A DNA stretch of 64,000 bases from Pleurocapsa sp. PCC 7327 (GTDB lineage: Bacteria > Cyanobacteriota > Cyanobacteriia > Cyanobacteriales > Microcystaceae): positions 3,922,024 to 3,986,023 of the forward strand of contig NC_019689.1 in assembly GCF_000317025.1 (NCBI RefSeq), read 5' to 3'. Below the pieces are notes generated by a model. It saw only the letters and a list, made by a program, of their open reading frames with translations. It made no database searches and was not told the origin of the DNA. Each line of letters starts with the position of its first letter. Positions within the stretch are counted from its first letter, which is position 1. Of the stretch, positions 1 to 64,000 are shown piece by piece. The translations under genes and the position numbers were made by a program.

Positions 1-275
1 ACCAAGAAAGCTTCTAGCTCTTGTTGATTAGTAGCCACCTGTGGGGAAGGATTGAGCCAACGATAACTCCCTACTGCTAAAAGAAGGCTTCCTGCCATGG
101 CGCTGGAAACGAGCCAGAAAAATTGATGGGGGTGTCTGGGAGGTGGCGGGGGTTCTCTGGTGACGAGTTCCATCAACTGAGCTTCCATATCTGCCCTTGC
201 TTGTGGAGGGACGGGACGATATTGCTTCAGAAAAGACACTAATTGTTCGTCATCGTCGGGAAATTGATTCATCAT
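1..275 (-). CDS. Anti-sigma-like single-pass membrane protein (3' end outside window)
   Basis: The reading frame opens with ATG ATG at 275 and runs off the left edge, so only about 91 residues are visible. The N-terminus is acidic (MMNQFPDDDEQ), followed by a proline-rich stretch and one hydrophobic segment at about residues 51-71, as in a single-pass membrane protein. Its start codon overlaps the stop of the ECF sigma gene in an ATGA arrangement, which indicates translational coupling. An ECF sigma gene followed by a small membrane protein is the usual layout of a sigma/anti-sigma pair, so an anti-sigma role is inferred. No zinc-finger (HxxxCxxC) motif is present in the visible part, so the class is not settled. 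Confidence 0.7.
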   Translation of the reverse strand, partial: MMNQFPDDDEQLVSFLKQYRPVPPQARADMEAQLMELVTREPPPPPRHPHQFFWLVSSAMAGSLLLAVGSYRWLNPSPQVATNQQELEAFL

Positions 276-868
276 ATAACTCCTTGTTGCTGAAGAAATT
301 TTCGCATTTCGTTACGAGCATAAAATAGTCGAGATTTTACCGTTCCTAGCGGCAAATTTAAGATTTTTGCCACTTCTTTTTGCGGAATATCTTCTAAATC
401 GTGTAAGACTAATACAACTCGATGCTCTAAGCTGAGAACTTGCAAGCCTCGCTGAACTAAATCTTGATAGTGCAATTTCATTAAATCGGGCGTATCTTGG
501 GGGCGCGAGGGCATTTTACCGAGTAGCGAATCGTCTTCGGAGTTATCTTCATAGCGTTCTCGTTCTGGTTTGCCTCTTGCTAGTTGTCGCCGTCGATCGG
601 TTGCTATATTCCAGCTAATTCGGTAAAGCCAAGTAGAGAAATAAGATGGCTTTTGCAAGTTAGGCAGTCCTTTCCAGACTCTGAGGAAGACTTCTTGAAC
701 TAGATCGTCTAGCATCTCGCTTCCACACAGTTGATATAGCGTCGATCTGACTCGCTGCTGATAACGTCGGTACAATTGACGAAAAGCCGCGCGATCGCCT
801 CGCTGGCACTGTATAACCAGTTCTGTGTCTGTCGTACCAGCTTGGTTATCAGCTAACACCTTTATCAC
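272..868 (-). CDS. ECF-type RNA polymerase sigma factor
   Basis: This 198-residue protein has the two conserved parts of an ECF (group 4) sigma factor. Region 2, at about residues 22-97, contains LDDLVQEVFLRVWKGLP and WLYRISWN. Region 4, at about residues 135-190, contains a helix-turn-helix with KEVAKILNLPLGTVKSRL. It would direct RNA polymerase to a small regulon, probably an envelope or redox stress response. The start is GTG at 868; no strong Shine-Dalgarno site precedes it. The stop overlaps the start of the membrane protein to the left, its likely anti-sigma partner. Family assignment is firm; the regulon is unknown. Confidence 0.9.
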   Translation of the reverse strand: MIKVLADNQAGTTDTELVIQCQRGDRAAFRQLYRRYQQRVRSTLYQLCGSEMLDDLVQEVFLRVWKGLPNLQKPSYFSTWLYRISWNIATDRRRQLARGKPERERYEDNSEDDSLLGKMPSRPQDTPDLMKLHYQDLVQRGLQVLSLEHRVVLVLHDLEDIPQKEVAKILNLPLGTVKSRLFYARNEMRKFLQQQGVI

Positions 869-951
869 TTGACCTCACCAGTGTTTTCATTTTAGACCCC
901 ATCAAGAGTACCAAGGTTCAACCAGAATTCAATTATCGATCGCAGCTCTCG

Positions 952-1092
952 ATGAAGTGTCAATTGTGCGATCGCGAAATAGAAAGCTTGACGGAACATC
1001 ATTTAATCTCCAGACAAGCTGTCAAGCGCAAAAAAAATTATGAACGAACGATGAATATTCGGCGCGATCGCATTTTGATAATTAAATTTTAA
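952..1092 (+). pseudogene. Truncated HNH-type endonuclease remnant
   Basis: A 46-codon frame reads MKCQLCDREIESLTEHHLIS at its start. This is the CxxC plus EHH beginning of a small cyanobacterial HNH nuclease-like protein. The second CxxC and the rest of the fold are missing: after residue 30 the frame goes into unrelated AT-rich sequence and stops at 1092. It lies in the spacer between the divergent sigma factor and phosphatase genes. It looks like the 5' stub of a lost gene; expression is doubtful. Confidence 0.5.
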
Positions 1093-1333
1093 TAAAAGTT
1101 AGCTCTTTCAAAAGTTGAAATTTCCTAATTTATTTTCTTAAATATACAATAACGCTTCCTTAAACTAAACCTGAAAAATTATTGATAGTAAGTGCAATTA
1201 TCTGAGACAAAATCAAAGCCTGTCAGCTGTATTTTAGCACTCATTTTTTTACTTAATTTTAATCAAATGACACCCGGCGACTCGCCAGCTTAGGAATATT
1301 ACTTCCTTCGCTCTCTGAGAGACCATCTTCGGT

Positions 1334-3223
1334 ATGGCGATCGAAATTCGGAACAATAACACCAACTCCAAATATGTCGGTTTGAATAAGTTGACTGAGG
1401 CAATTTCTATGTTAAGCTCCCAATCTACTTCCGCTCAGCGCAATACGGATTCTAATACTCTTATTAACGACGTTGCCAGCGGCGATACGACCCAGACTTC
1501 CACCGTTCTCTGGGCACGCAGTACTGCTGATGGCGAGATAACATTTGAATATTCTACAGAACCCAACTTCGACACTGTTGCGGGGACAACAACAGCAACC
1601 GTCACCGATACTAACCTTCCCGCGAAGGTACAAATTAACGGACTGCAACCGGGAACTAAATATTACTATCGCGTCACCGATGCGGCTGGGACAACGGCAA
1701 CAGGACAGTTTAAAACCGCAGCCGAATTAGGTGCCCAAGCAGGCTTTCGTTTTGGGGCAGCAGGGGACTGGAGAGGCGAACTCTCTCCCTATCCCTCGAT
1801 TAGCAATGCCCCGCAACGGGATCTCGACCTGTTTGTCGAACACGGCGATACCATCTATGCCGACGTCCCTTCCGATGCTGTCAAAAATCCCGACGGCACC
1901 CGCAAGGAACAAGCAGAAACTCTAGATGAATATCGGGCAAAACACGCGGAAGTCTATGGCGATCGTTTAGGGTTTAATACATGGGGCGATCTGCGTTCTT
2001 CTACCTCCATTCTCGCCACCATCGACGACCACGAAGTTATCAACGACTTTTCCGGCGGTGCCCCTGCCAATACCGATCCGCGTTTTGGGGAAACGACGGG
2101 TTTAATCAACGATACTCAACTGTTTGAAAACGGCTTGCAGGCGTTCCAAGAATACAACCCTATCCGCGATGAATTTTATGGGCAAACGGGAGAGGAACGC
2201 ACCTCAGAAGAACGCAAACTCTATCGCTATAACACTTATGGCAGCGATGCCGCCGTTATCGTTCTGGATAATCGTTCTTTCCGCGATGCGCCTCTAGAGG
2301 AGGCTAATCTGTTAGATTCGGAAGATGTGACGCGATTCCTGAGAGAATCTCTGACTCGCGATCGCACCATGTTGGGGGCACCGCAGCTTGCCGATTTGAA
2401 GCGGGATTTACTAGCAGCCGAAAACAACGGCATCACCTGGAAATTCGTTATGGTGCCGGAACCGATCCAAAACTTTGGTCCTGCCTTGGCAGCAGATCGC
2501 TTCGAGGGATACGCTCAAGAGCGATCGGAAATTCTCCGCTTCATTCAAGAAAACAACATCGATAACGTCGTTTTTGTCGCGGCTGATATTCACGGTACCG
2601 TTGTCAACAATCTTACTTATCAAGAAGCTCCTGGGGAGGAACAAATTGCTACTGGCGCTTTTGAAATTTCCACGGGGTCGGTTGCCTTTAATCCGCCTCT
2701 CGGTTTCGTTTTGGCAGACATAACTACTGCCATCGACCCCGAAGCCAGGGCGCTTTACGACTCCCTACCCGTTGCCAACGACCCAGACAGCACCGTTAAT
2801 GACAAAGACGATTTCATCAAGCAGATAATCAACGAACAACTACAGCCCCTCGGTTACGATCCGATTGGGTTGAATGATAATCTTCCCAACGCTGATGGTT
2901 TAATAAATGCGACGCTGTTGCAAGGAGATTATGTTGCTGCCCACACCTTTGGCTGGACGGAGTTCGATGTCGATCCCCAAACCCAACAACTAAAAGTCAC
3001 AACCTACGGCATCGAACCCTACTCAGAGGCAGAATTACTCGTCAATCCTTCTGAAATTACAAGTCGAACCCCAACCATTGTCAGCGAATTTGTCGTTAAC
3101 CCCGTCATCGATTCAGGTGCATCTGCACCCGAACCACAAACTATCTATGGAACCCTCAACGATGACACATTTAATGCAGCGATCGCGCTTACTCCCGAAT
3201 CACTCTTAGGCACGAGTTTCTAG
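1334..3223 (+). CDS. PhoD-like alkaline phosphatase with N-terminal fibronectin-type domain
   Basis: This 629-residue protein begins with a purple-acid-phosphatase-type N-domain, roughly residues 45-130, with GTKYYYRVTDAAGTTATG. The PhoD metallophosphatase domain follows: FGAAGDW, HGDTIYAD, ATIDDHEVINDF and the late histidine motif FVAADIHG. PhoD enzymes are Ca/Fe phosphodiesterase-monoesterases that release phosphate from organic esters outside the cytoplasm. No classical signal peptide or Tat motif is seen. The C-terminus has a piece resembling an RTX-type repeat (GTLNDDTF), as in cyanobacterial phosphatases exported by type I secretion, but only one copy remains, so it may be shortened. 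A hairpin follows the stop. Confidence 0.85.
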   Translation: MAIEIRNNNTNSKYVGLNKLTEAISMLSSQSTSAQRNTDSNTLINDVASGDTTQTSTVLWARSTADGEITFEYSTEPNFDTVAGTTTATVTDTNLPAKVQINGLQPGTKYYYRVTDAAGTTATGQFKTAAELGAQAGFRFGAAGDWRGELSPYPSISNAPQRDLDLFVEHGDTIYADVPSDAVKNPDGTRKEQAETLDEYRAKHAEVYGDRLGFNTWGDLRSSTSILATIDDHEVINDFSGGAPANTDPRFGETTGLINDTQLFENGLQAFQEYNPIRDEFYGQTGEERTSEERKLYRYNTYGSDAAVIVLDNRSFRDAPLEEANLLDSEDVTRFLRESLTRDRTMLGAPQLADLKRDLLAAENNGITWKFVMVPEPIQNFGPALAADRFEGYAQERSEILRFIQENNIDNVVFVAADIHGTVVNNLTYQEAPGEEQIATGAFEISTGSVAFNPPLGFVLADITTAIDPEARALYDSLPVANDPDSTVNDKDDFIKQIINEQLQPLGYDPIGLNDNLPNADGLINATLLQGDYVAAHTFGWTEFDVDPQTQQLKVTTYGIEPYSEAELLVNPSEITSRTPTIVSEFVVNPVIDSGASAPEPQTIYGTLNDDTFNAAIALTPESLLGTSF

Positions 3224-3229
3224 GTTAAT

Positions 3230-3253
3230 AGAGGGCGAGTTTCTGCGCCCTCT
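3230..3253 (+). terminator. Hairpin after the PhoD-like gene
   Basis: AGAGGGCG and CGCCCTCT form a perfect 8-bp stem around an 8-nt loop, 6 bases after the phosphatase stop. The following sequence is A-rich rather than a T-run. It sits between convergent genes (phosphatase and pgk) and could stop transcription from either side. Confidence 0.6.
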
Positions 3254-3297
3254 ACTAAAAACATCAAACAAAATATCTGCGCCAATTAATTGGGGGT

Positions 3298-4503
3298 TTA
3301 AGCATCGTCTAGCGCTGCAATTCCAGGTAAAACTTTACCTTCTAGCAACTCCAAACTAGCGCCGCCACCTGTAGAAATGTGGCTCATTTGTTCGGCTACG
3401 CCGACTTTTTCGACTGCCGCTACCGAGTCGCCACCACCGATAATGGTAGTCGCGCCTTTTTTGGTCAAATCGGCTAGAGTACGCGCGATCGCTTCAGTTC
3501 CAACGGCAAATTTATCAAATTCAAACACGCCCATCGGACCGTTCCAGATAACCGTTTTACAATCGGATAAAGCCTCTTGGAAAAGCTTGATTGATTCGGG
3601 ACCGATATCTAATCCCATCCAGCCATCGGGAATGTTTTCAATACTGACGGTTTGAGAACTCGCATCCGCTGCAAAATTATCCGCAACGACAACATCGGCT
3701 GGCAGGAGGAATTGAACGCCCTTTTCTTTAGCTTTAGCTTCTAGAGACTTAGCTAGCTCTAGCTTATCCTCTTCTACCAAAGACTTACCAACGCTCAAGC
3801 CGCGAGCCTTATAGAAAGTAAAAATCATCCCGCCGCCGATGAGTAGCTTATCGCACTTCTCCAGCAGGGTTTCAATGACGCCAATTTTGCTAGAAACCTT
3901 AGAACCCCCGATAATGGCAGCTAGAGGACGCTGAGGATTTTCAATTGCGGCTTGTAGGTAATTGAGTTCTTTTTCGATCAAATAGCCAGCTACGCAGGGA
4001 CTTAGATAGTGAGTTACCCCTTCAGTAGAAGCGTGGGCGCGGTGTGCCGTTCCAAAAGCATCATTGACGTACAAATCTGCATTAGCAGCTAGCTGTTTGG
4101 CAAATTCTGGGTCATTTTTTTCTTCTTCGGCATGGAAACGGACATTTTCCAGCAAGGCTACTTGACCGTTTTGCAGGTTTGCGATCGCGGCTGCTACGGA
4201 ATCCCCAATGCAGTCGTCGCACATCACGACTTCCTGCCCCAGCAATTCGCCCAGGCGCTTCGCAGTCGGAGTCAAACGCATGCTATCAACCACTTTACCT
4301 TTGGGACGACCAAAATGGCTCGTCAGGATAACTTTAGCATCTTTGTTTATCAATTCCCGAATGGTTGGCAGTGCCGCCCGAATCCGGGTATCGTCGGTAA
4401 TATTGCCTGCTTCATCGAGAGGAACGTTAAAATCGACGCGAACTAAAACTCTTTTTCCAGCTAATTCAGCTTCTGATAAATTTGCTACAGTTTTTTTGGG
4501 CAC
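3298..4503 (-). CDS. pgk: Phosphoglycerate kinase
   Basis: Phosphoglycerate kinase interconverts 1,3-bisphosphoglycerate and 3-phosphoglycerate with ADP/ATP, in glycolysis and, in cyanobacteria, in the Calvin cycle. The 401-residue length is standard. Family motifs are intact: [13 protein letters not shown] near the N-terminus, [21 protein letters not shown] at the domain hinge and the C-terminal nucleotide loop [13 protein letters not shown] with the STGGGASLE end motif. The start is GTG at 4503, preceded by AAGGAGGA at a 7-nt spacing. It is a monocistronic gene convergent with the phosphatase gene. Confidence 0.97.
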
Positions 4504-4668
4504 AGCCAGTTCCTCCTTAATCGCTTTTTTATTTTACAAATGATTAAATCAGCGTTTTGTTACTTACGACAATTGTCCGCTGCCATGAAAATTGAAATAG
4601 GCTCAATAATCAGCGCGATAGTTCTCATGCCGATTTTACAGGAGTGCGCGTACAGGGGATAGATACCT

Positions 4669-5082
4669 ATGTTTAAAACCGTTTTGTTTCCCGTCGATCG
4701 AAGTCGAGAAGCCCGCGAGGCAGCCAAAACCGTTGTCAATATCGTCAAAACTTACAACAGCCGCTTGGTGTTACTTTCTGTCGTAGAAACAACCCCGGCA
4801 GGAGAAGCCCCACCCCATGGCGGCACGATGGCTTCGCCTGAAGAAGTTGCCAAATTGCTGCAAGCGGCACAGAAACTTTTTGCCGACCAAGGCATTGAAG
4901 CAGAAGTCATCGAACGGGAAGGTATGCCGTCTTTTACTATTTGCGACGTGGCCGATGAGATTAACGCAGATTTAATCGTGATGGGGTGTCGAGGACTGGG
5001 ATTGACGGCAGAAGGGATGGCAGAAAGCGTTACCAATCGGGTCATTAATTTATCTCCCTGTCCGGTTTTGATCGTTCCATAA
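4669..5082 (+). CDS. Universal stress protein, UspA family
   Basis: This 137-residue single-domain Usp starts MFKTVLFPVDRS and ends with PCPVLIVP, both typical of the fold. The ATP-binding loop GCRG followed by nine residues is present, but the glycine usually found after the nine-residue spacer is glutamate here (AESVTNRV), so ATP binding is uncertain. Usp proteins are small cytoplasmic dimers that accumulate under stress. The gene stands alone between pgk (divergent) and guaA. Confidence 0.9.
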   Translation: MFKTVLFPVDRSREAREAAKTVVNIVKTYNSRLVLLSVVETTPAGEAPPHGGTMASPEEVAKLLQAAQKLFADQGIEAEVIEREGMPSFTICDVADEINADLIVMGCRGLGLTAEGMAESVTNRVINLSPCPVLIVP

Positions 5083-5130
5083 ATATCATTGACTAGGAGT
5101 CATCAGGTAGAGACGCTTCCATTTCGCTAC

Positions 5131-5151
5131 ATCCGCCCTCAAAAGGCGGAT
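5131..5151. terminator. Hairpin downstream of the universal stress gene
   Basis: ATCCGCC and GGCGGAT form a 7-bp perfect stem with a 7-nt loop, about 50 bases after the usp stop. No T-run follows, so terminator function is likely but not certain. Confidence 0.45.
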
Positions 5152-5183
5152 CTTGTCTATGTAAGAGCTTGTCTATGTAAGAG
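5152..5183. repeat. Tandem duplication of a 16-bp unit
   Basis: The unit CTTGTCTATGTAAGAG occurs twice head-to-tail directly after the hairpin at 5131-5151. The rest of the spacer from 5184 to 5507 holds no gene that I can see. It presumably contains the guaA promoter. Confidence 0.85.
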
Positions 5184-5507
5184 TTAGAAGGAAGCGCTTT
5201 TCCTCGCTATCTTAATTGACTTATAGGCATTGTTATGTCTCCGAGCTTATCGCCCGCGATTCAAAGTTATACGCGAGCTAGATACTCGCGCTCTGAGATC
5301 GATTAAGACTGCTATATTGGCTCGAAGTTTATCTGTAACCGATTTATAGTTTGACTTATGTTATATTTGTATGAATATTTTCTTACTAACTAATATCTCA
5401 AAGATGGCTTTTTTGCTCTATTTCAGAAGAAATGGAATTTGTCCTAAAAGCCAGATTTCCTAATGAAGATTTAACCGTTAATTCCTATCGATCGAGCCGC
5501 AACAATA

Positions 5508-7136
5508 GTGACTGCACAAACATCCTTGACTCCCCAAACCCTAGAGGCTTTGCCGACAAAGCCTCTCGATTCCACTATCAATCGCCAAATGATAGCGATT
5601 CTCGACTTTGGCTCTCAATATTCTGAGTTAATAGCCCGTCGGATTCGCGAAACCAATGTCTATTCAGAAGTTCTATCCTATCGTACCAGTGCCGAACAAC
5701 TGAGAAACTTAAGTCCTAAAGGAATTATTCTCTCTGGGGGTCCTAATTCGGTTTATGATGAGGGCGCGCCTCACTGCGATCCGCAAATCTGGCATCTAGG
5801 CATTCCTATTTTGGGCGTTTGCTACGGAATGCAACTAATGGTGCAACAGTTAGGCGGGAAGGTAGAACGAGCCAAGCGAGGGGAATACGGAAAGGCTTCT
5901 CTGTATATCGACGATCCGACCGACTTGCTGACCAATGTTGAAGATGGTTCGACGATGTGGATGAGCCACGGAGATTCTTGTACGATGCTGCCAGAAGGAT
6001 TTGAAATTCTGGCGCATACTGAAAATACTGCCCGCGCCGCGATCGCTCACCACGAAAAGAAACTCTTCGGCGTTCAATTCCACCCGGAAGTAGTGCATTC
6101 CGTCGGCGGCATTGCCCTGATCCGCAATTTTGTCTACCATATCTGCGAATGCGAACCGACTTGGACGACAGAAGTCTTTGTCGAAGAATCAATTCGGGAG
6201 ATCCGAGCCAAAGTTGGAGACAAGCGGGTATTGCTTGCGCTATCTGGCGGCGTAGATTCATCTACCCTAGCCTTTTTGCTCCATCGCGCCATCGGCGATC
6301 GCCTTACTTGCATGTTTATCGATCAGGGTTTCATGCGTAAAGGCGAGCCAGAACGATTGATGCAGATTTTCAACGAACAGTTCCACATTCCCGTCGAATA
6401 CGTTAATGCTCGCGATCGCTTCCTTGCCCAACTTCAAGGCATAACCGATCCCGAAGAAAAGCGCCGCCGCATCGGTCACGAATTTATCAAAGTCTTTGAA
6501 GAAGAATCTCAACGTCTAGGTCCCTTTGATTATTTAGCTCAAGGCACGCTTTATCCCGACGTAATCGAGTCTGCCGACAGCAACGTCGATCCCAAAACCG
6601 GAGAACGAATAGCCGTCAAAATCAAAAGCCATCATAACGTCGGCGGCTTGCCGAAAAACCTTCGCTTTAAACTAATCGAACCGTTACGCAAACTCTTCAA
6701 AGATGAAGTCCGTAAGGTTGCCCGTGCTATTGGCTTGCCCGAAGAAATCGTCCGCCGCCATCCCTTTCCAGGACCCGGTTTAGCCATTCGGATTATTGGA
6801 GAAGTCACCGCCGAACGGTTAAACATTCTCCGCGATGCCGATTATATCGTCCGCGATGAAATTAGCAAGCGCGACATGTATCACGATTTTTGGCAAGCGT
6901 TTGCCGTCCTGCTTCCCATTCGTAGCGTTGGCGTAATGGGAGATAAACGAACTTACGCTCATCCTGTTGTCCTGCGCCTAATTACCAGCGAGGATGGCAT
7001 GACGGCTGATTGGGCGCGAGTCCCTTACGATTTACTAGAAACCATCTCCAATCGAATAGTCAACGAGGTCAAGGGAGTCAATCGCGTCGTGTACGATATT
7101 ACTTCTAAACCCCCCGGCACTATCGAGTGGGAGTAA
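5508..7136 (+). CDS. guaA: GMP synthase (glutamine-hydrolysing)
   Basis: GuaA converts XMP to GMP with ATP and glutamine, the last step of guanine nucleotide synthesis. The N-terminal class I glutamine amidotransferase domain has the catalytic Cys in GVCYGMQ (residue 105) and the His-Glu pair in QFHPEV. The ATP pyrophosphatase domain has the PP-loop LSGGVDSS, and the dimerisation domain ends with GTIEWE. The 542-residue length fits cyanobacterial GuaA. The start is GTG at 5508, giving a roughly 25-residue leader before MIAILDFG; an internal ATG at that position is the alternative start. Confidence 0.96.
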
Positions 7137-7168
7137 GATTAAATCCGAGCGAAGGCTCGTAATATTCG

Positions 7169-7196
7169 TAAGGGAGGGTTTGAAAACCTTCCCTTA
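7169..7196 (+). terminator. Terminator hairpin after guaA
   Basis: TAAGGGAGGGTTT pairs with AAACCTTCCCTTA (13 bp, one G-T wobble) around a 2-nt apparent loop, 32 bases after the guaA stop. It is followed by TACGTTTTA, consistent with an intrinsic terminator. Confidence 0.7.
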
Positions 7197-7260
7197 TACG
7201 TTTTATGGTCATCGAAATGTAAAGTAATATGAAGTTAGAAGGCTATCGAGATGTTTCCAG

Positions 7261-7935
7261 ATGCAGCAAACTGCTCTCAATCTGATTGCGATCGGCGTTT
7301 TTATCATAACCCTTTCTTCGTTATTGGGTCCCATTTTGAACATTTCACCCGTAATTCCAGCGGCGACGACTTTAGGGATTATGGGACTTGCTACTCTAGA
7401 TAATCTCACTTGGAACGGCAAAGCAACTACTCTGTTCCTAGATCTTTTTTCCTCACCTCAACAGCGTCAGCGCGTCGTTCATCACGAAGCAGGTCATTTT
7501 CTCGTTGCTTACTTTTTAGGCATTCCCGTTGTAGGTTATACACTTAGCGCTTGGGAAGCTTTTAAGGAAGGACAGCCAGGATTGGGAGGGGTCGTTTTTG
7601 ACACAAATTTATTAGAAAAGAGTGCGGATCTTAGAGAAGCGCCGATAATTCTAGAGCGGTTTTGTACGGTTTGGATGGCAGGAATTGCCGCAGAAACCAT
7701 TGTATATGGCAATGTTGAAGGGGGAGAGAGCGATCGCGAGAATCTCAGAGAAGTTTTGAGATTCGTCGGTCTTCCCGAAAGCGTTTATCCCCAAAAAGAA
7801 CGTTGGGCATATCTCCAGGCTAAAAGTCTTCTTGAAAAGCATCAGAAATCCTATGAAGCTTTAGTTCAGGCAATGGAAAAACGAGCTTCAGTCGAAGAAT
7901 GTTTGCAGGCGATCGGACGGAATGCTCAGGGCTGA
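7261..7935 (+). CDS. Membrane-anchored M41-like zinc metalloprotease domain protein
   Basis: This 224-residue protein has two hydrophobic segments at about residues 5-25 and 30-50, followed by a soluble domain with the zinc-protease motif HHEAGHFLVAYFLG. It resembles the peptidase part of FtsH-type ATP-dependent proteases but has no AAA ATPase domain. Such FtsH-like proteins without the ATPase are conserved in cyanobacteria and plastids. The HEAGH motif is complete, so a zinc site is expected; whether it cleaves protein is not known. It starts at ATG 7261, downstream of the guaA terminator. Confidence 0.75.
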   Translation: MQQTALNLIAIGVFIITLSSLLGPILNISPVIPAATTLGIMGLATLDNLTWNGKATTLFLDLFSSPQQRQRVVHHEAGHFLVAYFLGIPVVGYTLSAWEAFKEGQPGLGGVVFDTNLLEKSADLREAPIILERFCTVWMAGIAAETIVYGNVEGGESDRENLREVLRFVGLPESVYPQKERWAYLQAKSLLEKHQKSYEALVQAMEKRASVEECLQAIGRNAQG

Positions 7936-7950
7936 GTATGTCATCATAGC

Positions 7951-8240
7951 TCATAGGTAAGCTCGCTGCCTGTGGCGCCAAGCTTGAGGCGTAGTTCCAT
8001 GATATTGGCGAAACTGACGGAAAAAATGACCGGGATTGAGATAACCTCTTGTTTCGGCAATCTGTTCTACTGAGTAGTTCGTATCCTCAAGCAAGGCTTC
8101 TGCTGCTACTATGCGCCGTTTAATAATCCAGCGATTGACTGTTTGCCCAGTTCGACGTTTTACTAAATCGGTTAAATAAGCTGGCGAATAACCAACTGCC
8201 TCAGATACATCGATTAAACCAATAGATTGATTATCGATGG
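7951..8240 (-). pseudogene. AraC-family regulator, C-terminal DNA-binding half only
   Basis: From about 8229 leftwards the minus strand encodes a complete AraC/XylS double helix-turn-helix: SIGLIDVSEAVGYSPAYL, then VEQIAETRGYLNPGHFFRQF and the end PQAWRHRQRAYL. Upstream of this the frame is only the antisense of the ABC transporter on the plus strand. The N-terminal sensor domain, which should lie to the right, is therefore gone. The break coincides with the 5' truncation of the ABC gene. A product of about 95-128 residues could still bind DNA if expressed from a chance start. Confidence 0.75.
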
Positions 8241-9339
8241 CATTTCTAAACTGCGGGTGGCTGGCGCTGAAGAACGGGCTTTTGCCGCCTGGAGTAAAAA
8301 CTACAGTCGGCAAATTAAACTCAAACTCAGCACGCAATTTGTTGAAGACACGGTGACACTTTTTAACGCGGTGATGCCTACCCTGACTTCTGGAGTGCTT
8401 TTCTGGTTTGCAATTCAGCTACTCGCCAAGGCTCAGACTGTAGGAGAAGCCGGATTTAGTGTTGGTACTTTTCTGGCTTTCGATACCGCGTTTAACACGT
8501 TTATCAAAGGGGCTACAGATGTCAGCAATACAATTATCGATGCTTTACAGGTCGTCCCGCAGTGGGAACGCGCCCAGCCAATTCTCAAAACTATACCTGA
8601 AGTGGAACTGAGCAAGGCAGATCCGGGTAAGCTCATCGGTAGAATTGCCCTAGAATACGTATCTTTTCGCTACCGAGAGGATGCTCCCTTAATTTTAGAG
8701 GACGTAAGCATTCATGCCGAACCAGGAGAGTTTATCGCGCTGGTCGGAGGATCTGGAAGCGGTAAATCGATCATATTCCGATTGTTATTGGAATTTGAGA
8801 CTCCCGAAGACGGAAGCATCTATTACGATGGTCAAGACTTGTCTGGATTGGATGTTAGTGCAGTGCGCCGACAGTTGGGCGTTGTTTTGCAAACTGGAAA
8901 AATTATGTCCGGTTCCATTTTTGATAACCTCGCTGGTGGCGCTCAGATTACCCTGGATGAAGCCTGGGAAGCAGCCCGCATGAGCGGTTTTGCCGATGAT
9001 ATTGCCGCCATGCCAATGGGAATGCATACAGTGATTAGTGAAGGGGGTGGCAATCTCTCTGGAGGACAAAGACAGCGGCTTTCGATCGCTAAGGCTTTGG
9101 TCTTGAAGCCGCGCATTTTACTATTTGACGAGGCAACCAGCGCTTTGGATAACCGAACCCAAGCAATTATCAGCGAAAATTTAGATAAGCTGCAAGTCAC
9201 CCGCATCGTCATCGCTCACCGACTTAGCACCATTCGCAACGCTCACCGCATTTACGTGTTACAGGCAGGCAGGATCGAACAGCAGGGGAGCTTTGAAGCG
9301 CTAGCTTCTCAGGAGGGACTGTTTGCTGATTTGATGTGA
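8227..9339 (+). pseudogene. NHLP/bacteriocin-type ABC exporter, C-terminal part (5' truncated)
   Basis: The frame opens abruptly inside the transmembrane domain (GISKLRVAGAEERAFAAW), with no proper start codon or ribosome site. It continues into an intact nucleotide-binding domain with Walker A GGSGSGKS, signature LSGGQRQR, Walker B ILLFDEATSALD and switch AHRLS. The sequence resembles the ATP-binding/permease protein of NHLM/NHLP-type bacteriocin export systems, whose N-terminal cyclic-nucleotide-like and peptidase-side regions are missing here. The remaining 370 residues lack most of the membrane helices, so export activity is not expected. Confidence 0.75.
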
Positions 9340-9404
9340 AGACAGATGGGATAGTTAGAGGATGTCCGAGGCGTACAAAATTTGACTATACTGCCTAGTT
9401 AATT

Positions 9405-9590
9405 TTACAATACCCCAGAACGCGGCTTTTTCCGCTCCCTCCTCGCTTCAATCTCTCGATTGAGGCGCTGGATATATTCGTGTACTATCCCTCTGGCTGT
9501 GGGTGAAACTTCATTCAAAATTGTCAGGTAATGCTTTTGCATTTGTATCAACTCGCAGTAGTTCTTAAGGCGAATTGGATGAACTTTCAC
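9405..9590 (-). CDS. Small conserved-looking hypothetical protein, 61 aa
   Basis: A 61-residue basic protein begins with GTG at 9590, preceded by GAGGAG at an 8-nt spacing, which supports real translation. The sequence is helical and charged (YIQRLNREIEARRERKK near the end), with no membrane segment. I do not recognise the family. It lies alone between the truncated ABC gene and an exported protein gene. Confidence 0.55.
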   Translation of the reverse strand: MKVHPIRLKNYCELIQMQKHYLTILNEVSPTARGIVHEYIQRLNREIEARRERKKPRSGVL

Positions 9591-10018
9591 GATTTTTTCT
9601 CCTCAAAGCCGTTTTCTGTCGCTGGTTTGCGCGATGTTATCGATTCGAGCCAACGAGTAGTTAAGCTCCCGTTTGTCTGCCAGCGTTAAAATACTCGAAC
9701 GCAAAGCATCCTTTAAAGGTTCCGAAGAGAGCTGCGATCGGTAACATAAATAAATATTTGTTTATATTCAACGCTTAAATTGCTACCTGCGGGTAAATTT
9801 TCCGAAATTTGCGAGAACCGACATGAAGTCAGAGATCTAGCTCGAATTTCAGCAGAGCGAACTGAGAATTTTATAAGAACTTTATATATTTGTTTTTCTT
9901 CCGTAGAAGTAGTGAAACACGCGTTTAATCTCTCATTCAAGTTCAGTAGTAGTACAGATAATAACTAAAACATTGAAAAGTACGATATTCTGAGAACTTA
10001 ATAAGAGGATGACAAACC

Positions 10019-10453
10019 ATGGTATTGAGGAAAAAGGCAACAACTATTAAGCAAGTAGTAGCAGGTATTTTTTCCTTACTTTATTTAGGAGTAGGAGTTA
10101 ATAATGAAGTGCTAGCTGTCGCCTTACAAAATCCTGGAGAATTTTCTCTTATTTTAAAAAGTGAAGAAGATCTGTATATAAATGCAGCCTATAATTATTT
10201 AGTAAAAGAAGGAAAGCTAACAGAAGCAAATTTAATCAAAAAAACACCCGATAACCAAATTAAAGTTGGCAAAGCTTATTGCTCTATGTTGAGCGCGGGA
10301 AAAACATTAAATGAAGTTGTCGATCGCTACAGATATCACATCCATGAGATGAAAATCGGTGAATCTAGAGAAAAAGAATTAATAAATTTAAACGATGCGT
10401 TATTAGCTTCAGCTATCACTTATCTTTGTCCTGAGTTTAATCCTTCTAATTAA
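10019..10453 (+). CDS. Exported hypothetical protein, DUF732-like
   Basis: A 144-residue protein starts at ATG 10019, 11 bases after AAGAGG. An N-terminal signal peptide, about residues 1-32, has a basic start (MVLRKKATTIK), a hydrophobic core and LAVA before the mature part. The mature domain has two cysteines (KAYCSMLSAGKTLNEVVDRY and ITYLCPEF) that may form a disulfide; the spacing and the A-Y-C-x-x-L-x-x-G-x-T pattern resemble DUF732. It probably acts in the periplasm or lumen. Function is unknown. Base composition is AT-rich compared with neighbours. Confidence 0.65.
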   Translation: MVLRKKATTIKQVVAGIFSLLYLGVGVNNEVLAVALQNPGEFSLILKSEEDLYINAAYNYLVKEGKLTEANLIKKTPDNQIKVGKAYCSMLSAGKTLNEVVDRYRYHIHEMKIGESREKELINLNDALLASAITYLCPEFNPSN

Positions 10454-11199
10454 AATATTCGATTGATTTCTTCATGATGTGTGGGATCCTCGTTACAAAC
10501 AGCTTGATGCCAAAACTTGAGAATTTGCCTGGCAACTAACTGAGGATGGTAATAATGGAAAAAATGATAACCGTGGGGACATTCCCAAATGCGATCGCTT
10601 TCTTTCATCCAAGCTTTCCATCCTTTTAAAGCCATCGGATCGACAATGAGATCGTCTTGACTCCCGCAGACCATCAATGGGACAGATACTCCGCCAGGGG
10701 AAATCGTTGCTTGTTGGTAAAGAGAATGGGGTGAAGGAGAGAAATTTAAATCTTGTTCTAACAGTTTGATTAAATTTTGTGTGCAATTTCTCTCTTGATG
10801 ACCAAACAAATTCTGAACCAATTTAGCAAGAATCATGTTACGAGTGCAAGGCAAAAGCTGATACATAACATAATAATGTGCTTGCCAGTTAATGGCGGGA
10901 TTGACTCCTACAGCTAATAAAGTCAACGATTTAACCCTTTCTGGATATTGGCGAGTATAAAGCAATCCCAATAATCCGCTGGTACTATGACCGATTAAAT
11001 GTATGGGTCTTTGGCAAGATTTTAAATAGTCGTGAAGCAGTACTAATGCAATATCTAAAGAACTCGGTTCGTCTGGGTTTTGGAAATATTCCCACTGTGC
11101 AATAGAGACTTGATGCGATAGATGGCGAATCAAAAAGCGATCGAAGCGTTGCAAGCTAGGGCTAATATTTATCCAAAGAGCATGGGGTTGTACGGACAT
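10450..11199 (-). CDS. Alpha/beta hydrolase, last gene of the isiB-containing operon (IsiC-like)
   Basis: This is a 249-residue alpha/beta-hydrolase. The nucleophile elbow is GHSTSGLLGLL, an acidic residue sits in GSQDDLIVD, and the catalytic histidine is in CPHGYHFFHYYH. I chose ATG 11199 because GAGGAG lies 6 bases upstream; a longer frame from 11214 would place that ribosome site inside the gene. The start lies one base after the stop of the preceding gene, so the two are co-transcribed. An alpha/beta hydrolase (isiC) downstream of isiB is known in some filamentous cyanobacteria, which suggests the same role here. The substrate is unknown. Confidence 0.75.
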   Translation of the reverse strand: MSVQPHALWINISPSLQRFDRFLIRHLSHQVSIAQWEYFQNPDEPSSLDIALVLLHDYLKSCQRPIHLIGHSTSGLLGLLYTRQYPERVKSLTLLAVGVNPAINWQAHYYVMYQLLPCTRNMILAKLVQNLFGHQERNCTQNLIKLLEQDLNFSPSPHSLYQQATISPGGVSVPLMVCGSQDDLIVDPMALKGWKAWMKESDRIWECPHGYHFFHYYHPQLVARQILKFWHQAVCNEDPTHHEEINRIF

Positions 11200-11200
11200 A

Positions 11201-11503
11201 CTAACTCTCCTCAAAAAGCTGAGATAGATTTTTGGCAGGATGACTTCTGCAACTCGAACAAGTTAGCGTATGAGATTTAAGTTCAAAATCCCGACAGTTT
11301 ATCGCTTCCTCTGACAGAGCTATCAAAGGATTGACGGTACATTTTAAGCGATAGTCTCCCGTAAAAAAAACACAACGACTGCAAGGAATTTGGTGCATTT
11401 TTTTGAGATGCGCTATTCCCTCTTTAGCTGTTCTCCAAAAACTGAAAAATAGCGATCCAATTAAGAGCCAAGCAAAAGTGCCTAATAGTAGCTGTGGTAT
11501 CAT
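11201..11503 (-). CDS. Small Cys-rich membrane-anchored protein of the isi operon
   Basis: The 100-residue protein has one N-terminal membrane helix (about residues 3-24, LLLGTFAWLLIGSLFFSFW), then a cytoplasmic or lumenal tail. The tail has seven-residue blocks of cysteines: CSRC, KC, NC and CSSC. The spacing suggests metal or Fe-S binding, or a redox-active thiol site; which one cannot be told. It is sandwiched between flavodoxin and the hydrolase, with a one-base gap to the latter, so a role in the iron-stress response is inferred from position. I do not recognise a named family. Confidence 0.65.
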   Translation of the reverse strand: MIPQLLLGTFAWLLIGSLFFSFWRTAKEGIAHLKKMHQIPCSRCVFFTGDYRLKCTVNPLIALSEEAINCRDFELKSHTLTCSSCRSHPAKNLSQLFEES

Positions 11504-11569
11504 TAGCTAACACCTCTCGATCTATCTCAATAATGTATTTATTAGGGCGAGCATTGCTCGCCAAACTCT

Positions 11570-12082
11570 CTAGATTTCAAACTCGCTCTTTAATTGAGTC
11601 ACCCATTGCTTGATTCGCTGTTCGGTTAGTTCGGATTGATTGTCTTCATCCAAAGCAAGTCCAACAAATTTTCCATTCTTGACGGCTTTAGATTCATTAA
11701 AATCATAACCATCTGTTAACCAATAGCCCACTGTTTTACCACCTAGAGAAGAAATTTTTTCTTCTAATATTCCCATGGCATCTTGAAAGTTATCGGCATA
11801 GCCAATTTGATCTCCCGTACCAAAATAGGCAACTTTTTTGCCACTAAAGTCGATCTCGTCTAACTCATCATAGTATCCACTCCAATCAGCTTGTAATTCT
11901 CCAATATCCCAAGTCGGACAAGCAATAATGATATTCTGATATTTATCAAAATCACTAGCTTCAACTTCCGCAATATCGTATAAAGTAACAACAGAGTCAC
12001 CGCCAAAAGCTTCTTGAATCATTTCTGCTGCTGACTGAGTTTTTCCAGTGGTACTGCCATAGAAAAGACCAATTTTAGACAT
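11570..12082 (-). CDS. isiB: Flavodoxin
   Basis: Flavodoxin is an FMN-carrying electron carrier that replaces ferredoxin at photosystem I when iron is short. The 170-residue protein is a long-chain flavodoxin: phosphate loop GSTTGKTQSAAE, 50s loop ACPTWDIGELQADW and 90s loop FGTGDQIGYADNF. The start at ATG 12082 follows AGGAG at 6-nt spacing; a longer in-frame extension to 12196 overlaps the zinc-ribbon gene and has no ribosome site. It is the second gene in a minus-strand operon: zinc ribbon, isiB, Cys-rich membrane protein, hydrolase. Confidence 0.96.
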   Translation of the reverse strand: MSKIGLFYGSTTGKTQSAAEMIQEAFGGDSVVTLYDIAEVEASDFDKYQNIIIACPTWDIGELQADWSGYYDELDEIDFSGKKVAYFGTGDQIGYADNFQDAMGILEEKISSLGGKTVGYWLTDGYDFNESKAVKNGKFVGLALDEDNQSELTEQRIKQWVTQLKSEFEI

Positions 12083-12093
12083 ATTTTCTCCTA

Positions 12094-12264
12094 TTAATTG
12101 TTTGGATCTTGACAAAAATATTTTGAATGGATAACTGATATCTTGTGTTCTAACGACTGACAAATCACTGGCATTTCTTGCCGACAATAAGGACAAAACC
12201 AGTAAATGCCCGTTCGGCTAATTTGACGGAGTAGCTTATCATTGCAACAAGGGCAATAATTCAT
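12094..12264 (-). CDS. Tiny zinc-ribbon protein upstream of isiB, 56 aa
   Basis: A 56-codon frame starts at ATG 12264 and ends with TAA at 12094, 11 bases before the flavodoxin start. It reads MNYCPCCNDKLLRQISRTGI and then WFCPYCRQEMP, so it carries two CxxC knuckles (CPCC, CPYC) of a zinc ribbon. A third cysteine pair is partial. Similar short CPxC proteins are widespread in cyanobacteria. Position makes it the first gene of the flavodoxin operon. It may be a regulator or a metal-responsive small protein, but function is unknown. Confidence 0.75.
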   Translation of the reverse strand: MNYCPCCNDKLLRQISRTGIYWFCPYCRQEMPVICQSLEHKISVIHSKYFCQDPNN

Positions 12265-12350
12265 AATTAGTCACTGCTCCTACAATTATTGAGAAATGGA
12301 TTAATTCATCTCAGAAAAACTAAGTAATGGCTAATATCTTTAGGAAAATA

Positions 12351-12437
12351 AGAAAGGTATCACCAATCGTCGCTCCTTTTTCTTATTGCTACCTTTCTTA
12401 ATAAATAATGGGTTAGGCTACGAGAAACTCCTAACCC
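12351..12437. other. Two inverted repeats upstream of the flavodoxin operon
   Basis: AGAAAGGTA (12351-12359) is repeated in inverse as TACCTTTCT (12390-12398). GGGTTAG (12410-12416) pairs with CTAACCC (12431-12437). They lie 90-170 bases before the zinc-ribbon start on the minus strand, in the probable leader or promoter of the isiB operon. They could be an attenuator, an operator or a terminator of the upstream antenna transcript. Confidence 0.4.
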
Positions 12438-12693
12438 CAAGATCGCAAGAGGAGGAAAATGCTATAAAATTAGATTAAGATAATTGAGATTAATTGTCAA
12501 CTATTTTTTTCAAAAAAAAGATAGTTTGTTAACAAAAGAACAATTAGCTGTCAGCTATCAGTTGAAATTTTCTTGCTTAAATAACTTAATTTCGTCAAGA
12601 AATCAATTTGGTTCAAAACTAAAGTCTGTTGCAATTCAGTTTTGGCACTATTCTCAACAACCGCTCTTGTAAAGAAGACTAAATAGAAATTTC

Positions 12694-12815
12694 ATATCAA
12701 GTCTGCTTGAATAGTCGTCAATAAGGTTGACGCTCCTGACATGGGGACGGGGAGACTTGATATCAGTCTATTTTAATAGATTTGAGCTTTGAGCCTAGAA
12801 CTAAAGTTCTAGGCT
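12694..12815. repeat. Hairpin-rich intergenic element downstream of the antenna genes
   Basis: ATATCAAGTCT (12694-12704) and AGACTTGATAT (12753-12763) are an 11-bp inverted repeat with a 48-bp centre. AGCCTAGAAC and GTTCTAGGCT (12792-12815) form a perfect 10-bp stem with a 4-nt loop. The stretch 12438-12886 holds no credible gene. Part of it (12640-12690) resembles 32860-32920, see findings. The second hairpin may end the antenna transcript read on the minus strand. Confidence 0.6.
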
Positions 12816-12840
12816 TTGATGCCAAAGGTGCAAGATCTTA

Positions 12841-12883
12841 GTTAAACGGACTTTAGCCTCTCAGACCGAGAATTTATTCTCTG
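12841..12883. repeat. Copy of a compound-hairpin dispersed repeat
   Basis: TTAAACGGACTTTAGCC is followed by CAGACCGAGAATTTATTCTC. The same two-part unit occurs at 54547-54597 and, in part, at 22308-22392 and 53596-53626. It directly follows the stop of the antenna gene ending at 12887. Confidence 0.65.
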
Positions 12884-12886
12884 TTG

Positions 12887-14398
12887 CTAGATTTTTCCAG
12901 TTGCTATTGTTTGCAAAACTCCCAAATTATCTAACAGCAAATAAGCAAAAATTGCCCCACCAACACCCCCGACTAAAAACGCACCAGAAAATTGGCTCCA
13001 TCCATCGACAGTCTTAAGAGAATCGGGGACGTTTGGAACAGAGGTTGAATAAGTTAATCTATCTTTTGATAACTCTTTTTTAAAAGAAACCGTGCCATAG
13101 ATAGACAAACAAATTGTCATAATGACAATTAAGGTACAAGCAGAAATTAAACCGATTAAATTAGCTTGTTCCGTATCGCGTAGCGGTCCTAACTTAACAA
13201 AAGGACCGAGGATAAAATATCCGTGTGCCATGCCAATTTCTAATCCCCTAGCGAGAGTAGAAAGACCAGCCCGATAAATCGGTAAATTCTTCAGCAAAAA
13301 GAGCGTAAAATCGGAGGAATTCACTGGAGTTGAAAGATTGCCCGTATAGGGACTACCTGCAAGTTTAATTACCGTATCGCCCCTCTGAAAATCAAATCCT
13401 GCTGCTTCCCCTCTGGCACGAATAGCGTGCCAAATATGACCAAAAAGAAACAGAACTGCGAGAACGAAATGAAACGTTGCCAACCAACCGCGTGCCGAGA
13501 TATTTCCAGTACTGGTTTCAATTATGCCAACAGATCCATAAAAGACTTCAGGATAGACGGTATTATTGACACTGACAAAGTAGGCGGCTAAAAATCCCAT
13601 GTAAGCGATCGCGCCTAAACTATAAGATAGATAAGCTTCTCCAGAATAAATCAACACTCGACGCGCCCAAGCTAGCGGTTTCGTTGCAATATGCCAGAAG
13701 CCACCCAGGATGCAAAGCAAACCAACCCAGAAGTGACCCCCGACGACATCTTCAAGATTATCGACGGCTGCCATACCTTGGGCGCCCGATGCACTAAACA
13801 AATAGCCAAAAATCTTGATGGGATTAATCGTCGGGTTAGCAATCATTCGCACCTCGCCAGCAGCACCCGCCCAGGGGTCGAATAGTCCGCCCCAAAACAT
13901 CGCTTTAAACACCAACAAAAATGCACCGATGCCGAGAAAAATGAGGTGAATACCAATGATGGTCGTCATTTTATCCCCATCTTTCCAATCGTAACCAAAA
14001 AATCCGGCAAAGGTGGGATTTTCCTCCAGCACGTCTGGTCCCAACAAGGCATGGTAGATGCCGCCAGCACCTAATACAGCCGAAGAAATTAGATGCAATA
14101 CCCCGATGACAAAATAAGGATAGGTGTCAACAATTTCACCTCCTACACCTACCCCAAAGCCTAAAGTCGCTAGATGAGGCAATAATATTAACCCTTGTTC
14201 GTATATCGGCAAGTCAGGATTGTAGTGAGATATCTCGAATAGGGTCATCGCTCCTGCCCACAAAACAATTAAACCTGCATGAGCGACATGCGCTCCTAAC
14301 AACTTACCCGATAAATCCACAAAACGGGCGTTTCCAGCCCACCAGCCCACATTGGGAATTCGCCCGCGATAGGGACTTTCCTCAATCACTGCCGTCAT
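12887..14398 (-). CDS. CP43-like chlorophyll-binding antenna protein fused to a PsaL-like domain
   Basis: Residues 1 to about 340 form a six-helix CP43/Pcb/IsiA-type antenna. The N-terminus [50 protein letters not shown] and HFWVGLLCI carry the conserved chlorophyll-ligand histidines. From about residue 375 to the end (503) the sequence turns into a photosystem I subunit XI (PsaL)-like domain with three further hydrophobic helices ([19 protein letters not shown]). Such CP43'-PsaL fusions are known in a subset of cyanobacteria and probably dock the antenna on photosystem I under iron stress. It follows the 353-residue antenna gene by 125 bases on the same strand. Confidence 0.9.
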
Positions 14399-14523
14399 TT
14401 GTTTTAACCTCCTTCGTGTAAACTTCTGCGATTGGTAATAAATCTGCTTTTGTTAACGATTTAGCCCTCACCTTCGGAGAGGGGTGCCCATTAGGGCAGG
14501 GTGAGATAAAAGAGGATTTGACA

Positions 14524-15585
14524 TTAATTCGTCGGTTCATAGTTAACCATCGTCGGATTGACTCGACCTTTCTGAAAATCGAAACCAGCCGCCCGCAAAG
14601 CGTGCCAAATATGTCCTTGCAGGAAAAAGAACGCTAACCAAAAATGAGCATTTGCCAGCCAAGTCCGCGATGAGACAACTTCAGGATTGTCGAGAGAAAA
14701 ATAAGGAAAAAGACTCAACTTAACCGACAGTGGCGCACCGTAGAATACCTCTGGATAAACCGTCGTATTGATAGAAACAAAGTAAGCAGCAATAAACCCC
14801 ATCAGTGCCAGCGCACCTAAACTATAGGAAAGGTAAGCCTCTCCCGACCACACAAACAGCCGATGCGTCCAGCGAAAAGGTTTAGTAACGATGTGCCAGA
14901 TACCCCCAGTAATGCAGATTGCACCTATCCAGATATGACCGCCAATAACATCCTCTAAGTTATCAACGCCAGCAATCCAGTTTCTCTCAACCACGCCGAA
15001 GAGATAGCCAAAAATAACACTTGGATTGAGAGTGGGATTGGTGACTCCTCGCACGTTCTCAATTGCTGGGTCGTAGATGCCCCCAAAAAACATCGCTTTC
15101 GCTACCAATAGCAGCGCCCCCAATCCCAACAAGATTAGGTGAATGCCAAGAATAGTAGTCATCTTGTTGCTGTCTTTCCAGTCGTAACCAAAAAACGAAA
15201 ATTGGGTTTCTAGATATTCTGGTCCAAACAAAACGTGAAAAATCCCGCCAAATCCTAAAAAGGCGGAGGAAATTAGATGTAACGAACCAATGACAAAGTA
15301 AGGATAAGTATCGACAATTTGCCCTTCTTCTCCAACACCGAAACCTAATGTAGTCAGGTGAGGAAGAAGGATTAATCCTTGCTCGTACATAGGTCGTGCG
15401 AGGTCAAAACGACTAATTTCAAATAGCGTCATCGCTCCCGCCCAGAAAACAATTAAACCTGCATGGGCAACGTGAGCGCCTAGCAATCGACCCGAAATAT
15501 CGGCAAAACGAGCATTTCCCGCCCACCAGGGAATATCGTTATTAATCTGCTTCAGCAAGCGCGAACTCTCAGAAACTGCGGTCAC
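14524..15585 (-). CDS. CP43-like chlorophyll-binding antenna protein (Pcb/IsiA family)
   Basis: This 353-residue protein has the six-helix Pcb fold: [20 protein letters not shown] at the N-terminus, [47 protein letters not shown] and the C-terminal [14 protein letters not shown]. It lacks the large lumenal loop E of true PsbC, so it is an accessory antenna and not a photosystem II core subunit. FGYDWKD and TTILGIHL are closer to the PcbC/CP43 side of the family than to canonical IsiA. It is the first gene of the minus-strand unit and diverges from isiA across a 385-bp spacer. Confidence 0.92.
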
Positions 15586-15970
15586 GGCAATAGATCTCCT
15601 TTTCGGTATTAATTGAGAAATATAGTCAATAACTCTATTCTTCTAAGCTTATGGCATTCTATTAATTATTGAAAGTTATTTTCGTTTAAATTAGTAAAAT
15701 TGATAAACTTAACTTTAATTAACAAGACAAATTAATAGCGCTAACTTCGATCGCGTAACAATTATCACAGATATCACAGAAGATGTCGGTTGTAAAAAGA
15801 CGATCGAATTTACCTCTACGAGCGATCGCGCTCCTAGAAATTCTGATACCTTATTAAGAATAGTTACTAATAACTTTCGATTTCAATTGCAATAAGGCAC
15901 AATCGATCGATGTAACTTAACCTTCTTGTTGAAGGTTTGTAACAAATTTAACCAAATTGGAGGTACACTC
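15586..15970. promoter_or_regulatory. Divergent promoter region between isiA and the pcb-psaL unit
   Basis: The 385-bp spacer drives two divergent chlorophyll-antenna units. The left half (about 15610-15735) is very AT-rich with repeated TTAATTA and GATAA-like blocks, as expected of Fur-binding sites, but I could not fix a clear Fur box. A HIP1-type GAGCGATCGCGCTC palindrome lies near 15820. GGAGGT at 15959-15964 is the isiA ribosome site. Iron-responsive control by FurA is known for isiA; here it is inferred. Confidence 0.4.
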
Positions 15971-17068
15971 TTGCAGGCATACGGAAATCCCAATGTCAAA
16001 TATGACTGGTGGGCTGGTAACGCCCGCTTTGCTAATCTTTCTGGTCTTTTTATCGCTGCCCATGCCGCACAAGCTGCTTTAATTGTCTTTTGGGCTGGGG
16101 CATTTACTCTCTTTGAAATCTCCAGATATTCTCCCGACGTACCGATGGGAGAACAAGGATTGATTCTTCTCCCTCACCTGGCGACTCTAGGCTGGGGTGT
16201 CGGTCAGGGAGGTCAGGTAGTTGATACCTATCCTTATTTTGTTGTAGGAGCAATACACCTCATTTCATCTGCCGTTCTTGGTGCAGGGGCACTATTCCAC
16301 ACGTTTAAAGGCGAAAGCGACTTAAAGCAAGCCTCTGGTAATGCGCGTAAATTCCACTTCGAGTGGAACGACCCCAAACAACTTGGTTTGATTTTGGGAC
16401 ATCATTTATTATTTCTCGGCGCAGGTGCCTTGCTGCTCGTTGCTAAAGCCATGTTTTGGGGCGGACTGTACGACTCCACCATCGGAGAAGTTCGCGTCGT
16501 CACCGACCCGACTCTCAACCCCTTAACTATCTACGGCTATCAGACCCATTTTGCATCAGTCAATAACCTGGAGGATTTAGTTGGCGGTCACATCTATGTC
16601 GGCATTCTTTTGATTGCTGGCGGGGTTTGGCATATCATTACTCCTCCTCTGGAATGGGCGAAGAAGCTATTAATTTTCTCTGGCGAGGCAATTCTGTCTT
16701 ATTCTCTCGGCGGCATTGCTTTAGCTGGATTTGTAGCTGCCTACTTCTGTGCGGTCAATACTCTAGCCTATCCGCCCGAATTTTATGGTCCCGTTCTCCA
16801 AATCAAATTGGGAGTCGTCCCCTATTTCGCGGATACAGTGGACTTGCCTCTGGGCACTCATACGGCACGCTGTTGGCTAGCAAATGCTCATTTCTTCCTG
16901 GCATTTTTCTTCCTGCAAGGACATCTGTGGCACGCACTGCGGGCGATTGGATTCGACTTTAGACGAATTACTCAGGCGCTAGATAATATGGGAACTCCCC
17001 AAGCCGGTTCTCCTGTGGTTAGCAAGCCAGCATCTACTCCAGCCGCGGCTTCGGCTGAAGGTCGATAA
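15971..17068 (+). CDS. isiA: Iron-stress-induced chlorophyll-binding protein IsiA (CP43')
   Basis: IsiA forms rings of chlorophyll antenna around photosystem I, or aggregates that dissipate light, when iron is limiting. The sequence follows canonical IsiA closely: [74 protein letters not shown] and [19 protein letters not shown] place the start at TTG 15971, 7 bases after GGAGGT, because IsiA proteins begin MQxYGNP; a frame open further upstream has no such site. The last 30 residues ([20 protein letters not shown]) form an extra Ala/Pro/Ser tail. Confidence 0.93.
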
Positions 17069-17159
17069 GCAATTTTTCTCACATCCTAAGTCAAGGGGGC
17101 AAATTGCCCCCGTTTCTAGCAATCAATAAACAAGTACTAACGCGAGGAGGTATATACTT

Positions 17160-18209
17160 GTGACAACAACTGGAATGCGTGCATCCGGAGCGCGCGATTG
17201 GAGTTGGCTATCGGGTAATGCCCGTCTCATCGATCTGTCAGGGCAATTGCTGGGCGCGCATATCGCTCATGCTGGCTTGATTATGTTTTGGGCGGGTTCA
17301 GTTACTTTGATAGAAGTAACCAAGTTTGTTCCCGACAAAGCCATGTCCGACCAAGGATTAATTTTACTTCCCAATTTAGCCAGACTCGGTTGGGGAGTAG
17401 GTTCCGGTGGGGTGATTACAGACACCTATCCCTATTTCGTTATTGGAATTCTTCATTTAGTTGCCTCGGCAGTTTTAGGAGCAGGCGGTCTTTTTCACGT
17501 CTTTAGAGGACCATCTATCTTAAAAAATGGGGGAGCAAACGCTAAGAAATTTCACTATGAATGGAGCGATCCCAAGCAATTAAGCTTAATTTTAGGGCAT
17601 CATCTCATTTTTCTCGGTATAGCGGCGCTTTTGTTTGTCGCCAAAGCGATGTTCTTTGGGGGAATTTACGATCCTGCTGTGGGAGAAGTTCGTCTTGTCG
17701 CTAACCCAACTATCGATCCGTTTACCATTTTCGGCTATCTCTTTGGTTTTGCCGATGGACGGTGGAATCCGCTAGGAATGGCGGCGGTCAATAATTTAGA
17801 AGATGTCATCGGCGGTCATATTTGGATCGGTGCGATGTGTATTGCTGGTGGTGCATGGCACATTACAACCGAACCTTTTAAGTGGATTAAAGGCATTTTT
17901 ACTTTTAACGGACACGGAATTCTTTCCTACAGTCTCGCAGGAGTAGCGCTGATGGCGTTTACGTCTTGCTATTTTGTGGCTTTTAACGATACCGTCTTCC
18001 CACCTGTATTTTACGGTTCGGATCGCACTCAGTTTGCTTTCGTTCAGTTTGCACTGTGTCTCACTTTCTTGGGAGGTCACATTTGGCACGCTTTCAAAGC
18101 GCGATCGCAAGCTATCGATCTGCGCGATAACTTTTATGCGTTTCTGGCAGGTTTTCTCGGACTCGCTATCCTAGTTATCTCATTAGTGCTGCTTTCTTTT
18201 AGACCCTAA
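17160..18209 (+). CDS. CP43-like chlorophyll-binding antenna protein (Pcb/IsiA family), second plus-strand copy
   Basis: This 349-residue Pcb protein is in the same transcript as isiA (91-bp gap; GTG start at 17160 after GAGGAGG). The fold is recognised from [57 protein letters not shown] and [17 protein letters not shown]. It differs from IsiA by a shorter lumenal segment before helix six and by an extra hydrophobic C-terminal helix ([20 protein letters not shown]), giving perhaps seven helices. Its C-tail lacks the FDF motif of IsiA. The role is presumably as photosystem I antenna; partner and pigment are unknown. Confidence 0.9.
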
Positions 18210-18221
18210 CTATAGATTGTC

Positions 18222-18251
18222 TGTGCCTAGAAATCCTGATTTCTAGGCACA
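18222..18251 (+). terminator. Long perfect hairpin after the isiA-pcb unit
   Basis: TGTGCCTAGAAATC and GATTTCTAGGCACA form a 14-bp perfect stem separated by 2 nt, 13 bases after the pcb stop, followed by AATTGG. It probably protects the 3' end or terminates the isiA transcript. GCCTAGAA is shared with the hairpin at 12792-12815. Confidence 0.65.
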
Positions 18252-18460
18252 AATTGGCAAGATGTCATGAATAAAATCCAGGTTAATCTAGGCATTACCC
18301 AAGAAACGCTATTAATTTAATTTATTAATTATTTTATTAGCCGCCCTTCCCGCCAAGCTATAACCGTGCGATAGGCTCTGCCGCTGCCCAAAGGGCGATC
18401 GCGCTAAAAATTTCCTTAACCCAAACCCAGCATCTCGCACAACAACTAGATGAGAAGCTT

Positions 18461-18486
18461 TTTAAACAACAAAAAGGTTGTTTAAA
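18461..18486. promoter_or_regulatory. Hairpin in the feoA upstream region
   Basis: TTTAAACAAC and GTTGTTTAAA form a 10-bp stem with loop AAAAAG, 124 bases before feoA. The 18252-18609 spacer has no other coding feature. The hairpin could belong to the feo leader or be an operator; no Fur box could be assigned with confidence. Confidence 0.4.
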
Positions 18487-18609
18487 GCAATGAGTACCGA
18501 TTCTCTCTAAGTTTTGCGATCGAGATGTTAAATTAATCTCAAGATTTTCTAGAAAAATTATATAGCTTATTTAGAATTATTAGCAAGTAGTTGTTAAGTA
18601 AGGTCTGGC

Positions 18610-19275
18610 ATGGACGACGACCCAAACAACCGACCCAGAAAATCGCACAAAAATCGCCACGGTTGGGAATTTACCTTCATAGAAGAAACCTTAGACATTG
18701 AATCCGAAACAAGTGAGTCGGTAGAACTTGCGCCGGAGTTTAGCGAGAGCAACTCAGCGGTCGAGCAAGTCTTTCCGTTAACGACCACCCAAGTCGGCGA
18801 TCGCATGTGGATTGTAGGCTTTAGCGGCAAAGGTGGAATCAGTCGCCTGCTCAGTTTGGGATTGATTCCAGGAGCCGAAGTGGAGGTAATTAGTTGTACT
18901 CCAGGCGGATCGGTCATTGTCAAATTTCAGAACAATCGTCTCGGTTTAGGAGCAGGGATGGCAAATCGAGTCCTGGTTACGGATAATCCCGTTTTTAAAA
19001 CTCGGAGGAAGGAACGTCAAATAAGTGCGGACACCAGTATCCACTTACAGGATCTACCAGTGGGGGCGAGAGGTCGCGTCGTCGGTTACGAGCAATCGGG
19101 TGGCGGCTATAAAAGAAAACTGCTGTCAATGGGACTGACACCGGGGATAGAATTTAAAGTCATTCGTCACGCTCCCCTGGGCGACCCCGTAGAAATCGAG
19201 GTGCGGGGTTTTAAACTCAGCCTTCGCAAACAAGAAGCCGATGCTTTGATTGTAGAGGAGGTAGACAATGCCTGA
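18610..19275 (+). CDS. feoA: FeoA-type protein with two SH3-like FeoA domains
   Basis: FeoA is a small cytoplasmic partner of the FeoB ferrous iron transporter. This 221-residue version has an acidic N-terminal leader (1-60) and two FeoA domains in tandem. The first is at about 62-130 (GDRMWIVGFSGKGGISRLLS, LGLIPGAEVEV). The second is at about 145-217 (LPVGARGRVVGYEQSGGGYK, MGLTPGIEFKV). Duplicated FeoA domains occur in cyanobacteria. The last 8 bases overlap the start of feoB, so the two are translationally coupled. Confidence 0.92.
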   Translation: MDDDPNNRPRKSHKNRHGWEFTFIEETLDIESETSESVELAPEFSESNSAVEQVFPLTTTQVGDRMWIVGFSGKGGISRLLSLGLIPGAEVEVISCTPGGSVIVKFQNNRLGLGAGMANRVLVTDNPVFKTRRKERQISADTSIHLQDLPVGARGRVVGYEQSGGGYKRKLLSMGLTPGIEFKVIRHAPLGDPVEIEVRGFKLSLRKQEADALIVEEVDNA

Positions 19276-21640
19276 GACAAAGACCTTGACCATCGGACTG
19301 GCGGGCAATCCCAACTGCGGTAAAACGACCCTCTTTAACGCCTTAACGGGAGCCAATCAGCGAGTAGGTAACTGGCCGGGGGTAACGGTCGAACGCAAAG
19401 AAGGGAGCTATTGCTACAACGGCAACGCGATCGCGGTTGTTGACTTACCTGGGGTCTATTCCTTAGATGCAGAAGATGAAGAGACGAGTTTAGATGAATT
19501 GGTGGCGCGAGATTATCTTTTGTCTGGAGAAGCCGATTTAATCGTCAATATCGTTGATGCTTCTAACTTAGAGCGCAATCTTTACCTGACTACTCAGATG
19601 CTGGAAATGGGCGTGCCGATGGTAATCGCGCTTAATATGCTCGATGTTGCCAAAGAGCAAGGGATACGGATCGATCCGTCAGTGCTATCAGAGCGTTTAG
19701 GCTGTCCCGTTATCCCTACTGTCGCTTCGCGGGAAGAGGGCATAGAAATTCTCAAGGAAATCATCGCTCGCCAGGCGAACAATCCCAGCCGTCTCGAACG
19801 CTACGTTGCTTATCCAGCCGTCATCGAAGAAGCGATCGCTTCTCTAATTCCTTTGCTAATGGAATGCAGTCCTCAAGGGACAGTCGCACCGCGCTGGCAG
19901 GCTATCAAACTCCTGACCTACGATAATACAGCCATCCCCGCTGCCGGAGGCAGGGAGTTAGAAAAGCTAGTGGTGGAACACCGCCGCCAGATCCATCAAG
20001 TACTGGGAGAAGATATCGATATCATCATTGCCGATAGTCGCTATGGCTTTATCCATCAGATTGCGACAGGAGCGGTAGAACATCCCCAGGAAGCAAAAGC
20101 TCATGTTTCCGACCAAATCGATCGCGTTGTCCTCAATCGTTGGTTGGGCATTCCGATCTTTTTGTTCGTCATGTATTTGATGTTCCTGTTTACGATTAAT
20201 ATCAGCAGTGCTTTTATCGATTTCTTCGACATTGCAGCGGGGACGATTTTTGTCGATGGCTTCGGTACATTGCTAAGCAAAATCGGCACGCCAGAATGGT
20301 TGAAAGTTTTGCTAGCAGATGGGGCTGGCGGTGGCATTCAGACGGTTTCTACCTTTATTCCCGTCATCGGGTTCCTTTTCCTGTTCCTCTCCTTCCTAGA
20401 AGACTCCGGTTACATGGCGCGAGCGGCTTTTGTCATGGATCGATTCATGCGTTTTATCGGTCTTCCAGGCAAATCTTTCGTGCCGATGTTAGTGGGATTT
20501 GGTTGCAACGTGCCTGCGATTATGGCGACTCGTACCTTAGAAAATCAACGCGATCGCTTGATGACAATTGCCATGAATCCCTTCATGTCCTGCGGCGCGA
20601 GATTGCCCGTCTACGCGCTTTTTGCCGCCGCTTTCTTCCCCGTTGCCGGGCAAAATGTTGTCTTTGGTCTCTACTTGATTGGCATTGCGATCGCGATTCT
20701 TACGGGGTTAATCCTCAAAAATACCCTCTTCCAAGGACAAGCATCGCCTTTTATTATGGAACTGCCTCCTTACCATCTCCCCAGACTCAAAGGAGTACTC
20801 TTGCGTACCTGGGAGCGACTGAAAGCCTTTATGGTGCGGGCGGGGAAGGTCATTGTTTTAATGGTAATCGTACTGACCCTATTAGGTTCTATCGGGACTG
20901 ACGGCTCCTTTGGCAACGATAATAGCGAAAAATCCCTTCTCAGTTCCATAAGCCGTTCGATTACGCCAGTTTTTGCTCCGATGGGATTAGAACCAGACAA
21001 CTGGCCCGCCACCGTGGGAATTTTTACGGGGGTTTTGGCAAAAGAAGCAATGGTGGGAACTCTGAACTCAATTTATGGCAACCTGGCCCAACAGAATGCA
21101 ATCGCGACCGGTCAAGCGCCTGAAGCAGAAACTTTCAACATCTGGGGCGGGATCGGCAAAGCTTTCGCTACAATTCCCACTAATTTAGCAGCAGTTCCTG
21201 CCCAGCTACTCGATCCCCTTGGTTTAAATATTGGCGACGTGCAAGATGTCAACGTGGCTGCCGAAGAGCAAGAAGTGGCAGTAGGAACCTTTGGCGCGAT
21301 GGTGAAGCGTTTTGACGGAAAAGTAGGTGCTTTTGCCTATCTTTTGTTCGTACTGATGTATTTTCCCTGCGTTGCGGCGACTGGGACAGTCTATCAGGAA
21401 ACCAACTTGCAGTGGACGCTATTTGTGGCGTTCTGGACGACGGGGTTGGCTTACTGGAGTGCGACGATGTTTTATCAAGTGGCAACTTTTTCGCAACATC
21501 CTGGTTTTTCTACAGCTTGGATCGTCGGACTGGCGGTCGTCATGGTCGGTACTATTGCTGCGCTGAGAATAGCGCGACCCCTTTGTTGGCCGATACCTCA
21601 AACTCAGAAACGCGAGCGATCGCTTGTCAGTCGTCGATAG
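19268..21640 (+). CDS. feoB: Ferrous iron transport protein B
   Basis: FeoB imports Fe2+ across the plasma membrane. The 790-residue protein has the N-terminal G-domain with G1 GNPNCGKTT, G3 DLPGVYSLD and G4 NMLD. The guanine-dissociation-like domain follows, then a membrane part with about ten helices and two gate motifs: GFGCNVPAIMATRTL and the second repeat at about residues 570-620, including GVLAKEAMVGTLNSIYG. The conserved gate cysteine in GCNVPA is present, and SCGARLPVYALF is intact. It overlaps feoA by 8 bases and is followed by feoC 13 bases later. Confidence 0.97.
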   Translation: MPETKTLTIGLAGNPNCGKTTLFNALTGANQRVGNWPGVTVERKEGSYCYNGNAIAVVDLPGVYSLDAEDEETSLDELVARDYLLSGEADLIVNIVDASNLERNLYLTTQMLEMGVPMVIALNMLDVAKEQGIRIDPSVLSERLGCPVIPTVASREEGIEILKEIIARQANNPSRLERYVAYPAVIEEAIASLIPLLMECSPQGTVAPRWQAIKLLTYDNTAIPAAGGRELEKLVVEHRRQIHQVLGEDIDIIIADSRYGFIHQIATGAVEHPQEAKAHVSDQIDRVVLNRWLGIPIFLFVMYLMFLFTINISSAFIDFFDIAAGTIFVDGFGTLLSKIGTPEWLKVLLADGAGGGIQTVSTFIPVIGFLFLFLSFLEDSGYMARAAFVMDRFMRFIGLPGKSFVPMLVGFGCNVPAIMATRTLENQRDRLMTIAMNPFMSCGARLPVYALFAAAFFPVAGQNVVFGLYLIGIAIAILTGLILKNTLFQGQASPFIMELPPYHLPRLKGVLLRTWERLKAFMVRAGKVIVLMVIVLTLLGSIGTDGSFGNDNSEKSLLSSISRSITPVFAPMGLEPDNWPATVGIFTGVLAKEAMVGTLNSIYGNLAQQNAIATGQAPEAETFNIWGGIGKAFATIPTNLAAVPAQLLDPLGLNIGDVQDVNVAAEEQEVAVGTFGAMVKRFDGKVGAFAYLLFVLMYFPCVAATGTVYQETNLQWTLFVAFWTTGLAYWSATMFYQVATFSQHPGFSTAWIVGLAVVMVGTIAALRIARPLCWPIPQTQKRERSLVSRR

Positions 21641-21653
21641 CAAGACGCAAACT

Positions 21654-21881
21654 ATGATTTTGACTGAAATTCAGGAATTTATCTGCCAGTCTCGCCAAGT
21701 TTCTTTGGCAGACATGAAACTTCATTTCCGCATGAATGAGGAGACTCTCCGACCAATGCTCAAAAAGCTGCTTAAAAAAGGACGAATTCGTCAGTTACCG
21801 ATTCCCCAGAGATGCGATGGCTGTATTTGTTGCCATCTCGATACCTTGGAAGTTTACGAGTGGGTCGGCATAGACAAATAA
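21654..21881 (+). CDS. feoC: FeoC-like winged-helix protein
   Basis: This 75-residue protein, from ATG 21654, begins MILTEIQEFICQSRQVSLAD, the FeoC winged helix, and ends with a cysteine cluster CDGCICCHLDTLEVY. FeoC proteins carry an Fe-S or metal-binding Cys motif and control FeoB abundance or transcription. An upstream in-frame TTG at 21624 would overlap feoB and lies outside the family alignment, so the ATG is preferred. It completes a feoABC operon. Confidence 0.85.
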   Translation: MILTEIQEFICQSRQVSLADMKLHFRMNEETLRPMLKKLLKKGRIRQLPIPQRCDGCICCHLDTLEVYEWVGIDK

Positions 21882-22149
21882 TCAGTAGACCGAAAAGTTT
21901 TGCGATCGCTCTAAAAGCTTCTAGTTTATCTAGTTCGGGAAAACACTAGCGTCAATATCCTAGTTATAGCAGTTTTCAGTTAGATGAGAAACGGGCATTG
22001 GTCGATGGAGGAAAGGGGAAGCCGACGCACACGCGGGAGCGAGCAACCCCCCTTATCAAGGGGGGATAGCGAAGCTTCTTTGAGCATCGAGGGGAAGGGG
22101 GAAAAAATACTGTATTCTATTCACTTGCCAATTGCTGTAACTGACAAAA

Positions 22150-22392
22150 CTCAAATCGCCCTCACCCCAACCCCTCTCCCAGAGCGGGAGAAGGGCTTTC
22201 CACTTAAGACTTTGACCTGAAGTCCCTTCGCCCCTTGGGGGAGAAGGGATTTAGGGATGAGGGGACAAAGTCAACCGCCAGGAAATTAATTTCCTGGCTG
22301 ATAGTATAAGTCCGTTAAAATGGACTGAAATAATCGTAGATAGTCATCTTTAGATGACTTTGGCTATTAGCCCCGAATTTATTCGAGGGCTT
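22150..22392. repeat. Cluster of intergenic inverted repeats between feoC and the metal ATPase
   Basis: The 670-bp spacer 21882-22552 contains no credible gene. At 22160-22265, CTCACCCCAACCCCTCTCCC and a G-rich counterpart (GGGGGAGAAGGGATTTAGGG) make an imperfect long inverted repeat of the type common in cyanobacterial spacers. GCCAGGAAATTAATTTCCTGGC (22277-22298) is a perfect 22-bp palindrome. AGTCC/GGACT, GTCATC/GATGAC (22343-22358) and AGCCCC-GAATTTATTCG-AGGGCT hairpins follow up to 22392. The last parts match the compound-hairpin repeat family. Confidence 0.7.
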
Positions 22393-22585
22393 CCGTGTAC
22401 TTTGTCAATAAAGCTTAAAAGCATGGCGAGCCGACTCAATTGGGTGAGATGATAGAATTAACGGCCCAATAGACCTTCCCCTGTCTCAACTATCCTTACG
22501 TGGATCGCTTCTTTAGGTTGATAGGACTTCCAGGAATGACTGTGGGGTCGTTGTGATGGCTAGTAGCAGTCGGAGGTCACGGGTG

Positions 22586-24766
22586 ATGGGAGAGGAAGCC
22601 AGAACTCGAACGGTTAACTATCGCATCGTTCATTTCATGCCGGGACGAGTGCGCTTTCGCGTGCCCAGATTAGCAAGAGATCCCGACTATGCTCGTCGCT
22701 TGCAAAGATTAATCGAATCCGATTCCCACGTCACCCAGGTACGCCTACAATCTGCTGCCGCTTCCATCGCTATCCGCTATCAAACTCAATTGGCATCCGA
22801 AGCAAAGGTGAGAGAGCATTTAATTTGCCTGATTCAAGCCGCAGATGTAGATGAAGGTTGTCCGTCAGCCGCTCCCTCAACAGAGACGGAATCGGGCGAT
22901 TGGTCTGAGTTAAAATTACCTGCCCTCGCTACTCTCCTGGCACTATGCAAAGAAGTATGGCGATTGCCCATTCCCCAATCGATGGTGTCTGCTTCGGTGG
23001 CTGTCGCCGGGTTGCCCGTTGCCAAACGAGCGACTCAGAGCCTTGTAGGGAAAAAAAAACTGAATATTGACTGCTTAGATTTAATTGCCCTCATCCTGTC
23101 ATCGATGCAGGGGCGATGGCTGACTCCTGCTCTATTATTACTGCTGCACGAATTGGGCGATCTCATCCGCGATCGCACTGCCAACTCTTCTACCCGTCGA
23201 GCAGCCAACTTACTCTCTAGTATCGGTCATTTTGCCTGGGTAGAACGCAATGGCAAACAACAGGTTCCCATTGAAGAAGTGCGAGTCGGCGATACCGTTA
23301 TCGTCTATCCCGGCGAACAAATTCCGGTTGACGGTCGAATCCTCAAGGGAACAGCCATAATCGACGAGCAAAAACTGACAGGCGAATCGATACCAGTCGT
23401 TAGGGAGACAAGACAATCGGTTTATGCCTCAACCCTGGTGCGCTCTGGCGAAATCTATATCCGGGCGGAACGAGTGGGCAACCAAACCCGTGCGGGAGCT
23501 AGCGTCGAGTTAATTCAGCAGGCTCCCGTTTACGACACGCGCATGGAAAATTATGCTGCCAACATTGCCGAGGTTGCCGTCCTTCCCGCCTTGTTCTTAG
23601 CCGGAGGCATTTGGGCAGTTACCCGCAATCCTGCTAGAGCCGCTTCTATCCTAACCCTGGACTTTGTGACGGGAATTCGGGTGTCTCTGCCGACAACTTT
23701 TTTAGCTGCCCTTAACCATGCTGCACGGCACGGGGTTTTAATTCGTAGCGGACGCGCCTTAGAGAAATTAGCCCAAGTCGATACCTTGGTCTTCGACAAA
23801 ACGGGAACGCTGACTCAAGGCGATTTGCAAGTGGTCGGGGTAAAAGCGGTAACGGGCAGGATGTCAGAAATGAGAATCCTAGAACTGGCGGCAGCAGCAG
23901 AACAGCGCCTCACCCATCCCCTAGCGGAAGCGATCGCGCGCTATGCTCAGTTACAGAAAACACGGATTTTGCCGCGCGGCGAGTGGAATTACGAGCTAGG
24001 TTTGGGGATACGCGCAGAAATTGATGGCGAGACGGTTTTGGTTGGTAGCGCTCGCCTTCTCAAACAAGCCGGAATTCATCTAGACTGCTTCTGGGAAGAC
24101 CATTCCTGCTTGCTGGAGGATTGCCAGAACTATCCCGATTGCCCGATTTCTGCCGATGCTTCTCTCATTTACGTCGCCAGTCAAGGTCAATTCCAAGGCA
24201 CGATTCAATATGCCGATCCCCTCCGTCCTGAGAGCCAGCAGGTCATTCAAACCCTGCTAGACCAGTATGGCATGGAAGTATACGTGTTGACGGGAGATAA
24301 CCCCAAACGCGCCTTGGCTGTCGCCTCTGCTTTGGGAATTCCCCCAACGCAAGTTTGTGCCGAGGCTTTCCCCGAACAGAAAGCCGAGATCGTCCGCCAG
24401 CTGCGCGACTCTGGCAAGACGGTTGCTTTTGTGGGGGACGGACTGAATGATTCGGTGGGGTTGGCTTATGCCGATGTCTCGATTTCCTTTGGCAATGCTT
24501 CAGAAGTGGCAAGGGAAACCGCCGACGTGGTATTGATGAATAACGATCTCAACGGTTTACTCGACGCGATCGCTATTGCTAGGGAAACCAAGCAAGTCAT
24601 TGGACAAAATATTAATTTATCCGTCATTCCCAATGTAGCTGCCTTGTCGCTGGCTTCTACCGTCGGACTGCACCCGCTTGTGGCTACAGTCGTTCACAAT
24701 GGTAGCGCGATCGCGGCTGGCTTAAATGGCTTGCGCCCTCTCCTACAACACCATTACAGCAATTGA
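22586..24766 (+). CDS. P1B-type heavy-metal-translocating ATPase without a CPx motif
   Basis: This is a 726-residue P-type ATPase from ATG 22586. GGAGG at 22572-22576 supports that start; in-frame GTG/ATG codons at 22553-22556 are alternatives. The N-terminus has a degenerate HMA-like domain (HFMPGRVRFRVPRL) without the metal-binding CxxC. The actuator loop TGES, phosphorylation site FDKTGTLTQG and hinge GDGLNDSVGLAYADV are intact. The intramembrane metal motif, normally CPC or SPC, is DFVTGIRVSLP here, with no Cys. The metal may therefore be other than Cu or Zn; Fe2+ or Mn2+ efflux is a guess suggested by the neighbouring feo genes. Confidence 0.85.
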   Translation: MGEEARTRTVNYRIVHFMPGRVRFRVPRLARDPDYARRLQRLIESDSHVTQVRLQSAAASIAIRYQTQLASEAKVREHLICLIQAADVDEGCPSAAPSTETESGDWSELKLPALATLLALCKEVWRLPIPQSMVSASVAVAGLPVAKRATQSLVGKKKLNIDCLDLIALILSSMQGRWLTPALLLLLHELGDLIRDRTANSSTRRAANLLSSIGHFAWVERNGKQQVPIEEVRVGDTVIVYPGEQIPVDGRILKGTAIIDEQKLTGESIPVVRETRQSVYASTLVRSGEIYIRAERVGNQTRAGASVELIQQAPVYDTRMENYAANIAEVAVLPALFLAGGIWAVTRNPARAASILTLDFVTGIRVSLPTTFLAALNHAARHGVLIRSGRALEKLAQVDTLVFDKTGTLTQGDLQVVGVKAVTGRMSEMRILELAAAAEQRLTHPLAEAIARYAQLQKTRILPRGEWNYELGLGIRAEIDGETVLVGSARLLKQAGIHLDCFWEDHSCLLEDCQNYPDCPISADASLIYVASQGQFQGTIQYADPLRPESQQVIQTLLDQYGMEVYVLTGDNPKRALAVASALGIPPTQVCAEAFPEQKAEIVRQLRDSGKTVAFVGDGLNDSVGLAYADVSISFGNASEVARETADVVLMNNDLNGLLDAIAIARETKQVIGQNINLSVIPNVAALSLASTVGLHPLVATVVHNGSAIAAGLNGLRPLLQHHYSN

Positions 24767-24947
24767 GAGCGTTTTTGACGACTAACTGGCGGATTTAGCT
24801 GCTGTTATTTCTGCTGAGATTAGAGAACGAGCAAAACGATCTTTATTGTAATAATAATCGTTTTTATAAAAGATGAAGTTTTGTAGAGTGCGATCGCACA
24901 AGCCTAACTTCGCGATCGCCTATTCGGGGTTTCCCTAAATCGAGAAG

Positions 24948-25175
24948 CTATGATGCTCGCTTTTCAAGCCGTTCGGCAATCCAGACTTTGATGATTGATT
25001 GGCGGCTCACGCCGAGACGATTCGCCTCTCGATCGAGGGCATCGATCATCCAGACGGGAAAATCCACATTGACTCGTCGTTGCTCGTGTTCGGGACGACG
25101 CGCTTGACTGAGTTCGAGGAACTCGGTGATGTTTTCGTTGTTATCAAACTTCTCGTCAAACTCATTTGCTTTCAT
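24948..25175 (-). CDS. brnA: BrnA-type antitoxin (CopG-like)
   Basis: A 75-residue ribbon-helix-helix protein from ATG 25175 (MKANEFDEKFDNNENITEFL). The C-terminal part VNVDFPVWMIDALDREANR and LGVSRQSIIKVWIAERLE is the BrnA/CopG DNA-binding and antitoxin fold. BrnA binds the BrnT RNase toxin and represses the operon. The BrnT gene that should precede it is broken (next entry), leaving an orphan antitoxin. A longer frame to 25280 is only the out-of-frame brnT region. Confidence 0.85.
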   Translation of the reverse strand: MKANEFDEKFDNNENITEFLELSQARRPEHEQRRVNVDFPVWMIDALDREANRLGVSRQSIIKVWIAERLEKRAS

Positions 25176-25411
25176 AAAGCTCAACCTCCTCTGTGCGAGC
25201 GCGTCGAACTGAAATAATGCGAATATTTTCTGCCCGATAAGTAATGATGGCCGACCAGTGCTTGCGTCCGATCTTGCCAATCACTAGAAATCGCGGCTCA
25301 TCGATGACTTTCGCAGGGATCTCGATCCGGTCGAGGTCTTGAAAGATCGCCTGTGCCTCCTCAAATTCGAGCGGCTCTTGTTCTCGTCAAATTCAAAAGC
25401 TATACTGTATC
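25162..25411 (-). pseudogene. brnT: BrnT toxin gene, frameshifted
   Basis: The 3' part reads EEAQAIFQDLDRIEIPAKVI, then PRFLVIGKIGRKHWSAIITY and RTEEVELYESK, overlapping brnA as in a normal brnTA operon. The 5' part FEFDENKSRSN is in another frame. The usual KHGIDF segment between them is missing at about 25362-25372, so a short deletion shifted the frame. No start codon is left upstream. BrnT is a type II RNase toxin; this copy cannot make a full protein. Confidence 0.75.
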
Positions 25412-25603
25412 TATATTATAAGCATACCAAAAATATAGTGTTTTTGCAACCTCTCTAAGTAGTAATTTACCGAGATCTAACGAGGTACGAAATGGGACTA
25501 GCTTTGCAATTGGAATACCTCGATTTGAGATAACAATTTCTTCTCCAAGTTCCACACGAGATACTAACTGAGAGAGATTTGTTTTGAGATTCCTCTTGCT
25601 ATT
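25400..25603 (-). pseudogene. Phd/YefM-type antitoxin remnant
   Basis: One minus-strand frame reads LKTNLSQLVSRVELGEEIVI and then SNRGIPIAKLVPFRTSLD, the core of a Phd-family antitoxin. There is no start codon: the upstream part is degraded and has an in-frame stop. After the conserved core the frame runs into the brnT upstream region and stops at 25400. It is a leftover of a second toxin-antitoxin pair. The spacer 25604-25741 shows nothing else. Confidence 0.6.
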
Positions 25604-25741
25604 TGAGAATTGATTTCAATTAACTCTTATGATACAGTTGAGACGAGCGAGTAATTGCTACTAATTATCAATTGCTGAGGAAAATTTGAGCGGCGATCGC
25701 TAGCTCTCCCTTCTGTCTTACCTTTGAATTGAAAGAATTTT

Positions 25742-28207
25742 ATGGAGCAATGGGCTAATCTATTAGTGCAAGTAGCCAAACCCGTCGTCAAAACCTTAGT
25801 CTATGCTGGCACGAGTAGCTTGTTAGACAAGGTTCAAGCCGAAATCAAAAACGAGCAGCAAAATCAAGTAAGAAACCTACTGAATTTTCTAGGAATTGAA
25901 GATTTTATCGAGATTTTTAGGAAATTAAACGAATTTACTGATTCAGATGCCCAAGAGCAACGCTTAGAATCAGAAAATCTAGCGTTCCTGCAAATTGCCG
26001 AGCGATCGCGACAGACAATGCTCCAACTGCCGGAAATTTACAAAATCCTCGAACATTGGCCCCTGCGACTATTGCCCGCCCAACTACTTGACGCTTCTCA
26101 TCCCAATGGTCTCCTTCCCCTGAGAATTTTCCTTTCCCCGCCACAGTTTCCCTCAGATAGATTAGAAGCGCGAGAAATCGAACAAAAATTAGCGCAACAA
26201 CTGCGAGAATTTCTCAATCAATACTATCCCTTGCACAGTCAAGATCGACCCACAGAATTTTTAGACGGTGTTTGGAAGAGTCAAGGGGTTCGGGGAGAGT
26301 GTAGCGTTAAAGTGCTGTTTTGGATGCTTAGAGCGGCTCCTAGCTTAATTTTAGAATCAGAAGTAGAGGGAGATTTTCTTAACGTTCGCCTAGCTTATTG
26401 GAGTTCGCAACAGGAAAACTATTACTACAAAACACTCCTAAAACTCCCTTACAAATCCTTGTTAGAAGAGTCTGCCAAAAATCGCGCCAGAACGTGGAAA
26501 AATACGAGAAACCGACTGCTAGCGTTAGGAAAAAATGCCGAACAAGTCAAGCGTCTTGGCGGCGATAATGCAATTAACCTAGCCATTCTCGAAGAAGCGG
26601 AAGCTTTGCAAAGTGCGGGAATCGCGCTTGGGGAATTAAGATTCCTTTACCAATTGAATCGAAAAGATTGGGAAGATCTGTGTCAATTGCTAGGGATTTG
26701 TTACTGTTCGATCGCTGGATGGGTAGTCGATCTTCACTATCTTGTCAAAGATGATATTCCCCCCCGTTTCCCTGAGTGGCTGCCTCAATTAATCCAAGAG
26801 GCTTCTGGGCTACCTAGCTTTCAATCTGCCATCCAAGCAACAATCTCAATTTATCCCCAGATTTTAGAAGAGATCGGCAAAAATTGTCCCGAAACCATCC
26901 CAGAACTGACGTTACAGCTTGCTCGCAGTTCGATCCACCTTGGCGATCGCGATTTGGCAAAAGAGCAAATTAGTTACTCCCTCGCACGATGGCTACAGTT
27001 GCATCAATTGTCTCGACTCGAAGATCTCCAAGAGTCGGAAGCCATACCGCCAACGATGACGGGGAGAGACATTAACTATTTAAAAACTCTCAAATCCTGT
27101 CTGTCAGATATTGGCGACGAATGGGGGGGTGTTCGACTAGAAGAGCTTTTCAAGGCGATCGCACAGCAAGGCAATAACCATCAACTCAATCGACAAACCA
27201 GTTTTGTTCTGAGCCATACTTTTACGAAGTGGGAGGAGGATCCGCCATCAAAAGGCAGAGTATCTCCCATTAGCGCGGCGGACAAAGTCGCGTTCCTTGG
27301 CATTAGTGCTGATGGAAAATATCTAGTCAGTAGCGGTAATGACAAAACGGTTGAGTTGTGGCAGCACGAGCGAAAAAGTTGGCAACCTTATGTCAGTCAA
27401 ACGCTGACGGGACAAGAAGGAGAAGTGTTGGCGTTCGCCCTCAACTGGGACGGACAGATCCTCGTCAGTAGCGAGAAAACCCAGCAGAGAAGCTACATCA
27501 AAATCTGGAATCTGCTAACGGGAAAACTTCAGCGAACGCTATTGGGTCACAAACAGCCAATTCGCGCCCTTGCCATCAGTCCTTGGGAAAACGGCAGCGA
27601 TCGCTATTTTATTGCCAGTGGCAGCCATAAAATTAAACTTTGGGACTTACATACGGGAGAATCCTTTCAAACGCTTTTTGGACATCGAGCTTGGGTTTAC
27701 GCGATCGCCCTGAGTGCCGACGGTCAGTTTCTTCTCAGTGGCAGTGAAGACAGAAGTATCAGAATTTGGCGACTGCCGACCGGAGAGTTAATCCGCACGC
27801 TGACAGGTCATCAAGGCAGCGTAAGAGCGCTGGCAATCGCGCCAGATGGACGAAGGTTTGTCAGTGGCAGCGACGATGGAACCATTAAATTGTGGGATTT
27901 GCCAGCAGGAAAACTGCTGCATACTTTTACAGGTCACTCAGGTGCAGTCAACGCTGTTGCCCTCAGTCCTCACGGTCAGCATCTCATCAGTGGCAGCGAG
28001 GACAAGACGATTCAGATTTGGGATTTTCAGACTGGGAAACGGCTTCAGACGCTCGCGGGTCATCGGAGAGCGGTTCGGGCGATCGCTGTCAGTCCCGATG
28101 GACAGACCTTAGCCAGTTGCAGTGAGGACAAGACGATTCGGATTTGGCAAGCTAAGTTAGACATTTTGTGCGATAACGAACTTCGCTCCGCGATCGCAGC
28201 TTCCTAA
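25742..28207 (+). CDS. Large protein with a C-terminal seven-bladed WD40 propeller
   Basis: This is an 821-residue protein. Residues 1-500 are mostly helical with no recognised domain (start MEQWANLLVQVAKPVVKTLV). Residues from about 513 to 810 contain seven WD40 repeats, enough for one closed propeller; the last four are regular, e.g. TGHQGSVRALAIAPDGR and SGSEDKTIQIWD. WD40 propellers are protein-interaction platforms and are abundant in filamentous cyanobacteria. No kinase, protease or STAND NTPase motif was found in the N-terminal half, so the effector part, if any, is unknown. It is monocistronic. Confidence 0.8.
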   Translation: MEQWANLLVQVAKPVVKTLVYAGTSSLLDKVQAEIKNEQQNQVRNLLNFLGIEDFIEIFRKLNEFTDSDAQEQRLESENLAFLQIAERSRQTMLQLPEIYKILEHWPLRLLPAQLLDASHPNGLLPLRIFLSPPQFPSDRLEAREIEQKLAQQLREFLNQYYPLHSQDRPTEFLDGVWKSQGVRGECSVKVLFWMLRAAPSLILESEVEGDFLNVRLAYWSSQQENYYYKTLLKLPYKSLLEESAKNRARTWKNTRNRLLALGKNAEQVKRLGGDNAINLAILEEAEALQSAGIALGELRFLYQLNRKDWEDLCQLLGICYCSIAGWVVDLHYLVKDDIPPRFPEWLPQLIQEASGLPSFQSAIQATISIYPQILEEIGKNCPETIPELTLQLARSSIHLGDRDLAKEQISYSLARWLQLHQLSRLEDLQESEAIPPTMTGRDINYLKTLKSCLSDIGDEWGGVRLEELFKAIAQQGNNHQLNRQTSFVLSHTFTKWEEDPPSKGRVSPISAADKVAFLGISADGKYLVSSGNDKTVELWQHERKSWQPYVSQTLTGQEGEVLAFALNWDGQILVSSEKTQQRSYIKIWNLLTGKLQRTLLGHKQPIRALAISPWENGSDRYFIASGSHKIKLWDLHTGESFQTLFGHRAWVYAIALSADGQFLLSGSEDRSIRIWRLPTGELIRTLTGHQGSVRALAIAPDGRRFVSGSDDGTIKLWDLPAGKLLHTFTGHSGAVNAVALSPHGQHLISGSEDKTIQIWDFQTGKRLQTLAGHRRAVRAIAVSPDGQTLASCSEDKTIRIWQAKLDILCDNELRSAIAAS

Positions 28208-28230
28208 AATTAAATAGAACTTGCTATCGC

Positions 28231-28653
28231 TTATCTGCCCTGCGATTCGATAGTTTTTGTCAATCTTTCTATTGCGCTAGTCAGTCTTTCTTGAGACTGT
28301 AGGGCAGGATCTAGCGCTGGTTCTTCTTGTGCTGCTACTTCTTCTTGTCGTTTGAATCTGGTAATGGCGCGAATGGCTAAGAACAAGACAAAAGCAATAA
28401 TAATAAAGTCAACGACTGCGCCAAGGAACCTACCAATGGCGATTCCTGGAGGAATGGTTATCGTTCTCCAGTCCGCTCCAGCCATTGCCGCAAGTGGATT
28501 AATCAATGGCATGATGATATCTTCTACAAAAGAGGTGATTATCTTGCCAAAAGCGCCGCCAATAATGACTGCGATCGCCAACTCGACCACGTTGCCTTTG
28601 AGCGCGAACTCCTGAAAATCTCTCATGAATCCGCCGACCCTTCTTCTTACCAT
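28231..28653 (-). CDS. mscL: Large-conductance mechanosensitive channel
   Basis: MscL is a homopentameric plasma-membrane channel that opens on membrane tension and protects against hypo-osmotic shock. The 140-residue protein has the N-terminal amphipathic helix (FMRDFQEFALKGNVVELAIA), the pore helix with GGAFGKIITSFVEDIIMP, a second membrane helix (FIIIAFVLFLAIRA) and a charged C-terminal bundle. Length and motif order are standard. It converges with the WD40 gene. Confidence 0.95.
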   Translation of the reverse strand: MVRRRVGGFMRDFQEFALKGNVVELAIAVIIGGAFGKIITSFVEDIIMPLINPLAAMAGADWRTITIPPGIAIGRFLGAVVDFIIIAFVLFLAIRAITRFKRQEEVAAQEEPALDPALQSQERLTSAIERLTKTIESQGR

Positions 28654-28744
28654 AGTTTTATTCCTTAAATTCGTTAAGCTAAAGCTTAAACTATGAACCG
28701 ACGAAGAAATAGACGATTTTTTAATTTAAATTGATTCGCGAATT

Positions 28745-29257
28745 TTATTGACATCCCAGACTCTCTCGCGTCGAGATGCCCGTGACGGGATTAACGCCAT
28801 CGGCACGATCGCACAATAGCTTAACTTGGTAGCGATCGAGTACCGCCCCAGAAAAATCTGCCCCTGTAATCGTCGTGTCGTAGAAACGAGTCCGAGTAGC
28901 GATCGCATCGACAAAAATCGCATTGGTCAAATCGGCAAAATCTAAAGTCACCCGATCCATCAGAGAATTTGTCAGGTTCGCGCCCTTCAAATTAGCGCCC
29001 AAGAGGACTCCTTCAGTGAGAATCGTATTGGAGAGATCGGAATCCTCAAAATTAATGCCTCGCATATCGGCGGCAGCAAAAACCCCACCTGCCAGATCTT
29101 TGTGGGAAAAGTCTTGATTTGCCAGTTGAGCGTAGGTGTAGTTAACGGCTTTATCTTGCGCTAAGACGGGGCTAGCATCCAACAGTACCCACAATCCTGC
29201 TAGCAGCAACAGTCCTAGCAATTCTAGCAAACGCCAAATTAGGGTTCCGATCGTCAT
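28745..29257 (-). CDS. Exported pentapeptide-repeat protein (probably thylakoid lumen)
   Basis: This 170-residue protein from ATG 29257 starts 4 bases after the stop of the LCP gene, so it is co-transcribed with it; a longer frame from 29296 would overlap that gene. Residues 1-40 form a signal peptide ([20 protein letters not shown], then PVLA). The mature part carries pentapeptide repeats of the A(D/N)Lxx type ([31 protein letters not shown]), which build a right-handed quadrilateral helix. It resembles lumenal pentapeptide proteins of cyanobacteria and chloroplasts. Two C-terminal cysteines may form a disulfide. Confidence 0.85.
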
Positions 29258-29261
29258 CGAT

Positions 29262-30683
29262 CTAATTAGTTTCCGATTTCTTGAGGAAGCTGTCACCTAC
29301 AAGCAACTGTTTGGCATCCGCTCCAAGGCGAATGGTTAAGTCAGAGTCGAGATCGCCTGTAGACGATGCTTCTACTTTACCGATCCCCAAGTTACTTTTC
29401 AAGATGCTCGCAGCTTCTAAATTTCCCGTTTGGGCGATAATTTCAGTTTTTCCCAACAGTTCTGGCGATCCCTCCGTCAAATAAACCTTTTGAAACTGTT
29501 TCTGAGCCAGATAGTCTAGAAAGCGATTGGCTAAACCAGGATCGTTCGTGGCATTTTGAATGGCAATTTTGACTTTATAGGGGTCGATCGCTGCTAGTGG
29601 AGATTGGGCGGCGCGATCGAAGTATTCATCTACAATGCGATCGCGTTCCTTGTCGGCAATAATCCAGTAACTCTCGGCATCGGATTTCTTTTGCTGGCTG
29701 AAACTTCCCGGCAGCATAACCATTCTGAGATTTTCTTCGTTTAAATCCCTCCCAAAACTGACTAAAGCAAGCATTTCTTCTAGAGAGAGATTGGTGTCGA
29801 TCTGCTGTTGCAGGATGCGCATCGCCTGGGGAAGGCCAGGGAGTACGGAAGGATTGTAAAGGCGTTTTTTCAATGCCTTTAAAAAAATTTGCTGTCGCTG
29901 CACTCGTCCGAGATCGCCGCCGTCGCGATCGCTTCGAAACCTGACAAATTCTTCTGCCTGCTTGCCATTGAGCGTTTGCCAGCCTGTTTGCAAATCGACC
30001 TCCAGATTTTGCGCTGTATCTCGGTAGGACATCGAATAAGGCACGTACACCTCAACCCCGCCAACCCAATCGACCAATTCCCGCAACGCATCGGTCGTAA
30101 TTCGCACGTAGCGATCGATCGCTACGTCGTTGAGCGATCGACTGACGACTCTGGCGGCTAAAGCAGAACCGCCATGCAGATTCGCCTGGTTGATTTTGGT
30201 AAAGCTAGCGTCGGGAACTTTCACGCGGCTATCCTTGGGAATCGATAGTAACCGTAGCGAGCGATCGCGGGGATCGACGCGCAGTAGCAGCATGGTATCG
30301 CTATAACCTGAAAAAGATTCTGGCGTGCCCTTGGGGGCATTGGGAACGCGATCGATCCCCATGACTAGAATATTGATGGGGCGTGACAAACTATGTTCCA
30401 GGAGCGCTCGCCAACTTTCATCGGGAGACGGATTGGTTGCTTTAGCTAGGGGAAATTTGGCGTTTTGGACGATGCGAACGAGATTGAGAGAGGAAGGACT
30501 CACTAAAGCGATCGAAGCCCCCACGATAGCAGAAACAGCTGCTATGAAGCTAACCATTCCTCCCCAGAGGATTCCTAGATAAAAGGGAGACAATCGCTTC
30601 GGTTTTTGAGGTGGAGTGGGATTTTTTTGTTTTTGCGATCGCGCACCAGAATTTCTAGGAAATCTTTCTACACTATTTCCCAT
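29262..30683 (-). CDS. LytR-CpsA-Psr (LCP) family cell-wall polymer ligase
   Basis: LCP enzymes transfer undecaprenyl-linked glycopolymers to peptidoglycan or act in polysaccharide anchoring. The 473-residue protein has a basic, proline-rich cytoplasmic N-terminus (1-32) and a membrane helix (about 36-62). The LCP catalytic domain (110-290) has [33 protein letters not shown] and the arginine motif [19 protein letters not shown] LytR_C domain lies at about 375-465. It is the first gene of a unit with the pentapeptide-repeat protein. Confidence 0.9.
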
Positions 30684-30769
30684 GTTTACCTCACACCCCT
30701 TAGCCAGCCTGCTCGCAATGCTGGAATGATGACATTTAGATCGCTAGAAGCAAAAAATTCTGAAAAGTT

Positions 30770-30905
30770 CCGTTTGTTTGTCTTTTGTTATTGGTCATTC
30801 GTCATTTGTCATTTGTTAGTGGTTAGTAGTTTGTCTTCTTCCCCTGCTTCCTTGTCCCCCTATCTCCCTTGTCTCCCACCCTCCCCACACTTCTCTCTTA
30901 GAACG
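30770..30905. repeat. Low-complexity spacer with heptamer-type short repeats
   Basis: Between the LCP gene and DUF1824 (30684-31111) there is no credible gene. 30785-30835 is built from variants of TTGTCATT (GTCATTCGTCATTTGTCATT) and a TTAGTGGTTAGTAG stretch. A C/T-rich tract with CTCCC motifs follows to 30895. These are the short tandemly repeated sequences typical of filamentous cyanobacteria. The DUF1824 promoter must lie in 30905-31111. Confidence 0.6.
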
Positions 30906-31111
30906 TGAGACGATAGACAAAGCGAGCAAAAGTTTCTCCAGCGATCGGAAATCGTCACAGGTTACACTGTTATTTATGTAACTTATTTCGATTGCGATCG
31001 CATCCTGCACTGCAACCTCACCCAGAGCAAGTCTTATACCGAGACTCGCTTTATTTTTCCCAAAATATTCCTCAGATAGACTAATTTTAGCTATTTTTCT
31101 CAAAAAATTAT

Positions 31112-31543
31112 ATGAGTGCTCAACAACAATCGACCAATCTAACTGTTGAAGAAGCTCTTACAATTCTCAAAGAATATAGTTGCGTTCAGCTTAAAGCAGT
31201 CGAGTCACAGGCTGATAGAGAGCAACTTCGTCAAGCGTTACTGCTAGTGACTAGCTTATCGGAATACGAAAATTTAGGCATTTGTGCCGATAATGCTAAA
31301 GAAGGTTTTGCCGCCCTATCCAGTTATTTAAAAGCGTTGGGTTATGACACAAATTTTGAACTCACTTCCATTCCTGAAACTCAAGGTGCAATTTATCTCA
31401 AATTCAATACACAAAAAATGTCTTATTACCTCGACTCCTATACAGGAAGCTATCGAGGAGTTCTCGTTTCTTGTCAATCCGAAAATGATACCCTAGTCGG
31501 AACTTACGGTCATTTTCCTTTGGATTTATTTAGTAATTATTGA
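31112..31543 (+). CDS. DUF1824 family protein
   Basis: A 143-residue protein starting MSAQQQSTNLTVEEALTILK, with YENLGICADNAKEGFAALSSY, AIYLKFNTQKMSYYLD and GVLVSCQSEND. This pattern is the DUF1824 family, restricted to cyanobacteria and plastids, soluble and of unknown function. The stop lies 6 bases before the next ATG, so it forms an operon with the YjbQ-like gene. Confidence 0.8.
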   Translation: MSAQQQSTNLTVEEALTILKEYSCVQLKAVESQADREQLRQALLLVTSLSEYENLGICADNAKEGFAALSSYLKALGYDTNFELTSIPETQGAIYLKFNTQKMSYYLDSYTGSYRGVLVSCQSENDTLVGTYGHFPLDLFSNY

Positions 31544-31549
31544 GGAATT

Positions 31550-31966
31550 ATGGTTCATCAAGAGCAGATTTCTCTCTCTACCAAACCGAATGGAGATATG
31601 CACGATCTGACCGATAAAGTCGATCGCATCGTGAAAAATTCAGGGATTAGAACGGGGATTGCTCATATTTTTAATATCGGCAGTACGGCTGCCATTGGCA
31701 CAATTGAATTTGAACCAGGACTACAAAAAGATTTACCAGAAATCCTCAATAAACTCATCCCACCCAGTCGGGAATACGGACACGAACAAACTTGGCATGA
31801 TGGCAACGGACATTCTCACCTGCAAGCAACAATCTTAAGTCCTTCTCTAACAGTTCCCGTGCGAAATGGAAGACTAGAATTGGGAACTTGGCAGCAAATT
31901 TTTCATCTGGAATGCGATGTAAAACCTCGTCAGCGTCAAATTATTGTCACGATTTATGGAGAATAA
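31550..31966 (+). CDS. YjbQ/UPF0047 family protein
   Basis: A 138-residue single-domain protein with the family motifs GIAHIFNIGSTAAIGTIEFE, a histidine cluster WHDGNGHSHLQATILSPS and GTWQQIFHLECD. YjbQ proteins have weak thiamine-phosphate synthase activity in vitro; their physiological role is open. It immediately follows DUF1824. The 3' spacer 31967-32215 carries an imperfect inverted repeat (GGGAAAGGGAAAA and TTTTCCCCTTTTCCC, about 32010-32095) around a HIP-like region and no gene. Confidence 0.88.
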   Translation: MVHQEQISLSTKPNGDMHDLTDKVDRIVKNSGIRTGIAHIFNIGSTAAIGTIEFEPGLQKDLPEILNKLIPPSREYGHEQTWHDGNGHSHLQATILSPSLTVPVRNGRLELGTWQQIFHLECDVKPRQRQIIVTIYGE

Positions 31967-32215
31967 TAAAACGCGAGTTCGACAGATTGGTTCGAGAGGC
32001 ATTCAGAAATAGGGAAAGGGAAAAAGGCTTCGCCCCTGGGGGCAAGGTTAAAGGAGAAAGGGAAAACTTTTATATATTTTTCCCCTTTTCCCTAACGCGA
32101 AGCGTTCCCCCTTGCCTCGATCGCTTTAAAACACTATCATCAAACTCGCGTTAAAATATGCGCGTCTGGCGTCGCTCCTCGTACAATTCTCTAACCATCA
32201 ATTCAAAACAGTAAC

Positions 32216-32854
32216 ATGTCGCAAACAGTCTGGATCGCAAGGCACGGAAATCGCTTAGATTTTGTCACTCCTGAATGGTTTAAAACAGCCAAACGCCCTT
32301 ACGACCCACCTCTTTCTGAAGATGGAGTAGTCCAAGCCAGAGAACTCGGATGGCGACTGAAATGCGAGAATATTGCGCATATTTTTGCCTCGCCCTTTTT
32401 AAGAACGATACAAACAGCCAATCAAGTTGCAGAAATTCTGAATTTACCGATTAAAATAGAAGCCGGATTGAGTGAGTGGCTAAATCCCTATTGGATGACA
32501 GAATCACCAGAAATTCATCCACAAGAATTTTTAGCCGAACGCTACCACCGAATCGACTGGAGTTATACTTCGAGAGTAATTCCTCAATATCCAGAAAGCG
32601 AAGAAACTGTTTTAAAACGCGCGGCAGAAACAGCAAGAAAACTGGTAGCAGAATTTTCTGAAGATATTTTATTAGTCGCTCATGGAGCGTCAGTATTAGG
32701 AATGACAAGGGGATTGGTAAGCGGAAATCCAATCGTTAACGCCTCTCTTTGCTGTTTGGTGAAAATAGTACGCTGTCACGATGAATGGAAGATAGAATTG
32801 AACGGAGATACTTCCCATCTGAGTCAAACAGAAAGTCAAGTTCGATTTAACTGA
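32216..32854 (+). CDS. Histidine phosphatase family (phosphoglycerate-mutase-like) protein
   Basis: This 212-residue protein has the catalytic motif WIARHGNRLDF at residues 4-14, the conserved arginine in FASPFLRTIQTAN and the second histidine in ILLVAHGASVLGMTRGLV. The four-residue core of the active site is complete. The overall shape is closer to the UBASH3/tau55-like branch than to glycolytic mutase. The substrate is unknown. It stands alone after the YjbQ gene. Confidence 0.85.
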   Translation: MSQTVWIARHGNRLDFVTPEWFKTAKRPYDPPLSEDGVVQARELGWRLKCENIAHIFASPFLRTIQTANQVAEILNLPIKIEAGLSEWLNPYWMTESPEIHPQEFLAERYHRIDWSYTSRVIPQYPESEETVLKRAAETARKLVAEFSEDILLVAHGASVLGMTRGLVSGNPIVNASLCCLVKIVRCHDEWKIELNGDTSHLSQTESQVRFN

Positions 32855-32857
32855 GAT

Positions 32858-33186
32858 CTTGCATCATTCTCAACAACTGTTCTTGTAATTTCTAACGAAG
32901 ACCCGATAAGAATTTCAGCTCGATTAAAATCGAGCTGAGCTTTGAGGATCTCCTTAGCGCGATCGTCGCTGAAGTACAATCTCAAGTTCAATCGCTATCG
33001 AAAATTGGCAAAGACCCATTTCAAACAGAGGGGATCGAAGTATTTATTAAATCTTTTGAGCGTTTTTTATCAAATAGGACTTATTTATGGACTGTTACAA
33101 CAGTACACCTCGTTTTAGCTCTAGGAATTCTCTATATTTTGTGGTCTAACAAGTTTAAAACAAGCCAAAACAAAAGAAATAGTTAA
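32858..33186 (+). pseudogene. Hairpin repeat running into a membrane-protein 3' fragment
   Basis: TCAGCTCGATTAAAATCGAG is the core of a perfect hairpin at 32924-32939. From about 32938 a frame without any start codon reads SFEDLLSAIVAEVQSQVQSL, then FIKSFERFLSNRTYLW, a hydrophobic helix VHLVLALGILYILW and a basic tail, ending at TAA 33186. It looks like the 3' end of a small tail-anchored protein whose start was replaced by the repeat. I do not recognise the family. Confidence 0.4.
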
Positions 33187-33347
33187 TATTTATAACTTGG
33201 CAAAGCTTTTGCTCGAATGATTTTGTTAGAGCTTATTTATAAAGTAAAACTTAAGAGGTTAGATGACGCAACATAATTCGCGTCATCACAGTGTAAATAG
33301 CCGCTTAATTTATTTGAGGTAACTTCTCGTAATCTTTCCTTTTTGTA

Positions 33348-33521
33348 GGTAATGGTTCGTATTTGATTAAAGATGCGAGAATAGAGCAAACAATCGTTCT
33401 GATAGCAACTGATAACTGGTTAGAATTTACCTTACGCTACGCAGTTGATTACAAACAGAGCCAAGGCAAAATTCCCATCCTCGATAACTATTCAAACCAC
33501 TCACTAATTTTAGAGGCATGA
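33348..33521 (+). pseudogene. Fragment of an MscS-type mechanosensitive channel
   Basis: A frame of 57 codons reads VLIATDNWLEFTLRYAVDYK. This matches the conserved stretch (TDNWLEFTLRYVVDYK) in the C-terminal part of a subfamily of MscS-like channels. Both the membrane part and the normal C-terminal end are missing; the frame turns into unrelated sequence and stops at 33521. Nothing upstream within 150 bases restores the gene. Confidence 0.6.
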
Positions 33522-33751
33522 CGAACGATCGCGAAGTCTATACAAGTGCTTGTACTGTTCCCAAAATTTTTGCGCTTTTGTTTAAAGTACGGAAATAGGA
33601 ACCTAGCGTGCCAGAGAAACCGATCTCGACTAATCAGTACCAAATTATACAATCATGGTGTCAGGAAAAATAAGCTGAAGCTGAAGGCGAAGTTGATTCT
33701 GATGATGCCTCAGCCAGTTTATTCGGTCGATTACGACCTAATGCGATTTAA
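33518..33751 (+). pseudogene. Degenerate reading frame with two in-frame stops before hsp20
   Basis: ATG at 33518 starts a frame that reads through TAG (about 33596) and TAA (about 33671) and keeps protein-like composition (VPEKPISTNQYQIIQSW, then an acidic AEAEGEVDSDDASASLFGRL) to a final TAA at 33751. It may be the decayed tail of the channel gene just upstream, or chance. Evidence is weak. Confidence 0.25.
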
Positions 33752-33788
33752 ACAGTTAAAAAATAGTCAAATTTAGGAGGTTAATACG

Positions 33789-34229
33789 ATGGCACTTGTT
33801 CGTTGGGAACCATTCCGGGAAATTGACGCCATACAACGGCAAATGAATCGCCTGTTCGACGAACTGCTGCCTATCACCAGAGAAGCGCCAGATGGTATCG
33901 CCTTTGTTCCTCCAGCAGAAATGGAAGAAACAGCCGATGCGATTCATCTGAAACTGGAAATTCCTGGTATAGATGCCAAAGACTTGAATGTCGAAGTTTC
34001 CGCAGAGGCAGTTAGTATTAGCGGGGAACGCAAGTCGGAAACCAAAACTGAAGAAAAAGGAGTAACCCGCACCGAATTCCGCTATGGCAAGTTCCAACGA
34101 GTCATTCCTCTCTCGACTCGCATTCAAAATGACAAGGTACAGGCTGAATACAAAGACGGCATCCTCAAACTGACCTTGCCCAAAGCAGAAGAAGAAAAAA
34201 GCAAAGTTGTGAAAGTTAATTTGGGCTAA
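33789..34229 (+). CDS. Small heat shock protein, Hsp20 family
   Basis: Hsp20 is a cytoplasmic holdase that keeps unfolding proteins soluble. The 146-residue protein starts MALVRWEPFREIDAIQRQMN, has a complete alpha-crystallin domain (about 45-135, with LKLEIPGIDAKDLNVEVS and FRYGKFQRVIPL) and ends with GILKLTLPKAEE. AGGAGG precedes the ATG. It opens the stress cluster that runs to 40.2 kb. Confidence 0.95.
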   Translation: MALVRWEPFREIDAIQRQMNRLFDELLPITREAPDGIAFVPPAEMEETADAIHLKLEIPGIDAKDLNVEVSAEAVSISGERKSETKTEEKGVTRTEFRYGKFQRVIPLSTRIQNDKVQAEYKDGILKLTLPKAEEEKSKVVKVNLG

Positions 34230-34383
34230 TGCTTCTTTAACCAAGTGAATCGCCTTAACTCAGAAAAGGAGGTTTCGATAGTCATTGAATTATAAAGGGC
34301 AATTTTGGCAAAATTCAGCTTATTTACTGCAATAGCATTGCCAATTGCCCTTTTTTAAACAGCCAGTAGAGGGAGTAATGCTC

Positions 34384-35154
34384 ATGAGTTCAGCCTTTGA
34401 AAAACCCCCAGAAAAATGTGTTTCTGCTGCCTTTAAAGAAGAGAAAAAGCTAGAAGATGCTATTAAACGCTTGCTCGATCGCGGCGTTCCTAAAGACAAT
34501 ATTTCTATTGTCGGTCGCAACTTTCAATCGGAAGCTCGGATAACTGGTTTTCTCACCAAAAAAGATGTCATTTTAGATGGCATGACTACCGGAGCGATCT
34601 ACGGTTCGCTGTTTGGTTCTTTACTCAGCCTAGTTACAGGGGTCGGCGTTTTATTCGTTCCCTTTCTGGGCGCTGTCGTAGCGGCGGGACCTTTGGGAGC
34701 AGCTTTGTTGGGAGCAACCAGCGGTGCCTTGTATGGTGCTTTGGGAGCCGGATTGGGTTCTGTGCTGATGTCCTTGGGAATGCCTCAAGATAAGGCGGCA
34801 ATTTATCAAACGCGCCTGCAAGCGGGGGAGTTTTTGCTGGTGGTGGAAGTCCCAGCAGATAAATCAGGCGAAATCTTTTTGTTGTTGCAAGCGGCGGGAG
34901 GAGAAGAAGTCGCCATTACCGATATGCAAATTCCTCGTCAGCCCGAAGGGGAATTGACCAGTAAGGAGCAAATTTCGCCAGAAATGAGGGCAAGTCTCTC
35001 GGATGAAGCGCAATCAACCTTTGTGGAAACCTATAACCAAACTTTGGGCGAGTCAAAGGATAAAACCAATGCCCTCATTAAAGCTTGGGAAAGGATTAAA
35101 CATCTGTTCGATCGCGATGAGACGGGCACCTATTCCAACCGTAAAGGCAACTAA
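34384..35154 (+). CDS. General-stress-like membrane-inserting protein with ChaB-like C-terminus
   Basis: This 256-residue protein from ATG 34384 follows GAGGGAG at 8 nt; frames from 34345 or 34378 lack that site. Residues 5-55 resemble the heat-induced GsiB/YflT-type N-domain ([20 protein letters not shown]). Residues 65-130 are a Gly/Ala-rich hydrophobic hairpin ([20 protein letters not shown]). The C-terminal 60 residues ([20 protein letters not shown]) resemble a ChaB domain. Similar proteins appear beside stress genes in cyanobacteria. The function is unknown; membrane insertion or association is inferred. Confidence 0.7.
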
Positions 35155-35222
35155 GACGGGAAACCTCCTCAGACCCATACTGACCTGAATTCTTTTGCAA
35201 TAGGATGCGATAGGAGGTGCCG

Positions 35223-36218
35223 ATGGCTGGAAGCGAATTTAAAGACTATTACCAAGTTTTGGGAGTGAGTAAAACCGCCACAACGGAGGAAATTAAAAAA
35301 GCTTACCGCAAGTTAGCGCGAAAATATCACCCCGATCTCAATCCGGGTGACAAGGAAGCAGAGGCACGCTTTAAAGAAATTAACGAAGCCCACGAAATCC
35401 TATCCGATCCGGAAAAACGTCGAAAATACGACCAATTTGGTCAGTATTGGCAGCAAGCGGCTGTCGGTGCCCCGCCAACGGGTGGCGTTGGCTTTGAAGG
35501 CATAGATTTCGGTCAGTATGGTAGCTTTGATGACTTCATTAACGAACTGCTAGGGCGGTTTGGTCGAGGGGGCACCGGACGCAGGGTTTATACTTACCGC
35601 ACGACTACAGGACCCCAAGGTTTTCGGGAATATGTTGATTTTGGCAGAGAAGATCCCTTCAGTCGGTTTACCGATATTCCTACCCAAGATACCGAAGCTG
35701 CAATCGCGCTCACCTTTTCCGAAGCTTTTCACGGCACTCAAAAACGCTTGCAAATCGGGGATGAAACGGTGACGGTTCGCATTCCCCCAGGAGCCAAATC
35801 GGGCAGTCGCCTTCGCATCAAGGGTAAGGGACAAATCAGTCCTTTTAGTCAGCAACGAGGCGATCTCTATTTAACCATCGAACTCCTACCCCATCATTTT
35901 TTTAGATTTGAAGGGGATAATATTACTTGTGAGATTCCCATTAGTCCAGAAGAGGCAGTACTAGGGGCGCAGATTGAGGTGCCGACTCCCGATGGCAAGG
36001 TGAAGCTGACTATCCCCCCTGGAGTAGACTCCGGACAGGCACTACGGTTGCGCGGCAAAGGCTGGCGCAATCCCAAAGGCGATCGCACCGATCTGATCGT
36101 GCGGATTAAAATTGTCACCCCCAAAGAGTTAAGCCCCAGGGAAAAAGAATGCTATGAAAAATTGCGAGAAACCAGTAGTTTCAATCCCCGTCGAACCTTA
36201 GCGGAGGTGCGCCTATGA
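35223..36218 (+). CDS. cbpA: DnaJ-type co-chaperone, CbpA-like (no zinc finger)
   Basis: This 331-residue type II DnaJ from ATG 35223 is placed 4 bases after AGGAGG. The J-domain (residues 6-72) contains the HPD tripeptide in [10 protein letters not shown] Gly/Phe-rich linker with [15 protein letters not shown] follows, then two substrate-binding beta domains ([19 protein letters not shown] and [16 protein letters not shown]). There is no CxxCxGxG zinc region, which identifies the CbpA class. It works with DnaK on protein refolding. It overlaps the next gene (cbpM) by 4 bases, ATGA. Confidence 0.92.
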
Positions 36219-36523
36219 GTGCCAATTTTAGTCTGTCTCGGATTGTCTGGTCTCCAGAAGGCGATCGCCTTTACAGTTTTGAGCAAGCTGCTTATCTTAC
36301 CCAAACTTCTGTTTCCTTACTGGAAAGATTTGCTAGTCTAGGATTGATCGAACCCGTTGGCTCTATGCTGCATCGCCAGGATTTAATTCGAGTGGTAAAG
36401 TTGCAACGATTGCGTCGCGATTTAGGTTTAAATTTAGTGGGTGCAGCAATGGTTTTAGATATGGCGGAGGAAATCGCCCAACTCAAAGCCCAATTACGTG
36501 CCTATCGGATGGCATCTAAATAG
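36215..36523 (+). CDS. cbpM: Chaperone modulator CbpM
   Basis: A 102-residue MerR-like single-domain protein: [20 protein letters not shown], then [20 protein letters not shown] and a C-terminal helix. This is the CbpM pattern; CbpM binds the J-domain of CbpA and inhibits it. The ATG overlaps the cbpA stop, the arrangement found in enterobacteria, so the pair is functional by context. Confidence 0.85.
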
Positions 36524-36549
36524 ATAGATTAATCAAGAGGAATTAAATC

Positions 36550-36951
36550 ATGAACGAAGCCAATCAAAATCCATCCTCTGAAATCATCATCAGTCCTGAA
36601 ACTGATGCCCTCGTCGAAAAAGAAATGGCAGACCAAAATGCCGACTTAAAACAAGAAACTAAAGCCCTGATTGAAGCGATTAAAAAACGCGCTCAGTCTG
36701 AAATTCAGACGGCTCAAGATCTGACTCGCGAAGGCTATTTAAATGCAGTTCGTCAAGCCAGAGAAGCGATCGAACAAACGCAACTGATCGATCCCGATCG
36801 CATCGAACAGTCGGTGCAACTGATTCAACAAGAAGCTCAAAAAAATTGGCAGTCGATTATGGATGAAATTCATCGTCTCGGCGATCGCCTCTCGGAAGCT
36901 GCCAAAGCGGCTTGGAGTGCCCTCACCCAACCCAAATCTTCTGATTCCTAG
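36550..36951 (+). CDS. Small helical stress-cluster protein (coiled coil)
   Basis: A 133-residue hydrophilic protein of nearly continuous helix, rich in Gln, Glu and Ala, e.g. EMADQNADLKQETKALIEAI and EQSVQLIQQEAQKNWQSIM. It has no signal peptide, membrane helix or cysteine. It resembles apolipoprotein-like or LEA-type amphipathic proteins; no named family is recognised. It has its own ribosome site (AAGAGG, 10 bases upstream) and lies 26 bases after cbpM, 8 before DUF2905. Confidence 0.6.
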   Translation: MNEANQNPSSEIIISPETDALVEKEMADQNADLKQETKALIEAIKKRAQSEIQTAQDLTREGYLNAVRQAREAIEQTQLIDPDRIEQSVQLIQQEAQKNWQSIMDEIHRLGDRLSEAAKAAWSALTQPKSSDS

Positions 36952-36959
36952 ACACAACT

Positions 36960-37196
36960 ATGATTGCGGAAATTGGGAAAACATTAATCGTCCTTGGTAC
37001 TGGTATCCTGTTGCTAGGAGGCTTGCTCTGGCTCAGTGGCGGAACGCTCAAACACTTTCCCCTTGGTCGTTTACCAGGAGATATTTTGGTGCAAAACGAG
37101 CATTTTACCTTCTACTTTCCCTTGACCACTGGCATTCTCTTGAGCCTTGGCTTAAGCGTTTTACTCTGGTTAGGAAGATTCATTACCAGTCGTTAA
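36960..37196 (+). CDS. DUF2905 two-helix membrane protein
   Basis: A 78-residue protein with two membrane helices (LIVLGTGILLLGGLLWLSG and FYFPLTTGILLSLGLSVLLW) joined by the conserved LGRLPGDILVQNEHFTFYFP loop. The loop with G-R-L-P-G-D is diagnostic of DUF2905. Function is unknown. It is co-transcribed with its neighbours in the stress cluster. Confidence 0.85.
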   Translation: MIAEIGKTLIVLGTGILLLGGLLWLSGGTLKHFPLGRLPGDILVQNEHFTFYFPLTTGILLSLGLSVLLWLGRFITSR

Positions 37197-37212
37197 TGTC
37201 CCGAATCCTCCC

Positions 37213-37767
37213 ATGGCTATGAAATATCCATCTTCACCAGACCGAGGCTGGAAATCTTGGTTTGAAAGAGATGCCATTGTAAATAATCTGGAGTTTTTCC
37301 AGAATTTTATCGTGGTATCTCTATGTATTGGCTTGTTTTGCGTCATGCTGATTCGGTTGGGTGAAATGTTTCTTTCCCTGTTGCAGCCGATTAATTTTCA
37401 AGCCATCACTTCCGATATTTTGTTTGTTCTCATCTTGGTAGAAATCTTTCGCCTGTTAATTATTTACCTCCAAGAACAGCGGATTTCCATTGGGGCGGCA
37501 GTTGAAGTTTCTTTGGTTTCCGCATTACGGGAAGTGATTTTGCAGGGAGTAGTGGACATTCCCCTCGATCGCTTATTGGGAGTCTGTGCTTTTTTAGTAG
37601 TCTTGGGTGGATTATTATATTTGCGAGTCTGGATGTTTCAGCGATTTGAAGCGATCGCGACTGTAAGGAGCGAACCTCTCGCGCAACCAAAAGCTCAAGA
37701 CCGACCGGACGATCGGCACTTTCAATTGCGTCGTCGTTCGTCATCTATCGAGCAATATCCCTTTTAA
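37213..37767 (+). CDS. PsiE-like membrane protein (phosphate-starvation-inducible E family)
   Basis: The 184-residue protein has four predicted membrane helices, e.g. FQNFIVVSLCIGLFCVMLIR, ILFVLILVEIFRLLIIYL and LLGVCAFLVVLGGLLYLRV. The conserved helix-3 to 4 region ISIGAAVEVSLVSALREVIL matches PsiE. PsiE function is unknown, but psiE genes are carried on heat-resistance islands in proteobacteria together with hsp20. The C-terminal 40 residues are a charged cytoplasmic tail. Confidence 0.8.
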   Translation: MAMKYPSSPDRGWKSWFERDAIVNNLEFFQNFIVVSLCIGLFCVMLIRLGEMFLSLLQPINFQAITSDILFVLILVEIFRLLIIYLQEQRISIGAAVEVSLVSALREVILQGVVDIPLDRLLGVCAFLVVLGGLLYLRVWMFQRFEAIATVRSEPLAQPKAQDRPDDRHFQLRRRSSSIEQYPF

Positions 37768-37781
37768 TTAACCCAACCAAG

Positions 37782-38453
37782 ATGATTTATCTTCCCGTTA
37801 CCCTGTTACTCTTTTTACTCTTCTTGCTCATCTTTCCCTTTATCTGGCTAGCGATCGCTATAGATGTAGTTGAAGTGGCGGTTGCTAAACTGGGCTTTTC
37901 TCCTGGTTTTGCCTTGCTCTTATTTGCTGCCGTTATTTTGGGCAGTACTATCAATATTCCCCTCTATGAGCGCGTCTCTCGCGTCTCCATCATGCCAGAC
38001 TTGGCAGAACTCTGGATTGCCCGATTTTGGGGCATTCCCCTACGGAAAATAGAGCAAAAAACTATCGTTGCCTTAAACGTCGGTGGAGGACTGATTCCTA
38101 CTTTGCTGGCACTCTACGAATTTACCCGCTCCAACCCTTGGTTGATTCTGGCAGTAAGCACGGTCGTCACCATAGTGAGCTACTATTCAGCCCAGATCGT
38201 TCCTGGGATCGGGATCCAAATGAATGCCCTCGCTGCTCCCCTCACCGCCGCCATGATGTCTCTCTTATTGACCAATGGGGATGGCGCAGCACCGATTGCT
38301 TTTGCTGGAGGGGTCTTAGGCACTTTAATTGGAGCCGATCTCCTCCATCTGCGAGAGATCGAACGCATGACTCCTGGCGTGCTGAGTATTGGCGGGGCCG
38401 GAGTATTTGATGGCATTGCCCTTTGTGGATTATTTGCCCTGTTGTTAACTTGA
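37782..38453 (+). CDS. DUF1614 membrane protein
   Basis: A 223-residue protein with about seven membrane helices. It starts MIYLPVTLLLFLLFLLIFPF and contains GSTINIPLYERVS, ALNVGGGLIPTLLALYEFTR and a GVLGTLIGADLLHLREIERM motif near the C-terminus; GAGVFDGIALCGLFALLLT is the end. These are features of DUF1614, an uncharacterised family of archaea, cyanobacteria and other bacteria. The tight spacing (14 bases after psiE) puts it in the same transcript. Confidence 0.8.
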   Translation: MIYLPVTLLLFLLFLLIFPFIWLAIAIDVVEVAVAKLGFSPGFALLLFAAVILGSTINIPLYERVSRVSIMPDLAELWIARFWGIPLRKIEQKTIVALNVGGGLIPTLLALYEFTRSNPWLILAVSTVVTIVSYYSAQIVPGIGIQMNALAAPLTAAMMSLLLTNGDGAAPIAFAGGVLGTLIGADLLHLREIERMTPGVLSIGGAGVFDGIALCGLFALLLT

Positions 38454-38478
38454 TCGTTGATTTGAGGAGGAATTGAAT

Positions 38479-39240
38479 ATGTTCAACGTCATTCGCCGCA
38501 GTCAAATCGTTGGTTTAATGGCAATGGATAGTAGCACTGCCACCCGCTATGGTACTGTGGAAGAAGTTTGGATCGACGATAGCGGTCGAGTCGTCTACTT
38601 TGCTAGCGATGCAGGCTATACGCCATTTGAGCAAATTGCTACCATCGGGCCTGATGCCTTGCTCACCTACTCAGAATTAGCACTTGCACCACCGCCATCC
38701 CTGCGCCGCCTTCACCGGATGGCAATCCGCACGCCTTCTTTAAGTACTCCCTTGGGTTGGGTAGAGGATTTTCTCTTTGATTGGGAAACGGGCGATATTG
38801 CTGCTTATATCATAGTTGGGGAGATTGCAGCACCGTTTGGTGGTCGAGCGGTTTTATTTCCCGATGATGTGGAAGCGATCGATGCAGAAGTAATCGTGAT
38901 TAAAGAGGAAGCCAGAGATCGTCTGCAAAGTGAATCGGAAGGATTACAAGGCTTTTTGAGCGAAAAATCTCAACAGGTGAAGAATTTGGTCAAACGCATG
39001 GGCGATCGCTTGGCAAAGCTCCTTTCTCCCCAGGAGCGACCGGAAGTTGTCCGCGTCAAAATCAAAGAAGTAAGGGATGAACTAGCTCAGTCGGGGCAAC
39101 ATGACAAAAATGCCTTAGAAGAAGCCAGTGAATTTTTGCAAGACAAATGGGAGGACTTTCAGCATAGCCTCAGTCGCACTGGAAAACGAATGAAACAAGC
39201 GATCGATTCAGCTTGGAAGCGATTAACCCATTCATCTTGA
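38479..39240 (+). CDS. PRC-barrel domain protein with C-terminal coiled coil
   Basis: This 253-residue protein from ATG 38479 has GAGGAGG 8 bases upstream; the TTG six bases earlier is less suitable. Two PRC-barrel-like beta domains are seen at about residues 3-70 (RSQIVGLMAMDSSTATRYGT) and 80-150 (STPLGWVEDFLFDWETGD). A charged helical tail to 253 contains VKIKEVRDELAQS and similar repeats. PRC barrels bind RNA or photosystem/ribosome components. The 3' end overlaps the convergent exchanger gene by 9 bases. Confidence 0.8.
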   Translation: MFNVIRRSQIVGLMAMDSSTATRYGTVEEVWIDDSGRVVYFASDAGYTPFEQIATIGPDALLTYSELALAPPPSLRRLHRMAIRTPSLSTPLGWVEDFLFDWETGDIAAYIIVGEIAAPFGGRAVLFPDDVEAIDAEVIVIKEEARDRLQSESEGLQGFLSEKSQQVKNLVKRMGDRLAKLLSPQERPEVVRVKIKEVRDELAQSGQHDKNALEEASEFLQDKWEDFQHSLSRTGKRMKQAIDSAWKRLTHSS

Positions 39241-40218
39241 ACCCAATAAAAATACTGGATAAGCAACAACTAGCAACCAACCTGCTTTTCTACTGATTCG
39301 CTGTTTCGGGATTGCTAGCAAAATGACCAATACTAATGCAAGTAGCATGGCGATCGAGGGCTTGTGTAAAAGTGTGGCATCAACAATGGAGAGAGGACGA
39401 ATCATCGCCGCAGCACCGAGTGTCATGGTAACGTTATAGGCAAAAGAACCTACAACTCCAGCGACTACTACCTCTGTAACGCCCTTCCTAGCAGCAGACC
39501 AGCATAAAATTACGAGTTCAAAGGCAGTGGCAAACCCAATGAGAGTCAGGGATAGGGTCGTTTGCATTTCTTCAACATTGCTAATCTGGCGCACGGCTTC
39601 CACCAACATAACCGAACCAACTGCCATTGTCACTAAACCTACACCCACTAATAGTAATTCCGTTCCGAGGCGACTTTTTAGTTCTCCGCGATCAGAAAGT
39701 TCTTCGGCTGCTTCTTCTAAAACCCCTGTTTCTCCCATTGCTGGGGGTTTGCGTTCCACCATCCAGATAATGCCGATATAAAGGAGATAGAATGTCAGTA
39801 AAATTGCTCCTTCCAGGCGATTAACTCGACCATCCCAAATAAAGCCAACGGCTGCTACCCCAATCGGAAACCCAAACAGAGCATAGCGCATCGCTTGTTT
39901 GCCAAAGGGGAGAGGGGCGACAATTGCACCCACGCCCAACGCTACCAGATAGATAGCGATATTTGCTCCAATGACATCACCAAACGCGATCGCTGGAGCA
40001 TCTTTCAAGGTGGCTGCAATAGTGGTTGCTAGTTCTTCTGGTTCTGCTCCTGCTAATAATAATGCTAAAGCAAAGTTACTCACCTGCAATCGCACGGCAG
40101 CTTCTCCTAAGTTTTTGACAAAAGTCTCTGCTCCCCAAACGATGGCAGCAACTCCGATAATAATAACCAATATCCAGAAAACGATCGGCAATGATTCTCC
40201 GAACAGCATCCAATGCAT
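39232..40218 (-). CDS. Cation/Ca2+ exchanger family (CaCA) membrane protein
   Basis: A 328-residue protein of ten or more helices in two inverted halves. The alpha-1 repeat has AGAEPEELATTIAATLKDAP with GDVIGANIAIYLVALGVG; the alpha-2 repeat has IGFATAFELVILCWSAARKG with VVGSFAYNVTMTLG. The GAEPEE and ATAFELVI motifs are the ion-binding helices of Na+/Ca2+ or H+/Ca2+ exchangers of the YrbG type. The ion is not certain. It is convergent with the PRC-barrel gene, and the two coding ends overlap by 9 bases. Confidence 0.85.
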   Translation of the reverse strand: MHWMLFGESLPIVFWILVIIIGVAAIVWGAETFVKNLGEAAVRLQVSNFALALLLAGAEPEELATTIAATLKDAPAIAFGDVIGANIAIYLVALGVGAIVAPLPFGKQAMRYALFGFPIGVAAVGFIWDGRVNRLEGAILLTFYLLYIGIIWMVERKPPAMGETGVLEEAAEELSDRGELKSRLGTELLLVGVGLVTMAVGSVMLVEAVRQISNVEEMQTTLSLTLIGFATAFELVILCWSAARKGVTEVVVAGVVGSFAYNVTMTLGAAAMIRPLSIVDATLLHKPSIAMLLALVLVILLAIPKQRISRKAGWLLVVAYPVFLLGSR

Positions 40219-40312
40219 CGAAGAAGAACTCGTGGTTATATGGAAGAGTAATCGAAGCGTCAGTCATCACTTAAAATTAATGGCGAGCCACTAAATTTGT
40301 GGAGAGAATGAA

Positions 40313-41662
40313 TTAGGATAAAGTTGCCTCTTCTAGACTCACAGAAGCTTCTGGCAAGTACAATCGCTCTTCGGTAGCATCATACTCGAATAACTCTGCA
40401 TAGCGTCCCCAATCAACAGCCGTAGAAAACTGTCTTTCTGCCTCTTGATGGGGAAAATGTTCGTCCAGTAAATCTAAGAAAAAATCCGCACGCATCGACC
40501 CATTTTGTTTTTCTCGCAAAGATTGCACCATACTCACAATTATCGGTACATTAGCTAAAACTTGTTGCCTAAATAAGTCTTTACTGCGGAGAATGGTAGT
40601 AGTCGCAAAATCTTTACCAATTTCTGTCAGGGTAATATCCCCCTGAGCAACCTTAGCAAAACCGAGCAATACCGCTGCATCGACAATGGGCAGTAAATCA
40701 TCAACTTCCAACTGTAACCGTTCCGCTAACTTGGGCAAATCCTCTTTGGCATCAGGTTTTTCTACCAATAACTCTAACAGACCGCTAATTCCTCCAGCCC
40801 TAGCGTGAGGCAGTGCTTGAGCAAAGGGAGAACGAGCAACTTTGGGAGGTGCAGCAGCAACCCCTGTCATTTCCTTTTCGGGATTGGTCATAATCGTATA
40901 AATATAGTCCACCAGTTGTTTGAAGCGATCGCTGTTGGTAGGATGGGGACGAGGCAAGTCAATTTTTACTTCTCCGCGAATCCTTCCAGGTTTCGAGCCT
41001 AAAATGACCACTCGATCTGCTAAAAATACTGCTTCTTCAATGTTATGAGTGACGATCGCGATGCTTTCAGACGGAAATTTTCCGTCATTCCAAAGGTCAT
41101 CAATTTCCCCCCGCAGGTTTTCGGCAGTTAACACATCCAGCGCACTGAAGGGTTCATCCATAAATAAGACTTTTGGTTGCAGTACAAATGCTCTAGCAAA
41201 ACCTACCCTCTGCTTCATCCCTCCAGAAATTTCCTTGGGATAGGCACTTTCAAAGCCGTCTAACCCCACGAGGTCGATTGCTTTTAGTGCCCTTTGTTGT
41301 CTTTCTGCTCGGCTAATACCCCGTGCTTCTAGACCTAATTCGACATTTTCTTGTACCGTCAACCAAGGCAATAAGGCAAAGCTTTGAAAGACCATTGCTA
41401 CATCCTGGTTGGCTCCCCGCAACCGTTTGCCATTGCTAATAATCTGTCCGCTACTGGGAGGAATTAAACCTGCCATAATGCGTAAGAGGGTACTTTTGCC
41501 ACTACCACTGCGCCCTAATAAGGCTACCACTTCGCCCCTTTGAACCGTAAAATTGATGCCTTCAAGAACCGTAAATTCGCCTTTGCCATCGGGTAGAGGA
41601 AAGCTTTTGTTAACTTGTTCGACGGCAATGAGGGTATTAGACACATTTCGAGCGATTACCAT
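40313..41662 (-). CDS. NitT/TauT-type ABC transporter ATPase with AAA-associated C-terminal domain
   Basis: This 449-residue protein from ATG 41662 (GGGAG six bases upstream) has an ABC domain up to about residue 250: Walker A LGRSGSGKST, signature EISGGMKQRVGFARAF, Walker B VLFMDEPFSALD and switch VTHNIEEAVFLADRV. A roughly 160-residue helical AAA-associated domain follows (LLVEKPDAKEDLPKLAERLQ, ending EATLS). This domain is found in ATPases of ABC systems related to nitrate, sulfonate and bicarbonate uptake. It overlaps or abuts the permease gene upstream. No substrate-binding protein is in the vicinity. Confidence 0.88.
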   Translation of the reverse strand: MVIARNVSNTLIAVEQVNKSFPLPDGKGEFTVLEGINFTVQRGEVVALLGRSGSGKSTLLRIMAGLIPPSSGQIISNGKRLRGANQDVAMVFQSFALLPWLTVQENVELGLEARGISRAERQQRALKAIDLVGLDGFESAYPKEISGGMKQRVGFARAFVLQPKVLFMDEPFSALDVLTAENLRGEIDDLWNDGKFPSESIAIVTHNIEEAVFLADRVVILGSKPGRIRGEVKIDLPRPHPTNSDRFKQLVDYIYTIMTNPEKEMTGVAAAPPKVARSPFAQALPHARAGGISGLLELLVEKPDAKEDLPKLAERLQLEVDDLLPIVDAAVLLGFAKVAQGDITLTEIGKDFATTTILRSKDLFRQQVLANVPIIVSMVQSLREKQNGSMRADFFLDLLDEHFPHQEAERQFSTAVDWGRYAELFEYDATEERLYLPEASVSLEEATLS

Positions 41663-41675
41663 ACTTCTCTCCCGA

Positions 41676-43403
41676 TTAAACATGATATTTGGTTTCTGCT
41701 AGTTCATACAATCGTCGCCAAAAGATGCGATTGAGTCCAACCACATACAAACTCATCATGCCAACGCCGAGGGTAATTCTTGCCCAATCCCCTACTTCAG
41801 TTGCTTGGGCGATGTAACTTCCTAAGCCATTGGCAGTCAAAGTTGTTGAACCCCAAGAAACAATTTCTGAGACAATGCTAGCGTTCCATGCTCCCCCACT
41901 AGCAGTAATTCCCCCTGTCACCCAAGCCGAAAGAATGCCAGGAATAATTAATTTTTGCCATTTTTTCCAACCTTTTAACCCCACATCGTCTGCCATTTCT
42001 CGTAAATCGGTGGGGATACTTTGTGCGCCTGCAATAGAATTAAATAAAATGTACCACTGCGCTCCCAACGACATCAGTAAAACACTGCCCCAATTAATAT
42101 CGATGTTGAACTTGATAAATAAGAGAGTAGCCAAGGGAAAAATAAAGTTAGCGGGGAAAGAAGCGAGGAATTGAACGACTGGTTGCAATAATCTGGCTAA
42201 TTTTGGATTAAAACCAATTGCCACGCCAATGGGTGTCCAAATAAGGGTAGCAACAATAAGAAGAATTGTAACTCGTCCAAGGGTTAATAAGCCTAGTTCA
42301 AAGGCTGTAAAAACTTCTCCCGATCCGACGGTGGTTAAAATGAAGTGGAGTCCCGCAGCAATTAATCCGCCGACAATCAGCAGTAAGATAAAGTTATAAA
42401 TGCGATCGCTCTGATTCTGCATCATAGGATCGACGACAATCGCAGAGCGTTGCGGAGTCAAACTTGCTAAAACACGGTTAATCGTATCAGTCAAGGGAGT
42501 CAAAGCTTTACCTACTAACCGAGGTATCCGTGCCGTTTGCAGTAAATCTAAAACCCAAGATTCGGGCGATTCGGCTGCCTGAGTTTGTTCTAGTCGAAAT
42601 TTGTCCGACCAAGCGATAATCGGTCGCCAGAACAATTGATCTACCAAAATGATAATAATAGCAATGGTTAACAATGCCCAACCCAGGGCTGAGAGATTTT
42701 CCCGTGCGATCGCTTCTGCAACATAAGACCCTAAACCGGGTAAAGTATAGCTTTGGTTGAGAACGCTAATTGCTTCACTAGCAGCCACAAAAAACCAACC
42801 ACCGCCAAAACTCATCATGGCATTCCACACTAACCCAATCGTGGCAGATGGGACTTCCAACTTGACAAATCTTTCCCAACCAGACAGATGATACAAAGTG
42901 ACTGCTTCATCGAGTTCGCGAGGGATAGTCCGCAACGACTGATAGAAAGAAAAGGTCATATTCCAGACTTGGGATGTGAAAATCGCGAAAATAGAAGCAG
43001 CTTCTAACCCCAATAAACTGCCTTTAAATAAAGCAATAAAACCCGTTACCGTAATCGATAAAAATCCTAAGACAGGAACGGATTGCAAAATATCTAATAA
43101 AGGGATTAAAACTCGTTCCGCTCGACGACTGTGGGCGGCGATATATCCATAGACTAAAGTAAAAATAAAAGAGAAGAATAGGGCAATAAACATCCGCAGG
43201 GTAGAACGCCCCGCATAATAGGGTAAATTGCGTATATCGAGTTCAATACTGGGCACTACATCAGGTGGCTCGAAACTAACTAATGCTCCGGCACCAATCC
43301 GAGAAACGACGGCTAGTAGAACTAAAGTCCCGAAGATTACCGCTATATCTGCTAATCCAAAGGGAAAGCGTCGTAAAGCTTCTGGCGTGGGAAAGGTTTT
43401 CAT
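41676..43403 (-). CDS. Fused double ABC permease (NitT/TauT type)
   Basis: A 575-residue permease contains two homologous BPD_transp_1 domains in one chain. The first (about 70-260) has the EAA-like loop SLRTIPRELDEAVTLYHLSG. The second (about 360-565) has NSIAGAQSIPTDLREMADDV followed by GLKGWKKWQKLIIPG. About 11 hydrophobic segments are visible. The fusion replaces a permease dimer with a single polypeptide, a form known in cyanobacterial relatives. It forms an operon with the ATPase downstream. The substrate is unknown, as no binding protein is adjacent. Confidence 0.87.
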   Translation of the reverse strand: MKTFPTPEALRRFPFGLADIAVIFGTLVLLAVVSRIGAGALVSFEPPDVVPSIELDIRNLPYYAGRSTLRMFIALFFSFIFTLVYGYIAAHSRRAERVLIPLLDILQSVPVLGFLSITVTGFIALFKGSLLGLEAASIFAIFTSQVWNMTFSFYQSLRTIPRELDEAVTLYHLSGWERFVKLEVPSATIGLVWNAMMSFGGGWFFVAASEAISVLNQSYTLPGLGSYVAEAIARENLSALGWALLTIAIIIILVDQLFWRPIIAWSDKFRLEQTQAAESPESWVLDLLQTARIPRLVGKALTPLTDTINRVLASLTPQRSAIVVDPMMQNQSDRIYNFILLLIVGGLIAAGLHFILTTVGSGEVFTAFELGLLTLGRVTILLIVATLIWTPIGVAIGFNPKLARLLQPVVQFLASFPANFIFPLATLLFIKFNIDINWGSVLLMSLGAQWYILFNSIAGAQSIPTDLREMADDVGLKGWKKWQKLIIPGILSAWVTGGITASGGAWNASIVSEIVSWGSTTLTANGLGSYIAQATEVGDWARITLGVGMMSLYVVGLNRIFWRRLYELAETKYHV

Positions 43404-43660
43404 AAAGGGCGATCGCGTTTATAAATCAAGAGGATGTCATTCGGCGAGGTCGATCCTACTTCTGCCAATAATAGCCCATATCCCTCCAGCCATATAGCTT
43501 GGCATAAGTTTTCCAGGGCAATTGAGCGGGAATGCGATCCCAAAGAGAACCTTTAAATCAAGTCAATTTGACAGCGAGTCGCTAGCTCAATTGAAGGGCA
43601 AACTGTTAAAAACAGTATAGAACCAGCAACATCAGTTCAAGTTAATTTTGGAAAATTAAT

Positions 43661-45118
43661 ATGTTCGATCTGTTTTCAGATACTGTAGCTCTGTCGCGCC
43701 TGCAATTCGCGCTCACTGCTATTTTTCATATGCTCTGGCCCGTTTTAACCACAGGAATGGGGATTTATCTGGTCATCATCGAGGGGTTATGGCTGAAAAC
43801 TAAAAACCTCGATTATTACCACCATGCTCGCTTCTGGTCGAAGTTATATGTTTTAAACTTTGGCATTGGCGTTGCGTCGGGTTTACCCATGGCGTTTCAG
43901 TTTGGCTTGAACTGGGCGCCGTTTTCTGAATCGGTGGGAGATTTTTTCGGGACAGTGCTAGGCTTTGAAGCAACAATGGCATTCATGCTAGAAGCCAGTT
44001 TTCTCGGCATCATGCTCTTTGGATGGGAGCGAGTCCCGCCCCTGATTCATTGGCTATCTACCATATTGGTGGCATTTGGGGCAAACCTTTCGACGTTTTG
44101 GATTTTATCGGCGAATTCCTGGCTGCAAACGCCTGCGGGGGGAGAGTTTGTCAATGGCAAGTTTGTGGTTCAAGATTACTTTCAGGCGATCGCCAATCCC
44201 TTTATGGTCAATAGCTTTCTCCATATGTTCTTTGCTACTCTAGAAACCTCTCTGTTCGTCATCGGGGGAATCAGTGCTTGGTACGTACTCGATCGGCGTC
44301 ACGCCGAGTTCTTTTCTCGCTCCCTGAAAGTCGTACTAGCCCTAGCGATCGCAGTTGCTCCCTTGCAAATTTTCGTGGGACACCTGAGTGCCGAACAAGT
44401 CTATCACTATCAGCCCGCTAAGTTAGCAGCAATGGAAGCTCAGTGGGAAACCATTCCGGCTGGACAAGCAGCAGATTGGAGTTTGGTAGCGCTTCCGAGC
44501 GAGAAAAACGAACAAAATCTTTGGGAAATCAAAATTCCCGGTGCATTGAGCTACTTACTGGAACTAAAACCTACCCTAGATGAGCCAGTCAAAGGCTTAA
44601 AAGAATGGGAACCCGCTAATCGCCCTCACCTGGTGGGTTTAATTTACTACTCCTTCCGCATTATGGTCGGCATTGGCTTATTCTTAGCTGGATTGATGCT
44701 GATGAGCGTGGTGCAATGGCTGCGGGGTAAGTTGTCAGCGATCGCCATTACCGAGCAAAAATGGTTAATGCGTGCCTGGATTTTTGCTGCGCCCCTAGGC
44801 TACATTGCTGTAGAAACGGGCTGGATCGTTCGCTGCGTGGGACGACAACCTTGGATTGTTTATGGGGAGTTGCGTACCGTCGATTCTGCCTCCCATCTCC
44901 CTGCCGGAGAAGTCTTATTCTCTTTGCTAGGCTTGAGTAGTATCTATATCGTCTTTTTGATTGCCGCCCTTTACTTTGGCAGTCGCATCATTCGCAAAGG
45001 TCCTAACCTAGAATTGCCAGCTCCGCAAGCGATTAGTCAGCCCATTCTCAGTCTGCAACCCGCGCAACACGAACGCGATCGCCGTCCGGCAGAAGCCCAG
45101 CAGGAAACTCAAGTATAG
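43661..45118 (+). CDS. cydA: Cytochrome bd-type quinol oxidase subunit I
   Basis: CydA carries hemes b558, b595 and d and oxidises quinol while reducing O2 to water. The 485-residue protein has the N-terminal LSRLQFALTAIFHMLWPVLT with the heme d/b595 histidine, PFMVNSFLHMFFATLETSLF with the b558 histidine, and YYSFRIMVGIGLFLAGL with the b558 methionine. The quinol loop is short, so it belongs to the short-Q (CIO) type. In cyanobacteria this oxidase works in the plasma and thylakoid membranes under high light or low oxygen. AGGAGG connects to cydB 9 bases on. Confidence 0.94.
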   Translation: MFDLFSDTVALSRLQFALTAIFHMLWPVLTTGMGIYLVIIEGLWLKTKNLDYYHHARFWSKLYVLNFGIGVASGLPMAFQFGLNWAPFSESVGDFFGTVLGFEATMAFMLEASFLGIMLFGWERVPPLIHWLSTILVAFGANLSTFWILSANSWLQTPAGGEFVNGKFVVQDYFQAIANPFMVNSFLHMFFATLETSLFVIGGISAWYVLDRRHAEFFSRSLKVVLALAIAVAPLQIFVGHLSAEQVYHYQPAKLAAMEAQWETIPAGQAADWSLVALPSEKNEQNLWEIKIPGALSYLLELKPTLDEPVKGLKEWEPANRPHLVGLIYYSFRIMVGIGLFLAGLMLMSVVQWLRGKLSAIAITEQKWLMRAWIFAAPLGYIAVETGWIVRCVGRQPWIVYGELRTVDSASHLPAGEVLFSLLGLSSIYIVFLIAALYFGSRIIRKGPNLELPAPQAISQPILSLQPAQHERDRRPAEAQQETQV

Positions 45119-45127
45119 GAGGTAGCA

Positions 45128-46153
45128 ATGGAACCCTTACAACCGTTACAACAGTTCCTCCCCCAAGTCTGGTTTTTCATTCTGGGACTGTTTCTTTTTC
45201 TCTACGTTTTACTCGACGGTTTTGATTTAGGAGTTGGCATTCTCTCTCTAACCGCTTCGAGTGAAGAACGCCGCAGTATTTTGATGACCAGTCTCGGCAA
45301 CGTTTGGGATGCCAACGAAACCTGGTTAGTATTGATGGGAGGGTCGCTTTTTGGCGCATTTCCCTTAGCCTATGCCACAATTCTCAATGCACTGTACTTG
45401 CCTGTGGTTATTATGGTGGTCGGCTTGATTCTACGGGCAGTTTCTTTTGAGTTTCGGGAAAATGCCGATCGCAAGTGGCTCTGGAATGCCGCTTTCGGCG
45501 TGGGCAGCTTTTTGGCAGCCTTGGGGCAAGGATTTGCGCTGGGAAGCGTCTTTGAAGGCATTAAGGTAGATGCCGACGGACATTTTGCTGGGGGGATTTG
45601 GGATTGGTTAACCTGGCGATCGATTCTAGTCGCTCTTACTTTAATTCAAGGATACGTGTTGATTGGCTCCACCTATTTAATTCTCAAGACCACTGGGGAG
45701 TTGCAAAATACTCACTACAAAACGGCAACCATTGCTACTTGGACAACGTTAGCTGGGGCGATTTTTATCACCGTCAGCACGCCGATCTTTTCCGAACAAG
45801 CGCGATCTCAACTATTTAGCGCCCCACTGGTCTATATCTTCGCAGCCATTCCTATCTTGGGAATCTGCGCGATCGCATTGTTATTACGAAGTCTCAAACG
45901 AAGGGAAGAAAATACGCCTCTGATTTGGACTTTTGTAATCTTCGCCCTTTCATTCATCGGTTTGGGGTTTATCATCTTCCCCAATATTATTCCTCCTAGC
46001 GTCACGATTTACCAAGCAGCAGCATCTCCTAGTTCGCTTGTTTTTATGCTCACCTTCGTTGGCTTTTTGATTCCTATTTTGTTGGTCTACAACATCTACA
46101 ACTACGTTGTATTCCGCGGCAAGATTGTCGGTGAATCCTATGGCGAGTCCTAG
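45128..46153 (+). CDS. cydB: Cytochrome bd-type quinol oxidase subunit II
   Basis: CydB is the structural partner of CydA. The 341-residue protein has eight or nine membrane helices and the conserved start FLFLYVLLDGFDLGVGIL, GNVWDANETWLVLMGGSLFG, LILRAVSFEFRE and the SLVFMLTFVGFLIPILL ending typical of subunit II. It is 10 bases downstream of cydA, with its own ribosome site (AGGAGG). Confidence 0.94.
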   Translation: MEPLQPLQQFLPQVWFFILGLFLFLYVLLDGFDLGVGILSLTASSEERRSILMTSLGNVWDANETWLVLMGGSLFGAFPLAYATILNALYLPVVIMVVGLILRAVSFEFRENADRKWLWNAAFGVGSFLAALGQGFALGSVFEGIKVDADGHFAGGIWDWLTWRSILVALTLIQGYVLIGSTYLILKTTGELQNTHYKTATIATWTTLAGAIFITVSTPIFSEQARSQLFSAPLVYIFAAIPILGICAIALLLRSLKRREENTPLIWTFVIFALSFIGLGFIIFPNIIPPSVTIYQAAASPSSLVFMLTFVGFLIPILLVYNIYNYVVFRGKIVGESYGES

Positions 46154-46180
46154 ATCCTTATAGCGAGGTTCTCTTTAAAT

Positions 46181-46206
46181 AACTAAATCACTATTTAGTT
46201 TTATTA
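46181..46206 (+). terminator. Terminator after cydAB
   Basis: AACTAAAT (46181-46188) and ATTTAGTT (46193-46200) form an 8-bp stem with a 4-nt loop, followed by TTATTATAAA. It lies 28 bases downstream of cydB. Confidence 0.6.
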
Positions 46207-46320
46207 TAAATAAAGAAATCGATCTCCGCACGGGACAAAAACCCTGGTGGGTTTAGTAGGAAAAAGAAGGTCGGGTTCTAGTTGATTTCAATCTAAGCAA
46301 TCTATTTCCAAGAGGTTTTT

Positions 46321-46701
46321 ATGACATCTACTTCAGCTTCGGCGCGATCGCGCATTACTCATCTATCCCCGAAGGAATTTACTAAATTACCGAACCCGCC
46401 TCTGCTCATCGATGTCCGTAGCCGATGGGAATATGCCATCGGTCATGCCCCCACTGCTCTCAATCTCAGCTTACCGCGCCTACTCTTGGGAACGATGCCT
46501 CTGTTTCGCCGTTGGCTGCTGCCCCAGTGGTTTCGAGATTTATCCAAAGAGCGAGCGGTTGCCGTCATCTGCTTAACCTCTCACCGCAGTCTCATTGCAG
46601 CTAACGCTCTAGTCAAAGCAGGTTTTAGCCAAGTGTTTAATATTACTGGCGGCATGATGGAATGGCAGCGATTGGGGCTAGAGACTCGCACGGGCAAGTA
46701 A
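46321..46701 (+). CDS. Rhodanese-domain protein
   Basis: The 126-residue single-domain rhodanese has LIDVRSRWEYAIGHAPTALN and the active-site loop VICLTSHRSLIAANALVKAG. The catalytic cysteine is present in VICLTSHRS, which deviates somewhat from the CxxGxR loop but keeps Cys and Arg. The C-terminal GFSQVFNITGGMMEW is standard. It carries persulfide sulfur. The neighbouring remnant of a sulfide-quinone-reductase-like gene suggests sulfur/sulfide handling near cydAB. Confidence 0.85.
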   Translation: MTSTSASARSRITHLSPKEFTKLPNPPLLIDVRSRWEYAIGHAPTALNLSLPRLLLGTMPLFRRWLLPQWFRDLSKERAVAVICLTSHRSLIAANALVKAGFSQVFNITGGMMEWQRLGLETRTGK

Positions 46702-46747
46702 TTTCACCCATCTCATCTAATCGATCGCGTTAACCGAGAGAAAGAAC

Positions 46748-46824
46748 ATGAAAAAATACTGGTTTTAGGCGGCGCTCTGGGCAGAGTCGAAACAGCGATC
46801 GCGCGATTTAATTATAGGAGTTAA
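46748..46824 (+). pseudogene. N-terminal stub of an NAD(P)/FAD oxidoreductase, sulfide:quinone reductase-like
   Basis: From the ATG at 46748 a one-base shift is needed to read EKILVLGGALGRVETAIARF, the dinucleotide-binding fingerprint of SQR/NDH-2-like oxidoreductases (normally ILVLGGGFGGVETA). The frame ends at TAA 46824 after 25 codons. The remaining 400 residues are missing. It is a deletion remnant directly downstream of the rhodanese. Confidence 0.5.
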
Positions 46825-46830
46825 ATTTCT

Positions 46831-46917
46831 ATGGCAGCGCACAAACAAACCACCTCAAACTGGTTAAAACGTCTGTTTGCCTGGGGCTTAGAGCAGAACT
46901 TAAATAATCGAACATAG
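46831..46917 (+). CDS. Short reading frame with good ribosome site, 28 aa
   Basis: ATG 46831 follows AGGAG by 11 bases and encodes MAAHKQTTSNWLKRLFAWGL and 8 more residues before TAG 46917. The amphipathic WLKRLFAWGL stretch looks like the N-terminus of a larger protein cut off by the element that begins about here. It could instead be an independent small peptide. No family is recognised. Confidence 0.3.
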   Translation: MAAHKQTTSNWLKRLFAWGLEQNLNNRT

Positions 46918-46930
46918 TTAGACAATCCTA

Positions 46931-46962
46931 GACATAATTTTAGGCTATAAGCCGATTATGTC
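46931..46962 (+). promoter_or_regulatory. Palindrome over the start of the IS607-type tnpA
   Basis: GACATAAT (46931-46938) and ATTATGTC (46955-46962) form an 8-bp inverted repeat spaced by 16 bases, and the right arm includes the ATG at 46958. It may be the recognition site of the MerR-like domain of TnpA, or part of the left element end. Confidence 0.4.
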
Positions 46963-47240
46963 CAATTTATTAACGGTTACTGAAGCTGCTCAACTACTTG
47001 GCGTGTCTACCAAGACAATAAGGCGTTGGGAGAATGAAGAGAAAATCAAAGCAATTAGAACCGAAGGAGGACATAGACGCTTTGAAGTCTTTTCATTACT
47101 AGGTAATAAGCACGATGCTTCTTTAACAGTGGCTTATGCGCTTAGTTTCTAGCTCTGACCAGAAAGAAGACCTAAAAAGACAAGTGTTGGTGTTAGAAGC
47201 TTACTGTGCCGAGCATGGTTGGTCTTATGAAGTTAATGAA
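46958..47240 (+). pseudogene. IS607-type serine recombinase TnpA, frameshifted and truncated
   Basis: The MerR-like DNA-binding part LLTVTEAAQLLGVSTKTIRR is intact. At about 47130-47140 the frame shifts between AYA and the resolvase motif SSDQKEDLKRQVLVLEAYCA, so the catalytic Ser segment is out of frame. At about 47237 the gene ends abruptly after HGWSYEV; the residues that follow in IS607 TnpA are missing and a different element begins. The associated IS607 tnpB is not found. Confidence 0.75.
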
Positions 47241-47255
47241 CTACACCCGACCCGT

Positions 47256-48512
47256 CTACGACCTCAGTCGGGGTTTCTGTCGTCTCATCGTAGATGCTTG
47301 CTTGAACCCTCCACAAAATGTAGGGGTTGAAGTAGAGGCTTCTACTCCACGATTATAGAGGCTGGTTCCCAACCCCTTTGCATAATTAAGCATTACTTGA
47401 GCCGCAGCAACATCTCTATCGCAGATATAACCGCAGTTAGAGCATTGATGCACTCGTTCGCTCAATTCTTTTTTCTTTTTATGACCGCAAACCGGACAAG
47501 TTTGACTGGGTGCAACTTGATGAGTTGGAACTTCGACAAAAACCCCTTGACCCTCATCAAGTTTGTACTTAATTAGCGACAAGATATTTCCGATTCCAAC
47601 ATCTAACAAAGAGCGATTTAAACCAGTTTTTTGAGCTTTTCTTTTACTGCCTTTCTTAGCTCTAACGGTCATTCCTTTTATGTTGAGCTTTTCGGTCGCC
47701 ACCAGGCTATTACGGCTGACTATCTGTGCGGCGACTTGATGTTGCCAATCTTCTCTCTGTCTGGCTACTTTTTGTTGAAGTTTACTAACTTGTTTTCTAG
47801 CTTTCCTCCATCTTTTCGATGCCTTGATTTTTTTCTTGAAATTTGGCGAACGTTTCTTTCTTAACTTCTTAGAAACTTTTCTAACTTTCTGTTGGATTGA
47901 ACCTAGAAATCTAGGATTATCTATTATCGTGCCATCGCTACAAGCAACCCCATGATAAGTTCCAAAATCTAAACCAACTGAATTAATATCTGTTTCTCTA
48001 ACTGGCTGACAATCGACCGTGATAGAAGCGTACCATTTTTCTTGCTTCCAGATAATTGTGCAAGTTGACGGGAGCCCCCAAGTCCTAGCTTTGCCTCGAA
48101 GGGGGATGGCTCCTAAATTAGTTAAAACTAGATAACCGTTTTCTCCATTTGTTGAAGCTTTCCAACCAGATTTACACGGATATGTCCAGCCTCGGTAATC
48201 ACGAGATGACTTAAATTTTGGTCTACCCCCTAATTTCTGAAAAAAGCGTTTATAGGCAAAATCGACTCTTTTTACAGTCGCTTGTCAAGCATGGCTACCT
48301 AGCTCTTTATATTCCTGCCAACACTCTTTAAAAGCTGGCAGAACATTTTGCTGGTCGAAATAATTAATTGACTTTCCAAACCGCTCGTATTCTACCTTTC
48401 TTTGATAGAGGCAAGCATTGTACAGTTCCTTATGGAGCTTCCTCCAATAGTGGAGTTTTTTCTCCTGTTTTTTATTTGGATAGAGTCTAAATGTTACTCG
48501 CCTGATTGCCAT
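47256..48512 (-). pseudogene. tnpB: TnpB (RNA-guided nuclease of IS605), one internal TGA
   Basis: Read from ATG 48512, the frame continues for about 418 codons to 47256 with one in-frame TGA at 48285-48287 (GSHA, stop, QATVKRV). RuvC catalytic motifs are intact on the downstream side: GLDFGTYHG (Asp), VATEKLNIKG (Glu) and SNCGYICDRDVAAAQ (zinc ribbon and Asp). The zinc ribbon CPVCG plus CSNCG is complete. TnpB cuts DNA guided by an omega RNA made from its own 3' end. Without suppression only the 75-residue N-terminal piece would be made. Confidence 0.8.
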
Positions 48513-48560
48513 GTATGTATCGACCAACTATACTAAGAATCTATTTGAGCGAATGTAAGA

Positions 48561-48975
48561 TGTCAAAATAAAGCCTAGAAAAGGTTCTCACAGCGTTTTT
48601 AGTGTACGGTTACACTTTGTCTTGGTCACTCATTACCGTAGGAAAGTAATAACCCCTCCGATGTTGAAGAGGTTACGAGAAATGTTTTGGCAGGTCTGTA
48701 GAAAGATGGATTGCGAATTGATAGAATTCTCTGGTGAATCAGACCACGTACACGCCCTAGTAGATTTCCACCCTAAGAACTCTATTTCTGCTGTCGCTGG
48801 CTCTCTCAAAAGTTCTTCTGCTAGAACTATGAAAAAAGATTTTCCAGAAGAAGTCTCTAAATTTTATGATGGCGTTTCTTTTTGGTCTAATTCTTATTAT
48901 GTCGCCTCAACTGGTGGCGCACCTATTGATAAGCTTAAAGAGTACATTAAGTCTCAGGAAAAGCCAGTAGATTAA
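48561..48975 (+). pseudogene. tnpA: IS200/IS605 Y1 transposase TnpA, frameshifted near its start
   Basis: The frame HSVFSVRLHFVLVTHYRRKV through DHVHALVDFHP (HUH-type metal motif HVH) to the catalytic Tyr in LKEYIKSQEK is complete. The natural ATG at 48561 (ATG TCA AAA) is one frame away and hits TAA at once. A frame from TTG 48622 makes a 117-residue protein without the first strand. The active-site residues are therefore encoded but the start is lost. Confidence 0.75.
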
Positions 48976-49055
48976 TTGGATGTTCCGCTTCGCTACACAT
49001 CCGTGCTATCCTTCCCCAATTTCAGCGAAGCGAATTTGGGGACTGCCGCACTCTC

Positions 49056-49792
49056 GTTCATGGGGTAAACCAAGATTGTTCTCACGCCTTTAAGGTTTGG
49101 GTTTCGCAGCAAGTCGTCAACGATGGGAACGACGTAACTCAAGCTTTTGCCCGAACCCGTTCCTGTGGTTAGTACATAAGGTTGATTCTGTCGGGCGCAG
49201 CGAAAGGCACTTTCTTGATGATGATAGAAATTAAAATTAGGAAAATAAGATCGGCAATCGGGATGCAGGATTCCTTCAGAAACGAGAGTATCGATATCGG
49301 CACTCCGTTTGTAGGCGGGATTGATTTGGATGAGGGGATCTTTCCACAGTTGCCCTTGGTCGAGTTCGCTGGCGACAAACTCTCTGACTTTGCGATCGCG
49401 AATTTTGAGAAAACTTTCGAGGTAGCGGCGGTAGTCGCTAATTACTTCGTCTCGGAGGTTGAATATATCTAGCGTATCGCTTTTGGCTTCGGCTTTTTTC
49501 TCTTGAGGGTGGATGCTTGCTTGGTGTTTTTCTCTTCCCAAACGGCGATCGATCCAATCGACAGTTGTTGGGCAAGGGACTCGCTGACGGTATCGGGGTC
49601 GATAATGTCTCCGAACTTGTCAAAATCCCAATCCTGGGGAATGGCAGAAAATAAAGCCTCAAGCTGTTCGTTACTGAGAGATTCTACTTCTTGACAGTCG
49701 AGTTTGGCTATTCCCATTCCCATGAGAGTGCTAGTCGCCGCGATTGCTTTTTTGTCTTGTTTGAGTAAATCTTGCAACCTAAAAACTGCCAT
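49056..49792 (-). pseudogene. DEAD/DEAH helicase of a defence-type locus, frameshifted and 3' truncated
   Basis: ATG 49792 lies directly after the stop of the UvrD-like gene and starts MAVFRLQDLLKQDKKAIAAT. At about 49470-49540 the reading shifts frame, into FNLRDEVISDYRRYLESFLK and VREFVASELDQGQLWKDPLI. Walker A VLTTGTGSGKSLSYVVPIVD and motif Ia ILVYPMN follow; at PMN the coding ends at the edge of the IS605-type element. Only about 245 residues of a protein that normally exceeds 1000 residues (DEAD helicase with DUF1998-like C-part) are left. The two parts may instead be two overlapping genes, but a frameshift is more likely. Confidence 0.65.
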
Positions 49793-50983
49793 TTATTTCT
49801 GCCTATCTCCCTTTGTTCGAGCCAATTGCCAATAATTTTCGTCGAGATGTTCTAAAAACTGACAACTCGTTTTCGTCCCAGAAACCATCAAAGCGCGCAT
49901 GGCGCGAGAACAACCGACGTAGAAGAGACGGCGCTGGGCATTGAGCGCGATCGCGATTTCTTGGGGCGGCAGATTCTCCTCTATTTGTGGAAACGTACTT
50001 TCCGATAGTCCGACGACGACAAAAGGAAATTCCAACCCTTTTGCCGAATGTAGCGTCATTGTCTTAATATAAGGCGCTCTCAGGTCGATTTCCTTGCTCC
50101 CGACAAACTTGGCTTTGAGTCCTAGCTGGGTTAGTCTTTGGGCATATTGTTTTGCTCCTTGAATACTGGGACATAGAATCGCGCTGCCGTGTAGGGGCAA
50201 GCGATATCTTTTGGCACAGGTAATAAAAAAGTCGCGAATTTTCAAGATTTCTTCTCGTTCGTCGTCTCCTTGCCAAACTAAAGGCAAATCGCCGTGGTGG
50301 GGCGAGGGATATTGGCGAACGCAGTCTTCATCCCCCGCTTCTGTACCTGCTAGGATTTGAGCGCAGGCAGCGCTAATCTGTTGGGTATTGCGATAGTTGC
50401 GTTTGAGTAAGAGAGTGCGTCCGGCAACTTTCAAGTCGGCGTGGATTTGCTTCCAGCTAAACCCTTTTTGATAAAGCGATTGAGAAGCGTCAGCCGTCAA
50501 ATATACGCTGTCAACCGAGGGGATTAGAGATAAAAGAAATCGCAAGGCAACAGGAGAGAGATCTTGTGCCTCATCGATAATGACAGCTTGGTAAGGCGGT
50601 GTAAAATCAGAACAAGAGACGACAGCCAAAGCTTTTCGGCGCAGTTGTTCCCAAGTCAGCGCGCCGTTTTTTTCCATCAAATCAGTCCAGGTTTGATAGG
50701 CTGCCCAAATGGCTTCGCGGAGGTTGGCTTTGAGTGGAATGCCCCGTCCGTTGCGAGAGGTGTTTTGATAATCTTCTAAACTGTTAAGCCCTCTCGATTC
50801 GATAATTTCTAAAATTTCTTGTAGGAGATAGGTAAGTCCTAATTTTTCTAAACTTTGGCAGCGAACTTGCCGATCGAAAACGTTTTTAGCGGGAATTTCT
50901 ACGGTTTTGAGCGCGATCGCCAAACAATCCAAACATTGCTCTTCGCTGGCAAAAACCGTCTTTCCATAGGTTTTGACATAGTA
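49793..50983 (-). pseudogene. UvrD-like helicase of the RelE-UvrD fusion, 3' half
   Basis: This continues the 51902-52800 frame after the IS5-type insertion. It contains UvrD/Rep motif II IIDEAQDLSP, motif III LTADASQSLYQKGF, motif IV LLLKRNYRNTQQIS, motif V TLHSAKGLEFPFVVV and motif VI LFYVGCSRAMRAL. All helicase motifs are undamaged and the stop at 49793 is immediately followed by the next gene. If the insertion and one copy of TAGTA are removed, the two halves join in frame as VYKYYVKTYGK. Confidence 0.85.
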
Positions 50984-51901
50984 GACCTCCTGCAAAAGTG
51001 TTACGCGATCGCATAATTGGAGTGGGAAAGAAGTTCATAATTATAAATGCCAGCAATCAAATTAAATCTCAACCCAAACCGTCTTCTTCGGTTGCGATAT
51101 CGACTTGAAAGAATTCTGAATATTTTTAGACTGCGATGAATATTTTCAATTACAATCCTTTCACTTGCTAACTTACGATTAAACTTCTTTTGCTCTAGAC
51201 TTAACTGTTGATTGCGCTTTTTTTGTTGGGAATTCTACTGTTGGGATGAAGTTTCTGAATTCCTTGATATCCTTTATCAGCCAAACATTCTATCTGTTGT
51301 TCGATTCCTATTTTACTATTTTTCCAAATCTTAAAATCATGACTTTTTCCCTTCTCATGAGCAATACAAAGAATTTGTCTCGTTTTTGCGTCAGCTAAAA
51401 CTTGCGATTTTATCGTGTGACACTTTTGCCGACCACTGTAGTAAGCTTTTTGTTTTTTTCGGTCTTTCTATTTCATGTTCTGCTACATCTACTACGACAA
51501 TTTCAATTTCTGTATTTTGGGGTTGAACAGCTTTTTTCCCAGGCAGATTGAAAAGTCCCGATTTCATTAAAATATCTTCTACTTTTCTGGTGATTCGTAA
51601 AGCCGTTGTCTCGTTTATTCCCCAGCTAGTTCCGATATGAAAATAGGTGCGATACTCTCGCCAATATTCAAGAGTCATTAAGATTTGGTCTTCTGCGCTT
51701 AATTTATTTGGTCGTCCTGTTTTTTTTGTAAGACTTTTTCGGCTTCTAGAACTTTTACCATCTCTTTAAACGTCTCTGGATATACTCCACAAAGCCGTTT
51801 AAACTCTGTCGGTTTTAAATTTTTTACTTGAGAGTAAGTCATAACTCGAATTGTAATTTGGTTTTATTTTACCTAACTTACTCTGACTTTTGCTGGAGGT
51901 C
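50984..51901. mobile_element. IS5-type insertion sequence, 918 bp
   Basis: Terminal inverted repeats AGACCTCCTGCAAAAGT (50983-50999) and ACTTTTGCTGGAGGTCT (51886-51902) match in 16 of 17 positions. TAGTA flanks both ends (50979-50983 and 51902-51906), consistent with a 5-bp target duplication; the end of the repeat and start of the duplication share a base. It splits the UvrD-like helicase gene. The transposase inside is degenerate. Confidence 0.85.
51001..51842 (-). pseudogene. IS5-family DDE transposase, several frameshifts
   Basis: Segments in three frames can be joined: MTYSQVKNLKPTEFKRLCGV, then LTLEYWREYRTYFHIGTSWG, then the first catalytic Asp in VVVDVAEHEIERP, then AYYSGRQKCHTIKSQVLADA, LADKGYQGIQ (second Asp) and ERIVIENIHRSLKIF (Glu). 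Breaks lie at an A8 run (about 51720-51727), at a second A-rich run near 51442, and near 51190. The first break could be a programmed -1 shift, known in relatives; the others are lesions. Confidence 0.75.
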
Positions 51902-52800
51902 TAGTATTTATAAACGAGCGAATCAACTGTCGCCACTTCTACGCCCATTGCTTCGGGAGAGTTTCCCAACAGTTGTTCGAGGAGTTGTTGGGAATAAGTC
52001 ACCAGGGCATTGGTGTAGGTGGTAAAGAGAATGGGTTTTATTCCCCATTCCAACAAGGTTTTCACTCGATAGAGGGCGAGGGTAGATTTTCCCGTGCCGG
52101 GACCGCCTTTGACGAGTGTGGAACCGTTACTGCCAAAAGAGAGCAATTTCTCTTGTTCGGGGTCGAGTTTGAGCAGGAAAGCGCTGATATCGCCACTGAA
52201 AAAGCGATCGAGGTCTTCGGGTTGTGCCAGGAGATATTCGGGTTGATTTTGAATCTCTTCAATGGGGCGGGGAAAGAGATTGTCGAGGATGCGACTGAGA
52301 ATTTTATCGGGAATAGCTAAAGCAATTAAATCGTCTTCAGTTTTGACTCGGCATAAATCGTCCCAATGCTGTTGGGGTATTTGCCATTGTTGAAGTTGCT
52401 CTTGGGTCAAGATAAAGGGAAGAGGGCGACTGGCGATTGGCGAGCTAGTTGGGATAGAGTTGGAAGCAGTAGAATCTTCCCAGTTTTCGATCGCACGAGG
52501 AGAGGCAACGGGAAGAGCGAAGGCAGGAACTTTGGTTTCATAGGTGCGATCGTCCCGCTTGCGAATGCTTAACAGCTTAACCCAACCATCTCCAAAGCTG
52601 TAAAAAAGCCGATAGTCGCCTAAACGAACGCGATAGACGTTTTGTTTGTATCCTTTGAGCTTTTTCGCGTCCCCTTGGGCAGAAATTGGGTCTTTTTCGA
52701 GAATTTTGATTTTTCCTGCCACTTTTTTGCTAATGGCGTGGGGCAGGTTGAGTAGTTCGTTGAGAAAGGTATCAGTAACCAATACAGCCCTGGCTGTCAT
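51902..52800 (-). pseudogene. RelE-like domain fused to UvrD-like helicase, 5' half
   Basis: From ATG 52800 the first 90 residues are a RelE/ParE-type toxin fold (FLNELLNLPHAISKKVAGKI, VYRVRLGDYRLFYSFGDGWV, KLLSIRKRDD). A linker and an N-terminal helicase part with Walker A LVKGGPGTGKSTLALYRVKT follow. The frame stops at VDSLVYKY at the edge of the IS5-type element; the helicase continues in 49793-50983. A RelE-like domain on the front of a superfamily 1 helicase is unusual and found mainly in defence-type loci. The gene would be about 1000 bases long on each side and is intact but for the insertion. Confidence 0.8.
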
Positions 52801-52952
52801 GTCGCTTCGCTCCAATTTACAATTTGCAATTCACAACCGTCCTGTACGGAGCGAAGGGAGTAGGAGTGGGGAATTAAAGATTGTTCTGGTCATGATAGGG
52901 AAAACGCAAACGTTAATGTAGTTTTAGTATTCCCAAGAGATTTGAAGAACTA

Positions 52953-53228
52953 TCAGATGGCTTGCAAATTTAAAACAAAACCGAGCAAGACATTTTCCCC
53001 CGATAAGGTAGCAGGATTGTCTAAAACTTCTTTATCTTGTCCGATACGATATTCAATAATTATTTCTGAGTTTTGGCGGCTGGTTTCTCCTCCGGTTGGC
53101 GGCATAATAATTAATTCTCCTGTCGCGGCGCGCTCGAATCTGAGGTCGCGATTTGCCGAACAAAGTTGATAAAATTGTTCGTCGCTAAGTCGAGCCGTAG
53201 GTGGAAAATTTAGAGTTATCGCTGTCAT
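52953..53228 (-). pseudogene. Uma2/DUF820 family protein with internal deletion
   Basis: The N-terminus (TLNFPPTARLSDEQFYQLCS, then FERAATGELIIMPPTGGETS) and the C-terminus (VLDNPATLSGENVLLGFVLN) are typical of DUF820/Uma2 endonuclease-like proteins. They are joined at about residue 60, whereas the family has some 190 residues. The middle with the Asp/Glu/Lys nuclease residues is missing. Frame is kept, so a 91-residue protein is possible but without the catalytic core. Confidence 0.7.
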
Positions 53229-53279
53229 ATTTTTTTCTACCCTCGATTAGCAAGTCGAATATTCAAATATTATTGAATC

Positions 53280-53570
53280 TCAATGGTCTGCTATTTCTAA
53301 AGACGCGATCGCAGTTCCTTGATCGTGATGAATCTTCTGATTTTTGACATAATCAACCGCTTGTTGGAGCTGTTTGCTCCCCAAAGAAAATCCCCCATAT
53401 CCTTCTTGCCAGTATAACTTGTCAGCCGATAAATTCTGATTCCAATAATGAGAACTACTACCTTTAATTTTTTTAACGAATTCTGCGATCGCTAAATGGG
53501 GAGGAATTGAAGCCTCAAAGCTTAATTCTCTTAAAAGAGAATCGCTCGACCTTAACACCATTCCCAACAA
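53280..53570 (-). pseudogene. IS200-like/RAYT Y1 transposase fragment
   Basis: Residues from SIPPHLAIAEFVKKIKGSSS through LYWQEGYGGFSLGSKQLQQA to AVDYVKNQKIHH match the C-terminal two thirds of a REP-associated tyrosine transposase. The catalytic Tyr lies in VDYVKNQK. The N-terminal HUH metal motif is gone and is replaced by unrelated sequence (about residues 1-20). Such transposases are linked to REP hairpins; a hairpin repeat lies just upstream at 53596. Confidence 0.65.
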
Positions 53571-53580
53571 CCAATCGATT

Positions 53581-53650
53581 TCAATCGATTTCCGCTATCA
53601 GACAGAGAATTCATTCTCTGGCTGTCTAATCGATTTTAATCAATTTTCGC
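53581..53650. repeat. Hairpin repeat inserted at the 3' end of the methylase gene
   Basis: CAGACAGAGAATTCATTCTC lies between two TCGATTT-AATCGA-like blocks. It belongs to the same family as 12841-12883 and 54547-54597. The methylase frame ends inside it (IKID, stop), so the repeat probably cut off the gene's 3' part. Confidence 0.6.
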
Positions 53651-54495
53651 GATCGGAGTAACTGACGGTAGTAATCGGCGGCACTTAATTGGTTAGTCGC
53701 GATCGCATCTCGCAGCAATTGATTGCTGGGGTGCTGGAGAAATCCCGTTCCTAAGAAAATTAATGCCTCCTTGACTCCATCGCGCAGGCGATCGCGTACC
53801 CGTTCCCCGTGCTGAATGGCTTCTTGATGATAAAATTCCAACAGGCACTTGTCGGCATCATCTACTCCTTCCGGTAGGCGAGAACGGTGGAATAGGCGAT
53901 AAAACAAGCCAAACTCGGCAAAATTCTCTCCTTCAAGAATCTGTTCCAGATCGAACTCGATGTAAGTCAAGCGCGTCATCAAGGAAGAATCTCGCAGCAA
54001 CCGCTAGCGCAAACCATTAGTCACAATGCCCCAGAGGTGTTCGGTGCGGTTGAGATATTCCTGCATCAGCGCGTGGGCAGATAGTCGCGGATTGCCCGAT
54101 GGAGGACGTTCTTCTAACTTCAACCGAGAACCGATAATATGGATGGGAGGCTTATCTTCTCCTGATGATGCTCGGTGAGAAATAGCGTAAGTTTGCCCGT
54201 CTACGACCTCAGCTTTTGCCTGGTAAACTAGATGGTAGCCCAACAGTTCCAACAAAGGCACTGCCCAATATTCCCTTGTCAGGCTAGTAGCCGCATCCCC
54301 GTCTTCGAGTCGCGATAATCGTCTCTTAAAAGCTGCCCAATATGCTTTGGCATCGCCCCAGGCACAAGCAATCTCGTCTTCTAACTTATCGGTTTTCTTT
54401 AAACCAAAGTCTGTTGGGGATTGTCCTTTAAAATCGCCAGAAGACAAATCCGCAGTCAAATCGGCAGCGATTAAATTTCCTTCGATATAAAGCAT
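53626..54495 (-). pseudogene. N6-adenine DNA methylase (Eco57I/defence type), one nonsense codon and 3' truncation
   Basis: From ATG 54495 the N-terminal region of a large methylase/restriction protein reads REYWAVPLLELLGYHLVYQA and ALMQEYLNRTEHLWGIVTNG. At 54003-54005 the codon after NGLR is TAG; the same frame then continues RLLRDSSLMTRLTYIEFDLE and FAEFGLFYRLFHRSRLPEG to 53626. The later adenine-methylase motifs (NPPY) have been lost by truncation. The N-terminus lacks a catalytic site, so the class is inferred from the conserved TNG-RLLRDNS-like segment and from the helicase next to it. Confidence 0.65.
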
Positions 54496-54546
54496 AACGA
54501 TCCGCAATTTAAGTAATTAATCCGAATATCTTGGAACCCAAATGGA

Positions 54547-54597
54547 AGTCCGTTTAAACGGACTTAAGCCATGAGACAGAGAATTTATTCTCTGGCT
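54547..54597. repeat. Compound-hairpin dispersed repeat, best-preserved copy
   Basis: AAGTCCGTTTAAACGGACTT is a perfect 20-bp palindrome at 54547-54566, followed by AAGCC and CAGAGAATTTATTCTCTG (54577-54594), a second palindrome with GCC/GGC arms. It sits between the methylase and SNF2 helicase genes, 14 bases after the helicase stop. See 12841, 22308 and 53596 for relatives. Confidence 0.75.
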
Positions 54598-54610
54598 CAC
54601 AATTGAGATT

Positions 54611-56779
54611 TTATAAAGGTTGAAACAGGTAAACGCCGAGAATGTCCATCGGTAATTGAGGCTTGACGCGAACTTGTCCTTCTTGCGTCATTGCTCTTAC
54701 TCGTCGATGGGATTGTAAGAGAGATTGCGATCGCGTTTGGGCAATTTGTTCTAATTGAGAATCTAAATCTGGCAGGTGCGACAGCAGCCGTTCGATCGCT
54801 ATTCGCTTGCGCTGTAAGGGCAAATCGTCTACAGGTTCTACTCGTTGCAGAAGTGTTAAAACTTCATCGTCGGATAACCATTGAGGCTGAGAAGGCGAAC
54901 CCGTAAAACCCACAACTAAACATTCCTCTGCTAGTAAGGTCGAATGCTTGTTGCTTTCTAATAAGTACCGCAGGCGCAGTAAGAGAATCGAGGTTGGTAC
55001 GGCTACGGCATCGGTGACTGTCACTCCGCATCGCGCCGCCGTCGGAGATTCCCGGTTTTCTAAAGCGTCTTCGAGTAAATACCGCGCCAATCCTTCTACT
55101 AGCGGATGGTTGCGTCCTACATACTCAACTCCTTCTGGTGCGGGATGGGAAAAAGTAATGAGACGCGGTTGATTTCCCAATGTAGGAATTAAGCAATGAG
55201 GAATATTGGGCAAATACCAGCCGTTTTTCTGTTTGATTAGGTAAGCTTTCAAGCGATCGCAAGCTTGCTTGACAAACTGCTCTACATCTGCATCATTACC
55301 TAAAATCCGGTCGGATTCGAGTAATTCCCGTTCGACTTCTTCGGGTTTAATCGATCGCTGGGCAAAGCGAGTGCGGTTTTGCTTCTCTCGCTCCACTGCC
55401 CTGTCCCAGTTTTGATGTACGGTAGCGACAGGGGATTGAGTATCTTGCAGCAAATCGAACAGACTTAGCTGACAATTAGCGGGGACTTTCTCAAATAAAG
55501 ACTTGAAGACGGCTTCCTGTACCGTGGCACTATCCATCGGCACGGGAACAGTAATTCCTAACGTGCGGTAAATGGTGACGGCTTTGCGGATCAAGACTTC
55601 CAATACTGCCCCATCGACGGGGTTATCTTGTCCGTAGAGCAAGATGCACTTGACAGTGGGCAAGGGTTGACCGTAGCGATCGATCCGTCCTTCTCGTTGT
55701 TCTAGACGATTTGGATTCCACGGTAAATCGTAGTGAATGGCTGCGGTAAAATGCTCTTGTAGGTTCACCCCTTCGCTCAAGCAATCCGTCGCTACCATTA
55801 CCCGTTGGGGAGAGGCTTTTAATTCATCCAAGCGGATTTCTCGTTCGTCTTTCGAAAGTCCTCCAGTAATGGCAATGACTCGGACGTTGCTGCCTTTCTT
55901 CTTCTCTAGTTCATCTCTAAGCGATTGGGCGACGTAGTTAGCAGTGGCAATGTAGCGACACCAGACAATCGGGTTTAATCCTTCTTTGAGTAAGTCTTTA
56001 ACAAGAGCAATAAGCTGTTGTAATTTAGCATCTTTGCTTCCTTTTAGTTGCTCGGCAGCTTTGACAAATTCTCTTAACTTCCGTTTTTGGGATTCTCCAT
56101 AACTCTGTTGTCCTTGTTCGACAACGACAGTGGGGGACACGTCGATCGCCATTTCTTGCTCGGTAGGATTGTAAACGTAAGTCGCTGCTAATTCCTCGTC
56201 CAACTCCCCAGCTAAAGAATCTGCACCTGCACCTTTGCCACTCAGACGAGATAAAGTTGCGATCGCAGCGGCGGGAGATGACATCACGCACCGGATAATT
56301 GCCAGTGCCGACCAGTAGCGTCCTCGCCGTTGGGCCTAGCTGAGACTGGCATCGGCTGTGTTGACTAATCCTCGTGCCAAGTCATACACCTGCTCGAACA
56401 AGGCGCGATACTCAGCAGAGAGTTGGTAAGGGGATTCCGATGATTCTCGTTGCGGAAAAGGTGTGTCGTTGCCCAACCAATTTTTGACATCAGCCCGACG
56501 ACGTTGAACGAAGTGACGCGCCAATTCGATACGTTGAGGTTCCGTTAAAGCATTCAAATCCAACTCTTCAAATTCGGGTTTGAGTAACCCTAAAATAGAC
56601 GTGAAAGAAGCCTCGATGTCGCTATGGGGCGTAGCAGTGAGTAACACCAAATGGCGATCGCCTTTTTGGGCAATTTCTTTAACTAACTGATAGCGCTGCT
56701 GTTGGGTGGCGCGATCTCCCGTCGAACTCGCTGTATGCACCTCATCGACAATTATACAGTTGCGGAGGACATATAGACT
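54611..56779 (-). pseudogene. SNF2-like DEAH helicase, 5' truncated with one nonsense codon
   Basis: Coding similarity begins at about 56779 with CIIVDEVHTASSTGDRATQ (DEAH box), and continues HLVLLTATPHSD and FVQRRRADVKNWLG. TAG at 56336 interrupts, and the frame resumes AQRRGRYWSALAIIRCVMSS, with helicase C-domain motifs VMVATDCLSEGVNLQ and LPWNPNRLEQREGRIDRYGQ. The original codon at 56336 was probably CAG. The N-terminal region with Walker A lies upstream and is missing, replaced by unrelated sequence (56780-56973, nothing recognised). It belongs to the SNF2-like helicases found in DISARM-like and restriction loci. Confidence 0.75.
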
Positions 56780-56973
56780 TCCCCGTTCAAATTCCGAATT
56801 ATTTGCTTATTTTCGCGGAATTTTTCCCGTAAAAACGATCTATATCCATCCGCACTTTTACCGAAACCCGAATTTTGGCGATCGCACCTTTGACACTTTC
56901 TACGGTAGGATTGCTGCGATAGATGCGATCGCTGTCATACTTAACCTCTTTTTGACAACTCACGCGCCTAATT

Positions 56974-57354
56974 TCACTTCATAAGACTGGTGGCAGCTTC
57001 TTGTCTAATGACACTGCTAGGATGTTCCAGCAGCATCTTGAAAGCAGTCTCCTTTTCAGGACTATCTGGTAGTTTTCTCAAGCTCCGAATAATTTCCATT
57101 GCTTGCCAGACATCAATTGAGTATGTCAGCGCACATTCAGCTAACGGAATCGCTGCCTTGGGATTTCGTAGATTTCCCAAAGTAATAATACATCCCATCC
57201 GGGCTTCGGAAATGGGATGTTTTAGACTCTGAATGAGTTTGTCTAAATAACTGTGTTGCTGCTGCCAGGACTCAATATTAATTCCGCAATTGGGACAAAC
57301 TACTGCTGTTGCAGGAAGCTTGATGAAACAATTAGGACAGAAGAAAGTAACCAT
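56974..57354 (-). CDS. Zinc-ribbon plus HEAT-repeat protein
   Basis: A 126-residue protein starts with a zinc ribbon [10 protein letters not shown]...[11 protein letters not shown] (two CPNC motifs), followed by HEAT-like alpha-helical repeats ([36 protein letters not shown]). Comparable HEAT proteins in cyanobacteria bind phycobilins or other proteins. It is intact but isolated between two wrecked loci. The gene overlaps nothing; the neighbouring plus-strand pseudogene starts 31 bases beyond its 5' end. Confidence 0.75.
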
Positions 57355-57385
57355 TATTCACTTTCTACACGAGAGAACGGGCACA

Positions 57386-58512
57386 ATGAATCCAGATGAC
57401 AACATACTGCAATTACTCCTAAATGATACTTTTAGCACCTTCGATCGCGTCCTGGCAGGTCTGAGAATGGAACTGAAATCCCAGGAAATCGGCATTGTTC
57501 GCTCGGTCGGTCACGGCATTGCCCGCGTATCGGGTTTGCCCGGGGTGCAGTCGGAAGAAGTCGTGCTGTTCGAGGGCGATGGGTTAGGCATGGTCTTCAA
57601 CCTCGATCCCGACGAGGTAGGCATTATTTTACTCGACAAAAGCGATCGCTTGAAAGCTGGATGCGAGGTGCGCCGTACCGGACGGGTGCTAGACGTACCC
57701 GTAGGCGAGACGCTGCTGGGGCGGGTAATCGACCCGCTGGGTCGCCCGCTAGACGGACGGGGAACCGTGGGAGTGGCGCAACGCTATCCGGCAGAACGGC
57801 AAGCCCCTGCCATTCGCGATCGCGCTCCCGTCACCGTGCCCTTGCAAACGGGGCTGAAAGTCATAGATGCCTTGATTCCCATCGGTCGGGGACAGCGGGA
57901 ACTGATTTTGGGCGATCGCCAGACGGGAAAAACCGCGATACTCCCGTACCATCCATTTGGGGTTGCAAGTGGTACTGAAAGAACGCGCCCGGGCGGAAAA
58001 TGCTGGCTTCAAAGGGATTGACTGGGCGGCAGCCGAAAAGCAACAGCGATTGGGCGCGATCGTCTTTGGTTCGGATCGGGAATGTGCGGTCAGTTCAACG
58101 AACAAATTGCCCGCTACAGCGTCGAGTGCCTCAACCGTCTCGCTCCCCAGCCAGCCGAGCGAACTGTCTTAGTCGTCGGCACTCGGATCGTTGCGCCTCT
58201 GGAAGCGCGGGGAGTGGCGATTGCTGCTAGCTTTCCCATGCCCAGTTCTCTGGCAGGCATTACCCCAATGGTTCAAGAACTGTTACTATACCTCGAAGCC
58301 TGGCGCTCCCAAGAGCAAATCGGTCGTATTGTCCTCCTCTACAACCAGCCTCGCTCTAACACCGCTTGCGAACCTCACCTCCATCATTTATTCCCCCTCG
58401 ATCGCGCCTGGTTGGATCATTTGCAGCAGGAGCGATGGCACTCCCGTACCTTACCCACCTTTACGATGGACTGGACTCAGTTATTGGCTGCGCTAATCCG
58501 CCAATATTTTTT
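57386..58512 (+). pseudogene. N-ATPase alpha subunit N-half fused to gamma subunit (atpA-atpG deletion remnant)
   Basis: From ATG 57386 the reading follows the N-ATPase alpha subunit: [35 protein letters not shown] and Walker [11 protein letters not shown]. It then jumps at about 57945 into the gamma subunit ([27 protein letters not shown]). One missing G at about 58080 shifts the frame before MCGQFNEQIARYSVECLNRL, after which gamma continues to LLAALIRQYF at 58512. A deletion between the two genes removed most of alpha and the start of gamma. An ISKra4-type element then interrupts it. Confidence 0.8.
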
Positions 58513-59684
58513 GGGAGCATCCACTTTTGGAAGAAACACCCAATCAGACAGCAAGTAAACCATTAAGATAAGCACAACGAACAGAGAGGATGTGATTGAC
58601 ACTTTCAACATTCCACTGTGCGCCAGAAATTTTGATCCTTAAACCAATTTGTTTAATTGCAGATTCAACTGCCCCTGAACCGATAGAACATAATTGTTCA
58701 GCCTGATAATAGCTGTAATTGACAATGCGAGGGAGATGTTTTTCCAGATAAGCGATGAAATTTTTAGCTTGTTTACCTCGGCAATGATTAAATAGGGTCT
58801 TGGCCGCTTCTACCTGACCTTGCCACAACAGAGTTTCCGCAGCTTTGAGTCGCTTTAAAGAACCACCAACTTTATAAAGATTTTCCTTCAGGTGATACCA
58901 ATCCAAAATTTCACAGCGAGAAAACTGGTCTTGTCCAAATTCTCTCACCAGATTCCAGACACCATCATGTCCATCTCCCAAGCAAACAAGAGGGTCTAAC
59001 AACTGTTGGCTATTGACATAATCAATTAATGATTGGTTGTCATCAAAAAATGCACCATAGTAAATCCCTTGCAGACGAACGGTTTTATAGTCTCGCCAGT
59101 GGCAGCCTGCTTTCGGTTTACCCCTGAGTCGGACTTTTCCTCCATCTACGCTGACTTCTGAAACTGATTGTTTAGCAAGTGGTAGTTGAAAATCTTGTGA
59201 CAGCACTAGTTGTTGTTGTGTTGAATGACCAACTTTTACTCCTGTCAATGCCTCAATCTCGATTTCTGCTTTTTGGTATGATTCGTTAGCTGATAACCTC
59301 AAACAGCACTTTTGAAGTAATGGACTTAGGCGAGTTCTTGGCTTTAAACCTAGTCTAATAAGCTGTTTGGCTTTTAATTTCAGTTCCCCTACTAGGCTTT
59401 TTATTTTCCTAGTTTTACCTACTTTTGTTCCAGTTTTTGTTCGATAAAAAAAGGGCTATTTCTGGGCTGACTAGTTCTAATACTTGACTGCGAACTGTTT
59501 TTTCTATGCCTTCAAGGTCTGTCAGCTTACTTTTGTCTGCTTCTTCATACAGCAGTGTTGACAATTCTTGTAAGCAGGCTTTGATCCGTTCTTGTTTCTC
59601 TTGGTTCATTGTCAGCGATCGCACAGGATTATTTCCCTTTACATTTTCCCATAAATGGTAAATCTTCCAAAACTGGATGCTCCC
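58513..59684. mobile_element. ISKra4-type insertion sequence, 1172 bp
   Basis: Terminal inverted repeats GGGAGCATCCACTTTTGGAA (58513 on) and TTCCAAAACTGGATGCTCCC (ending 59684) differ at one position. The 8-bp target duplication TATTTTTT is perfect (58505-58512 and 59685-59692). Removal of the element with one copy of the repeat restores the gamma reading RQYFFVCLYRAF in frame. It carries one transposase on the minus strand. Confidence 0.9.
58544..59609 (-). pseudogene. ISKra4-family transposase, one frameshift
   Basis: ATG 59609 (MNQEKQERIKACLQELSTLL) runs to NKNWNKSR, stop at 59415. The reading continues in another frame with VGKTRKIKSLVGELKLKAKQ and KPRTRLSPLLQKCCLRLSAN into the long C-terminal part: EVSVDGGKVRLRGKPKAG, LVCLGDGHDGVWNLVREF, CEILDWYHLKENLYKVGG and GSGAVESAIKQIGLRI to 58544. 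The DDE residues in SVDGG, LGDGHDG and AVESA are intact. A single insertion near 59415-59425 inactivates it unless it is a shift site. Confidence 0.8.
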
Positions 59685-59890
59685 TATTTTTTCGTCTGCT
59701 TGTATCGCGCTTTCGCCGAATCGCTCAAGAGTGAAAACGCTAGCCGTCTCGCCTCGATGCAGGTAGCCGAGCAAAACATCGAAGAGCGACTGGCACGATT
59801 GAACGCTCAATTTCAGCACGAGCGTCAGACGCAATTACTCAAGAGATCCTGGAAATTGTCGCAGGGGCTGAAGCGATCGCGCAATCTTAA
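59685..59890 (+). pseudogene. N-ATPase gamma subunit, 3' end after the insertion
   Basis: FFVCLYRAFAESLKSENASR, then LASMQVAEQNIEERLARLNA, is the C-terminal helix region of the gamma subunit. A missing A at about 59830 shifts the frame; correcting it restores ITQEILEIVAGAEAIAQS and stop TAA at 59890. The gene was evidently lost in several steps. Confidence 0.75.
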
Positions 59891-59906
59891 TGATACTAAT
59901 CATTAA

Positions 59907-60932
59907 TTAGGAGCGCATGGCTGCTTCAACCAATTCGGGAACGGCTTGAATTTGCTCCTGAGTCACCATCAAGTTCGTAACTGCTCGCAGCGAGTGCGAA
60001 CCAATGGCTAAAAGCGCGACTCCCTTCTCTTGAAGGTTCTGCGCTAAGGTTTCTGCTGGAATCGCTTTAGTTTGAAAAATAACAATATTGGTTTGCACAT
60101 CTTCGGGATCGATCGCAATTCCATCAATTTGTTGCAATCCCTTCGCCAAAATCTTGGCGTTAACATGGTCTTCTAGCAATCGTTCTCGATGGTGTTTTAG
60201 CCCGTACAATGCCCCCGCCGCAATAATCCCTGCCTGCCTCATTCCGCCGCCAAACATCTTGCGAAACCGCCGCGCTCGTTTTATTAACTCTTTAGAACCT
60301 ACCAATGCCGAACCTACGGGTGCTCCCAATCCTTTTGAGAAACAGACGCTGACGGTATCGAATGGCTTGGCATAATCGGCTTCTGAGATACTTGTTGCCG
60401 CGCAGGCATTCCACAAGCGCGCTCCGTCGAGGTGCAGCTTGAGATTGCGCTCTTGACAAATGTGAGCGATCGCTTCAATCTCGGATAAGGGAAAAATCCG
60501 CCCTCCCCCGCGATTGTGCGTATTTTCCAGGCACACCAACTTGGTCTTGGGAAAGTGATAGTTATCGGGACGCAACACCCTTTCTACATCAGTTGCCGAA
60601 AAGATCCCTTTATTGCCCTTAATTAACCGACACATTACCCCCGACAATGCGGCTGGCGCACCACCTTCATAGTAGTAAATATGGGCTTCAGACTCCAGAA
60701 TAACCTCATCTCCCGGTTCGGTATGAACTCGCAAGGCGACTTGATTGGTCATGGTGCCAGAGGGCATATAAACCGCTTCTTCTTTGCCCAAGAGTTCGGC
60801 GACATAGGCTTCTAGGGCATTAACTGTTGGGTCGTCGCCAAAGACATCATCCCCAACCTCTGCCTTCGCCATTGCTTCGCGCATGGCGGGGGTGGGTTTG
60901 GTAATCGTGTCGCTTCTAAGGTCGATTATCAT
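59907..60932 (-). CDS. ltaE: L-threonine aldolase (low specificity)
   Basis: This PLP enzyme cleaves L-threonine and L-allo-threonine to glycine and acetaldehyde. The 341-residue protein starts [20 protein letters not shown]. It has [16 protein letters not shown], the cofactor-ring histidine region [13 protein letters not shown], the loop [13 protein letters not shown] and the Schiff-base lysine in [17 protein letters not shown]. Length and motif order are standard. It is flanked on the left by the decayed N-ATPase fragment. Confidence 0.95.
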
Positions 60933-60944
60933 ATTATTAAAATT

Positions 60945-61000
60945 CGTTGTTAGTCGTTCATTGTTAGTGGATAGTATTTCTACTTTCTACTAACCACTAA
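60945..61000. repeat. Short tandemly repeated heptamer tract
   Basis: The spacer between larE and ltaE consists of TTGTTAGT and ACTAAC-type repeats (GTTAGTCGTTCATTGTTAGT and ACTAACCACTAACTAC). Its right part overlaps the end of larE. Confidence 0.6.
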
Positions 61001-61835
61001 CTACTTGATGGGTAGCCGACTGAAGAACAGAGGGATTAAGAACTTGATTGAGCTTGCCACTGCGATAGCCTTCCAAGTCTAGGGTAACGTAGACAAATCC
61101 ATAGCTTTGAAAAGTCGATACCAGTTGAGGTAAGTCGGTAGTGAGAACAAACTCTTTGATTTGCTCTGGCAGTAATTCTATTCGGGCGGTATCGCCTTCG
61201 GAACGAACGCGCAGATTCTTCCAGCCTAACTTGCGCAAATAAACTTCTGCTCGACCGACTCGTTGCAGTTTGGCAATGGTGATTTCTTCGCCATAGGGAA
61301 AGCGAGAACTCAAACAGGGTTGGGCGGGTTTGTCCCACCAAGACAGTCCCAATTGCTTAGACAGTTGACGAACTTCTGCTTTAGCGATTCCTGCTTCTGC
61401 TAGGGGCGATCGCACGCCTCTTTCTTTTGCTGCTTGAATTCCCGGTCGATAGTCTTTGAGGTCGTCTGCATTGACTCCATCGACGACGTAGGGATAGCCT
61501 CGCTCTAGGGCAAGCGGTTTTAGGGTGTCGTGGAGTTCGCTTTTACAAAAGTAGCAACGGTTGACGGGGTTGGCAGTGTAGTTGGGATTTTCCATTTCGT
61601 GGGTTTCTACCAACTCGTGGCGAATGCCAATTTCATCCGCCTGGATTTGCGCGTCATCTAGTTCTTCTGGCAGCAGCGAGGGAGAAACTGCGGTTATGGC
61701 TAGAGCGCGATCGCCCAAGACATCATAGGCAATTTTAGCAACCAAGCTGCTATCGATACCCCCAGAATATGCGATTAACGCCCGCTCCATTTCGGCAAAA
61801 ATAGCTTTGAGTCGTGCTAGCTTTCGTTCGAGCAT
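60990..61835 (-). CDS. larE: LarE-type ATP-dependent sacrificial sulfur transferase
   Basis: LarE adenylates a pyridinium carboxylate and donates sulfur from its own cysteine, making the nickel-pincer cofactor of lactate racemase; many homologues in genomes without LarA have other roles. The 281-residue protein has the PP-loop [15 protein letters not shown] and a cysteine-rich [14 protein letters not shown]. The sulfur-donor region [16 protein letters not shown] has the Cys present. No larA, larB or larC is seen nearby, so the native partner is unknown. Confidence 0.9.
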
Positions 61836-61892
61836 TTTGGATCGATCGGCAGTTAGTCGGTATTTATAATCGATCTTATCTCTTTCGTCGAA

Positions 61893-61925
61893 ACCAATGG
61901 CTAATAACTAATAACTAATTACTAA
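61893..61925. repeat. Short tandemly repeated heptamer tract
   Basis: AATAACTAATAACTAATTAC is a typical cyanobacterial heptamer-repeat run, between the histidine kinase and larE. Confidence 0.6.
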
Positions 61926-61932
61926 CCAACGC

Positions 61933-63660
61933 TTAAATCGGCAAATGCAAGGTAAAACAGCTTCCTTTACCTTCTTCTGAAACTAGGGTGATATCGCCGT
62001 TGTGGAGTTGCGCCAGCTTGCGGGAAAGGGTTAATCCTAAACCAGTGCCTTTATGTTTGCGACTCAAAGGATTGTTAATTTGTTGAAACGGTTGAAATAG
62101 CTTTTCTCGATCGGCTGGCTCGATCCCAATACCAGTGTCGATTACGCAAAACTCCAGCCTATTTTCCTGGCGCTGAACTTTGAGCGTAACCGAACCAACT
62201 TCAGTAAACTTGATAGCATTAGAAAGCAAGTTGACTAAAATCTGCTTAATGCGACGGCGATCGGCGTGGCAAAAATCGACGCCGGGGCAGATTTCTAGTC
62301 GCAAGTCTAACCCTTGTTCTCTTGCTCGCGACTCTACCATAGAGAGGGAAGCGATACACAAATCCTCAACTGGTAATGTTTCTAGAAAAAGTTCTTCGCG
62401 ATTGGCTTCAATTTTTGCAATATCTAAGAAATCATTGACTAAAGACAATAAGTGTTCGCCAGAAGCCGCAATAGCACTTACGTATTGCTGCTGTTTTGGA
62501 TTGAGCGACCCATAAATTTCATCTTTTAACATGCGAGCAAAGCCTAAAATTCCCGTTAAAGGCGTGCGTAGCTCATGATTAATATGAGAGAGAAATTCAC
62601 TTTTTGCTAGATTGGCAGCTTCAGATTGTTGCTTTTCTACTTCTAGGTTTTTAGCGCGTTCTTCCAGTTGTTTCAAGGTTTCTTGAGTTTGAGCGATATA
62701 GAGAGCGATCGCAATTTGTTCGGCAATAGATTTAAGAATATTAATTTCTTCAAACGTAAAAGTTTTTCTAGAAATCGATTTTTGTAGGGCTAAACATCCA
62801 AAAAGTTGTTCTTTAATAAAAATAGGAACGTTGGCGAAAGAAACTATTAGTTCGTTCAACTTGCAATTGAATTGGCCGACCTTACCTCGTTTTTTAAAGG
62901 TCGGTATTTTTAATTCTTCCCACAGAGATATGTTTAAAGTTGATAGAAGAGGAATTTTATCGCTACTGCACCATTCTTTTTCAATTTGACTGGTCTTTTC
63001 ATCTAGTCGGAAAAGAACGACGCGATCGACCTGAAAGTTTTCACCTACTAAGGCAAGCGTTTCTGCTATGGCGATGTCTGGAGCGAGATTAGAGTTTAGT
63101 TTTCGCTCGATTTGCCAAAGTAATTCTTGTCGTAATTTCTGCTGTCGGATTTGCCGCTCTAACTGGGATTGAACGATTTCGATCGCGCATCGCTCGACTA
63201 GAAGGCGTACTAACTCTAATTGATGTTCGCTCCATTGACGATCGCGATCGCACGAATAGAGAAAAATTTCTCCTAAATAGGAATACTGATAGATGATGGG
63301 AACGAGTAAAAGCGAACGAATTCGCTCCGTTTTAACGGGATGTTGCACGAATAAAGGAAACAGGCAATCGCGATCGTAAAAAACGATCGGTCTGCCTTGG
63401 AGAAGTATCGGTTGATAATCGTCTACAATTCTCTGGGAGAGATCGAGCAAGTTGTCCGATACGAGTGTTGCTTGCGAGCGGTAGCAAAGTTTACTATTTT
63501 TCTCGCCATCAAAACACAACATCAAACAGTAACTAACCTCAAAGGTTTCGTTTAATAAATTGACTAGACTTTGAAGGCGTTCGTCTAAACCTTGGAGGTC
63601 TTCTGTTATTTCATCTGGCGAGTAACTTTTAGATTTTTTCTCAACTGGAGCCGCTTGCAT
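61933..63660 (-). CDS. Hybrid-less sensor histidine kinase with two GAF domains
   Basis: The 575-residue protein has two GAF domains at about residues 25-170 (LMLCFDGEKNSKLCYRSQAT) and 195-340 (LVGENFQVDRVVLFRLDEKT). A coiled-coil linker leads to the HisKA site FLSHINHELRTPLTGILGFA and an ATPase domain with ILVNLLSNAIKFTEVGSVTL and HKGTGLGLTLSRKL. No phytochrome-type Cys ligand and no membrane helix are evident, so it is a soluble kinase sensing an unidentified ligand. No receiver or partner response regulator is adjacent. Confidence 0.9.
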   Translation of the reverse strand: MQAAPVEKKSKSYSPDEITEDLQGLDERLQSLVNLLNETFEVSYCLMLCFDGEKNSKLCYRSQATLVSDNLLDLSQRIVDDYQPILLQGRPIVFYDRDCLFPLFVQHPVKTERIRSLLLVPIIYQYSYLGEIFLYSCDRDRQWSEHQLELVRLLVERCAIEIVQSQLERQIRQQKLRQELLWQIERKLNSNLAPDIAIAETLALVGENFQVDRVVLFRLDEKTSQIEKEWCSSDKIPLLSTLNISLWEELKIPTFKKRGKVGQFNCKLNELIVSFANVPIFIKEQLFGCLALQKSISRKTFTFEEINILKSIAEQIAIALYIAQTQETLKQLEERAKNLEVEKQQSEAANLAKSEFLSHINHELRTPLTGILGFARMLKDEIYGSLNPKQQQYVSAIAASGEHLLSLVNDFLDIAKIEANREELFLETLPVEDLCIASLSMVESRAREQGLDLRLEICPGVDFCHADRRRIKQILVNLLSNAIKFTEVGSVTLKVQRQENRLEFCVIDTGIGIEPADREKLFQPFQQINNPLSRKHKGTGLGLTLSRKLAQLHNGDITLVSEEGKGSCFTLHLPI

Positions 63661-63796
63661 TTTAGTCTTTTCTCGGTTAAAGATAAAGTTTTAAGAAGTT
63701 TGTGGAAGCGCGATCGAGAATTTCATTTTCACAAGTTCTTATTCTTCCGCTATGTAATTTAGAGTATTCTGGAGCCTTAAGCAAGAGAGTATTGCT

Positions 63797-64000
63797 TTAA
63801 AATTCTCGTCTGGAAAATATCAAGATTGCAATTGATAAAAGGAGTGCTGCATACAAAATTCCGTATATAGCGTTACTTACCAGTTCTTCAGAACTGGGCA
63901 ACAAGCCATATACGGCTTGATTTTTGAGGTTTAATCGCTCAAGATCTGGCAGAACTAAGTAAATCGCTTTAGTAATCGATTCTACTGTGACATTTTTACT
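63797..64000 (-). CDS. ABC-2 type transporter permease, C-terminal end (5' part outside window)
   Basis: The minus-strand frame enters at the right edge and runs 67 codons to TAA at 63797. It contains SITKAIYLVLPDLERLNLKN, a membrane helix AIYGILYAALLLSIAILIF and the basic end SRREF. The (Y/W)-L-L-P-D-L-E-R-(F/L)-N motif followed by a last helix and RREF is typical of ABC-2 permease subunits in cyanobacteria. The substrate cannot be inferred. No gene lies in 63661-63796. Confidence 0.7.
   Translation of the reverse strand, partial: SKNVTVESITKAIYLVLPDLERLNLKNQAVYGLLPSSEELVSNAIYGILYAALLLSIAILIFSRREF

Follow-up and report, generated by a model that had tools for sequence, protein, structure and literature searches.

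What did the broken genes on the minus strand between positions 56788 and 49056 of the 64,000-nucleotide stretch of Pleurocapsa sp. PCC 7327 DNA analysed here (the window) once encode? The original prediction saw in them a restriction-like, multi-gene defence locus on one strand with each of its genes broken, and this was upheld by a lesion map obtained by searching the window piecewise with proteins of relatives (tblastn) and by blastn against the locus of a same-genus genome (G002). In the region, four broken genes can still be recognised, which encoded a Snf2 helicase, N6-methylase, RelE-UvrD helicase and large DEAD helicase; the remnants lie as described except that the first gene runs to 56788, slightly past the predicted limit of 56779. 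In G002, whose DNA is 92-96% identical, the locus is kept at the same site with the same flanks and far less damage. Among the lesions seen with blastn relative to G002 are the loss of about 5.2 kb and the insertion of an IS element; base-calling errors cannot produce either of these. Ka/Ks values of the remnants are 0.17-0.27, compared to 0.09-0.34 for three intact flanking genes. An ARMADA operon was inactivated here recently, and the system is dead in the Pleurocapsa sp. PCC 7327 genome. We are highly confident in the fuller reading that this was a Type I operon of the order armA-armB-cargo-RelE-UvrD-armC, with the mechanism outlined below expected in its intact relatives, which explains the pseudogene cluster as a known defence system that was lost recently.

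The individual remnants all lie on the minus strand. The armA remnant (54611-56788), recognised by tblastn, PADLOC and Pfam as a BrxHII/RapA-like Snf2 helicase, has lost residues 1-222 and carries one in-frame stop (TAG at 56336-56338); in tblastn it aligns at 69% with residues 223-941 of ArmA from a relative, G020 (56788-54617, 1 stop), and it matches PADLOC models PDLC02853, labelled DpdE (E 1.2e-93), and DrmD (E 6e-45) and contains a Helicase_C domain. The armB remnant (53656-54507; tblastn, 87% to G002 and 74% to G039, 1 stop) is the N-terminus of a PglX-like N6-methylase, of which residues 1-298 of 1483 remain with an in-frame stop near 54004, the remainder including the catalytic part having been lost. 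An IS200-like transposase scrap marks the armB deletion (53280-53570; PF01797 Y1_Tnp, E 7e-9) and is followed, in the armB-armC interval with its variable cargo, by a Uma2/DUF820 scrap (52953-53228; PF05685, E 8e-9, N-terminal part), 32 residues of which (53051-52956) match an 81-residue ORF of G002 in tblastn. The DUF820 gene had been listed among the genes of the operon, but even in G002 it is no more than this short 81-residue ORF, and Uma2 is not supported as an established component of the system.

The RelE-UvrD (armD-like) gene is residue-complete but is split by an IS insertion at about 51902-50975. Its first part (51901-52815) encodes the RelE domain and the helicase N-terminus (residues 1-303 of 694, 95%), its second part (49793-50995) residues 294-694 (tblastn, 94%; UvrD_C, E 6.5e-18), and the element between them (50975-51902, minus strand; HTH_Tnp_4) appears as a gap in the alignment to G002 and has at least 22 further copies in the genome at 99-100% identity. 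The armC remnant (49056-49792; tblastn, DEAD and DruE models) is the N-terminus of a YprA-family helicase, read in two frames, with residues 1-77 at 49792-49562 and 78-246 at 49562-49056 (tblastn, 94-97% to G002), whereas residues 247-1799, comprising RecA2, the MZB/DUF1998 module and the C-terminal nuclease, are gone. At the truncation lies an IS200/IS605-type pair (47256-48975; TnpA-like on the plus strand, TnpB-like pieces on the minus strand) with three domain matches (PF01797, E 4e-34; Cas12f1-like_TNB, E 2e-14; HTH_OrfB_IS605, E 1.9e-6).

We turned to the relatives for the intact form of the locus. Seven relatives (G002, G020, G009, G030, G045, G039 and G046) have homologues of the Snf2 helicase (about 950 aa) and of the 1800-residue helicase on one strand at a distance of 6-11 kb, not all of these copies being intact, and intact co-directional operons are present in other cyanobacteria, among them that of Pseudanabaena galeata pPg_03 (L054, 2453-19973) with the order armA-armB-cargo-RelE-UvrD-armC. 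The proposed search for intact syntenic operons with SNF2 helicase, methylase, RelE-UvrD and DEAD helicase yielded such operons among the relatives, and the homologues are found clustered in many genomes rather than only as unlinked single genes. This refutes the view that unrelated genes stand side by side by chance, for which we found no support and which we regard as having a negligible likelihood. In the intact operon of G039, ArmA matches the DpdE-labelled PDLC02853, DrmD and BrxHII models of PADLOC as well as SNF2-rel_dom, ArmB has Eco57I/N6_Mtase domains, with DrmMI, type IIG and, more weakly, PglX as its matching models, and ArmC, of about 1800 residues, has DEAD, Helicase_C and MZB (residues 1573-1658) domains and matches DruE better than DrmA in PADLOC. 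The gene first read as a DEAD helicase belongs to the YprA family, and its intact relatives contain an MZB module and end in a nuclease-like part. Of ten ArmC proteins, 9 match MTES_1575 REase, 7 DUF559 and 3 Vsr in their last 150 residues (E up to 1); a PDB search with a sequence profile of this C-terminus gave no nuclease match. Membership in Dpd was rejected despite the best PADLOC model of armA being labelled DpdE, as this helicase family is common to ARMADA, and a weak DpdJ match on the armC piece (E 1e-4) was the one further dpd label in a scan of ten window pieces.

This gene set is that of ARMADA, a relative of DISARM described in a 2025 preprint by Bell et al. (PMC12458937), and the expectation of a defence system not yet described was accordingly mistaken: anti-phage activity has been demonstrated for a Type II ARMADA from E. 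coli (PMC12458937). The consulted parts of the same preprint report the A-B-C order for many cyanobacteria and archaea with ARMADA Type I, and in them we found no demonstration of activity for any Type I ARMADA. As in Type I, ArmA is BrxHII/RapA-like, ArmB is PglX-like and ArmC belongs to the ARMADA clade of YprA-like helicases, with a fused MZB/DUF1998 module and, in the intact relatives, a Vsr-type nuclease at its C-terminus. The definition of ARMADA further gives ArmC a finger-like helical extension and a BrxA-like insert. Two differences are that the window copy is dead and that a RelE-UvrD gene lies directly upstream of armC, whereas the preprint, in the parts consulted, gives a RelE-GajB gene to Type II only. 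The Type I placement follows from the ArmC phylogeny, a quick tree (LG+G4, with warnings on long branches and letter make-up) in which the 17 cyanobacterial ArmC included group together (SH-aLRT 100) within a set holding Type I references that were picked by their C-A-B gene order (L056-L060) and that do not include WP_108720193.1 of Bell et al. Left out of this tree were L151, L154, L155, L157, L159, L163 and L165 (contig edges, near-duplicates or partial), the ArmC copies of G020, G046 and G023, which are broken or partial, and genomes with short fragments. Plasmid records matching ArmC numbered 72, of which six (H1, H14, H15, H31, H44 and H46) were taken, as were eight (H51-H54, H56, H57, H74 and H78) of a further set of 51 records.

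The same tree bears on the neighbouring systems with which the locus could be confused. Class 1 DISARM has the gene order Snf2-methylase-helicase, and the remnants could be what is left of such a system after loss of drmB and of drmC, which encodes a PLD nuclease: armA is matched by a DrmD model and armB by a DrmMI model, the order recurs in two DISARM loci (L180 and L181), and eight cyanobacterial DISARM operons hold the same branch of RelE-UvrD in the same slot, just before drmA. Both of these matching families are also found in ARMADA and so fit either system; NCBIfam DISARM_DrmD scores 372 on G039 ArmA, its cut-off being 610. However, ArmC is a single helicase of about 1800 residues with MZB fused and DruE as its best model, whereas in class 1 DISARM the helicase and the DUF1998 module are split as drmA and drmB. 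DrmA and DrmB references match none of 233 ORFs (E 1e-5) in some ten stretches from relatives, G002 included, no relative with separate drmA-drmB was seen at the same site, and genuine DISARM loci, in which drmA and drmB are separate genes (L180-L185), are distinct. The fused MZB and the lack of any DrmA or DrmB match among the relatives' ORFs led us to reject a DISARM remnant, which we consider highly improbable. The original prediction had been reminded of DISARM-like systems but had noted that drmB and drmC are missing; the relationship holds, but the argument from drmB falls because in G039 the DUF1998/MZB module sits within ArmC, in a region no longer present in the window copy.

Assignment to ARMADA Type II would instead rest on the RelE-UvrD gene, as Type II is stated to be marked by a RelE-GajB gene and its order is also given as A-B-C in the consulted parts of the preprint (PMC12458937), and both types of locus combine a Snf2 helicase, a methylase, a YprA helicase and a RelE-UvrD helicase. 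Yet the ArmC of the window's relatives groups with Type I while the four Type II ArmC stand apart as a clade of their own (support 100), and the window's RelE-UvrD belongs to a branch apart from Type II ArmD (100/100), with about 25% identity between the G039 and E. coli proteins, and precedes rather than follows armC. These two trees led us to reject Type II, to which we give a very slim probability. DruE, although the nearest PADLOC model for ArmC, also forms its own clade in the ArmC tree, and Druantia III, as far as its description was consulted, has no components besides DruE and DruH and thus lacks a methylase and a Snf2 helicase. We thus retain ARMADA Type I, with the RelE-UvrD gene before the YprA helicase as the part that looks new.

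The original prediction had suggested that the RelE-UvrD gene may define a variant, and it does mark one, with its own branch and a slot before YprA helicases. Its first part in the window matches Pfam UvrD as well as ParE and YoeB, both just below their curated cut-offs, and comparison of the RelE domain with RelE chains (1wmi, E 3.9e-5; 3bpq, E 0.001) points to a probable RelE fold; AlphaFold2 models were too poor to judge the fold (mean pLDDT 54 for RelE-UvrD of a Pseudanabaena relative, 48 for the window's RelE domain). The best PADLOC matches of G039 RelE-UvrD are GajB models, and like Gabija GajB it is a UvrD-like helicase, from which it differs in its N-terminal RelE-like domain and in its neighbours, which in the loci with named neighbours are proteins other than GajA. 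A contig scan with a RelE-UvrD alignment, which used two common helicase motifs, gave at least 79 loci, from which L062-L065 (the window's branch) and L066-L068 and L070 (the other branch) were used; RelE-UvrD places in G016, G006 and G493, all scoring 207-223 bits and interrupted by an internal stop, were left out. In 24 of the 40 loci examined, RelE-UvrD stands just before a YprA-family helicase, namely ArmC (12, the window included), DrmA (8) or the helicase of a third system, X (4), and in all 24, across three kinds of system, it is the last gene ahead of the helicase, which starts within 211 bp in every case and within less than 60 bp in 17. A decayed locus with pieces of ArmC and RelE-UvrD (L187, in G507) falls outside this count.

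Whether RelE-UvrD takes part in ARMADA or is only a passenger can be weighed from these contexts. The armB-armC interval collects toxin-antitoxin-like cassettes (variable PIN, AbrB, Rpn and DUF6516 genes besides the Uma2 scrap), RelE-UvrD occurs elsewhere before a kinase (5 loci), alone (4 loci), in BREX and beside dpd genes, and it is present in 7 and absent in 9 of 16 decidable cyanobacterial ArmC loci, a share that tilts slightly to presence as L063 was brought into the ArmC tree by the RelE-UvrD scan. RelE-UvrD is therefore optional in cyanobacterial ARMADA I, and it could be passive cargo with no role in the system. Its constant position as the last gene before the YprA helicase in 24 loci, with the short gaps given above, argues against this, as does the analogous ArmD of Type II, which is essential in a system reported to need all four genes (PMC12458937, in the parts consulted); we consider passive cargo rather unlikely. 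Instead, we read RelE-UvrD as a mobile partner of YprA helicases, whose function we infer from sequence and position. A test disfavoured a single clade for the eight ARMADA I-type RelE-UvrD (p 0.014), among which one has an unseen context, and this is a weak hint that the gene may have moved between systems; a clade of the two X sequences was not rejected (p 0.0675); an AU test on the RelE-UvrD tree (p 0.0006) was not relied on, with two sequences of unseen context within the group. Tentatively, and somewhat short of a probable account, RelE-UvrD may be a family of dedicated YprA partners, a single mobile gene shared by ARMADA I, class 1 DISARM and X and placed always just before the YprA gene, that would bring RNA cleavage to systems regarded as acting on DNA only, with ARMADA II having gained its own separate RelE-UvrD branch for the same purpose.

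In order to rationalise how an intact ARMADA I operon with this gene could work, we propose that ArmB would mark host DNA, while ArmC would load on unmarked or structured phage DNA, unwind it and cut it, with ArmA as a second DNA motor. RelE-UvrD, joining an SF1 motor to an RNase-like domain, would act together with the YprA helicase of the adjacent gene. Within the literature consulted, some of it in part, RelE-UvrD is a component absent from the definitions of DISARM and ARMADA I, and if it is a true working partner, both systems have forms with an RNase-fused motor that are missed by drm and three-arm gene lists. The slot rule of methylase, RelE-UvrD and YprA helicase can be used to seek new members and the third system, X, which has the order Snf2-methylase-YprA, is apparently undescribed and occurs in Pseudanabaena ABRG5-3, Chloroploca, G495 and G634.

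The minus-strand interval 56788-49056 of the window, which lies in a genome of one contig (4,986,817 bases), contains ORFs for fragments of a Snf2-type helicase (armA), the N-terminus of an N6-methylase (armB), a helicase with an N-terminal RelE-like toxin domain (RelE-UvrD) and the N-terminal part of a DEAD helicase (armC), together with an IS200-like scrap and a Uma2 scrap. In piecewise tblastn, the armA remnant (minus strand) lacks residues 1-222 and has one stop, the armB remnant (53656-54507, minus strand) retains the first 298 of its 1483 residues, again with one stop, RelE-UvrD (minus strand) is whole but interrupted by an insertion sequence, and the armC remnant (minus strand) retains the first 246 of its 1799 residues, split over two frames. 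The remnants are 92-96% identical at the DNA level to the locus of a same-genus relative, G002, of which approximately 5.2 kb, located between armB and the Uma2 scrap, is missing in the window. The mapped stops, frameshift, deletion and insertion sequence bear out the original prediction of a multi-gene defence locus with broken genes. Both loci are flanked on one side by a gene we take to be threonine aldolase-like and ATP synthase genes, and on the other by a rhodanese gene and a presumably cytochrome oxidase-like gene; the rhodanese and ATP synthase names are backed by domain matches.

Homologues of the armA remnant over at least 247 residues occur in G000, G002, G020, G039, G006, G045, G030, G009 and G050 among 58 genomes (own included), the armA tally of 18/58 taking in weaker, shorter matches as well. 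No close armA was found in the two remaining genomes of the genus in this set, G001 (weak 37% match) and G003 (none). The armC remnant was matched in 12/58 genomes, including its own and one weak match. The homologues are not merely scattered single genes: seven relatives carry armA and armC on one contig and strand, 6-11 kb apart, with a methylase of ~1270-1480 residues between them. Some copies are interrupted (armA of G002, G045 and G046; armC of G020 and G046), and the cleanest relative, G039, has four genes with no stop, encoding ArmA (SNF2-rel_dom/Helicase_C), ArmB (Eco57I/N6_Mtase), RelE-UvrD (ParE-like and UvrD) and ArmC (DEAD/Helicase_C/MZB). A DUF559 nuclease domain (E 1e-28) is inserted in the G002 methylase (L033, 6932-11365); the G039 methylase gave no DUF559 match. 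This gene set is that of ARMADA, so that the system is already known and the predicted "defence system not yet described" had been published, together with phage-protection tests of a Type II system, as excerpts of PMC12458937 show. With a cut-off of E 1e-100, an ArmC profile detected 28/386 cyanobacterial genomes; the window genome was missed at this threshold because its armC is reduced to a stub.

According to the same excerpts (PMC12458937), Type I usually has the order YprA, BrxHII, PglX, BrxHII-PglX precedes YprA in the Type I systems of many archaea and cyanobacteria, and a RelE-GajB helicase almost always follows Type II. In a quick tree of 35 YprA helicases, for which the program flagged long branches and uneven letter make-up and whose Type I references were picked by gene order (C-A-B operons), 17 cyanobacterial ArmC form one clade nested in a larger clade with all five C-A-B references, Chlorohelix being closest and Deinococcus, Nocardioides, Acidithiobacillus and Paraburkholderia further out. 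The ArmC of Type II (E. coli, Aulosira, Actinomyces, Streptomyces) form a separate group with support 100, so that on this placement ARMADA Type I is the best assignment for the window locus. The methylase also precedes ArmC in G214, a genome outside the 17, so this order is not limited to the cyanobacterial clade. The ArmC C-terminus, with matches to MTES_1575 in 9/10, DUF559 in 7/10 and Vsr in 3/10 and with conserved PDF and CDG stretches, is predicted to be a Vsr-like nuclease.

Mechanistically, PMC12458937 reports in its excerpts that Type II protection is lost on deletion of any of the four genes, is abolished by Walker A/B changes in ArmA and ArmC, the Walker A change in ArmD (the Type II RelE-UvrD) and the NPPW change in ArmB, is partially affected by changes in ArmD Walker B and the ArmB GxG motif, and leaves infected cells intact. 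Excerpts elsewhere describe BrxHII as Tudor, Snf2 core, inactive REase and RapA-like end (PMC12839542), and the related DruE as loading on 3' single-stranded DNA with a helicase-nuclease role involving replication intermediates (PMC13192584, a 2026 preprint). We hypothesise that ArmB would mark self DNA, that ArmC and ArmA would serve as motors on unmarked phage DNA and that the ArmC nuclease would cut; in the least supported step, RelE-UvrD would act next to ArmC, possibly cleaving RNA.

The N-terminal piece of the window RelE-UvrD matches solved RelE proteins in sequence (1wmi, E 3.9e-5; 3bpq, E 0.001), and it shares with three relatives the lysines, arginines and one tyrosine at the usual RelE positions, which are catalytic in RelE. 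A tree of 45 RelE-UvrD proteins has two branches (support 100/100). One comprises Type II ArmD, genes beside a BPTD_3080-family restriction endonuclease and methyltransferase (a pair we take to be type III) and genes beside GmrSD (L160, L066; Pfam), with locus L067 assigned by its position in the tree. In most of its members the RelE match is weak or not significant. At L160 (8894-19900), a Type I ArmC is followed by the GmrSD gene and a RelE-UvrD of this branch, ahead of armA; in L066, GmrSD adjoins a RelE-UvrD of the same branch. Members of the window's branch were assigned by their neighbouring genes to ARMADA I, class 1 DISARM, a third YprA-helicase system (X), a PD-T4-6-like kinase and BREX (Deinococcus NW-56) and, more doubtfully, to dpd and a DruE-like helicase (L065), these context labels being based on PADLOC models and on resemblance to a small number of reference proteins; the RelE-domain match of the dpd-associated member was not significant (E 0.32). 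RelE-UvrD profiles at E 1e-60 or better hit 10/386 genomes in a phylum draw and 34/388 in an overlapping order draw.

The slot after RelE-UvrD was measured in 40 loci as the distance between the end of its match and the beginning of the next same-strand partner match; the loci were chosen for RelE-UvrD, with G002, G030, G039 and G057 first reached via armA/armC and also found by the RelE-UvrD search. A YprA helicase begins 0 to 211 bp downstream in 24 loci (ArmC in 12, DrmA in 8, X in 4), with a gap <60 bp in 17/24, and a kinase match follows in 5/40 at 15 to 612 bp. None of these partners follows in 11/40: L191, L143, L176 and L147 are decayed or at or near a contig edge, L062, L178, L141 and L189 are solitary, L160 falls in the other branch, the BREX locus L053 has a methylase gene next, and L065 has the DruE-like helicase next. 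In the window, the RelE-UvrD and armC ORFs abut (49793/49792). Its own branch and its place directly before armC in 12 loci agree with the suggestion that RelE-UvrD may mark a variant. The variant was not found among the matches listed in the literature searched, most subscription journals being outside it; among 11 listed papers on DISARM genes, UvrD occurred only in PMC12458937, and the three listed for RelE-like plus UvrD in phage defence were that same preprint, a survey of Ralstonia and a paper on HEPN. Among 16 decidable ArmC rows of cyanobacterial ARMADA I (the G153 row, cut by its contig, being excluded), 7 have RelE-UvrD and 9 lack it, which takes 4 changes on the ArmC tree, and the gene is thus easily gained or lost. 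ARMADA I and X members are intermixed in the RelE-UvrD tree and a single ARMADA I clade is rejected (p 0.014), which suggests that the gene moved between systems.

X loci (L170:2605-19799, L064:3581-18141, L172, L177) combine RelE-UvrD, a YprA helicase and an N6-methylase, with a Snf2 helicase seen in L170 and L172. The X helicase is ~26% identical to ArmC on a long separate branch, and that of L170 has an MZB module and matches the MTES_1575 nuclease weakly; X may be an additional ARMADA-like type. The pairing of RelE-UvrD with a downstream PD-T4-6/mad6-like kinase gene in five cyanobacterial genomes (L142:9535-13967, L146:7555-11867, L179, L186, L188; PADLOC on two of the five) is a candidate two-gene defence system. 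In six cyanobacterial class 1 DISARM loci (L180, L181, L182, L183, L184, L185), RelE-UvrD lies between drmMI and drmA, and the ~270-290-residue gene after drmB is perhaps drmC; L145 and L144 hold the drmA side only. In L053 (13980-16001), from a Deinococcus plasmid, RelE-UvrD lies within a BREX locus, where brxC and the methylase gene flank it.

To date the decay, Ka/Ks was calculated against G002. The values for the remnants (armA 0.23, armB 0.17, RelE-UvrD 0.27, armC 0.17) are comparable to those of three intact flanking genes (0.16, 0.09, 0.34), which argues that divergence mostly built up under constraint and that the decay is recent. Ks of the armB remnant (53656-54507) is 0.29, two to five times the 0.06-0.15 of the eight other genes, which would fit recombination or faster evolution of this segment ahead of the decay. 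With one in-frame TGA in its armA, the G002 copy may also be failing. The insertion sequence in RelE-UvrD (50975-51902) has at least 22 further genomic copies at 99-100% identity, suggesting a recent burst. Adjoining the locus, truncated ATP synthase alpha-like and gamma-like genes (57290-58558) are joined by a deletion relative to G002, beside a UPF0236-like ORF (58544-59302; weak match, E 4e-4). At 46958-47330, a MerR-like HTH ORF precedes a short, presumably recombinase-like ORF, perhaps a broken IS607-type head.
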